DNA of 37,631 nucleotides from an uncultured Acidobacteriia bacterium (GTDB taxonomy: Bacteria; Acidobacteriota; Terriglobia; Bryobacterales; Bryobacteraceae): positions 1 to 37,631 of the forward strand of contig CAIYDY010000296.1 of the NCBI GenBank assembly GCA_903925015.1, in the 5' to 3' direction. A program made the translations under genes and the position numbers. Under the pieces are notes generated by a model. The model was given only the letters and a program-made list of their open reading frames with translations. It did no database searches and was not told the DNA's origin. Within the stretch, counting starts at the first letter, position 1. Every line of letters starts with the position of its first letter. Positions 1-37,631 of this stretch are shown piece after piece.

Positions 1-531
1 GGGAATCCGGCTGGAACCGCCCACCAGCGTATTCAAAGCCGCTTTGACCACACCCAGCTTGGCGAGGGTAGCTCCCCGGCGGGACAGGGATACTCCCCGT
101 TCCAGCATGCGTTTTCGGACATCAACCGGCCCGCGCCATTCCGCTCGAACTACCGGATCGACCAGGACAAGACCAGCCACCAATTTCGGATAACGCTGCT
201 GGAAGATTCTGGCGATCAGCCCGCCGAAGGAGTGCCCGACGAGCACAATCGGGGTCTCCAATTTGCCACGGACCAGCAACCGGAGCAAGTCTGCGGCTGC
301 ATCGTCCGCGGTTTTTATGGTTGTTGAGGGGTCGCTCCAACCGAATCCAGCGCGGTCGTAGGCTGCAGTGGAGGTCGCAGACGAGACCAGATCCCGCACC
401 GGAGCCCAGCTGACCGAGCTGGCGGCGATTCCAGCTTCGAAGACTACGAGTGGACCGCCCGCGCCCTTTTCGTCGAGGTGCAATGCGCGTCCACCAACAT
501 CGACGAGTCGACCGGGGGGTGGTATCGGCAT
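1..531 (-). CDS. Alpha/beta hydrolase, C-terminal part outside the window
   Basis: The minus strand reads openly from an ATG at 531 to the window edge (177 codons), so the 3' end is missing. The N-terminal half of an alpha/beta-hydrolase fold is clear: a beta-strand block (PLVVFEAG, about residues 27-34), the family hallmark YDRAGFGWSD (58-67), and the nucleophile elbow GHSFGG with Ser101 as the expected catalytic serine. The acid and histidine of the triad would lie beyond the edge. No signal peptide is seen, so a cytoplasmic esterase or hydrolase is likely; the substrate cannot be told. The start lies 8 bases after the stop of the DUF2237 gene on the same strand, which suggests co-transcription. 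The family is secure, the exact reaction is not. Confidence 0.85.
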   Translation of the reverse strand, partial: MPIPPPGRLVDVGGRALHLDEKGAGGPLVVFEAGIAASSVSWAPVRDLVSSATSTAAYDRAGFGWSDPSTTIKTADDAAADLLRLLVRGKLETPIVLVGHSFGGLIARIFQQRYPKLVAGLVLVDPVVRAEWRGPVDVRKRMLERGVSLSRRGATLAKLGVVKAALNTLVGGSSRIP

Positions 532-539
532 GTTCGAAT

Positions 540-902
540 TTAGTTCAGGCGCGCGCACTTCAACAGCATTTCGAGGCTGACGACCTCAAGTGCGCGTTCG
601 TGGGTGGCTTCAAGGCGTACCGGTGCGATGACACCCGCTTCGAATGATTTCTTCCAGGGTTCGACGCAAACGCACCAGCCGTCGCCAGCTTCGAGTCCGG
701 GGAAGCCGTATTCGGGGCGAGGTGTGATCAAGTCATTGCCGATGGATGCCTGGTGGTGGAGGAATTCATCGGTGACGAGAACGCAAACGGTGTGTTTGCC
801 GATATCGTCGGGACCGCTATTGCACTTGCCGTCGCGATAGAAACCGGTGAGAGGGTCGACGCAGCAGGTTTGCAGGACGCGGCCTAGAACATTCTTTACC
901 AT
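540..902 (-). CDS. DUF2237 family protein
   Basis: This 120-residue protein matches the DUF2237 pattern along its whole length: NVLGRVLQTCC near the start, DPLTGFYRDGKCNSG (residues 16-30), the segment HTVCVLVTDEFL, GNDLITPRPEYGFPGL, GDGWCVCVEPW and a closing ATHERALEVV helix. Length is normal for the family. The several conserved cysteines and the WCVCV motif suggest a metal or redox site, but I know of no established function. It is the first gene of a short minus-strand unit with the downstream hydrolase and is divergent from the DUF4159 gene at 958. Confidence 0.88.
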   Translation of the reverse strand: MVKNVLGRVLQTCCVDPLTGFYRDGKCNSGPDDIGKHTVCVLVTDEFLHHQASIGNDLITPRPEYGFPGLEAGDGWCVCVEPWKKSFEAGVIAPVRLEATHERALEVVSLEMLLKCARLN

Positions 903-957
903 TTACCCCAGCTTACTGTATGTCGAACACCCGTAAATTCTGGCATGATGGAACCAC

Positions 958-1833
958 ATGCGTTTCCGTCCCTTGTTCTTCGTGCTGGCTGCAGCGGCGC
1001 TCCTGGTGACTGCGGCGTTTGCGCAGCGCGGGCGCGGTTTTGGAGGTGGCGGCTTCGGCGGGCGCGGCGGTTTGCGGTTTGATGGCCACGGCGAGGGTCC
1101 GAAAGCAGTCTTTCCCGTGAACGGCGAATTCCACTTTGTCCGCTTGGAGTACACGGACTTGCCGCAGTTCCACCGGCGTTTCGGATTCGGATCGCGGAAC
1201 GGTGAGGGCGACGGTTGGTGGCTGGTGGATTGGCCGGATGCGGACGAGCATTTCTCACAGGGCATGCAGCGCTTGACGCGGGTCGAAACCGGCGAACCCC
1301 GGCACATGCGGCTTGGCGACAACCGTATTTTCGACCACCCCTGGATTTACGCCACCCAGACGGGTTGGTGGGGACTGACCGACGTGGAGATCGTGAGGCT
1401 GCGGGAATATCTGCTGCGCGGCGGATTTCTGGTGGTGGACGACATGTGGGGGCCGGATCCCGAGCAGTACCAAGTCTTCACCTACACCATGAACCGGGTT
1501 TTCCCGGGAAAGCCGATCACGGAGGTGTCGGAATCGGACGCGGTGCTGCATGTCATGTACGACATCCAAGAGAAGGATCTATCGTTCATCCCCGGCACCC
1601 GCCACCTGCGGCGCGGGGCGAATGGGCAGGTGGAGGTCCAGCAACCGTTCGGGACGAAACCGGCTTGGCGCGCGATGTCGGACGACAAGGGCCGCATGAT
1701 CGTGTCCGTAAATTACAACACGGATATCGGGGATGCCTGGGAGTATGCCGATGCGCCGGAGTATCCGGAACATATGACGGCTCTGGCGTATCGGTACGGG
1801 ATTAATTATTTGGTGTATTCGATGACGCACTGA
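958..1833 (+). CDS. Secreted DUF4159 domain protein
   Basis: The 291-residue product begins with a typical Sec signal peptide (hydrophobic stretch to AAFAQ, residues 5-23). A short Gly/Arg-rich linker (about 24-45) follows, then a DUF4159 domain (about 55-288). Visible family features include FHFVRLEYTDLPQF, GDGWWLVDWPDADEHF, the segment PWIYATQTGWWGLT, and LREYLLRGGFLVVDDMWGP, which resembles the Rossmann-like or glutamine-amidotransferase-like core of the family. The end, NPYLVYSMTH-like (actual NYLVYSMTH), is also typical. DUF4159 proteins are common in Acidobacteriota and Planctomycetes and often sit near MoxR/DUF58 genes, but none is seen here. Function is unknown; a periplasmic location is inferred. 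The start was chosen for the signal peptide. Confidence 0.85.
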   Translation: MRFRPLFFVLAAAALLVTAAFAQRGRGFGGGGFGGRGGLRFDGHGEGPKAVFPVNGEFHFVRLEYTDLPQFHRRFGFGSRNGEGDGWWLVDWPDADEHFSQGMQRLTRVETGEPRHMRLGDNRIFDHPWIYATQTGWWGLTDVEIVRLREYLLRGGFLVVDDMWGPDPEQYQVFTYTMNRVFPGKPITEVSESDAVLHVMYDIQEKDLSFIPGTRHLRRGANGQVEVQQPFGTKPAWRAMSDDKGRMIVSVNYNTDIGDAWEYADAPEYPEHMTALAYRYGINYLVYSMTH

Positions 1834-1882
1834 GGTGTCGCGGCAGGGCTGAATGGGAACGGGTGGGTTGGAAGGGGAAACT

Positions 1883-1957
1883 TGGTAGCGCCAACGGGAA
1901 TCGAACCCGTATTTAAGCCTTGAGAGGGCTCTGTCCTAACCGTTAGACGATGGCGCC
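1883..1957 (-). tRNA. tRNA-Glu (anticodon CUC)
   Basis: Read on the minus strand, the segment folds as a standard cloverleaf. The acceptor stem is GGCGCCA with TGGCGCT (one terminal G-U pair). The anticodon stem GAGCC/GGCTT encloses the loop CTCTCAA, which gives anticodon CUC. The T arm is ACGGG-TTCGATT-CCCGT, followed by discriminator A and an encoded CCA at 1883-1885. It lies in the 192-base gap between two plus-strand genes and is transcribed against them. Confidence 0.96.
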
Positions 1958-2013
1958 ACGACTGTTCCCATGGTATCAAACTTTGACCTATGGGTGCAGC
2001 GCATCGCCCGCGC

Positions 2014-2019
2014 TAGACT
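2014..2019 (+). promoter_or_regulatory. Candidate -10 element TAGACT, 6 bases before the S9 peptidase ATG
   Basis: TAGACT ends exactly 6 bases before the ATG at 2026, so transcription would start at or next to the start codon (leaderless mRNA). The flanking GCGCTAGACTC is identical to the sequence before the gene at 8822. No convincing -35 box is present at 16-18 bases; a TTGACC at 1983-1988 is 25 bases away and too far. Confidence 0.4.
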
Positions 2020-2025
2020 CCAACC

Positions 2026-4020
2026 ATGCGCGCAATCACGCTCATTCTCCTTTTCGCCACCAACCTGACCGGCCAGCGGCTTCTCAACTTGGACGACCTG
2101 AACCGGATTCAGACGGTCGGCCCGCCCCAAGTTTCCCCCGACGGCAAGTGGATCCTCTACACCGTCGGTACCGTTGACAAGGCGGGCGACAAACGGGAAA
2201 CACACGTCTGGATGGTCGGTTGGAACGGGGCGGACCGGATCCAGCTCACCAACGGCACCGACGGCGAGAGCGCCCCGAAGTGGACTCCCGACGGCAAGTC
2301 GATCACATTCCTTTCTTCCCGCCCCGGCAAGGCCAAGGGAACGCAAATCTGGTTGCTGGACCGCCGTGGCGGAGAAGCAGTCCAGATGACGGAACTCAAG
2401 GAGAACATCTCCGACTACCAGTGGTCGCCGGACTCCAAGCGCCTGGCGATGGTCCTGAAAGCCAAGGAAGATTCGGAGGCGGATGCCAAGCCGGGTGCCA
2501 CTCCAGCGCCGCCCAAACCGATCGTCCTCGACCGCTACCACTTCAAGCAGGACATTCAGGGCTATCTGACGGGCACAGCGCGTTCCCGGATCCATATCTA
2601 TGATGTTGTAGCGAAGAAGGCCGAACCATTGACCCCGCTTGAGACATTCGACGAACAGGGGCCCGTCTGGTCGCCCGACGGGACGCGGATTGCCTTCGTC
2701 AGCAACCGCTCGGAGGATTGGGACCGGTCCCGGCACACGGACGTTTGGGTGGCCGACGCCAAGCCGAAGGCCGAGCCAATGCGAATCACCAACTATTCCG
2801 GTCCCAACGGCGGGCGCCTGGCATGGAGTCCCGACGGAAAGCTGATCGCGTATACCCAAGGCAGCGAGTCCAAATTGAGCGCCTACAACCAGAACGTACT
2901 TGCGGTGGCACCGGTGGACGGCGGACCCACCCGGCTTCTGACCGAAAAATTGGATCGCGGCGTTTCGTCACCCGAATTTACGGTGGACGGCAAGGGAATC
3001 ATGTTCTTGGCTGCGGATGACCGTTCAGAATATCCGGCGCGGGTCAGCGTGGCCGGTGGCCCAGTGGAGAAACTCCTGCCAATGGGTCGGGTGGTCTCGG
3101 CGCAATCGAGCGGGGGCGGCCATACGGCGGTCCTGAGTTCCTCCGACACCACAGCTCCAGAAATTTTCGCGTTCGAAGGCGGGTCCCTACGCAAGCTGAC
3201 CGGACACAACGACGCCCTCTTCGCCGAGTTGAAACTGGGATCAGTGGAAGACATCTCGTTCAAGAGCAAGGATGGTACCGAAGTCCACGGTCTTCTTATG
3301 CGCCCGCCGGACTATGCGGCAGGTTCCAAGGTTCCGACACTTCTTCGCATCCACGGCGGTCCCAACGGCCAGGACGCACACCAGTTCTTCTTTGAAAACC
3401 AATTTTTCGCCGCGCACGGCTATGCGGTCATCGCGATCAACTACCGGGGCAGTTCGGGTCGCGGCCAGAATTACGGCAAGGCTATTTTCGCCGATTGGGG
3501 CCACTTTGAAGTGGAGGACCTGCTGGCAGGGGTCGACCATGTGGTGAAAATGGGCTTGGCCGATCCCGAAAAACTGGGAATCGGCGGCTGGAGCTACGGT
3601 GGTATTCTCACGGATTACACCATCGCAGGCGACCAGCGCTTCAAGGCCGCCATCAGCGGGGCCGGGTCCGCCAACCAAATCACGATGTACGGCATCGACC
3701 AGTACACGCTTCAATATGACCAGGAAATCGGCGCGCCGTGGACCAACCCACAGAAGTGGATCGACATCTCCTACGCCTTCTTCCATGCCGACCGCATCCA
3801 CACACCCACCCTGTTCATGGGCGGCGACAAGGATTTCAACGTCCCTGTCCAAGGCGGCGAGCAGATGTACCAGGCGCTGCAGAGCTTGAAGGTGCCGACC
3901 CAGATGGTCATTTATCCGGGCCAGTTCCATGGGATTACGCGTCCCAGTTTTGTGCGGGACCGGTTGGAGCGCTACGTCGCCTGGTACGACAAGTGGATGA
4001 AACCCGCCAAGTCGAACTGA
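2026..4020 (+). CDS. Secreted S9 family peptidase (prolyl-oligopeptidase type)
   Basis: The product (664 residues) starts with a short signal peptide (residues 1-17, ending LTGQ). It carries an N-terminal propeller built from WD40-like/PD40 repeats, recognised by repeated PDGK or PDG motifs (QVSPDGKWILY near 37, WTPDGKSITF near 87, VWSPDGTRIAF near 215, AWSPDGKLIAY near 267). The C-terminal alpha/beta-hydrolase domain runs from about residue 405 to the end. The triad is visible: Ser523 in GGWSYGG, Asp603 in GDKDFNVP and His635 in GQFHG. Family members cleave short peptides, often after proline or with dipeptidyl- or acylaminoacyl-peptidase specificity; the exact specificity here is not readable. 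It is followed after 20 bases by an M20 dipeptidase, which suggests joint extracytoplasmic and cytoplasmic peptide breakdown. Confidence 0.93.
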   Translation: MRAITLILLFATNLTGQRLLNLDDLNRIQTVGPPQVSPDGKWILYTVGTVDKAGDKRETHVWMVGWNGADRIQLTNGTDGESAPKWTPDGKSITFLSSRPGKAKGTQIWLLDRRGGEAVQMTELKENISDYQWSPDSKRLAMVLKAKEDSEADAKPGATPAPPKPIVLDRYHFKQDIQGYLTGTARSRIHIYDVVAKKAEPLTPLETFDEQGPVWSPDGTRIAFVSNRSEDWDRSRHTDVWVADAKPKAEPMRITNYSGPNGGRLAWSPDGKLIAYTQGSESKLSAYNQNVLAVAPVDGGPTRLLTEKLDRGVSSPEFTVDGKGIMFLAADDRSEYPARVSVAGGPVEKLLPMGRVVSAQSSGGGHTAVLSSSDTTAPEIFAFEGGSLRKLTGHNDALFAELKLGSVEDISFKSKDGTEVHGLLMRPPDYAAGSKVPTLLRIHGGPNGQDAHQFFFENQFFAAHGYAVIAINYRGSSGRGQNYGKAIFADWGHFEVEDLLAGVDHVVKMGLADPEKLGIGGWSYGGILTDYTIAGDQRFKAAISGAGSANQITMYGIDQYTLQYDQEIGAPWTNPQKWIDISYAFFHADRIHTPTLFMGGDKDFNVPVQGGEQMYQALQSLKVPTQMVIYPGQFHGITRPSFVRDRLERYVAWYDKWMKPAKSN

Positions 4021-4040
4021 CGCGCTAATCTTAAAGCGAC

Positions 4041-5417
4041 ATGTCACTTGCAATCGACGCCTACGTCCAGAGCAATGAAGCCCGGTTTCTGGAAGAGCTG
4101 AAGGAGTTCCTTCGGATTCCTTCGATCTCGACGTTGCCGGAACACAATGGCGATACCCGCCGTGCCGCCGAATACGCAGCGGAAAAGCTGACGGCCGCTG
4201 GGCTGGAAAACGTCGAAGTGATACAGACCGAGCGCCATCCGCTGGTTTACGCCGATTGGCTGCACGCCCCCGGCATGCCGACGGTGCTCTGCTACGGCCA
4301 CTTCGACGTGCAACCCCCGGACCCGCTGGAGCTCTGGATTTCACCGCCGTTCGAGCCTACCGAACGCGACGGGAACCTCTACGCCCGTGGCTCGGCCGAC
4401 GACAAGGGCCAGATGTACTCGCACATCAAGGCGTTGGAAGCCTTGCGGGACGTCCACGGCACGCTGCCGTTGAATATCAAGGTGTTGCTGGAAGGCGAGG
4501 AGGAGGTTGGCGGACTTTCCGTCGCAGCCTACGTCGAGCACAACCCGGAGAAACTGCGCGCTGATATCGCGCTGGTTTCGGACACTGAAATGTACGAGCC
4601 GGGCATGCCGACGCTCAAAGTCGGCTTGCGGGGTCTGCTCTATATGGAAATCGAGGCGCAGGGTCCATCGCGGGACCTCCATTCCGGCGTTTACGGCGGT
4701 GCGGCGCCGAACGCAGTTTTCGGACTGATCGAATTGTTGTCGAAGGCCAAGGATGCTGACGGACACTTGCAGATTCCGGGCATCTACGAAACCGTGGACC
4801 CTCCGTCGGCTGCCGAAAAAACTAGCTGGGAGCAGTTGCCATTCGACGAAGCCGAATACTTGGCCTCCGAGGTTGGGTCGACGTCGCTCACCGGCGAGCC
4901 GGGCTATTCGGTGTTCGAGCGGACGTGGGCGCGCCCAACTCTGGAAGTTCACGGGATCGCGGGCGGCTTTACGGGAGCGGGTGCCAAGACCGTGATCCCG
5001 GCCAAAGCCGTAGCCAAGGTCAGCATCCGGTTGGTTCCGCGCCAGGACCCGGCGGTTGTGGAGGCTGCCGTGCGCCAATTCGTGGCCGACAATGCGCCGA
5101 AGGGAATTCGGTGCGAGGTTCGGGTGCTGAGTTCCGGTCCCGGCCTGATGGTGAACACGGATCATCCGGCGATCCGCGTGGCTGCCAAGGCCCTCAGTGA
5201 TGTTTTCGGAAAACCGACGGTCTTCACGCGGTCGGGCGGGTCCATCCCGATCGTGGGCGATTTCGCCACCCACCTGGGCATCCCGACCATCCTGATGGGC
5301 TTCGGACTCCCCGATGACGGGCTGCACTCGCCGAATGAGAAGTACAACATCCGGAATTATTTCGACGGCATCCGGACGGTCGCGCACTTCTTTGAGGAAT
5401 ACGGAAAGGCGTCCTAG
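4041..5417 (+). CDS. M20 family metallo-dipeptidase
   Basis: The 458-residue protein is a complete M20/CNDP-like dipeptidase. Expected zinc and catalytic residues are visible: His87 and Asp89 in GHFDVQPPDP, the bridging Asp120 in SADDKGQ, and Glu154/Glu155 in EGEEEVGG. A dimerisation (lid) domain occupies roughly residues 205-370, with the family motif DLHSGVYGG at its start. The last metal histidine lies in GLPDDGLHSPNEK. No signal peptide is present, so it should be cytoplasmic and hydrolyse dipeptides or similar amide substrates. It starts 20 bases after the S9 peptidase stop and is probably co-transcribed, though a TAATCT 9 bases before the ATG could be a separate -10. The sequence allows a carnosinase-like or general dipeptidase role. 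Confidence 0.93.
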   Translation: MSLAIDAYVQSNEARFLEELKEFLRIPSISTLPEHNGDTRRAAEYAAEKLTAAGLENVEVIQTERHPLVYADWLHAPGMPTVLCYGHFDVQPPDPLELWISPPFEPTERDGNLYARGSADDKGQMYSHIKALEALRDVHGTLPLNIKVLLEGEEEVGGLSVAAYVEHNPEKLRADIALVSDTEMYEPGMPTLKVGLRGLLYMEIEAQGPSRDLHSGVYGGAAPNAVFGLIELLSKAKDADGHLQIPGIYETVDPPSAAEKTSWEQLPFDEAEYLASEVGSTSLTGEPGYSVFERTWARPTLEVHGIAGGFTGAGAKTVIPAKAVAKVSIRLVPRQDPAVVEAAVRQFVADNAPKGIRCEVRVLSSGPGLMVNTDHPAIRVAAKALSDVFGKPTVFTRSGGSIPIVGDFATHLGIPTILMGFGLPDDGLHSPNEKYNIRNYFDGIRTVAHFFEEYGKAS

Positions 5418-5466
5418 GACAGGGTTACCCATGAAGCCCACCCCCACCTTGCGGTAGGGTCCTGTC
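5418..5466 (+). promoter_or_regulatory. Long inverted repeat in the M20-TonB intergenic region
   Basis: GACAGG (5418-5423) and ACCC (5427-5430), separated by GTT, pair with GGGT (5457-5460) and CCTGTC (5461-5466). The result is a 10-bp stem with a 3-base bulge and a 26-base loop. There is no T-tract, so it is not a clean terminator. It lies immediately before a second dyad (5466-5503). Confidence 0.45.
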
Positions 5467-5477
5467 TCTGATATTGT
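5449..5477 (+). promoter_or_regulatory. Candidate sigma-70-type promoter of the first TonB receptor
   Basis: TTGCGG (5449-5454) is separated by 17 bases from TATTGT (5472-5477), which places a start near 5484. The same -35 variant TTGCGG appears in front of the cobalamin riboswitch. The match to consensus is moderate. Confidence 0.4.
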
Positions 5478-5503
5478 GACCGGGAGCCGGTTATCTATCA
5501 GAG
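5466..5503 (+). promoter_or_regulatory. Nested hairpin that could cover the TonB receptor ribosome-binding site
   Basis: CTCTGATA (5466-5473) is a perfect 8-bp complement of TATCAGAG (5496-5503). Inside it, ACCGG (5479-5483) pairs with CCGGT (5487-5491) around GAG. The 3' arm contains the first bases of the Shine-Dalgarno sequence GAGAGG (5501-5506) that serves the ATG at 5511. A transcript entering from upstream could hide the site. A transcript starting near 5484 would lack the left arm. Confidence 0.5.
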
Positions 5504-5510
5504 AGGTTAC

Positions 5511-8500
5511 ATGAAACGAATTTTACGGGTACTCGCCCTCGGTCTGGGCGCGGTCGCCCTGCCCATGTTGGCGCAAACGTTCGGTGAAATCACCGGACGT
5601 GTCACAGACGGTTCCGGTGCGGCAGTCGCCGGCGCCAAAATTACGGTGGTCAGCGTGGCCACCAACGCAGTTCGCGAAGTAGCCACGGGAAACAGCGGGG
5701 ACTACACATTCACTTCCCTTCTGCCTGGCACTTACAACCTGAAGGTCGTCAAGGAAGGTTTCAAGTCCGACGAGGGTAAGAACATCGCCCTCGAAGTCCA
5801 GCAGACGCTGCGCTTGGACTTCGTTCTGACCATCGGCCAAGTTTCCGAATCTGTCACCGTCGAGGCCAACGCGGTCCAACTGCAGGCCGAGAATGCGACG
5901 CTGGGCACGGTCATCGATAACAGGCGCATTGTGGAATTGCCCCTCAACGGGCGCAACTACCTCCAATTGGTTGCCCTGACCCCGAACGCGACGACGCTTT
6001 CGCCATCCGCAGGCCAAGCCGGCTCCCGCCAGGGCGGCGACCGCGCCAGCCAATCGATCGCGGTCTCCGGCCAGCGCATCATGTTCGACAACTTTACGCT
6101 GGACGGCGTCAACAATACCGACCCGAACTTCAACACCTACGTGGTATTGCCCTCGATCGACGCGTTGCAGGAGTTCAAGGTTCAGACGGGTGTCTACCCG
6201 GCCGAATTCGGCCATGAGGCGACCCAGATAAACGTATCCACCAAGTCGGGCGGCAACGCCTACCACGGCGCGCTTTTCGAATTCCTGCGCAACGACAAGT
6301 TCGACGCCAAGCCCTACGCCTTCACCAGCAACGCGCCCGTGAAGAGCCCGTTTAAGTGGAACCAGTACGGCTTTGAACTCGACGGCCCGGTCCGCATCCC
6401 AAAATTGTTCAACGGCAAGGACAAGCTGTTCTTCCTCGCCAACAACGAAAGCTTCCGCCAGCGCCGCAACTTCAATGGGATCTACACGGTGCCCACCGCC
6501 GCAATGTTCAACGGCGACTTCAGCGGCATCTCGAACGTAATCTACGACCCGGGCAGCAAGGCTCCGTTCGCGGGCAACGTGATTCCTGCCAGCCGAATTG
6601 ACCCGATCTCGAAGAAGCTCCTCCAGTACTACCCTGCCGCCAACATCTCGACGCCGAAGATTTCCAACAACTACCAGCGAGTCGGCAGTGCCCCCATCAA
6701 CAAGGATCAATTCATCCTCCGGATGGACTGGATTGAGTCGTCCAAATCGCAGTGGTCTGGCCGGTATAGCTGGGGCGACGAAAACCAGGCAAATACGGGC
6801 ATCAACCTGGACGGCACGAAGATCCTGACGAACTTCGAGCAGTACATGGGTTCCAACACGCGCACGTTCTCCGCCAATACGGTGAACGAAGCGCGCTTCG
6901 GCTACACCCGTTTCTACAACTCCATCGGCACCTACCTCGCCTTCAACGAAGATGTTGTGAGCAAGGTTGGAATCCCGGGCCTGAAGCCGGGCGATCCCGT
7001 GGTTTGGGGCATTCCGAACGTCACGTTGATCGGCTACAGCGGCTTCGGCGATAGCACGGAAGGCCCGTACGCGAACGACAACAACACGTTGCAGTTCGTG
7101 GACAACTTCTCTTGGATCCGTGGCAAGCACACCTTCCGGTTCGGCGGCGAATACCGGCGCGAGCAGTTCAACCAAGTCGGCAACCAGTTTGCGCGCGGCC
7201 AGTTCACCTTCCAACCCAACGCGACGCAGAATCCTACCTTGAAAAACAACGGCGACACGTGGGGCGACTATCTGCTGGGCGACCTGTACCAGTCGGAAGC
7301 CGCGGTTGCCATTGCCAGCGCCAATTTTAAGCGGACCGGGTGGTCGTTCTATCTAGACGATACTTGGAAGCTGACGCCGAAGATCACGCTGGCACTCGGT
7401 CTCCGTTACGAACTGACGCCTCCGTTCGAGGACACGCTCAAGAACGCGTTCTCCGTCGGGATTCCGTTCGAGGACCGCACACCGAATGTGACCGACAAGA
7501 GCCGCTACCCGTTCTTCATCCGTGCCGGCGGTAAATGCGCTGATCCCTACTCCGGTATCAGCATCCGTTGGCCGCAGATCACAACGGTCTGCGACGGCAG
7601 CTTGGGTACCCGGTTGGTCCAGACCGACTACAACGATTTCGCACCCCGCATCGGCATCACCTACTCGCCAGATTCAAAGTGGGTTGTCCGTACAGGTGCC
7701 GGCATGTTCTACAACCAGGACACCGGCAACCCGCGCTTCGACATGGCCCGCAATGTCGCTGGCCGTATCCGCGTGAATTCCGACCTGCAGAACCCGACCC
7801 TGTTCTGGACCAACGCACTCTCCAGCATTTCGGGCGGCGTAGCAAACATCACCAACCCCTACGCGTTCGCCAACAAGTACGACCGCCGTACCTCCTATTC
7901 CTGGGAGTACCTGTTCAATCTGCAAAGGCAATTGGGCAACAACTGGGTGGCCGAAGCCGGCTACCTCGGCTCGATCAGCCGCAAGCTGGAGTTCCTCAGG
8001 GCCGTCAACGAGTCCGTTCCCGGCACCGTGGGCAACCAAGCCGCGCGTGCTCCGTATCCGAATTTCGGCCGCATCCAATTGGTTGACAATTCGGGCAATG
8101 CCGCATACAACTCGGGTTTCGTCAAGATCACCAAGCGCTTCAGCAACGGCTTCACGCTGCTGAGTTCGTACACGTGGTCGCGATCGATGGATGATTCGAG
8201 CGGCATCCGCGTCCAAGGCCAGGATACCCTGTTCCCGCAGAACAGCTATTGCCGGAAGTGCGAGTGGGCGGCTGGCAGGCTGGCGGAATCTTGACCGTCC
8301 AGACCGGCTTCCCTGTGACGATCACGGTCGGCGGCGCGGACCGCTCCGGCACTGGCGGCGGCTACGACCGTCCCAATGCAACCGGCGTAACGCCCTACGT
8401 TTCCAATCCTGTTCCCTCCTTTTGGTGGGACAAGGCGGCCTTTACCGCCAACGCCGCAGGCACTTTCGGCAACGTCGGGCGCAATTCCTTGGTAGGACCG

Positions 8501-8716
8501 AAGTACTTGACGCTCGACTTCTCAGCACACAAGGACTTCCCGATGTTCTACAAGGAAGGCCATTTGCTCCAGTTCCGCTTGGAAATGTTCAACGTGATGA
8601 ACCACCCTGTTTGGGGTATTCCGAACACGAATGTCACCTCCAGCGGCTTCGGCACCATTACCGGAACCGCCGTATCGATGCGCCAGATGCAGTTAGCGTT
8701 GAAATACGTGTTCTAA
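5511..8716 (+). pseudogene. TonB-dependent receptor with carboxypeptidase-regulatory-like domain, disrupted near 8270
   Basis: The gene begins with a signal peptide (residues 1-22). A carboxypeptidase-regulatory-like domain follows (GEITGRVTDGSGAAVAGAKI, about 25-110), then a plug (ELPLNGRNYLQLV near 142, LDGVNNTDPNF near 197) and a long beta-barrel, as in Oar-like outer-membrane receptors of Acidobacteriota. The first frame runs to a stop at 8294 (927 residues, ending CEWAAGRLAES). The rest of the barrel (GGWQAGGILTVQTGFPVTI through the terminal Phe in LKYVF) is in another frame, about 8249-8716. At the join, the usual block between the NSYC region and GGWQ (an AFD..R..F..S..Y.LP.GKG-type stretch of roughly 30-40 codons, present in the second receptor of this window) is absent. 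A deletion not divisible by three, rather than a single-base slip, explains both signs. Without the C-terminal strands the protein should not insert properly. An assembly error is possible. Confidence 0.82.
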
Positions 8717-8738
8717 ACGAAGTCGGTTTCGCCCTTCG

Positions 8739-8775
8739 AAAAAGCCCGGTGCCGATTGGTACCGGGCTTTTTCGT
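8739..8775 (+). terminator. Rho-independent terminator after the first TonB receptor
   Basis: AAGCCCGGTGCC pairs with GGTACCGGGCTT (12 bp, one G-U) around the loop GATT. A run of A precedes the stem and TTTTTCGTTTTT follows it. It begins about 23 bases after the receptor's stop. Confidence 0.92.
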
Positions 8776-8809
8776 TTTTGGCTGCTGTCAACATCCGCAA
8801 ATTTCGCGC

Positions 8810-8815
8810 TAGACT
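8810..8815 (+). promoter_or_regulatory. Candidate -10 element TAGACT, 6 bases before the ATG at 8822
   Basis: TAGACT lies in the same GCGCTAGACTC context and at the same 6-base distance from the ATG as before the S9 peptidase. A weak -35-like TGTCAA is at 8786-8791 (18-base spacer). Because a strong terminator lies just upstream, this gene needs its own promoter, which supports the call. Confidence 0.45.
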
Positions 8816-8821
8816 CAAGGA

Positions 8822-9955
8822 ATGCGTACGCTCCTCGTTGCTATTTTTGCAAGTTTCCTGATTGCCTCAGCAGCGGCCCAGTCTTCCAAGGATTTTTCCG
8901 GGACCTGGACACTCGCGTCCGATGAAAGTTCCATCCGGGATTTCTCCGTTCCCCCAGCCCGCGTCCTTATCGTGGATCAAACGGCAGGCGCGCTGACGAT
9001 TACCGCGAGTTTGGAACCAGGCTTACCCACGACCAGAGTGGTTTATCCCTTGGACGGGACATCTCAAAAGAGCAGCGTTGGCGATTCGACTTGGAATGCA
9101 GTCTCGAAGTGGGAGGGCAGCGCACTCCTGATGAACATCATCGTGAGCGGCCCGCAGGATTATTCGTTGTTTGAACGGTGGAGCCGGTCCGGCGATGGAC
9201 GCCTAACAATCACCCGGACCGTGAACCGCACGAGTGGGGAGACGGAATCGATTTTCGTATACACGTCACCCCAAAGCAATCGCGATTTGCAGTCCGTCCA
9301 GACGCGGTCAACGGAATCTCCAAGACCGCCAGTGATCACGCCGCCGGCGCAGCCGATGAAGACAGACTACGTGGTGGCCTCGGGTAGGCGCATCCTGATG
9401 CGGCTGACCAACCCGGTGAACACAAAGCGGACAATGGCCGGAGACAGGGTGTATTTGCAGACTGCCGTGCCGGTGTTCGTGAACGGTCGACTGATCATTC
9501 CCCAAGGCAGTTATGTGACCGGAACCGTGACGGAGGCGGAGCGGGCCGGAAGGTTGAAGGGCAAGGCGGCCTTGAATTTGCGGTTCGAGTCCGTGACGCT
9601 GCCGAACGGCACCACGCGGGATTTCCGGGGTCGTGCGGGAAGCGTGGACTCACAAGGCCAATTGGACCGCACCGAGGGCCGAATCCAGGGTGAGGGCAAG
9701 GGTGGTGACGGCACCCGTCGGGTGGCGCAGACGACGGCGGCCGGGGCCGGACTTGGAACGATTGTCGGGGCGGCGACCGGGCATGTAGGTACTGGCCTCG
9801 GCGTAGGCGCGGCGGCGGGTGCAGCCGCTGGGTTGGCAAGTGTTTTCGGGTCAAGAGGAAACGATGTGGTGATCCCGCAAGGCACAACGATCGAACTGGT
9901 TCTAGACCGGGAGTTGGTGTTTACCGACGAGGACCTGCGTCAGCGGGTGCAATAG
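8822..9955 (+). CDS. Secreted two-domain protein of unknown function with glycine-rich segment
   Basis: The 377-residue product has a clear signal peptide (residues 1-20, ending SAAAQ). The first domain (about 22-145) starts with FSGTWTLASDESSIRDF, a lipocalin-like opening often seen in secreted Acidobacteriota proteins. The second domain (about 180-377) contains LMRLTNPVNTKRTMAGDRVYL, then IIPQGSYVTGTVTEAERAGR and a glycine/alanine-rich stretch (about 300-345) of glycine-zipper type. It ends with IPQGTTIELVLDRELVF. The paired phrases about an envelope-exposed beta domain and a small helical hairpin recall the C-terminal part of VirB10/TrbI-like proteins, but this is only a resemblance. No enzyme motif is seen. 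It is probably a single-gene unit between the terminator at 8739 and the riboswitch at 10014. Confidence 0.75.
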   Translation: MRTLLVAIFASFLIASAAAQSSKDFSGTWTLASDESSIRDFSVPPARVLIVDQTAGALTITASLEPGLPTTRVVYPLDGTSQKSSVGDSTWNAVSKWEGSALLMNIIVSGPQDYSLFERWSRSGDGRLTITRTVNRTSGETESIFVYTSPQSNRDLQSVQTRSTESPRPPVITPPAQPMKTDYVVASGRRILMRLTNPVNTKRTMAGDRVYLQTAVPVFVNGRLIIPQGSYVTGTVTEAERAGRLKGKAALNLRFESVTLPNGTTRDFRGRAGSVDSQGQLDRTEGRIQGEGKGGDGTRRVAQTTAAGAGLGTIVGAATGHVGTGLGVGAAAGAAAGLASVFGSRGNDVVIPQGTTIELVLDRELVFTDEDLRQRVQ

Positions 9956-9977
9956 TCCGGTCGCACAATCGGCTGGA

Positions 9978-10007
9978 TTGCGGGCCGCCGCATTCATGTG
10001 GTACTAA
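9978..10007 (+). promoter_or_regulatory. Candidate promoter of the cobalamin-uptake operon
   Basis: TTGCGG (9978-9983), an 18-base spacer and TACTAA (10002-10007) would start transcription close to 10014. That is exactly where the first pairing arm of the riboswitch begins. The position fits well; the boxes are only moderate matches. Confidence 0.45.
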
Positions 10008-10013
10008 TGAAGA

Positions 10014-10215
10014 CGCCCCAGGTGCCATAGCGCGGAGTCGCTCCGCGAAGGCCCAACAGGGAAGTCCGGTGAGAATCCGGCGCGGTCCCGCCACTGTGAG
10101 TGAGGATGCCGCTTTCACAACCACTCGGAGAATGACGCCGGGGAAGGGAAAGCGGTGGTTGGTCGTCCTTAGTCTGGACGCCGATACCTCCAAGCCAGGA
10201 GACCTGCCTAGGGTG
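10014..10215 (+). promoter_or_regulatory. Cobalamin (AdoCbl) riboswitch
   Basis: The segment carries the defining cobalamin-aptamer blocks in order: an outer arm with AGGTGCC (10020-10026), the core AACAGGGAA, CCGGTGAGAATCCGG and GCGGTCCCGCCACTGTGA, and the B12 box AGCCAGGAGACCTGCC (10193-10208). The closing arm CCTAGGGTG (10207-10215) pairs imperfectly with CGCCCCAGG (10014-10022). The switch lies directly before btuF-btuC-btuD, so repression of vitamin B12 import by intracellular adenosylcobalamin is expected. The expression platform is probably in 10216-10285. Confidence 0.96.
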
Positions 10216-10225
10216 ACGGTACGGC

Positions 10226-10286
10226 AATTTTCTGCGGAGAACAGAAAATGCGGAAAAACCCTTCAACTGGCGTGAATCGCCGGTGA
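10226..10286 (+). promoter_or_regulatory. Riboswitch expression platform with a 12-codon leader ORF and two hairpins
   Basis: TTTTCTG and CAGAAAA form a 7-bp hairpin whose loop (CGGAGAA) exposes a GGAG ribosome-binding site. Eight bases later an ATG (10248) opens a 12-codon frame (MRKNPSTGVNRR) that stops with TGA at 10284-10286. That stop overlaps the GTG start of btuF as GTGA. A second hairpin, CTGGCG/CGCCGG (10267-10283), covers the bases just before and including the first base of that GTG. The GTG itself has no good Shine-Dalgarno site. This suggests translational coupling or a leader-peptide step; alternatively the ATG is the real start and a base is missing or extra. Confidence 0.45.
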
Positions 10287-11260
10287 CCTCACGGTCTACA
10301 GTTTTGGCTTTGTTTGCGTCCGTAGCGCTGATCGCGGGCGCGGTGGATCGCTTTGTGTCTCCGCCGACGGGCCCGACTCTCGTGGAAACCGGCTATGGCC
10401 GGGCGGGTACCCGAATCGGGGGCCGAAGTTATCCCCGCGAGGCAGTTGACAGCGACGGTTTCCGGGTTCGAATCCCGGCACCCGCTCGGCGGATTGTGTC
10501 GCAATATTGGTCCATCGACGAGTACCTGTACTCGGTTGTACCGCCCGAACGGGTGGTATCGGTCAGCGAGAGTGCCTTCGTTGCCGGGGTCTCGAATGTT
10601 CTGGACTTGGCCCGCCGGTTTCGGCCGGTTCTGGCCGGGGATCCCGAGCGAGTCCTGCGCCAGAATCCAGACCTTATTTTGGTATCCAGCAGCAGCCGGT
10701 CGGATTTTGCCGGGCTGATCCGTCCAAGTGGCATTCCGGTGTACCGGATGTTCGTCGATTTCACGACTTTGGACCAGATCGAGGAATATATCCGGCTGGT
10801 AGGCTACTTGACCGGCGAGGACGCTCGCGCTGAGGAGGCGGCTATCCGGTTCCACACGACTGTGGAACATGCACGGTCCATGAGGCGACCGGGAGCGGCT
10901 GCGCCCAGGGTCTTGGGCTATACCGGTCAAAGTCACTACGGTTACGGCGCAAAGACGATGTTCGACGACATGGTACGGGTCGGAGGCGGGGTGAATGTGG
11001 CGGCTGAGCACGGCCTGGAGGGCTACGATGCCATCAACGCGGAGCAGATCGCGCGATGGAACCCGCAGTGGATCGTGTCCGGGGCGGATTTCAACCAGAT
11101 CGATGCTACGCGTAGCCGAATTCTAGCCGACCCAGGTGTTGCTTTGACCGATGCGGGCCGCACCGGGCACGTGCTGGTGCTCCCTAACAACGTCTTCCTG
11201 CCGATGTCGCCCTATGCCGCAACCCGTCTCACCGCAATTTCGGAGGCCTTGTGGAAATGA
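10283..11260 (+). CDS. btuF: Cobalamin ABC transporter substrate-binding protein
   Basis: The 325-residue product belongs to the periplasmic-binding-protein type 2 (BtuF/FepB/FhuD) fold. It has an N-terminal hydrophobic segment (about 5-22) that acts as a signal peptide or anchor. Typical elements are ARRIVSQYWSIDEYLYSVVPPERVVSVS (lobe 1), QNPDLILVSSSSR, IPVYRMF, the long bridging helix, and lobe 2 with MVRVGGGVNVAAEHGLEGYDAINAEQIARWNPQWIVSGA. The riboswitch upstream points to cobalamin rather than iron-siderophore cargo; the family alone would allow both. The annotated start is GTG, overlapping the leader ORF's stop. The 3' end overlaps btuC as ATGA, so the three genes form a tight operon. 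Confidence 0.9.
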   Translation: MTSRSTVLALFASVALIAGAVDRFVSPPTGPTLVETGYGRAGTRIGGRSYPREAVDSDGFRVRIPAPARRIVSQYWSIDEYLYSVVPPERVVSVSESAFVAGVSNVLDLARRFRPVLAGDPERVLRQNPDLILVSSSSRSDFAGLIRPSGIPVYRMFVDFTTLDQIEEYIRLVGYLTGEDARAEEAAIRFHTTVEHARSMRRPGAAAPRVLGYTGQSHYGYGAKTMFDDMVRVGGGVNVAAEHGLEGYDAINAEQIARWNPQWIVSGADFNQIDATRSRILADPGVALTDAGRTGHVLVLPNNVFLPMSPYAATRLTAISEALWK

Positions 11261-12324
11261 TTCCTGGTGGCAGACTGCGGATTGGGCTGTTTTACGGCGT
11301 GCTGGTTCCGGCGCTGATGGTAGCGGCCTTGATCGCGGTGGGGATTGGAAGCACCCCGCTTTCGTGGCAAACGATCCTGCGTGTGTGTGCCATCAAAATG
11401 TTGCCTCAACAGTGGTTGGCGGCGATTGGCTTTGATTTTTCCGACATCAGCGCCACCGACCAGCTGGTTGTCTGGATTATCCGAATTCCCCGCGTCCTGG
11501 TAGCTGCGGTGGTCGGTGCGGGCTTGGGTACGGCCGGCGCGATCATGCAGGGTCTGTTCCGCAATCCTCTGGCGGAACCAGGACTGATGGGGATAGGGCC
11601 TGGAGCGGCTCTGGGCGGGGTTTTGGCGTTTGTGACGGGCTGGGGTGCGAAATCGGTGCTTCCAGTGCCGATGCTCGCGATGGCCGGGGCAATGGCGGCC
11701 CTGATATTGGTGTACGCAATGTCCACGCGGGGCGGTGTGACGCCGATGTCCACGTTGCTCTTGGCTGGGGTTGCGACAGGTTCATTTGTATCAGCCTTCA
11801 CAAGCCTGTTGTTGACACTGAATGTGGCGAATTGGCAGGTCGCCCAGGAAGTTCTTTTCTGGATGATGGGTGGGCTCGATTCGCGGACTTGGACGCATTT
11901 CTGGTTATGCGCGCCGTTCGTGGGGGTGGGCCTTTGCTCGGGGCTGTATTCGGCGCGTGATTTGGATTTGTTGATGCAGGGCGAGGAAACTGCGGCATCC
12001 CTGGGTGTGGATGTGGAGTCGGCAAAACGTGGCTTGGCTGTGACGGTGGCGATTCTGACGGGCGCGTCGGTTGCAGTTGCCGGAATGGTGGGATTTGTCG
12101 GCTTGCTGGTGCCGCATGCGGTACGTCTCTTGCTGGGGCCGTCTCACCGCGTGGTGCTGCCCGCTTCAGCCATGGGCGGTGCACTGTTCCTGATCGTTTG
12201 CGATCTGGCGGCGCGGACGATTCACCCGCCCGTCGAAATTCGGCTGGGCGTAATTACGGCGCTGTGCGGAGGGCCATTCTTTTTGCTGTTGCTGCTGAGG
12301 CACTACCGCGAGGCCAGCTTGTGA
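11257..12324 (+). CDS. btuC: Cobalamin ABC transporter permease (FecCD family)
   Basis: This is a polytopic membrane protein of about 355 residues with the FecCD/BtuC pattern of about ten helices. Recognisable blocks are WIIRIPRVLVAAVVGAGLG, GAIMQGLFRNPLAEPGLMGIGPGAALG, the stretch FWMMGGLDSRTW, and near the end GFVGLLVPHAVRLLLGPSHR, the region that contacts the ATPase. It should form the homodimeric channel in the inner membrane together with BtuD. The ATG at 11257 overlaps the btuF stop (ATGA). A GTG at 11251 in the same frame is an alternative, with CGGAGG at 11241-11246 serving either. It overlaps btuD as GTGA. Confidence 0.92.
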   Translation: MIPGGRLRIGLFYGVLVPALMVAALIAVGIGSTPLSWQTILRVCAIKMLPQQWLAAIGFDFSDISATDQLVVWIIRIPRVLVAAVVGAGLGTAGAIMQGLFRNPLAEPGLMGIGPGAALGGVLAFVTGWGAKSVLPVPMLAMAGAMAALILVYAMSTRGGVTPMSTLLLAGVATGSFVSAFTSLLLTLNVANWQVAQEVLFWMMGGLDSRTWTHFWLCAPFVGVGLCSGLYSARDLDLLMQGEETAASLGVDVESAKRGLAVTVAILTGASVAVAGMVGFVGLLVPHAVRLLLGPSHRVVLPASAMGGALFLIVCDLAARTIHPPVEIRLGVITALCGGPFFLLLLLRHYREASL

Positions 12325-13112
12325 GGTTGGAAGCGGTATCGGTATCGATCGAGCGAGGCGGACGGCGGATTTTGGACGCAGCAAGTCTTCGTTTGGAGCC
12401 CGGCAAGTTCACAGCGTTGATCGGTCCCAATGGAAGTGGGAAGAGTACGCTGTTGCGGGCGTTGGCCGGCTTGTGGCCGGTTTCGTCGGGCGAGGTCCTG
12501 TTGGACGGGCAGCCTATTCGCAGGTTGCCGCGTCGAACGGTCGCCCGGAGCGTGGCATTTGTTCCGCAAGATACTAGGATCGATTTCGCGTTCACAGTAG
12601 AGGAGTTGGTGTCGATGGGGCGCCACCCCCACCGGGGGCGCTTTGCGGGGGAAACTGTCACGGACAGGCGGGCCGTGGACGAGGCTCTGGAACGCTGCGA
12701 TGTCACCTACCTCCGGTCACGCGCGGCGAATGCATTGTCGGGCGGCGAGCGTCAGCGGGTGTTGATTGCACGCAGTTTGGCGGCGCAGCCGGACGCCATC
12801 TTGCTGGACGAGCCCACCGCCAACTTGGATATCGAGCATGCGCTCGACATTTTGGAACTGTGCCGGGAGCTGGCAGACGATGGCCATGCAGTGGCAGTGG
12901 CTCTTCATGACTTGAATGCGGTGGCCCGCTACGCGCACGTGGTGGCGCTGATGGCCGGTGGCCTTGTCGCGGGCGTGGGAACTGTGGCAGAAGTTCTACG
13001 GCCGGACGAGATTCGTCGAATATTCGGCGTCGAAGCGAACGCTTCAATGGCTGCGGACGGCTCCCCCTACTTTCTGTTCGACAGACTCGACTACGGGCAC
13101 ATGAGACACTGA
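12321..13112 (+). CDS. btuD: Cobalamin ABC transporter ATP-binding protein
   Basis: The 263-residue ATPase shows all ABC motifs: Walker A GPNGSGKST (about residues 36-44), the Q-loop FVPQDTR, signature LSGGERQRV, Walker B ILLDEPT and the switch histidine in ALHD. It belongs to the FepC/BtuD type. I chose the GTG at 12321 because it overlaps the btuC stop (GTGA) and starts right at the first strand VRLEAVSVSI. The frame is open further upstream to 12198, but that would overlap btuC by more than 100 bases. The gene ends within a few bases of the RNase P RNA. Confidence 0.93.
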   Translation: MRLEAVSVSIERGGRRILDAASLRLEPGKFTALIGPNGSGKSTLLRALAGLWPVSSGEVLLDGQPIRRLPRRTVARSVAFVPQDTRIDFAFTVEELVSMGRHPHRGRFAGETVTDRRAVDEALERCDVTYLRSRAANALSGGERQRVLIARSLAAQPDAILLDEPTANLDIEHALDILELCRELADDGHAVAVALHDLNAVARYAHVVALMAGGLVAGVGTVAEVLRPDEIRRIFGVEANASMAADGSPYFLFDRLDYGHMRH

Positions 13113-13114
13113 AG

Positions 13115-13490
13115 CTGACAGGTGCTGGACGGATGGCCGCCCGCTTCGGCGGGAGGAAAGTCCGGTCTCCACAGGGCAGCGTGCCGGCTAACGGCCGGGG
13201 GGGGCCTCTCAAAGGGGCTTTTACGGAAAGTGCCACAGAAAATGTACCGCCGCTGGTCCTTTTGGATCGGCGGTAAGGGTGAAAAGGTGCGGTAAAAGCG
13301 CACCGCGGACGGGGTAACCCGGCTGGCAGGGCAAACCCCACGCGGAGCAAGACCAAATAGGGGAGGAGGAGTGGCCCGCTCCGTCATACTTCCGGGTAGG
13401 TCGCTAGAGCTGTCCAGTAATGGGCAGCCTTGATGAATGGTCATCGCCCGCAAGGGTACAGAAACCGGCTTATAGGCCAGTGCCTGTTTT
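13115..13490 (+). ncRNA. rnpB: RNase P RNA (class A)
   Basis: The P1 arm CAGGTGCTGG (13120-13129) pairs with CCAGTGCCTG (13477-13486). Between them are the universally conserved blocks GAGGAAAGTCCGG, CACAGGGCAG, the segment GGTAAGGGTGAAAAGGTGCGGTAA-like (13273-13297), GAGCAAGACCAAATAGGG and GATGAATGGTCATC, then ACAGAAACCGGCTTATAGGCC. A TTTTTCTTT run ends the gene. The ends are accurate to a few bases. It starts only about 3-8 bases after btuD, so its promoter must lie inside btuD or it is processed from the B12 operon transcript. Confidence 0.97.
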
Positions 13491-13560
13491 TCTTTATGAA
13501 TCGCGGAAGGCTTGGTTTCGGTAAATCCTTGCCTTGCGCGGTTACGCCAGAGATTTCATT

Positions 13561-14577
13561 GTGATTGTTATCGGTGGTGGCATTATCGGCCTTACGTGCG
13601 CTTGGCAGCTCAGTCAAGCGGGGCGTGACGTGGAAATCTTCGAAGCAAAGCAGTGCGGCGGGGAAGCAAGCTGGGCAGCCGCCGGGATGCTTGCTCCCGG
13701 TGGGGAAGTCTCAGCCGCATCACCGTTGGGCCGGATGATGATTTCCAGCCTTCGCCGTTATCCGGAATATGTGGCCGAACTCCAACGGGAATCCGGGCTG
13801 CCGATTGATTTCCGGCGGGTGGGTGCAGTAGAAGTTTCGTTTACGGACGCGGAAGCCGAGGAGCTCGAAATGCGGGCCGCGAGCCAAGCCGACCTTGGCA
13901 TTCCATCGGGACCATCTTCTTACGGCGGTTTCCACGCTCGGTACTATCCCGAGGATTCGCTGGTGGATCCCCGTCAGGTGGTCGCCGCATTGGTAAGCAT
14001 CCTGAGGCAAAGGCGAATCAAGATCCACGAGCGCAACGGTGCTGTCTCGCTGTGGCCCGATGGCACCGGATTTTCGACGCGTCGGCGGGACGTGCGCTGT
14101 GACGACGGTCTGCTGGTTGCGGCGGGTGCTTGGAGTGGAGAGTTGCACCGGAATGCGCCACCCACAATACCGGTGAAAGGGCACTTGGCGTCTTGGAATT
14201 TGAAACCCGGCATGCTGGGTCCGATTTTGCGCAACGGCCACACCTATGTAATGCAAAGGGCAAACGGGGTTGTGATTGCGGGTTCGAATGAGGAACGCGT
14301 TGGTTATTTCCGACGCGTCAGGAAAAGCGCGATCGAGGACATTCGTTCCCGCGCAGCGAGACTCGTGCCCGAACTGGGGGAACGGGAGCCCGATTCCACT
14401 TGGACGGGATTCCGCCCGGGTATGGACGCCGACAGGCCATTCATTGGGCGCATTCCCGGAACTGCCGCGCATGGAGCTTTCGGGCACTACAGAAATGGGA
14501 TTCTGTTGGCACCTGAGACCGGCGTCCGCTTCATGGAGTCATTGGGATGCTCACCAGACCAAGGGCTTGTAGGCTGA
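13561..14577 (+). CDS. thiO: FAD-dependent glycine oxidase-like protein (ThiO family)
   Basis: About 338 residues with the DAO fold. The FAD-binding motif is IVIGGGIIGLTCAWQL at the very start. It is followed by GGEASWAAAGMLAPGGEV, the region typical of ThiO, a mid-domain YYPEDSLVDPRQVV, and the C-terminal block WTGFRPGMDADRPFIG with GHYRNGILLAPET. ThiO oxidises glycine to the imine used to build the thiazole ring of thiamine; other D-amino-acid or sarcosine oxidases share the fold. No other thiamine gene is nearby. I prefer the GTG at 13561, which begins at the dinucleotide-binding strand, over a TTG at 13534. Its 3' end overlaps the convergent SBBP gene by 27 bases. Confidence 0.82.
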   Translation: MIVIGGGIIGLTCAWQLSQAGRDVEIFEAKQCGGEASWAAAGMLAPGGEVSAASPLGRMMISSLRRYPEYVAELQRESGLPIDFRRVGAVEVSFTDAEAEELEMRAASQADLGIPSGPSSYGGFHARYYPEDSLVDPRQVVAALVSILRQRRIKIHERNGAVSLWPDGTGFSTRRRDVRCDDGLLVAAGAWSGELHRNAPPTIPVKGHLASWNLKPGMLGPILRNGHTYVMQRANGVVIAGSNEERVGYFRRVRKSAIEDIRSRAARLVPELGEREPDSTWTGFRPGMDADRPFIGRIPGTAAHGAFGHYRNGILLAPETGVRFMESLGCSPDQGLVG

Positions 14578-17175
14578 GGATCCGAAGGCCAAGACCTGTG
14601 TAAACCAGACTGTGCTGGAGATGTACCCCAAGCCGTCGTAGTCCAGAATCCAATACCCACCCCGGAAGACGCCGATTTTGGCCGTTCCACTACCGGACCA
14701 GTCACCGACGACCGGTAGATCGCCCGCTTGTCCGAATGTGTACGTCTTGTCGCCCGCATCAAAGGCCATGTTGCCGTTGTAGTCGAGTAGCCACGTACCG
14801 TTGCGGAAGGTGCCGACTTTGGTGGTACCGGTTTGGGTCCAATCGCCTGCGACCGGAGTGTCTCCCGGTTGGCCGAATGGGAAACTGGCATCGGCAAGGC
14901 CTGTCGCAATTCCCGTAAGGTGGCCGCTCAGGTCCAAAATGAAAGTTCCCTGCCTAAAGATGCCAAGTTTCATCCGTCCTGTGCCGTTCCAGTCGCCTAC
15001 TACCGGCAGATCGCCGGCTTGACCGAACACGACCGTCTTGTCGGCCGCATCGAGCACTCCGTTGCCATTGGTGTCCAAGATCCATGTGCCATTGCGAAAG
15101 ACCCCTAGGCGTTTGACACCAGATCCATCCCAATCTCCGACGACGGGGATGTCCGAGGCAACACCATAGGTGTTCACGGCCACAGGTGAGTTGTAGCCCG
15201 TCGTATGGTAGACATCCGTGTAGATCACGGGCATTGCCGTAAGCCCCAAGGTGTAGGGCGGCGTCAGTTTTGTAACAAACGATGACAATTGGCTACCCTG
15301 CCAGCCGCCGATGCCACCGGAAACCGGAAAGTTGGACGACGAAGTAAGACCCGCCACGACCACGTTCGTCATCGAGTCGACCGCGATGCCATTGGCCGAG
15401 TCCGCAAACGCGCCGCCCAGGTACGTTCCATAGATGATCTTGGTCCCCAGCATTTTGATGACGAATGCATCCATTCCACCGGCGAGGGACCCTTGTGTGG
15501 CGTTCTTGACAGGAAAGTCGGACGACGTGGTGTTCCCGGCCAGATAATAGTATCCGTCGTAGTCGGCCGTGATGGCGTTGATGGCGTCATCCGAGGAACC
15601 TCCAAGGAACGTGGAACGGATAAGTCGACCGGTCGGGTCTAGCCGGGCATAAAACCCATCGGTATTGCCGCCCCCGAATGTTGGTTGAATCGCTCCTGCA
15701 GTGATGGGGAAATCGGCAGAGCCCGTCGATCCGACAGCGTTGACGCGGTTGTCGACCGAGAAGATAAGCGCGTTTACCTGCTCCGGGGCACCAGGTGAGC
15801 CGCCGGATCCGCCGAGGTACGTGGCGAATCCGACGGTCTTCGCGTCCGGGGAGAGTTTGACGAGGAAGGCGTCCTGGCCTCCCCCCGGCCGCGCTTGGGC
15901 GGCAGCCACAACAGGAAAATCCTGTGAGTTGGTGGAACCGCCGAAGTAGATATTTCCAGATCCATCCAAGGTAACCGAGGTCGCATGCTCCGCAGCCAGT
16001 CCTCCGTAGTAGCTCATGGCGGAGAGGACGGAGCCCGTCGAGTTGAATTTTGCGACGAAGGCGTCCTGGCCACCGCCGTTGAGCCGCTGTGCTGCACCTG
16101 CTGTAACCGGAAGATTGGTCGATGTGGTGTCGCCTACAATGATCGGCGAGTTAGTGCTGTCCAGAATCAAGCCGTAGCCAGCCTCCGTGCCGGTTCCGCC
16201 AAAGTAGGTGCTGAAGACGATGCTGCCGGCGGTCGGCGTCAGCTTCGCGACCCATGCGTCGCGGGCACCACCCAGTTTTGCCTGGTAGGCACCAACGGTC
16301 GGAAAGTTCTTGGACTGGGTCCAACCGGTTACGTAGATATAGTTTGCAGAATCCACCGCGAGCGCGAACGCCCGGTCATCGCCGGAACCACCTAGGTAGG
16401 TACACGAGAGTAGAGTGCCCCCGGAAGCGCTGAAAATTGCTACAAAGGCGTCGACACCACCGCCGGATGTGGCTTGGGCTCCACCGGTTGTCCTCAGGTT
16501 GTTGGCCAGCGTCCAACCAGCCGTCACGATGTTGTAATTGCTGTTGATTGCGACTCCGGTCACGGTCGTCTGGGAAAATCCGCCAAAGTAGCCACTCAAG
16601 AGGACAGCCGGATTGATCATGAGGGGCAGCGCCTGATCGTACTTGCCGAACTTCGGTTGAACTGCCCCGGACTCTGCTAGTGTCAAACTGTCCGCGAACA
16701 TGCCGGCATCGCCATCAACAGCAAAGCCGATCAAGTTGGGGGACGCGCCGGGCGAGACAATGCATTCGGCTTCCAACCGTGCGCCGGACGTACTGAAGCG
16801 CACCGTGATTCCCGGCCAAACGCCCGTGTAATCAATGACTTGGAGGATTGGTATTCCGGACATCCAACGGGCCGGATCGGCACCGCCAAGATAGTTGAAA
16901 ACTCCGCCCGCCGGTTGCGAGCCCACGATTTCTACCGATGGTCCCGAGCCTCGGAACGAGAGCGTGGCTTGTCGGCCCTCCCTTTGGATCGTCACGCCGT
17001 CGGTGCGGAACAGGATTTTAGCCTCCCCGCCTTCGCCAAGGTAATGGACTGATGAATCGGCTTGACCGCGGTTTTCGACAAAGCTCAGCGGGATCGAGGG
17101 TGCCCCCGGCCTGTCGGCAGCCGTGGCGAAAAATGGCATTGAGAGTACAACGAGAACAATATTCTTGGCGTTCAC
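14551..17175 (-). CDS. Large secreted SBBP/beta-propeller repeat protein with VxGDW repeats
   Basis: The 874-residue product starts at a GTG (17175) that follows a clear GGAGGA site and gives a clean signal peptide (NIVLVVLSMPFFATAA). An upstream ATG at 17202 is less likely. Residues about 20-200 form the N-terminal domain common to SBBP proteins (SFVENRGQADSSVHYLG, then SIVTVRF-type strand ITVRFSTSGARLEAE). From about 205 to 640 there are about seven repeats of roughly 58 residues with the core TYLGGSGDDRA, then YVTGWT and NFPT, and DAFVAK. The C-terminal 220 residues carry repeats of VVGDWDGSG, followed by LGVFRNGTWILD (FG-GAP/VCBS-like). The protein is probably surface-exposed or extracellular and may bind or stick; no catalytic motif is seen. 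Confidence 0.85.
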   Translation of the reverse strand: MNAKNIVLVVLSMPFFATAADRPGAPSIPLSFVENRGQADSSVHYLGEGGEAKILFRTDGVTIQREGRQATLSFRGSGPSVEIVGSQPAGGVFNYLGGADPARWMSGIPILQVIDYTGVWPGITVRFSTSGARLEAECIVSPGASPNLIGFAVDGDAGMFADSLTLAESGAVQPKFGKYDQALPLMINPAVLLSGYFGGFSQTTVTGVAINSNYNIVTAGWTLANNLRTTGGAQATSGGGVDAFVAIFSASGGTLLSCTYLGGSGDDRAFALAVDSANYIYVTGWTQSKNFPTVGAYQAKLGGARDAWVAKLTPTAGSIVFSTYFGGTGTEAGYGLILDSTNSPIIVGDTTSTNLPVTAGAAQRLNGGGQDAFVAKFNSTGSVLSAMSYYGGLAAEHATSVTLDGSGNIYFGGSTNSQDFPVVAAAQARPGGGQDAFLVKLSPDAKTVGFATYLGGSGGSPGAPEQVNALIFSVDNRVNAVGSTGSADFPITAGAIQPTFGGGNTDGFYARLDPTGRLIRSTFLGGSSDDAINAITADYDGYYYLAGNTTSSDFPVKNATQGSLAGGMDAFVIKMLGTKIIYGTYLGGAFADSANGIAVDSMTNVVVAGLTSSSNFPVSGGIGGWQGSQLSSFVTKLTPPYTLGLTAMPVIYTDVYHTTGYNSPVAVNTYGVASDIPVVGDWDGSGVKRLGVFRNGTWILDTNGNGVLDAADKTVVFGQAGDLPVVGDWNGTGRMKLGIFRQGTFILDLSGHLTGIATGLADASFPFGQPGDTPVAGDWTQTGTTKVGTFRNGTWLLDYNGNMAFDAGDKTYTFGQAGDLPVVGDWSGSGTAKIGVFRGGYWILDYDGLGYISSTVWFTQVLAFGSSAYKPLVW

Positions 17176-17243
17176 AATTCCTCCAGCTACTCCGTATGCC
17201 AAGTAGATCGGCGGATTCGTGTTGGAACTTTAGAGCTGCGCCC

Positions 17244-17720
17244 TCAGGTTTTTCTCCGTTGCTCGAAAAACCGCTGGAGCAACTCGGTTGCCTCGCCTCC
17301 AAGAATCCCCTCCACGATCTCCACCCGATGGTTCAAGAGCGGCGAATCGGCAATCTGGAACTTGCTCCGCACGCCACCAAACCGCAGATCCCGGGCTCCG
17401 AAAACGAGGGTTCCGATCCGGGCCGCCACCAACGCGCCGGCGCACATCGGACATGGCTCAAGAGTGGAATAGAGCGTGGCCGATTCCAAGCGGTAGTTCC
17501 CCAGAGCCAACGCGCCCTGACGCAGGGCAAGTACTTCGGCATGTGCGGTGGGGTCCAACAGTCCGATCGGCGAATTCCGCCCGCTACCAATGAGCTCGCC
17601 ATCGGCTACGAGGACGCAGCCAACCGGCACTTCCCCCGCCTCGGCAGCCTCCCTGGCCAGGGACAAGGCCAACCCCATCCAATACCCGTGGCGGTTTCTT
17701 TCGTCCTCTAGACTGGACAT
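17244..17720 (-). CDS. tadA: tRNA-specific adenosine deaminase
   Basis: The 158-residue protein has the cytidine-deaminase-fold zinc site of TadA: HAEV (His and catalytic Glu) in DPTAHAEVLALR, and PCPMCAGAL carrying the two zinc cysteines. GEVPVGCVLV opens the core and FGARDLRFGGVRS follows the zinc site, both typical for TadA. It converts adenosine 34 to inosine in tRNA-Arg(ACG); a guanine or nucleoside deaminase relative is less likely. The first ATG (17720) is directly back to back with the ATG of the divergent gene at 17721. A second ATG at 17678 (MGLALSLAREAA) is a credible alternative start. Confidence 0.9.
   Translation of the reverse strand: MSSLEDERNRHGYWMGLALSLAREAAEAGEVPVGCVLVADGELIGSGRNSPIGLLDPTAHAEVLALRQGALALGNYRLESATLYSTLEPCPMCAGALVAARIGTLVFGARDLRFGGVRSKFQIADSPLLNHRVEIVEGILGGEATELLQRFFEQRRKT
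17709..17714 (+). promoter_or_regulatory. Candidate -10 element TAGACT, 6 bases before the ATG at 17721
   Basis: This is the third occurrence of TAGACT-N6-ATG in the window. It lies inside the first codons of the divergent tadA frame. No recognisable -35 box is found at the normal distance. Confidence 0.42.
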
Positions 17721-18230
17721 ATGCGATCAACCCTGCTTTTCCTATTGTGCGGTGCGACCCTCCTCCTCGCCGAGTCCGCAGCGGGACTCTCCTGGTCAAC
17801 TCCCGCAGGGTGGATTTCCAAGGGTTCGGCACCAATGCGGGCGGCCAACTACACGGTTGGCGATGCCGAATGCGTTGTATATTTTTTCGGAGCAGGACAA
17901 GGCGGGGGCGTAGAGGCCAACCTTGCCCGATGGAAGGGTCAGTTTACGGTCAACGGACAACCTGCCCCGGCCAAGACGTCGACCCGGAAGGTCAATGGGT
18001 TAAGCGTGACCGAAATGGACGTGACCGGGGTGTACGCGGCGACGGGCGGGGCCATGTCGGGCGGCGGGGCGATGTCCACTCAGACCCCAAAGGCTGGAAC
18101 CCGGATGCTCACAGCCATTGTTGAGGGTCCGGGAGGTAATCTCTTTGTGAAGTTTACCGGTCCGGAGAAGACCGTAACCGGGAACTCGGCGAAGTTCCAA
18201 GCCCTGGTCAGCTCCTTCCATAAGGAATAG
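17721..18230 (+). CDS. Small secreted protein of unknown function
   Basis: A 169-residue product with a clear signal peptide (residues 1-21, MRSTLLFLLCGATLLLAESAA start region) containing a Cys at position 10. The mature part opens with LSWSTPAGWISKGSAPMRAANY, then GDAECVVYFFGAGQGGGVEANLARW. A glycine/methionine-rich loop lies near residues 110-122 and the end is FVKFTGPEKTVTGNSAKFQALVSSF. The layout resembles small secreted proteins of Acidobacteriota and Planctomycetes that carry a W..P..W opening and a C-terminal helix, but I recognise no named domain. It is one base apart from the YdcF-like gene at 18232 and is probably co-transcribed with it. Function unknown. Confidence 0.75.
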   Translation: MRSTLLFLLCGATLLLAESAAGLSWSTPAGWISKGSAPMRAANYTVGDAECVVYFFGAGQGGGVEANLARWKGQFTVNGQPAPAKTSTRKVNGLSVTEMDVTGVYAATGGAMSGGGAMSTQTPKAGTRMLTAIVEGPGGNLFVKFTGPEKTVTGNSAKFQALVSSFHKE

Positions 18231-18231
18231 C

Positions 18232-18846
18232 GTGCTCTGGAACGTTTGGCGCACAGTCCGCAAACTCGGGTTCCGGGTCGCAGCGGCCTTGGGGTTGCTG
18301 CACTTCGTGATTGCATTCACCCCAGTGCTTGGTTGGTGGACGGGTGGTCTCTCCAGCAAGTGGGGGCCGGACGATGGCGATATTTTGGTCGTCCTGAGCA
18401 GCGATATGGCTGCATCGGATCTACTGGGGAGTTCCACTTACTGGCGATGTTTCTACGCGACGCTCGTGTGGCGCCAAGGGCATTTCCGGCGGGTCATCGT
18501 TAGCGGGCGGGGGGCAGCTCCCGAGATGAAGGCCTTTCTGGTCTCGAAAGGACTTCCCGCCGAGGCGATCATCGTCGAAAATGATTCCGTGTCGACACGC
18601 GAAAACGCATTGAGGGTGGCGGAAATCCTAGACCACGAGGCTGGGCGGGTGATCCTGCTGACAAGCGATTACCACTCGCGAAGGGCACTCGCCGCATTCC
18701 TGCATGTAGGCGTGCATGCGACCGCCTTGCCTTACCCGGATGCCTTCAAGCGCATCAACAGCATTGGCCAGCGCTGGGACGTCCTGCAGATCCTGCTGGA
18801 GGAGACTTTGAAGACGCTCTACTACAAGCTACAGGATTGGACCTGA
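18232..18846 (+). CDS. YdcF/ElyC-like DUF218 membrane protein
   Basis: The 204-residue product starts at a GTG one base after the stop of the upstream gene. An N-terminal membrane segment (about 13-30) is followed by the DUF218 domain: GDILVVLSSDM, then RRVIVSGRG, then LVSKGLPAEAIIVENDSVSTRENA, RVILLTSDYHSRRALAAF and ALPYPDAF. In the family the Ser/Thr-rich ENDSVSTRENA and TSDYHSRRA motifs line the presumed active site. ElyC/SanA-type relatives act in envelope biogenesis, but the reaction is not established. The envelope location is inferred from the membrane segment. Confidence 0.85.
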   Translation: MLWNVWRTVRKLGFRVAAALGLLHFVIAFTPVLGWWTGGLSSKWGPDDGDILVVLSSDMAASDLLGSSTYWRCFYATLVWRQGHFRRVIVSGRGAAPEMKAFLVSKGLPAEAIIVENDSVSTRENALRVAEILDHEAGRVILLTSDYHSRRALAAFLHVGVHATALPYPDAFKRINSIGQRWDVLQILLEETLKTLYYKLQDWT

Positions 18847-18868
18847 AGCAAATTCCTCGACGTTGCCC

Positions 18869-18898
18869 TTGACACTGGTACCCCTGGGCCTCTATATC
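18869..18898 (+). promoter_or_regulatory. Promoter of the second TonB receptor
   Basis: TTGACA (18869-18874, exact consensus) lies 18 bases before TATATC (18893-18898); CTATAT with 17 bases is an equivalent reading. Transcription would start near 18906, leaving a leader of about 95 bases. Confidence 0.65.
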
Positions 18899-18922
18899 TA
18901 GTACTAAGTACATCTTTGTCCG

Positions 18923-18977
18923 CTTCACGCATCATGGGATGTGAAGTTCGATGTTCCCCCGCTCCACGTTGGGAGCG
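18923..18977 (+). promoter_or_regulatory. Structured 5' leader of the second TonB receptor
   Basis: Two hairpins stand in the leader. CTTCAC-ATC pairs with GATGTGAAG (18923-18946, 9 bp with a 2-base bulge and a 4-base loop). CGCTCC pairs with GGAGCG (18960-18977, 6-base loop). Both lie before the AGAAGGGG ribosome-binding region at 18986-18994. I recognise no known riboswitch. Confidence 0.4.
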
Positions 18978-18999
18978 AGAGATTCCAGAAGGGGTTTTC

Positions 19000-21900
19000 A
19001 TGAAGCATTCAGGCATTTCCAGCAACAGATTACGCGGTGCGGTTCTCGCCATCCTGGCGGGTCTGTCCTGCATGGTGGCCGCGCCGCATGCGCAGGCTCA
19101 GGTATTGTACGGCTCGCTGATCGGAACGGTTTCAGATCCCAGCGGCTCTGTTATCCCCAACGCGACGGTTTCGGCGAAGGACCAGAATACCGGCATCCAG
19201 CGCGATGCAACGTCCGACTCGGCAGGACGCTACTCTTTCGTGAATGTGCAGCCTGGCAGGTACAGCGTCAAGGTGACGGCCAAAGGCTTCAAGTCGTACA
19301 CGAAGACCGATATAGACGTGACGCCCGGCTCTATTGCCCGCGAGGAGGCCCTCCTCGAAGTCGGACAGATGACTGAAACAATCACGGTCAGCGGTTCGGC
19401 CGCTGAACTGCAGACCGACAAATCGGACTCGCACTCTGTCATCGAGAGCAAGGCCATCACCAGCCTGCCCCTCGGCGGCTACCGCAACTACCAGACGCTG
19501 ATCAACCTGGTGCCTGGCGCGACTCCGGCCGCGCTGCAGAATTCGATCACCGACACCCCGGGCCGGGCGCTCGCCACCAACATCAACGGGGGCAATGCGC
19601 AGACCAATATCACCCGCATCGACGGAGCTGCCAGCGTCAACGTATGGCTGCCCCACCACGTGGGCTACGTCACGCCCGAAGAGAACGTCGAAGTGGTGAA
19701 CATCACCACTGGCGCGGGCGACGCGGAGCAGGGCATGGCCGGCTCATCGGCCATCACGCTGGTAACCAAGTCGGGCACGAACTCGATCCATGGCAGCCTG
19801 TTCGAGTTCCACGACGACCAGCACCTGAAGTCGCGCAACTACTTCCAAGCCTTCGGCACCGACAAGCCGCTCAGCATCTACAACAATTACGGCGGCTCGT
19901 TCGGCGGCCCGGTGATCAAGAACAAGCTGTTCTACTTCGCAAGCGTGGACCAGACCAACCAGCGCCAGTCCAGCCCTGGCTTCTACACAGTTCCCACCTC
20001 CGTGCTGCGGACGGGCGACTTCAGCGGCGTCACGGCGACCATCTACGATCCACTGACGGGCGCGGCGGACGGTTCCGGCCGCACCGGCTTTGCCGGGAAC
20101 AAAATTCCCGCCAGCCGCATCGACCCGATCGCGCTGAAGATCCAGAACTACTACCCGACCGTGAACTATGCCGGTACGAACCCCAACGTCAACAACTACT
20201 ATGCCGCCGGCGGACCGATCCTCGACCGCATCTATACGGATGGCAAGTTGAACTATACGGTTGATTCCAAACAGACCATGTTCGCCAAGTACAGCCGCAT
20301 GCATGCAACGGCTGGCGGTAAGGCAGTCTTCGGCGTCGCGGGCGGCTCGGGCCTCGGTGGCTCCGACCCCGGCCTCGGTGACACGACCGTTCAGGTTGCG
20401 ACCTTGGGCACCACCCGGACGATTACACCGAATATGCTGGTTGATTCCGTAACAGGTTACGAGCGGCAGGACCAGATTGTCACGCCCAACGACTACGGCA
20501 CCAACTACGGTCTGCAGTTCGGTATCCCGAACACCAACGGGCCGGATCCGCGCCAGAGCGGCTTCCCGAACATCGGTATCAGCGGCTACAATGGCTTCGG
20601 CGTCCCGAACTGGATGCCTGTGACCCGCGTGGAGGAAAGCTACACGCATAGCGACAACGTGACGTGGAGCAAGGGCGCGCATGAACTCCGCTTTGGCTTC
20701 GACCTCGTCCGCCACCACTTGAACCACTGGCAGCCGGAAATCGGGCAGGGCCCGCGCGGCTATCTCGGCTTCAGCGGCCAGGAAACCGCATTGAAGGGCG
20801 GCGCTGCGCAGAACCAGTTCAACGGCTATGCGGCATTCCTGCTCGGCCTTTCGGACGACGCGGAAAAGAGCCTCCAGTACGTCCTCGCTACCGGCCGTGA
20901 GTGGCAGTTCGGCTGGTACGTTCGCGACCGCTGGCAGGTGAACCGCAAGTTGACCATCAACGTCGGATTGCGCTACGAACTCTACCCCCTGATGACCCGC
21001 GCCGGCAAGGGCTTGGAGCGTTATGATCCGAGCAACAACACCGTATACCTTGGCGGACGCGGCGGCGTGCCGGATAACGCTGGCATCTCCGTGAGCCACA
21101 AGCTGTTTGCGCCCCGCGTCGGCTTGGCCTACCGTGTGGACGACAAGACCGTCATCCGCGCCGGCTATGGCATCAACTTCGACCCGATCCCGTTCTCACG
21201 CCCGTTGCGCGGTTGGTATCCCCTCGTTGTCAACCAAGCCAACGTGGCCAGTGGTTACGGCTGGGCCAGCACCTTCTCGCAGGGCGTACCGAACACCACC
21301 GGTCCGGACCTCTCCTCCGGCCAAGTCTCGTTGCCCGGCAATGTGAGCGAGCGCAGCCCGAACAGCTTCATCCACCGCGGCTATGTCCAGTCGTGGAACG
21401 CCACGATCGAACGCAAGCTGCCGCTGAACTTTATCACCTCGGTCGCATACGTCGGCACCCACTCCGTGCACCTGCTGGCAGATTACGACATCAACGCCGG
21501 CTCACCGGGTTCCGGCACCACGGGTCTGCCGCAGTACGCCAAGTACGGCCGCACCATCCCGACCAACATGTGGGACGGGTATCTGAGCTCCAACTACAAC
21601 TCGCTGCAGGTCGCGGTGAACCGTTCGTTCGCCAAGGGCCTGATGGTGAAGGGCGCCTACACCTACTCGAAGGCGATCGATTATACCGACGCCGACGGCT
21701 GGGCCTCCGTGGGCTGGAACTGGGCACCGGTGTTCCAGCGCAACCGCGCTGCGGCCGGCTTCGACCGCGCGCAGGTCCTGCAAATGGGCTGGGTCTATGA
21801 ACTGCCATTCGGCAAGGGCAAGGACTATGCCAAGTCGGGTATCGCGGCTGCGATTCTCGGCAACTGGCAGGTCAACGGCGTCCTCGCCGCCTACACCGGC

Positions 21901-22305
21901 ACGCCGTTCAGCATCAGCTCTCCCGCATCAGCTCTCAATGCCCCGAACAACTCGCAAACGGCCAACCAGGTCAAGCCGAGTGTCAACTACCTGAACAACT
22001 ACGGTCCTGGAACGCTGTACTTCGACACCTCGGCGTTCTCCGCAGTCACCGCGGCGAACACCTTCGGCAACAGCGGACGCAATATTCTCCGCGCGCCGGG
22101 CGTGTTCAACGTCGATCTCAACATCACACGGGAATTCGTGTTCCAGGAGAAGTACCGCCTCCAGTTCCGAACCGAGATGTTCAACTTCGACAACCATCCG
22201 CACTTTGGCGGCCCGAGCACCAGCGTCACGTCGGGCACCTTCGGGCAGATAACCAGCGCCGGCGGCGAGCGGCAAGTCCGCTTCGGCCTCCGCGCACAGT
22301 GGTAA
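19000..22305 (+). CDS. TonB-dependent receptor with carboxypeptidase-regulatory-like domain
   Basis: The ATG at 19000 follows an AGAAGGGG site and opens a signal peptide ending APHAQAQ (about residue 34). The frame is open further upstream, but that part crosses the promoter. The 1101-residue product has a carboxypeptidase-regulatory-like domain (LIGTVSDPSGSVIPNATVS, about 40-125), an N-terminal plug (SLPLGGYRNYQTLINLVPGA near 165, then TRIDGAASVNVWLP) and a complete barrel. The barrel includes FDRAQVLQMGWVYELPFGKG near 927 and ends in RFGLRAQW. It is an Oar-like outer-membrane transporter; ligand unknown, with large glycans or peptides among the options. Its stop overlaps nothing, but a TPR gene starts 5 bases later. 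The intact barrel makes it a useful comparison for the broken receptor at 5511. Confidence 0.93.
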   Translation: MKHSGISSNRLRGAVLAILAGLSCMVAAPHAQAQVLYGSLIGTVSDPSGSVIPNATVSAKDQNTGIQRDATSDSAGRYSFVNVQPGRYSVKVTAKGFKSYTKTDIDVTPGSIAREEALLEVGQMTETITVSGSAAELQTDKSDSHSVIESKAITSLPLGGYRNYQTLINLVPGATPAALQNSITDTPGRALATNINGGNAQTNITRIDGAASVNVWLPHHVGYVTPEENVEVVNITTGAGDAEQGMAGSSAITLVTKSGTNSIHGSLFEFHDDQHLKSRNYFQAFGTDKPLSIYNNYGGSFGGPVIKNKLFYFASVDQTNQRQSSPGFYTVPTSVLRTGDFSGVTATIYDPLTGAADGSGRTGFAGNKIPASRIDPIALKIQNYYPTVNYAGTNPNVNNYYAAGGPILDRIYTDGKLNYTVDSKQTMFAKYSRMHATAGGKAVFGVAGGSGLGGSDPGLGDTTVQVATLGTTRTITPNMLVDSVTGYERQDQIVTPNDYGTNYGLQFGIPNTNGPDPRQSGFPNIGISGYNGFGVPNWMPVTRVEESYTHSDNVTWSKGAHELRFGFDLVRHHLNHWQPEIGQGPRGYLGFSGQETALKGGAAQNQFNGYAAFLLGLSDDAEKSLQYVLATGREWQFGWYVRDRWQVNRKLTINVGLRYELYPLMTRAGKGLERYDPSNNTVYLGGRGGVPDNAGISVSHKLFAPRVGLAYRVDDKTVIRAGYGINFDPIPFSRPLRGWYPLVVNQANVASGYGWASTFSQGVPNTTGPDLSSGQVSLPGNVSERSPNSFIHRGYVQSWNATIERKLPLNFITSVAYVGTHSVHLLADYDINAGSPGSGTTGLPQYAKYGRTIPTNMWDGYLSSNYNSLQVAVNRSFAKGLMVKGAYTYSKAIDYTDADGWASVGWNWAPVFQRNRAAAGFDRAQVLQMGWVYELPFGKGKDYAKSGIAAAILGNWQVNGVLAAYTGTPFSISSPASALNAPNNSQTANQVKPSVNYLNNYGPGTLYFDTSAFSAVTAANTFGNSGRNILRAPGVFNVDLNITREFVFQEKYRLQFRTEMFNFDNHPHFGGPSTSVTSGTFGQITSAGGERQVRFGLRAQW

Positions 22306-22310
22306 AGTCA

Positions 22311-23822
22311 ATGCAAACCGGAAAGGGGCGGACAGTCTTCGGGCTGTCCGCCCTTTTTCTTTTGGCCGCCGCGCCACTTTGGGCCGCCGAGGATCTGCCG
22401 GCAAAGGCCCGGCGCGCTAAGGATTTGATGGCGGTAGGCCGGTTCACCGAAGCGGTACCGCTGTGCAAGGAATTGGTGGCAGCGATGCCCGGCAATACAG
22501 GATTGCTGCTAAATCTGGGCTTGGCGCAGCACTTGGCCGGAATGGAAAAGGAATCAGTCCCGACATTCGAGGCCGTCTTGAAGGTGGAGCCCAAGCGGAT
22601 TCCAGCACTATTATCCCTCGCTGCGGCTCGGCTCGCGCTGGGACAACCGGCACTGGCTGTTCCAGTGCTGAACCGGGCGCTTGTTGTGGAACCCCGCAAC
22701 GGCGAGGCGCGGGGGCTGTTGGCGGATGCACTCACAGCCACCGGCAAGCTCGACGAAGCTGCGGAGCAGTACAGAAGCCTTACCGAACTGGCTCCAAATG
22801 ATCCCCGCACCTGGTACGGGCTCGGCATGGCCTATCAAGCTATGGCCGTCGACGCATTCGAACGGCTGCAAAAGGCCGACCCGGAATCTCCCTATGTGGG
22901 AGCCTTGATCGGCGATACACGAGTCCAGCGCCACCAGTACCGCAGCGCGTTCTTCTACTATTCGGACGCACTCAAAAAAGTGCCAACGCTGCACGGCACC
23001 CATGCCGCCATCGCGGAGGTTTACCGGAAAACCGGTCATCCAGATTGGGCGGCACAAGAGGATGCCCTGGAGCGCGCACTGCCCGCCGCAGACTGCGCGA
23101 CACACCCCGGTGAATGCCAGTTCCAGGGCGGCCATGACATCCAAGCCACCGTCCTCCCCCCCAAGCCCACCCCAACCACCGAAGCGCTCTATTGGCGCGC
23201 CAAGGCCGCGAATGAGCTGTCGCTCCAGGCCTTGATCCGGCTCGGCCAGCTTCCGCCGTCCGTGGAGGTGCATCAAGTCAGGGCACAGATTGCGCGGGAC
23301 CAGGGCCAGCACTTGGAATCGGCCAAGGAATGGCGGGCGGCGATGTCAATGGCTCCGGGCAATCCGGCCTTCCAGTATGAGCTGGCATCGTCGTTGTTCC
23401 TTGCGGGCGACTTCCAAACCGCGATCGACGAAGCCGACAAGGCTCTCAAGCGCGACCCCCGCTCCCCGGAGATGAACTTCACCGCTGGCGATAGCTGGTT
23501 GCGGCTTGAGGAGGCCGACAGGGCAATTCCGTACCTGCGGAAAGCCCTCGCAGCCGACCCCAAACTTCTCGCAGCGGACGCCTCCCTGGGCCTTGCGCTG
23601 TCCCGCATCGCTAATTTCGCCGAGGCCATCCCGCATCTGGAGAAGGCCATGGCGTTGGACGAGGATGGGAGTCTCCACTACCAACTCTCACGGGCCTACC
23701 AAGCGACCGGGGATGCCGTCAAAGCCAAGGCGGCGCTGGCAACCTACCAGGAGTTGCTGCAGAAGGAGCAGCAACGGAAGGAAGAAGCAGCCCGAGAGTC
23801 CCAGATCGTTGCGCCGAAATAG
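22311..23822 (+). CDS. Secreted tetratricopeptide repeat protein
   Basis: The 503-residue product begins with a signal peptide (TVFGLSALFLLAAAPLWAAE). About ten TPR-like helical pairs follow, for example AKDLMAVGRFTEAVPLCKELV, LSLAAARLALGQPALAVPVLNRAL, DALTATGKLDEAAEQYRSL and YELASSLFLAGDFQTAIDEADKAL. The end is charged (EQQRKEEAARES). TPR arrays bind other proteins; partnership with the TonB receptor five bases upstream is plausible and recurrent in Acidobacteriota, though that is inference. I chose the ATG at 22311; a GTG at 22299 overlaps the receptor stop in another frame. The codons for the signal peptide contain a perfect intrinsic terminator. Confidence 0.88.
   Translation: MQTGKGRTVFGLSALFLLAAAPLWAAEDLPAKARRAKDLMAVGRFTEAVPLCKELVAAMPGNTGLLLNLGLAQHLAGMEKESVPTFEAVLKVEPKRIPALLSLAAARLALGQPALAVPVLNRALVVEPRNGEARGLLADALTATGKLDEAAEQYRSLTELAPNDPRTWYGLGMAYQAMAVDAFERLQKADPESPYVGALIGDTRVQRHQYRSAFFYYSDALKKVPTLHGTHAAIAEVYRKTGHPDWAAQEDALERALPAADCATHPGECQFQGGHDIQATVLPPKPTPTTEALYWRAKAANELSLQALIRLGQLPPSVEVHQVRAQIARDQGQHLESAKEWRAAMSMAPGNPAFQYELASSLFLAGDFQTAIDEADKALKRDPRSPEMNFTAGDSWLRLEEADRAIPYLRKALAADPKLLAADASLGLALSRIANFAEAIPHLEKAMALDEDGSLHYQLSRAYQATGDAVKAKAALATYQELLQKEQQRKEEAARESQIVAPK
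22322..22363 (+). terminator. Intrinsic terminator embedded in the TPR signal-peptide codons
   Basis: GGGCGGACAG (22326-22335) pairs perfectly with CTGTCCGCCC (22344-22353) around TCTTCGGG, and TTTTTCTTTT follows. It sits 17-58 bases after the TonB receptor's stop and has every feature of a Rho-independent terminator. However, it is inside the TPR reading frame. Confidence 0.85.
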
Positions 23823-23843
23823 TGGGGCCGCTGAAACTATTTC
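23816..23843. terminator. Palindrome spanning the two convergent stop codons
   Basis: GAAATAGT (23816-23823) and ACTATTTC (23836-23843) are perfect inverted repeats with a 12-base loop. The TPR stop TAG (23820-23822) and the convergent TIGR03790 stop TAG (minus strand, 23837-23839) lie one in each arm. The stem is A/T-rich and has no separate T-tract, so terminator activity in both directions is possible but weak. Confidence 0.4.
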
Positions 23844-24955
23844 TGAAGCCGCATGAGTGGATCTCCCACCACCACGTTCATCCAGCTCAGCGCCGGAATG
23901 CCCATGTAGAAACTCTCGGCCAGAGTCCGGCCCGCGTTGTAGGCTGGCAGCACGAAATCGGGACGTGGGCAATACGTCAGGAATGGTTCACTCACCTGGC
24001 CCGATATACCGCTGGCACCTTCATGGATGTAGTCAGCCGCCAGTGATTGTGGCGCGCCGGCGTACCAAGTCGCCTTGTCCGACCAGCGTCCAAGGTCCCA
24101 ATTGTCCGGGGGTTGTCTAAAAGTGCGGCCGTCGGTGGAGACGAATTCGGTTGCAATAGCACCTGGCAACCACTGGAAGCGTACGAAACGGTGCTTGCGG
24201 TCGGTATCGTTCGAGCCCCAGGATGCATACCCAATGACATTTTTCGCATTTTCCACGACCTTGCCCGTCTCCTCCTGCAGCACCCGCTCCTTTGGTAGCA
24301 ACAGCCCGGCAGTACGGAGCCAGTGGTTGCCAGGGGTATCCTCGTTGGCCCGGAGGTCGATCACGAACCTGCCATTGGCCCTGGGCGCGGTCTGGGCAGC
24401 CAGCGACCGGTCCACCAGCGCCTTCATGTCGGCCATCGAATATCCGTCCAGCCTGGTCACCATGTACATGGGGAACAGCGGATGCCGGAAAGGCGTGTCG
24501 CGTTGCATGTAGAACGGATTGGGGGCTGGTCCATCCAATCTCGGATTGCCGCCGTGGAGGCGCGTGTAGAGCAACGCCAACTCGGAATCGACGGAAGCTT
24601 CGTCGCTGTCCAAGGTGTCGCTCTTCCCGTTGGAAGTCCAAACATGCAGGGGAACTCCGCTGGTCAGGACGATGTACAGGATTGATTCCCGCAAGCCCTT
24701 CGCCTGGAGGAACTTTCCGATGGGATCCTCAATGTCCTTTTGGTATACCGGCCGGAGGATCAACTCCTTGGGCTCCGTGTCGATGGTGCAGAGATTTGCC
24801 AGTGGTACACCGCGCTTGCGGAGGTAGTATTCCCCGATTTCCCGCGAGACCACCGAGCGCTTGTTGACCACCACCAGTACCTGCGCCGGAGTCTGGGCGC
24901 TCGCAGCGCTGGACAACAGCAGGAATATCCCGCAGATCCAACCGGTCCGCGTCAC
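23837..24955 (-). CDS. TIGR03790 family protein
   Basis: The 372-residue product begins at a GTG with a signal peptide (ICGIFLLLSSAASAQ). It matches the TIGR03790 pattern: VLVVVNKRSVVSREIGEYYLRKRGVPLANL, then LYIVLTSGVPLHVW, DEASVDSELALLY, NPFYMQRDTPFRHPLFPMYMVTRLDGYS, VIGYASWGSND and near the end AYNAGRTLAESFYMGIPALSWMNVVVGDPL. The family occurs in Acidobacteriota, Planctomycetes and Verrucomicrobia; its role is not established. The closing part resembles peptidase families of the caspase/gingipain fold (SWGSND and GDPLM), which is only a hint. The start overlaps the stop of the upstream cytochrome gene as GTGA, so the two are co-translated. Confidence 0.88.
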   Translation of the reverse strand: MTRTGWICGIFLLLSSAASAQTPAQVLVVVNKRSVVSREIGEYYLRKRGVPLANLCTIDTEPKELILRPVYQKDIEDPIGKFLQAKGLRESILYIVLTSGVPLHVWTSNGKSDTLDSDEASVDSELALLYTRLHGGNPRLDGPAPNPFYMQRDTPFRHPLFPMYMVTRLDGYSMADMKALVDRSLAAQTAPRANGRFVIDLRANEDTPGNHWLRTAGLLLPKERVLQEETGKVVENAKNVIGYASWGSNDTDRKHRFVRFQWLPGAIATEFVSTDGRTFRQPPDNWDLGRWSDKATWYAGAPQSLAADYIHEGASGISGQVSEPFLTYCPRPDFVLPAYNAGRTLAESFYMGIPALSWMNVVVGDPLMRLQK

Positions 24956-25401
24956 GGCAGCGTCTTCAGGTACGCCACCACAGCTTCGGCGTCCTCGCGC
25001 TTCATCATGTATGTCGGCATGGGTGCTCCGGCCTTAGTGCCGCGTGGATTCCTGCCGGTTTCGAAGAATTTCACCATGCCTTCCTCGGTCCATCGCTTCC
25101 ACAAAGTGCTGGTGGACGTAGCATCAGGGCTCTTGTTGCGCCAGTTCACAGACGGCGACACCGGCACCACGCCCATGGAAGCACCCTTCATCCACTGCGA
25201 CTTGATCAGGTCGCCGTTGTCCATCTTCGGGGTGTGGCAGTCTTGGCACTTGGCCACCTCCTCCACCAAATACTTGCCCCGCGCGACCTTGGGATCGTCC
25301 GGAGTTGCTGGCTGCTGCCCGAACAGTGCCACGGCCGCAAGGGCCCCGATTGCGCTCCATGTAGCCACTTGGACCGCCTGAAATATCCGCATGGTCCCCA
25401 T
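24952..25401 (-). CDS. Small c-type cytochrome
   Basis: The protein has about 149 residues. An N-terminal hydrophobic segment (about 9-27) acts as signal or anchor. The heme-attachment motif is CQDCH in EEVAKCQDCHTPKMDNG, and a candidate methionine ligand lies in GAPMPTYMMKREDAEAVVAYLKTLP at the end, as in class I cytochromes. I chose the ATG at 25401, which has GAGG nine bases upstream; an ATG at 25392 is the alternative, and the frame extends to a TTG at 25428. It is expected in the periplasm as an electron carrier. It overlaps the TIGR03790 gene by four bases and is divergent from the LysR gene. Confidence 0.88.
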   Translation of the reverse strand: MGTMRIFQAVQVATWSAIGALAAVALFGQQPATPDDPKVARGKYLVEEVAKCQDCHTPKMDNGDLIKSQWMKGASMGVVPVSPSVNWRNKSPDATSTSTLWKRWTEEGMVKFFETGRNPRGTKAGAPMPTYMMKREDAEAVVAYLKTLP

Positions 25402-25439
25402 GCTACCGGACCTCGGGCCGTAAAGCAACGTGGGAATCT

Positions 25440-25453
25440 GTTAGAATCGTAAC
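25440..25453 (+). promoter_or_regulatory. GTTA-N6-TAAC dyad with -10-like TAGAAT before the LysR gene
   Basis: GTTA (25440-25443) and TAAC (25450-25453) are inverted repeats, and TAGAAT (25442-25447) within them could be the LysR -10 box. The dyad sits in the 70-base divergent region where a LysR-type regulator would bind. Four-base half sites are weak evidence. Confidence 0.3.
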
Positions 25454-25471
25454 CGACACCCCCTCCAGGCC

Positions 25472-26395
25472 ATGGATTTCGATCAGATCCACACGTTTCT
25501 CGAGATCGTCCGCCTGAAGAGCTTCTCCAAGGCGGCTCAAACCTGTTACCGGACGCAGCCCGCAATCAGCGCGCAGATCCGGCAAATGGAGCACGAGCTC
25601 AAGGCGGAACTCTTCGAGCGCTTCGGCAGCCGCATCTCCTTGACGACGGCCGGGAAGCTTTTCGCCCAGTATGCCGAGCAGATGCTCGACATACGCCGCC
25701 AAGCCCAGAACGCGCTCAACGAGCTCGAAACTACCCCGCGCGGCGAGTTGGTGATTGCTGCCAACGAGGCGACTTGCATCTACGTTCTGCCCTCCGTGTT
25801 CGCGGAGTACAAGGAACAGTTCCCCGGAGTGCAACTCCAAGTCAACCGTTCGTACGGCTCCCGGGTTGTGGAGGCCGTAATGGAAAATGTGGCCGATTTC
25901 GGACTGACCCAACTGCCGGTGGCCGAGAAGCGCGTCCAGATCGTAGATATTTACCGCGACGAAATCCACTGCGTCTTTCCGGCTGGACACCCCTTGGGCG
26001 CCTTGGAGCGGATTTCCTGTGAAGACTTGATTCCCTACCAACTGCTGCTGCCGCAATCAGGCATGACCCGCAGTAGGCTGAACGGCTGGTTCGAACGTGT
26101 GGAGGACGACATCCGGATCTCCATGGAACTGGATTCCACCGAAACCATGAAACGTTTCGTGAAGGCTGGGTTGGGCCTTTGCTTTCTGGCGGCTTCGAAC
26201 TGCGTCGAGGATGTTGCGGCAGGCACATTGGTGACCCGTCCGTTGGCTCCGGAGCCGATGACACGGAAACTTGGGCTGATCTACCGCAAGGACAAGGCGC
26301 TTTCGAAGGCTGCTTTGGGCTTCATCCAAGTGATCCTGGCGCATTTCGGCTCCCATGGGAACCAACTGCGCCATCAAGCCTCCGTAGTTGGCTGA
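25472..26395 (+). CDS. LysR family transcriptional regulator
   Basis: The 307-residue protein shows the LysR winged helix-turn-helix at residues 1-60 (TFLEIVRLKSFSKAAQTCYRTQPAISAQIRQMEHEL, then LFERFGSRISLTTAGKLF), a linker helix, and a substrate-binding domain (about 90-295). The latter opens with GELVIAANEATCIYVLPSVFAEYKEQFPGVQL, the CysB/CbbR-like pattern. The effector is unknown. It is divergent from the cytochrome/TIGR03790 pair, and LysR regulators often control the divergent unit, so that pair is the first candidate target. A zinc-ribbon protein gene follows 16 bases later. Confidence 0.92.
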   Translation: MDFDQIHTFLEIVRLKSFSKAAQTCYRTQPAISAQIRQMEHELKAELFERFGSRISLTTAGKLFAQYAEQMLDIRRQAQNALNELETTPRGELVIAANEATCIYVLPSVFAEYKEQFPGVQLQVNRSYGSRVVEAVMENVADFGLTQLPVAEKRVQIVDIYRDEIHCVFPAGHPLGALERISCEDLIPYQLLLPQSGMTRSRLNGWFERVEDDIRISMELDSTETMKRFVKAGLGLCFLAASNCVEDVAAGTLVTRPLAPEPMTRKLGLIYRKDKALSKAALGFIQVILAHFGSHGNQLRHQASVVG

Positions 26396-26411
26396 TGCAG
26401 CACCAAGTTCC

Positions 26412-26867
26412 ATGATCTGCCCGAGGTGCCAGTTCGAGTTCTCCCCCAACTTCCAGGATTCGGAAGCGGCGTGCCCGGATTGCGGCATCCGCGTTGCCAG
26501 ATCCGTGGCCGGCGTCATGAAGACATCCGCGGTACTGATCTCCGCCCGCGGCAAGCAAGGTTTCTACCGATCCGTCCAAGACGTTCCGGAACCCTTGCGT
26601 ACCGAACTGCTGACGGTCACAACCAGCCGGAATGCCGGAATGATCGTGATTGCGGACAAGGCCGGGCGCGAGCGGTTGGAGTTGGAACGCATGATGAAGA
26701 CTCCCACACCCGAGGCTCCACCGGCTCCCGTGGAAGTTCGGCGCTTTCTGGGATTGTCGTGGGTAGTATGGGCCGGTCTCTGCCTAGCCTTGGGTGTCGC
26801 CGCCATCCTGGCAATGTTGTTTTCACCGGCAGTATTTTCCCCAACGGTGCTGTTTCCACGCCGCTGA
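26412..26867 (+). CDS. Small zinc-ribbon membrane protein
   Basis: The 151-residue product starts with a zinc ribbon: MICPRCQFEFSPN and CPDCG supply a CPxC-N17-CPxC-type site (about residues 3-24). A charged middle part (KAGRERLELERMM) and a proline-rich stretch (about 97-105) follow. One membrane helix lies near the C-terminus (LSWVVWAGLCLALGVAAILAML). I chose the ATG at 26412; a TTG at 26388 is open but has no support. Such proteins are common in Acidobacteriota, and I know no function. It is probably co-transcribed with the LysR gene. Confidence 0.7.
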   Translation: MICPRCQFEFSPNFQDSEAACPDCGIRVARSVAGVMKTSAVLISARGKQGFYRSVQDVPEPLRTELLTVTTSRNAGMIVIADKAGRERLELERMMKTPTPEAPPAPVEVRRFLGLSWVVWAGLCLALGVAAILAMLFSPAVFSPTVLFPRR

Positions 26868-26892
26868 TAGAATTCTTGTTTTGGGGGCGGGG

Positions 26893-27765
26893 ATGAACAA
26901 ACGGGTTGTTGTTTTTGGGGCTTTTGGGCAGTTGGGCGTCGAGCTTTGCGCGGAATTGAGGCTGCGCGGCTACGAGGTTGCCGCCTATGGGCGGGCAGAT
27001 ATCGACATTTCGAGCGCGGAGCGGGTCGAGAAGGCCGTGGCGGAATTCGACCCCGGAGCTGTTTTCAACGCCGCGGCCTACAACCAAGTCGACGTTGCGG
27101 AGCGCGAGCCGATGGCTGCCTTCGAGGCCAATGCGCTGGCCGTCCGCAATCTGGCCTTGGCCTGCCGCCAGAGCGACGCCCGGCTGGTGCATTTCTCCAC
27201 AGACTATGTCTTCGACGGCATGCTCGGCCGTTCCTACACCGAAAAGGACGCCGTCCATCCGCTGGGCGCATACGCGGTCTCCAAGCTTGCCGGCGAACTC
27301 TATGCCCAAGCGTACCTGGAGCGGCCGATTGTCGTACGGACATCCGGCGTGTTTGGCGTTGGGGCGTTGAAGACGGCCCGTGGGAATTTCCCCGAGGTGA
27401 TGCTCCGTCTGGCCCGCGAGGGTAAGCCGATTCGGGTGGTGGTGGACAACGTGGCGTCTCCGACCTTCGCACCGGCTTTGGCCAGCCGCTCCATCGACCT
27501 GCTGGAGCGCGATTTGGACGGCGTCTTCCATATCGGAGGCGGTATCGCGATTTCCTGGTTCGACTACGCGAAGATCATCTTCGACAAGGCGGGCGTCCAA
27601 GCCGACCTGCATCCGACAGACGCTCGGGAATACCGCACCGCCGCCCGCCGCCCGAAGTTCTCCGCACTGGACAACGCGCGGATGCGGGAGTGCGGAATCG
27701 CCCCCATGCCGGCGCTCGAGGATGCGGTGGCGGCGTATCTGGCAGCGCGGGCAAACGCGCTCTAG
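26893..27765 (+). CDS. rfbD: dTDP-4-dehydrorhamnose reductase
   Basis: The protein has 290 residues from an ATG behind a GGGGGCGGGG purine stretch. It is a short-chain dehydrogenase of the RmlD type: nucleotide motif GAFGQLG (about residues 8-14), ADIDIS, AVFNAAAYNQVDVAEREP, the segment LVHFSTDYVFDG, and the catalytic YAVSKLAGE. Next come RTSGVFGVGALKTARGNFPEVMLRLAREGKPI and GVFHIGGG. It reduces dTDP-4-dehydro-L-rhamnose to dTDP-L-rhamnose for cell-surface glycans. No other rml gene is in the window, so a related NDP-sugar reductase remains possible. The frame extends upstream to 26794, but that part overlaps the zinc-ribbon gene. Confidence 0.85.
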   Translation: MNKRVVVFGAFGQLGVELCAELRLRGYEVAAYGRADIDISSAERVEKAVAEFDPGAVFNAAAYNQVDVAEREPMAAFEANALAVRNLALACRQSDARLVHFSTDYVFDGMLGRSYTEKDAVHPLGAYAVSKLAGELYAQAYLERPIVVRTSGVFGVGALKTARGNFPEVMLRLAREGKPIRVVVDNVASPTFAPALASRSIDLLERDLDGVFHIGGGIAISWFDYAKIIFDKAGVQADLHPTDAREYRTAARRPKFSALDNARMRECGIAPMPALEDAVAAYLAARANAL

Positions 27766-27768
27766 TGG

Positions 27769-27774
27769 TAACCT
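27769..27774 (+). promoter_or_regulatory. Candidate -10 box of the SRP RNA gene
   Basis: TAACCT ends 8 bases before the first paired base of the SRP RNA (27783), the distance expected for a -10 element. No clear -35 box is seen at 17 bases. Confidence 0.3.
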
Positions 27775-27782
27775 AAAGGCGT

Positions 27783-27885
27783 CAGGTCTCGGGCTCCGTG
27801 CAATGGGCGGCTGCAAACCCCGCCAGGTTCGGAAGGAAGCAACGGTAGTGGTTCAGCCCGTGTGCCGCGGATTACCCGGGGCCTG
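27783..27885 (+). ncRNA. ffs: Signal recognition particle RNA (4.5S type)
   Basis: The ends CAGGTCTCGGG (27783-27793) and CCCGGGGCCTG (27875-27885) pair over 11 bp with two G-U pairs. Between them is the universal SRP apical motif AGGTTCGGAAGGAAGCAACGG (27825-27845 region, with GGAAGGAAGCA in the middle), which binds Ffh. The length of about 103 nt fits a short bacterial SRP RNA. It stands immediately before dnaX, as in several other phyla. Confidence 0.95.
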
Positions 27886-27903
27886 TCCTACAAACCCTTC
27901 CGC

Positions 27904-29631
27904 ATGTACCAGGTCATCGCGCGAAAGTACCGACCCCAGTCGTTCGACGATGTCCTCAACCAGGACCACATCAAGACGACGCTGCGGAATGCCATCGGGC
28001 AGGGCCGCATCGCCCACGGCTATATTTTCTCCGGCCAGCGCGGGACCGGCAAAACCACCACCGCCCGCATTCTCGCACGCTGCCTGAATTGCCAGCAAGG
28101 GCCCACGGGCGACCCGTGCGGAACCTGCGCCAGTTGTCTCGAAATCACCGCCGGTGGCTCCCCCGACGTCATCGAAATCGACGCCGCTTCCAATCGCGGC
28201 ATCAATGAGATGCGCGAGTTGCGCGAAAATGTCCGCTACCAGCCCGCGCGCGACCGCTACAAGATCTTCATCGTCGACGAAGCACACCAGATCACCAACG
28301 AGGCTTTCAACGCGCTCCTGAAGACCATCGAAGAGCCACCGGAGTGGGCCGTTTTCGTCCTGTGCACTACGGAAACGCACAAAATTCCGGCCACCATCGC
28401 CTCCCGGTGCCAACACTTCAGCTTCCGCTCCGTCGATTTCAACGACCTGATCGACCGGATGCGGGAAATCTGCACCAACGAGGGCGTTGAGGCGGACGAC
28501 GAAGCTTTGGCCGTCATCGCACAGTCCGGCGAAGGATCGGTCCGAGATTCCCTATCCGCCTTGGACCAGGCGATTGCCTGTTGCGGTGCCAAGCTGGACG
28601 CGGCTTCCGTGCGTGCGTTGCTGGGAGCGTTCGGCATCGACGCCATGGCGCAAGTAACCACGGCTCTGGCGGCGCAGGACGGCGGCGCGATGTTGGCGCT
28701 GGTGGACGAGCTGGAACGCAACGGCGGCAGTCCGCAGCATTTTTCGCGCGAGATGTCCCGCTACCTGCGGAACCTCCTGGTGTTGAAGATCGCGGGCAGG
28801 GACACCCGGCTGGTGGCGGCGAGCCCCTCGGAGCGCGACCAGATGGCCCAGATTGCGGGAACTTTCGGCTCCGACGACCTGACCCGGTACCTCCAGTTCG
28901 CGCTGGACCTCTTCCGCGAGTTGCAATTCTCGTTGCAGCCCCGGTTCCATCTGGAATTGGGCTTGTTGAAGATGGTGCAAGCAGGCAAACTCGTTTCGAT
29001 CGAAGAAGCGATTGCGAATTTGGCATCCGCCCCTGCCGCGACGCCCCCTGGATCCACGTTCAAAGCCGCACCAGTACCGGCCCCAGCCGCGCGCCCGATT
29101 CCCCCGGCTCCACCCGTTGCCACCAGACCGATTCCGCCGCCACCCCAACGGCCTGCCGGACCCTCCCCATTTGAAGTTGATACGATGAAGCGGGCGCCTG
29201 CACCACCGCCAGCGCCACCGGCCTCCCGTCCACAAGCGGCTCCTGTGGCTGCAGCGGCGTCCGTGGCACCTGGTGCCGACTGGCGTCAGATGCTCCACGA
29301 AGCCTTCACTACCACCGGCTTGCAGTTTTCCGCTGACGCCATCGCGCAATCGGAAGTCACGATGGTCGGCAGCGAGCTGGTCATAACCACCGCAAAAAGT
29401 TACCAACTGGACTTGGGCCGCGAGGAAATTCTTTCGGCACTGAAACACATCGGCCAGCCGTCCGTCCGTTTCAAAGTGGTCTTCGGGGAGGTGAAAGCCG
29501 TACCCGTGCTCGCCAAGACCCCCCCGAAGGACGACGAAACAACCGAGCGCGCCCTGAACCACCCCGAAGTGCAGCGTTTCCGGGACACATTTGGCGGCGA
29601 AGTCCGCACAGTCCGCAACCTCAAGGAGTAA
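27904..29631 (+). CDS. dnaX: DNA polymerase III subunits gamma/tau
   Basis: The 575-residue protein is the clamp-loader ATPase. The start is MYQVIARKYRPQSFDDVLNQ. Walker A is GQRGTGKTTTARI (about residues 45-57) and a four-cysteine zinc module follows (CLNCQQGPTGDPCGTCASC). Walker B is FIVDEAHQIT, and the sensor region TTETHKIPATIASRCQHF and domain II-III complete the core to about 370. Residues 380-470 are a Pro/Ala-rich linker, and a C-terminal tau-like domain follows. The ATG at 27904 is chosen because the frame upstream (to 27862) lies in the SRP RNA. No slippery heptamer for a programmed gamma frameshift is seen where it would be expected. It heads the dnaX-ebfC-recR unit. Confidence 0.96.
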   Translation: MYQVIARKYRPQSFDDVLNQDHIKTTLRNAIGQGRIAHGYIFSGQRGTGKTTTARILARCLNCQQGPTGDPCGTCASCLEITAGGSPDVIEIDAASNRGINEMRELRENVRYQPARDRYKIFIVDEAHQITNEAFNALLKTIEEPPEWAVFVLCTTETHKIPATIASRCQHFSFRSVDFNDLIDRMREICTNEGVEADDEALAVIAQSGEGSVRDSLSALDQAIACCGAKLDAASVRALLGAFGIDAMAQVTTALAAQDGGAMLALVDELERNGGSPQHFSREMSRYLRNLLVLKIAGRDTRLVAASPSERDQMAQIAGTFGSDDLTRYLQFALDLFRELQFSLQPRFHLELGLLKMVQAGKLVSIEEAIANLASAPAATPPGSTFKAAPVPAPAARPIPPAPPVATRPIPPPPQRPAGPSPFEVDTMKRAPAPPPAPPASRPQAAPVAAAASVAPGADWRQMLHEAFTTTGLQFSADAIAQSEVTMVGSELVITTAKSYQLDLGREEILSALKHIGQPSVRFKVVFGEVKAVPVLAKTPPKDDETTERALNHPEVQRFRDTFGGEVRTVRNLKE

Positions 29632-29640
29632 GTGAACGAC

Positions 29641-29949
29641 ATGAAGATGCCGGGCAACATGCAGGCCATGATGAAGCAGGCGCAGCAGATGCAGGAGCGT
29701 CTGCAGCAGGATATCGCCGCGATCCGCGTCGAGGGTTCCGCTGGCGGCGGGATGGTTTCGGTGAAGATGGACGGCCAAAAGAACGTGCTGGCCGTGAAGA
29801 TCGACGCCGAGGTGGCGGGCGACACCGAAATGCTGCAGGACTTGGTCCTGGCCGCGTGCAACGACGCTGTCAAGAAGGTCGACGGCGAGAGCCAGAAGAA
29901 GATGGGCGGCATGCTGGGCGGCATGGGCCTACCCCCCGGTCTCTTTTAG
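29641..29949 (+). CDS. ebfC: YbaB/EbfC family nucleoid-associated protein
   Basis: A protein of about 102 residues typical of the family, with a methionine/glutamine-rich first helix (MQAMMKQAQQMQERLQQDIA), the strand VEGSAGGGMVSVKMDGQKNVLAVKID and a closing C-terminal helix NDAVKKVDGESQKKMGG. It forms dimers that bind DNA and is usually encoded between dnaX and recR, as here. AAGGAG lies at 29623-29628. A GTG at 29632 (three bases after it) and the ATG at 29641 (twelve bases after it) are both possible starts; I give the ATG. Confidence 0.93.
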   Translation: MKMPGNMQAMMKQAQQMQERLQQDIAAIRVEGSAGGGMVSVKMDGQKNVLAVKIDAEVAGDTEMLQDLVLAACNDAVKKVDGESQKKMGGMLGGMGLPPGLF

Positions 29950-29955
29950 GTCGCC

Positions 29956-30555
29956 ATGTCCGACTTCGCCGAGCCGCTCGCCCGCCTGATCGCGGAATTC
30001 AAACGCCTGCCGGGTGTGGGCCAGAAGTCCGCCCAACGAATGGCCTTCCACGTGATGCGCCAAACACGGGATGACGCCGAGCGCTTGGCGCAGACGATCA
30101 TCGACGTGAAGGACAAACTGCGGATCTGCGTCACGTGCAACAACATCAGCGACGCCGAACTCTGCCTCTACTGCCGGAATCCGGAACGCGACCAGTCAGT
30201 GGTCTGCGTGGTGGAGGACCCCAATAACATCGTCGGCATCGAGGTCACGCGCCAATTCAACGGCCTGTACCACGTGTTGGGAGGGGCGATGTCGCCGCTC
30301 CGGGGCATCGGTCCCGAGCAGCTCAAGATCAAGAGTCTGGTGACACGGATTTCGAAGGGGGACATCCGGGAAGTGATCGCCGCCACCAATCCCACGGTGG
30401 AGGGCGAGGCCACGGCCGTCTATCTCTCGAAACTTCTGAAGCCGTTGGGGATCAAGGTTACGCGGATCGCGATGGGCGTTCCGGTGGGCAGCGATTTGGA
30501 GTTTGCCGACGAAGTGACGATGTGGAAAGCCATGGAAGGCCGCCGGGAAATCTGA
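29956..30555 (+). CDS. recR: Recombination mediator protein RecR
   Basis: The 199-residue product has the complete RecR layout. The N-terminal helix-hairpin-helix contains [17 protein letters not shown] (about residues 18-34). The four-cysteine zinc finger is [16 protein letters not shown] (about 57-72). The Toprim domain starts [15 protein letters not shown] and contains [21 protein letters not shown], and the C-terminal segment is [14 protein letters not shown]. It works with RecF/RecO in loading RecA onto gaps. It starts 6 bases after ebfC and ends this conserved unit; a convergent DinB-fold gene lies 25 bases beyond. Confidence 0.97.
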
Positions 30556-30580
30556 CGGCCCTCGTGGGAATCAGCGGGGA

Positions 30581-31120
30581 CTACTGCTTGCTGGATGGCG
30601 GAACGATGTCCTTCAAGCGCATGTAAGTCACCAAGTTGCCGTAGTGCTCCATGTTGTGGGCGGCGTTGAAGTCCATCACGGCGATGCGTGTCATCGGGCG
30701 GCCGAAAGTGACCATCTCGACGGCGGACTTCTCGGTCAAGGTCTTGTAACCGGCTTCGCAATACTCGAACGCCTTCGTGAGAGCGGCGGAGACTTCGGCC
30801 TTGGTCTTTGCGGTCTTCTCGATGCCCTTGTCGATCGCCTTGCCTTCCACGGCGGCGCCGCAAAATTCGTATTGGCCGTCGGCAATGTGTGCGAAAAGTT
30901 CACCAAAGGTGCGGACCTTCGGGGTCGGACGCCAGTTCCAGAGTTCATCGGAAACCTTGTCCACAGACTTCACGATGTTGTTCTTGGAGTTTGCGAACAG
31001 GATCTGGGAACTCGAAACCAGCGGACTGGCAGGAGCCGGAGCTGCGGGGGCTTGCGCAAGGGCTGACACGGTTGTGAAGGCCGCGAGCGCGGAAATAGCG
31101 GTGATTCGGGTAATCAACAT
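30581..31120 (-). CDS. Secreted DinB-fold protein
   Basis: The 179-residue protein opens with a signal peptide (ITAISALAAFTTVSALAQ) followed by an Ala/Pro spacer. Its DinB-like four-helix core (about 38-172) shows WNWRPTPKVRTFGELFAHIADGQYEFCGA near the start and the histidine motif NAAHNMEHYGNLVTYMRL near the end. HIADGQ and HNMEHYG supply the three histidines typical of the metal site. DinB proteins are thiol-transfer or metal-dependent enzymes of varied role; the secreted versions are common in Acidobacteriota and uncharacterised. A GATAAT ends 6 bases before its ATG (minus strand, 31127-31132), suggesting its own leaderless transcription although another minus-strand gene ends 17 bases upstream. 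Confidence 0.88.
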   Translation of the reverse strand: MLITRITAISALAAFTTVSALAQAPAAPAPASPLVSSSQILFANSKNNIVKSVDKVSDELWNWRPTPKVRTFGELFAHIADGQYEFCGAAVEGKAIDKGIEKTAKTKAEVSAALTKAFEYCEAGYKTLTEKSAVEMVTFGRPMTRIAVMDFNAAHNMEHYGNLVTYMRLKDIVPPSSKQ

Positions 31121-31126
31121 CTTCCG

Positions 31127-31132
31127 ATTATC
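31127..31132 (-). promoter_or_regulatory. Candidate -10 element GATAAT, 6 bases before the DinB-fold ATG
   Basis: On the minus strand GATAAT is followed by CGGAAG and the ATG at 31120. This repeats the 6-base spacing of the three TAGACT cases, within the short gap after the upstream gene. The CGGAAG is also a poor Shine-Dalgarno site. Confidence 0.4.
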
Positions 31133-31137
31133 GCGCC

Positions 31138-31911
31138 TTATGGACGCTCAAGTGTTCGCGGGTCGATCTTGGGCAGATCCTCGGGGAACACGGCGTGGCC
31201 TTCGGGCGGAGGGAACAGCGCTTTGAGGGCGTCCAGACGCTTGCGCAGGTAGCGGCTCGGCAACTGCCGCGGACCGGCTTCCACGTCGATATCGCAACAG
31301 ATGCCGTGCAAATACAGAGTCATGGTGTCCTGGAAGGAATCGCGCGAATACTCGCGGAACGGAGGACCGTCCTTGCGTCCGGCCATCGGCTTCCGCTGCA
31401 GTTTCTGCTTGGCGTGCCAGCTGCGGTCGTCCACCTCGCCGTGAACCTCGGCGCTCAACTCCTCGCGGAGAAGGCGGTTCCACTCCTCTTCGGCCTTGGC
31501 GGGCAAAACTTTCAACAGAAGGCCTGCAAGCTCGTCGAAAAGGAAATAGTGGTAGTCGGCGACCTGCTCGTCCTTCACAGTAAAAAACAGGGTGGCGTAC
31601 TCGGGAGACTCCACGGCACTGGATAGCACCAATTTCGCTTCCACCGGTTTTTCCTCGGTCACTGCGACCGAACCCTTCGGAGTCTGGCGCTCCAAATAAT
31701 GCGCCAAGACGATTCCCACCGAGGGCAACAGGGCTGTGACCGTCGGAGGAAGGGCCGTAATCGGGTCCTGGAGGTATTGGCGGAGATCCTCCTCGGGCAC
31801 CGGATAGAGCTGGTGGTAGGAGAATTTGGCGTCAACGGGGGTCATCTCTGTGCGGAGACGGCGCGCTAGTTGCTCAACCGTGGTCCGGGGCCGGTTGTTC
31901 GGGGAGGGCAT
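31138..31911 (-). CDS. Conserved hypothetical protein, 257 residues
   Basis: I do not recognise the family. The start chosen is the ATG at 31911 (MPSPNNRPRTTVEQLARRLR); the frame extends to 32070, but that part is rich in Arg and antisense-like. The protein is soluble, without signal peptide or membrane helix. Notable parts are a helix TTVEQLARRLRTEM, a Pro-rich segment near 35-55 (VPEEDLRQYL, then PITALPPTVTALLPSVGIVLAHYLE), a stretch FTVKDEQVADYHYFLFDELAGLLLKVLPAK, and a charged DRSWHAKQKLQRKPMAG. The end carries LYLHGICCDIDVEAG and PSRYLRKRLDALKALFPPPEG. Its neighbour downstream is the DinB-fold gene (17 bases) and glgC is divergent. Codon use resembles its neighbours, so it does not look foreign. 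Confidence 0.6.
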   Translation of the reverse strand: MPSPNNRPRTTVEQLARRLRTEMTPVDAKFSYHQLYPVPEEDLRQYLQDPITALPPTVTALLPSVGIVLAHYLERQTPKGSVAVTEEKPVEAKLVLSSAVESPEYATLFFTVKDEQVADYHYFLFDELAGLLLKVLPAKAEEEWNRLLREELSAEVHGEVDDRSWHAKQKLQRKPMAGRKDGPPFREYSRDSFQDTMTLYLHGICCDIDVEAGPRQLPSRYLRKRLDALKALFPPPEGHAVFPEDLPKIDPRTLERP

Positions 31912-32139
31912 TGTTTGGGTGAAGGCTTTTTGTGTACGGGGAAACTCCGATTGTAACAGGAATCGGCGGGTTGGACGGAATCGTTTCCGGCAGGAGCGCG
32001 GTCGTGCGTACCAGACCAGTCCTTGCGCCCGGGCATTTCGGGCAATATGCGCTAGGGACCCTGCAAACATTGCCTTCCGCGCACGTCCACGAAAACGCCT
32101 GTTGCGTCGCGCGTGCGCATGGTAGACAATGGCTTTGCC

Positions 32140-33393
32140 ATGAGACTGCGGGTACTCGGGATTATCCTCGCCGGGGGCAAGGGCACGCGCCTCTACCCCC
32201 TAACCAAGGAAAGGGCCAAACCGGCCGTTCCTTTCGGCGGCAAATATAGAATCGTCGACTTCGTCCTCAGCAACTTCATCAACTCCGGACTCCACTCGAT
32301 CTACGTGTTGACGCAGTTCCGCAGCCAGAGTCTGCTTCAGCACTTGAGCGAGGGATGGCAGATGGGTGGAATCATGAAGAACCAGTTCATCATTCCTGTT
32401 CCCGCCCAGATGCGGTCCGTCGGTGAGACTTGGTATCAAGGTACCGCCGACGCGATCCACCAGAACATCAACCTGATCGAACAAGCCGAGCCGCACGTTG
32501 TGGCGATCTTCGGTGCCGACCACATCTACCGGATGAACATCGCGCACATGATCGAATTCCACGAGAATCTGAATGCGGCGTGCACCATCGCGGCCATACC
32601 GGTGGAAAAGAAACACGCGCATGAGTTCGGGGTGATCGAGGCAGGCGAGGACAACCGGATCCTCAACTTCCACGAGAAGAACCCGGACGCGCCCACCATT
32701 CCCGGCCAACCCGACATGGTGTATGCCTCCATGGGGAACTATCTTTTCGAGACGCGGATGCTGCTCCGCGCCCTTCGCGAAGACGCCGAGGACGAAAACA
32801 GCTCGCACGATTTCGGCCGCGACATTCTTCCCAAACTGGTGCAGGAACAGCAACCGATTTACGCTTACGACTTCCAGACCAATCGGATTCCGGGCGAGGC
32901 TCCCGGCGAAACATATTGGCGCGACGTCGGGACCATCGAGGCCTACTGGGAGGCCAACATGGACCTGCGCGCCGTGAAGCCGCCGCTGAACCTCTACAAC
33001 CGGCAATGGCCGTTGCGCAGCACCAGCTATCCCGACCCACCCGCGAAGTTCACCTTCGACGAGCAGAACCGGAGAGGCGAGGCGATTGATTCCATCGTTG
33101 CCGGGGGCTGCATCCTGTCCGGCGGCAAGGTGAAGAATTCCATTCTGGCCAGGGGTGTGAAGGTCCACACCGGCGCCGAAGTGGAGGACAGTGTGATCCT
33201 CGACAACTGCGATATCGGTCGGCGCGCGAAGATCCGGCGGGCGATTTTGGACAAGAACGTGCGCATCCCGGAGGATTGGACTATTGGTTACGACCTGGAG
33301 CGGGATAAGAAGCTGTACCACGTGACGGAAACGGGCATCGTGGTGGTGGAAGGCAACCGGTCACCTGTGGATGTGGCGACACTGATGGTGTAG
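32140..33393 (+). CDS. glgC: Glucose-1-phosphate adenylyltransferase
   Basis: The 417-residue enzyme makes ADP-glucose for glycogen. Family motifs are complete: ILAGGKGTRLYPLTKERAKPAVPFGGKYRIVDFVLSN at the start (pyrophosphorylase loop), WYQGTADAIHQN (near 93-104), FGADHIYRMN (catalytic Asp), EFGVIEAGE, YASMGNYLF, HDFGRDILP and YWRDVGTIEAYWEANMDL. A left-handed beta-helix closes it from about 330 (SIVAGGCILSGGKVKNSILARGVKVHTGAEVEDSVILDNC). I chose the ATG at 32140; a TAGACA at 32123-32128 could be its -10, which argues against the ATG at 32119 and the GTG at 32113. No other glycogen gene is in the window. Confidence 0.95.
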   Translation: MRLRVLGIILAGGKGTRLYPLTKERAKPAVPFGGKYRIVDFVLSNFINSGLHSIYVLTQFRSQSLLQHLSEGWQMGGIMKNQFIIPVPAQMRSVGETWYQGTADAIHQNINLIEQAEPHVVAIFGADHIYRMNIAHMIEFHENLNAACTIAAIPVEKKHAHEFGVIEAGEDNRILNFHEKNPDAPTIPGQPDMVYASMGNYLFETRMLLRALREDAEDENSSHDFGRDILPKLVQEQQPIYAYDFQTNRIPGEAPGETYWRDVGTIEAYWEANMDLRAVKPPLNLYNRQWPLRSTSYPDPPAKFTFDEQNRRGEAIDSIVAGGCILSGGKVKNSILARGVKVHTGAEVEDSVILDNCDIGRRAKIRRAILDKNVRIPEDWTIGYDLERDKKLYHVTETGIVVVEGNRSPVDVATLMV

Positions 33394-33416
33394 CGGATGT
33401 TCAGGTTCTAAAATGG

Positions 33417-33457
33417 GCGGCGCGGGTTCCCGGTTGGGACCCGCGCCGCTTTCGTTT
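33417..33457. terminator. Bidirectional terminator between glgC and the 108-residue gene
   Basis: GCGGCGCGGGT-CCC pairs with GGGACCCGCGCCGC (14 bp, one bulged T) around GGTT. TTTCGTTT follows on the plus strand; on the minus strand it comes 5 bases after the stop of the 108-residue gene, with only a mixed-base tail. Confidence 0.85.
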
Positions 33458-33462
33458 GGAGC

Positions 33463-33789
33463 CTAGTCCTGCCAGTAAGTGACAAGCAGGCCTTCACCCG
33501 CCACGTCCGCGTCAACCGCGTATTCGGAAAGAAAAATCGAATTCGATCCGTCCTGCGATTCGACTTGGAAGGTCTCTGAAAAGCCGCCCGAGGCATTCGG
33601 CCATAGGACCCGCGCCACTCCGGCGAGGGTGCCCTTGGTCATATTCGTCAGTCCGACGTAGGTTTTGCCCGTGAGTCCCGGGATCACCTGGAAAAAGAGC
33701 TTGCAAGCTCGGATCGTGGGATCGGTGGTGAGCGGAACGGGTGTGCCGGGGGTCGTGACATTGACGCGGCCTTTGCTGTAGATGTTCAT
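33463..33789 (-). CDS. Orphan 108-residue protein, phage-virion-like in character
   Basis: The ATG at 33789 has a perfect GAGGAG site (8 bases upstream), so the longer open frame to 33903 is not used. The product is all-beta in appearance: MNIYSKGRVNVTTPGTPVPL, then KLFFQVIPGLTGKTYVGLTNMTKGTLAGVARVLWPN, then FQVESQDGSNSIFLSEYAVDADVAGEGLLVTYWQD. I recognise no named domain. The pattern (a short N-terminal strand, PLTTDP, a GKTYVGLTNM turn and a C-terminal GLLVTYW) is reminiscent of small structural or decoration proteins of tailed phages, but no phage genes surround it. It lies between the bidirectional terminator and the PQQ dehydrogenase, as a probable single gene or the last gene after it. 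Confidence 0.72.
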   Translation of the reverse strand: MNIYSKGRVNVTTPGTPVPLTTDPTIRACKLFFQVIPGLTGKTYVGLTNMTKGTLAGVARVLWPNASGGFSETFQVESQDGSNSIFLSEYAVDADVAGEGLLVTYWQD

Positions 33790-33793
33790 GTGG

Positions 33794-33810
33794 ATCTCCT
33801 CGGAGGAGAT
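33794..33810. promoter_or_regulatory. 8+1+8 palindrome covering the ribosome-binding site of the 108-residue gene
   Basis: ATCTCCTC-G-GAGGAGAT is a perfect 8-bp inverted repeat with a one-base centre. On the minus strand its second arm is the Shine-Dalgarno sequence GAGGAG before the ATG at 33789. Because the centre is too short for an RNA hairpin loop without opening 1-2 pairs, a protein operator is at least as likely. Confidence 0.5.
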
Positions 33811-33912
33811 AGTAGCCCGGTCGAAGCCGCAAAACCGCAGCTTCAGCCGGAAACCTATTGATTCCGAAAGAGATAGAGGTCGAACATTTTTGTCACCGGG
33901 CACGCCGGGGTC

Positions 33913-35979
33913 TCACTTGGGCAGCGCAAACGCGATATACATGCCGCCTTGCGGACCGAACTTTCCGCTCTTGCCACCATTCGCGTGTACCACCACATAC
34001 TGGCGGCCATCCACCGAATAGACCGCCGGCGTCGCATTTCCAGCGAATGGCAGGGTCGTCTCCCAGAGCAGTTTTCCCGTTGCCTTGTCGAACGCGCGGA
34101 ATTTGCGGTCGAAGTTCGTCGCGGCGATGAACACCAAGCCGCCGGCGGTCACCACCGGTCCACCGTAGTTTTCGCTGCCCGTATCCTTCATGCCCTTTGC
34201 CGCCAAATCGGGATACTCGCCAAGCGGGATCTTCCATGCGTATTCGCCGGTGCTGAGGTTGATCGCATTGAGGGTGCCCCACGGAGGGGCGACGGCCGGG
34301 TAGCCGTCGGGATCCAGAAATTTGTGGTACCCGGTGAAGCGGTATTTGGGCCGGGAGGCCGCATCCGCAGAGGACTGCAGTTCCTTGTCCTCGCCACTCA
34401 GGACGTATTTCGCCAGTGCCGCAACATCCTCGGCCTTTAGATTCGGATAGGACGGCATGCGTCCAGCCCCCGTACGCACTACCGCCGCAACCTGCGCTTC
34501 CGTCCTTTGGCCACGCAATGCGGCAAGTGACGGGATCGACGGCGGCGCACCCGCCATGGCATCGCCGTGGCAGACGGCGCAGTTCGTCAGATAGACTTGG
34601 CGACCGGAATTCGGTGCCGTGTTCGCGGCAAGGCTGGAGGTCCAGGCCACATCGTTCGCATTCACGTACAAGAGGCCGGTTGCCGGATCGTAGGCGGACC
34701 CACCCCATTCGGCTCCGCCGTCGAACCCGGGGAAGATCACGGTCTCCTTGTCGACCGCAAACGGGATGAACTGGCCCGCGCTGAGAAATGTTCGGAACTT
34801 GTCGAGAGCCCACGCGTGGACCTCCGGCGTACGGTTGGACAGCATGTCCTCGGTCAACCGCTGGCGGGCAAACGGAGCAGGCCTGGTCGGCAACGGCTGC
34901 TTCTTAGCCGTAATCTCGCCGGGGGCCGCGCTGGCCGGGTATTTGGATTCGCGAATCGGAAACAAAGGCTTGCCTGTGGCGCGCTCGAACAGGTACACCC
35001 AGCCCTGTTTCGTGGTTTGAGCGACGGCGTCCACCGCTTTGCCCCCGTGCATGACTCGCACCAGGGTCGGCGGCGAGGGGAAATCTCGATCCCAGATATC
35101 GTGGTGGACGGCTTGGAAGTGCCAGATCCGTTCGCCGGTCGCCGCGTTCAGGGCTAAAAGGGAATCGGAGAACAGGTTGTCGCCGGTGCGGTCCGCCCCG
35201 TAGAAATCGGTGGCTGCGGAACCGGTGGGCGCAAAAACAATCCCGCGCTCCAAGTCAACAGCCATGCCCGGCCAATTGTTGGCCGAACCGGTGTAGTTCC
35301 ATGCATTCTGGGGCCAGGTCTTGTAGCCGAATTCGCCTGGGTGGGGAATGGTGTGGAACTGCCAGCGGACCTTGCCCGTGCGGACGTCGAACGCCCGGAT
35401 GTCACCGGGAGGCGAGGGAAGCGCCTCGGGAAGCCTCCCACCGACGATCAGCAGATCCTTGTAGATGATTCCGGGCGTGGTCAGAACGTAGGACTGCTTG
35501 GCGGCGTCGCGTCCGAGGCCCTCGCGGAGGTCAATGGCACCTTCCACGCCAAAAGTGGGGATCACCTTGCCCGTCCGGGCATCCAAGGCGTAGATGTGGT
35601 CCTTGACACCCGCCAGGATTCGCCGGTCCTCCCCCGATTCCCAGTACACGACTCCCCGATTTGCCCCGCGCTGCGGAGTGCCGGAATCAAAACGCCAAAG
35701 CTCCTTGCCGCTCGCTGCATCGAGGGCGAAGATCTTGTGGCGCGGGGTGACACCGTACAGAACTCCGTGGACCACGATCGGCTGGGTCTGCGGATCGCCC
35801 GTGCCATCGGCGGTATCGTACTGCCAGGCGACCTCCAGCTTCGACACGTTCGAGCGGTCGATTTGCTTCAAGTTGGAGTAGCGGGTCTGGTGGGAATCGC
35901 CGCCATACGCGGGCCAGTCGGTCTGGGCAAAAAGCGCGCCAACGCATACAAGACCGAGGGCTGGAGGTGCAAGTCGCAT
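33913..35979 (-). CDS. PQQ-dependent dehydrogenase with internal cytochrome c domain
   Basis: The 688-residue quinoprotein starts at the ATG at 35979 (signal peptide LAPPALGLVCVGALFAQ). The frame is open further to 36450, but that is antisense to the thiolase gene. The beta-propeller of the glucose/alcohol dehydrogenase family is evident: DWPAYGGDSHQTRYSNLKQI, then FALDAASGKELWRFD, then GDIRAFDVRTGKVRWQFHTIPHPGEFG, WPGMAVDLERGIVFAPTGSA, and WGGSAYDPATGLLYVNANDVAW. At Cys467-Cys470-His471 (NCAVCHGDAMAG) a class I cytochrome c domain of about 85 residues begins, with a candidate axial Met in AGRMPSYPNLK. After it the propeller resumes (YAWKIPLGEYP, then LVFIAATNFDRKFRAFDKATGKLLWETTLPF) to the end. 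It should oxidise a sugar or alcohol in the periplasm and pass electrons through its own heme. The substrate is unknown. Confidence 0.92.
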   Translation of the reverse strand: MRLAPPALGLVCVGALFAQTDWPAYGGDSHQTRYSNLKQIDRSNVSKLEVAWQYDTADGTGDPQTQPIVVHGVLYGVTPRHKIFALDAASGKELWRFDSGTPQRGANRGVVYWESGEDRRILAGVKDHIYALDARTGKVIPTFGVEGAIDLREGLGRDAAKQSYVLTTPGIIYKDLLIVGGRLPEALPSPPGDIRAFDVRTGKVRWQFHTIPHPGEFGYKTWPQNAWNYTGSANNWPGMAVDLERGIVFAPTGSAATDFYGADRTGDNLFSDSLLALNAATGERIWHFQAVHHDIWDRDFPSPPTLVRVMHGGKAVDAVAQTTKQGWVYLFERATGKPLFPIRESKYPASAAPGEITAKKQPLPTRPAPFARQRLTEDMLSNRTPEVHAWALDKFRTFLSAGQFIPFAVDKETVIFPGFDGGAEWGGSAYDPATGLLYVNANDVAWTSSLAANTAPNSGRQVYLTNCAVCHGDAMAGAPPSIPSLAALRGQRTEAQVAAVVRTGAGRMPSYPNLKAEDVAALAKYVLSGEDKELQSSADAASRPKYRFTGYHKFLDPDGYPAVAPPWGTLNAINLSTGEYAWKIPLGEYPDLAAKGMKDTGSENYGGPVVTAGGLVFIAATNFDRKFRAFDKATGKLLWETTLPFAGNATPAVYSVDGRQYVVVHANGGKSGKFGPQGGMYIAFALPK

Positions 35980-36031
35980 TGCCCCCCATGTTATCGAATG
36001 CAATTGTGAGACATTATTTGAGGAGCCCCGA

Positions 36032-37210
36032 ATGCCAGAAGCGGTCATCGTCGATTGCCTGCGCACCGCAGTGGGAAAGTCCGGACGAGGCGCATTTCGG
36101 AACACGCGCCCGGACGACCTTGCGGCCGCCACCATACGCGCGTTGTTGGAAAAGTACCCGCAGGTCCCGGTAGCGGACATTGAGGACGTGATTCTCGGCT
36201 GCGCCATGCCGGAAGGTGAATCGGGCAGCAACATGGCCAGAATCGCCGCATTGCGCGCCGGCCTGCCGGTCACCACGACCGGCGTCACCATCAACCGGTT
36301 CTGCAGCTCCGGGCTGCAATCCATTGCGATGGCGGCGGAACGGATTCGGTCCGGCGGGGCGGAGATCTTGCTCGCCGGGGGTGCCGAGTCGATGAGCATG
36401 ATCCCGATGGCGGGCAACAAACCCGCGCCGAATCCGTGGCTGGTGAGCAACTACCCCGAGGTCTACATCAACATGGGCCTCACGGCGGAGAACGTGCAGC
36501 GCCAGTACGGCATTTCACGCGAGGCCGCCGACGCATTTTCCTACCGTAGCCACCAGAATGCTCTCAGGGCGCAGTCCGAGGGTCTCTTCGACGAGGAAAT
36601 CGTGCCCGTGCCCGTGGAATCGACCGTGCTCGATGGCAAGGGCAAACCCTCCACCATGCAGACCGTGGTCGCCAAGGACGAAGGTCCGCGCGCCGATACC
36701 TCCATCGAGGCGCTGGCGAAATTGAAACCGGTATTCCACGTGCAAGGCACGGTGACGGCGGGCAACGCGTCGCAGACCAGTGACGGGGCGGCGATGGCGC
36801 TCGTGATGTCGGATGCGAAGGCACGTGAGCTGGGCCTCACTCCGATGGCCCGTTTCGTCAGTTTCGCGGTGGGCGGAGTGCCTCCCGAATTGATGGGAAT
36901 CGGGCCCGTGGTGGCGATTCCGCGCGCAGTGAAGATGGCCGGATTGCACTTGGACGACATCGGCGTGATCGAATTGAACGAGGCGTTCGCCGTCCAGGCG
37001 CTGGGTGTGATCCAAGGCGCCGGGCTGGACGTGGACCGGGTGAACGTAAACGGTGGTGCGGTGGCGTTGGGGCATCCTCTCGGCTGCACGGGTGCGAAAT
37101 TGACCGCGAGCATCCTGCGCGAGATGCGCCGGAAACACCACCGCTACGGCATGGTGACGATGTGCGTGGGGGGCGGCCAAGGCGCTGCCGGGATTTTCGA
37201 GATACTTTAG
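36032..37210 (+). CDS. Acetyl-CoA acetyltransferase (thiolase)
   Basis: The 392-residue enzyme has the complete thiolase signature set: active-site Cys91 in NRFCSSGLQSIAMA, His348 in GGAVALGHPLGCTGA and Cys378 in MVTMCVGGGQGAAGIFE. The N-terminus MPEAVIVDCLRTAVGKSGRG is typical and a GAGGAG site precedes the ATG by 8 bases. It either degrades 3-ketoacyl-CoA in fatty-acid beta-oxidation or condenses acetyl-CoA. The acyl-CoA dehydrogenase gene starting 16 bases downstream favours the beta-oxidation role. It is divergent from the PQQ dehydrogenase. Confidence 0.95.
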   Translation: MPEAVIVDCLRTAVGKSGRGAFRNTRPDDLAAATIRALLEKYPQVPVADIEDVILGCAMPEGESGSNMARIAALRAGLPVTTTGVTINRFCSSGLQSIAMAAERIRSGGAEILLAGGAESMSMIPMAGNKPAPNPWLVSNYPEVYINMGLTAENVQRQYGISREAADAFSYRSHQNALRAQSEGLFDEEIVPVPVESTVLDGKGKPSTMQTVVAKDEGPRADTSIEALAKLKPVFHVQGTVTAGNASQTSDGAAMALVMSDAKARELGLTPMARFVSFAVGGVPPELMGIGPVVAIPRAVKMAGLHLDDIGVIELNEAFAVQALGVIQGAGLDVDRVNVNGGAVALGHPLGCTGAKLTASILREMRRKHHRYGMVTMCVGGGQGAAGIFEIL

Positions 37211-37226
37211 TCGGGGGCAATTCAAA

Positions 37227-37631
37227 ATGGCTGGACAAAAAAGGGCGGGCGGGTCGTTCCTGGTAGAAGACCACCCTGCAAATGAGATTTTTACCCCGGA
37301 GGATCTGAGCGCCGAGCATCAGGCCGTCCGCAAGGCTGCGCGTGAGTTCTTCGAGAAGGAAATTGCGCCCAATGTGGACGCGATCATCGCAGCGACGTCG
37401 GGCGGAGGCGGCTATGATGTTGCCGTCGCCACGCTCCGCAAGGCTGCCGAGCTGGGTTTCGAATCCGTCCTGACCCCGGAGCGCTTCGGCGGCATGGAAC
37501 TCGACCTCGCCTCATCCATGGTGGTGGCCGAGGAGCTCGCCCGCGACGGGTCTTTTGCGGGCTGGCACGGCGCCCACGCGGGCATCGGCTCGCTGCCCCT
37601 GCTGCTTTTCGGGACCGAGGCGCAGAAACAA
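37227..37631 (+). CDS. Acyl-CoA dehydrogenase, N-terminal part
   Basis: The frame runs open from the ATG at 37227 to the window edge (135 codons). A short polar lead with GSFLVEDHPANEIFTPEDLS is followed by the helical N-terminal domain of acyl-CoA dehydrogenases (EHQAVRKAAREFFEKEIAPNVD, then LRKAAELGFESVLTPERFGGMELDLASSMVVAEELARDGSFAGWHGAH). The extended lead and the phrase PEDLS are typical of the acidobacterial/FadE-type longer versions. The enzyme would introduce the alpha,beta double bond in beta-oxidation. A GGGGG site lies about 9 bases before the ATG, and the gene follows the thiolase in the same unit. The FAD-binding and catalytic parts are outside the window. Confidence 0.9.
   Translation, partial: MAGQKRAGGSFLVEDHPANEIFTPEDLSAEHQAVRKAAREFFEKEIAPNVDAIIAATSGGGGYDVAVATLRKAAELGFESVLTPERFGGMELDLASSMVVAEELARDGSFAGWHGAHAGIGSLPLLLFGTEAQKQ

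Follow-up and report, generated by a model that had tools for sequence, protein, structure and literature searches.

The stretch of DNA that we analyzed, all 37,631 nt of which we call the window, carries the hexamer TAGACT followed, after six bases, by ATG at three places on the + strand (positions 2014–2028, 8810–8824 and 17709–17723), and a pattern search found no further TAGACT-N6-ATG elsewhere in the window. The first hexamer (2014–2019, + strand) stands before a gene for an S9 (prolyl oligopeptidase family) peptidase (2026–4020, + strand; PF00326, E = 1e-47), whose called start is the ATG at 2026, and it falls within a 68-base gap that separates this gene from a divergent tRNA gene on the other strand (1886–1957). 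The second (8810–8815, + strand) precedes a gene for a 377-residue protein (8822–9955, + strand) with a signal-peptide-like N-terminus and a weak YMGG-like glycine-zipper match below the curated cut-off, and the third (17709–17714, + strand) precedes a gene for a 169-residue protein (17721–18230, + strand), also with a signal-peptide-like N-terminus, that gave no Pfam match. For this last gene our gene finder chose a start 38 codons downstream; its homologues favor 17721. On the strength of the pattern search and of homologues, each hexamer is proposed as a -10 box, with the A of the ATG at 2026 as the predicted RNA start for the S9 gene.

Scanning 120 bases upstream of each gene gave TAGACT as the sole TANNNT. 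No Shine-Dalgarno-like four-mer was found at a normal distance before 2026, 8822 or 17721 (an AAGG at -5 before 8822 is too close to serve), whereas such a four-mer is present before 5511, 19000 and 36032, and GAGGAG stands before 33789. The contexts of 2026 and 8822 have GCGCTAGACTC in common. An earlier, sequence-only reading of this DNA had drawn attention to the three sites, to poor Shine-Dalgarno sequences before these genes as opposed to good ones before the other four, and to an identical context for two of the genes; our pattern search, four-mer scan and comparison of the two contexts agree with it on all of these points.

Several other features of the window were seen along the way. 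The gene for an Oar/TonB-like outer-membrane protein that begins at 5511 ends at 8294, and a frame one base off carries the expected C-terminal sequence on to 8716; a frameshift, possibly together with a small deletion, appears to interrupt the 5511–8716 gene, and could come from the assembly or from the organism. A cobalamin riboswitch (10003–10225) precedes three genes on the + strand (region 10003–13112) whose products, as we read them, would form a vitamin B12 importer from a periplasmic binding protein, a permease and an ATPase. A full-length class A RNase P RNA gene lies at 13121–13488. A small SRP RNA gene (27787–27884) extends across 27862, the GTG called as the start of a DnaX-like gene, and the true start of the latter is therefore probably further downstream.

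Taken alone, the window makes a weak case that the three boxes are not there by chance. In shuffled windows TAGACT-N6-ATG occurred on average 0.06 times, and three sites were reached in 0 of 100 shuffles; the hexamer, however, was picked post hoc, after it had been seen in the window, and the looser TANNNT-N6-ATG shows no excess there (six observed against a mean of 3.94 expected, with at least six in 22 shuffles), which is why we call the case weak. Genome-wide there are 14 TAGACT-N6-ATG sites, compared with five for the reversed pattern. At five of the 14 the ATG is exactly a called start, at two (one being the 17721 gene) the called start lies later in frame, and at seven there is no gene in frame. 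We also counted the pattern across 41 genomes (483 matches vs. 408 for the reversed control), but set these counts aside as evidence, since an ATG counted in this way need not be a gene start.

A second analysis was anchored on genes. We took the first 20 kb of each of contigs C1–C83 of the same genome, with further pieces of C39, C35 and C17 (89 pieces, 1.065 Mb), and excluded the window and pieces of C92, C158, C230, C259, C294, C341, C373 and C400; earlier profiles were dropped, having included contigs chosen for holding TAGACT-N6-ATG and being thus biased toward the hypothesis. Starts came from a home-made, codon-usage gene finder that is blind to upstream signals, and whose calls include at least one misplaced start, that of the 17721 gene; 705 of the 756 called genes were usable. 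Against a background of 5.57 per offset, TANNNT with its first T at -12 was found at 25 of the 705 starts (P = 1e-9), with 23 at -14, 23 at -15 and a dip to 12 at -13. Summed over -17 to -11, the count was 121 where 39 were expected, an excess equal to 11.6% of genes, and no comparable peak appeared at internal ATGs used as a control (4985 in-frame, 4532 out-of-frame). The sequence-only reading had suggested a search of this kind, and enrichment at the offset it named was indeed present. A further sample points the same way with less force: among loci named by their genome record, with S9 genes excluded, TANNNT at -15 to -11 preceded 19 of 194 starts (7.7 expected), a weaker excess. Samples from other single genomes of the phylum were too small for a judgment: in G117 the motif preceded 7 of 61 starts (1.9 expected; P = 0.003), and in G121, G102, G094, G119 and G126 (22–43 starts each) the counts were non-significant.

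The rise at these offsets was confined to TANNAT and TANNCT, TANNGT and TANNTT remaining flat, and TANAAT or TANACT made up 44 of the 97 boxes at -15 to -11 as against 38 of 214 hexamers further upstream. This preference for A in the fourth place and for A or C in the fifth suits a -10 box. Other promoter-like signals were looked for. In the genome sample no -35 element was enriched upstream of TANNNT genes, and TGn was in no excess before the box (17/97 vs. 28/214 background hexamers). A look for purines at the predicted RNA start of boxes at -14 or -15 gave no lead. Shine-Dalgarno-like sites, scored by a loose criterion that 206 of the 705 starts pass, occurred in 4 of 97 TANNNT genes and in 202 of 608 others. 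An equally placed control motif gave a like scarcity (3/61 vs. 203/644), so we do not count this as independent support, and for the same reason the lack of a Shine-Dalgarno site at the three window genes is weak evidence by itself.

We then compared the stretches upstream of homologous genes. For the S9 peptidase, 33 loci were used. The window's family supplied 17, among them the window's own gene, and another 16 were distinct, named loci from acidobacteria of unverified class (Granulicella, Edaphobacter, Occallatibacter, Acidobacteriaceae including KBS 89, and unclassified bins); three of an original 36 were left out, one as a fragment (L092) and two (L172 and L174) because their upstream stretches duplicate those of L084 and L086. 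In 32 of the 33, own gene included, an in-frame start has TANNNT at -17 to -11, the sole exception (L076) belonging to the same genus as the window. The box lay at -13 or -12 in 27 of the 32, and the start was ATG in 31 and GTG in one. Two features for which the boxes had not been selected also stood out, namely C in the fifth place (28/32) and a preceding TGn (20/32 vs. 28/214 background hexamers), the latter in 14 of 16 named loci and 6 of 16 family loci. The commonest place of the S9 box was -13 (14/32), yet this is the offset at which the sample from the window's own genome shows its dip.

The 17721 gene likewise showed a box at -17 to -11 in 12 of 17 homologues, and the 8822 gene in 7 of the 13 that are full-length, own gene included in each case; for the latter, 13 of 30 loci were counted as full-length, L102 and L107–L122 matching the C-terminal half only. 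When starts were restricted to ATG and the box to -14 to -11, 28 of 33 S9 loci still qualified, as did 11 of 17 homologues of the 17721 gene and 6 of 13 of the 8822 gene. No -35 match beyond that of shuffles was seen before homologues. In all 12 boxed homologues of the 17721 gene (within L123–L139) a G directly follows the hexamer, possibly a gene-specific preference. The homologues in these counts share descent, so the rows are not independent events. A search of the phylum gave 29 further S9 homologues (27–55% identity), many of them likely paralogues and one (L233) from the window's class; two of these had TANNNT, 21 a Shine-Dalgarno-like four-mer and six neither, and the six closest among them (L208–L213) divided into one, two and three, respectively. 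What is observed directly is that the boxes exist, that they are in excess at particular positions, that they prefer certain bases and that they are conserved.

The sequence-only reading had counted a fourth case, a DinB-fold gene on the - strand (ATG 31120) with GATAAT at 31127–31132, which we considered and rejected. GATAAT lacks the first T of the motif, and no TANNNT was found in the 120 bases upstream of the gene. Of 30 homologous loci, one (L151) was dropped for want of an upstream stop; the remaining 29, own gene included, comprised three with TANNNT, 14 with a Shine-Dalgarno-like four-mer and 12 with neither.

We consider it probable that the three TAGACT hexamers are -10 boxes of leaderless or nearly leaderless genes starting at 2026, 8822 and 17721. 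The earlier proposal of a -10 box giving a leaderless start is in this respect strengthened for these three genes by the genome-wide excess, the base preference and the homologues, and falls away for the DinB-fold gene. From the same evidence we infer that RNA polymerase uses the boxes, where RNA would start and that translation would be leaderless. TAGACT would act as the -10 element of a sigma-70-type promoter with no recognizable -35 box, and, given the six-base distance from its last T to the A of the ATG, RNA would start at that A or a few bases from it. On such an mRNA, with neither a leader nor a Shine-Dalgarno site, the ribosome would take the 5′-terminal AUG directly, a way of working reported on the basis of experiments in Deinococcus (PMC12340547) and of mapped starts in M. 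tuberculosis (PMC3898074). Boxes at -14 and -15 would, at the same spacing, give leaders of two or three bases. The genome would then have two modes of initiation, with about one-tenth of genes having a -10 box against the start codon and others a Shine-Dalgarno site.

A strictly leaderless start is a narrower claim, and the shape of the genome-wide peak counts against it, since the peak is not restricted to -12 and is equally high at -15 and -14, so that leaders of 2–3 bases or variable spacing are possible. The same breadth, from -17 to -11, leaves room for short leaders in an alternative reading, in which the boxes are real promoters but the true start codon is elsewhere, or a leadered promoter further upstream dominates, and the genes are not leaderless in practice. 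The gene finder's preference for a start 38 codons later in the 17721 gene would fit this as well. Against it, most S9 homologues hold the box at -13 or -12 of a start that is in frame, the three window genes have no second TANNNT in their 120 upstream bases, and the N-termini read from the proposed ATGs look like signal peptides; on balance we regard this alternative as unlikely.

We also asked whether the boxes might form a promoter class of their own that serves secreted proteins, which the heading of the sequence-only reading suggests. All three window genes have signal-peptide-like N-termini, and the earlier statement that all four products, the DinB-fold protein included, carry signal peptides fits our own reading of the sequences by eye. 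About a quarter of genes in the genome sample (192/705) pass the crude rule by which we scored signal peptides, however, so three such genes noticed post hoc are no strong sign. By this rule signal peptides were not enriched in the genome sample (30/97 TANNNT genes vs. 162/608 others; p = 0.39). Subset tests gave scattered hints in favor. Among nine TAGACT-N6-ATG sites resembling gene starts, six had a signal-peptide-like product by reading (binomial P = 0.016), but outside the window the figure was three of six (P = 0.21). First genes of a unit without a Shine-Dalgarno-like site gave 19/62 vs. 49/256 (p = 0.057), but a control motif gave as large a trend among first genes (17/43 vs. 98/380; p = 0.07). 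TANNAT at -13 to -12 gave 8 of 16 (p = 0.048), as one of many subsets tried, while TANNCT at -15 to -11 gave 12 of 32 (p = 0.22) and TAGACT there 0 of 3. From the overall comparison and these subsets, we rejected enrichment of the box before genes for secreted proteins, and find a special promoter class of this kind very improbable. Chance, as a post hoc match of a short, AT-rich motif in a single window, would fit the lack of a TANNNT-N6-ATG excess in the window, the half of the genome-wide TAGACT-N6-ATG sites without a called gene in frame and the modest difference from the reversed control across 41 genomes, but the gene-anchored excess and the conservation before homologues of all three genes leave it hardly credible for the three TAGACT boxes; to the GATAAT of the DinB-fold gene it does apply.

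The leaderless or nearly leaderless reading of the three genes bears on a prediction already in print. TA-led (leaderless) genes were predicted in three of three Acidobacteria genomes, at a mean of 13.3% of genes (range 9.7–19.4%), and the cellular processes categories generally had lower leaderless shares across all genomes (Zheng et al., 2011; PMC3160421); the term “signal peptide” is absent from the main text of that paper. The sequence-only reading had treated leaderless use in Acidobacteriota as inference, and in doing so overlooked this prediction, itself made from sequence; it was right in that our literature search, which covered only a minority of subscription papers, returned no mapped transcription starts (dRNA-seq or Cappable-seq) for Acidobacteriota. 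Within the same limits, PMC3160421 was the only paper joining Acidobacteria with leaderless genes and transcription start sites. Leaderless genes in Acidobacteria having been predicted before, what is added here is gene-by-gene conservation, chiefly of the putative TANNCT-type box before one S9 peptidase, and the apparent preference of that box for C is the most unusual point. A more speculative idea, which we hold to be doubtful, is that a (TGn)TANNCT, -10-only leaderless promoter has been kept before one S9 peptidase across the orders of this class, with related genes elsewhere in the phylum mostly Shine-Dalgarno-led, and that the fifth-place C marks a distinct promoter subclass (through use of a main sigma variant or an alternative sigma) tying the gene to leaderless translation.

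Leaderless mRNAs bypass the Shine-Dalgarno step, and genes with a widely conserved box, the S9 peptidase above all, offer a direct and cheap test case for Acidobacteriota. Boxes of the TANNAT or TANNCT type at -15 to -11 can also help annotators to pick the right start codon.

Our observations resemble those of Zheng et al. (2011; PMC3160421) in that TANNNT lies about 12 bases before the start codon, and the 11.6% excess agrees with their range; they differ in that the prediction described in the accessible text of that paper was made from gene starts alone, whereas here homologues of single genes were compared. The -10-motif genes of Deinococcus-Thermus likewise carry TANNNT next to the ORF and mostly lack a -35 region, and experiments there have shown that this motif drives the transcription of leaderless genes (PMC12340547). 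That system belongs to another phylum and takes in more of the ORFs (on average about 30%), and the acidobacterial boxes are predicted from sequence. In Mycobacterium tuberculosis, mapped starts show that 26% of the genes for which a primary start is known are leaderless, and there too the -10 motif is TANNNT while no -35 motif is conserved (Cortes et al., 2013; PMC3898074). TGn precedes TANNNT in 7% of cases there, compared with 17 of 97 in our genome sample and 20 of 32 S9 homologues.
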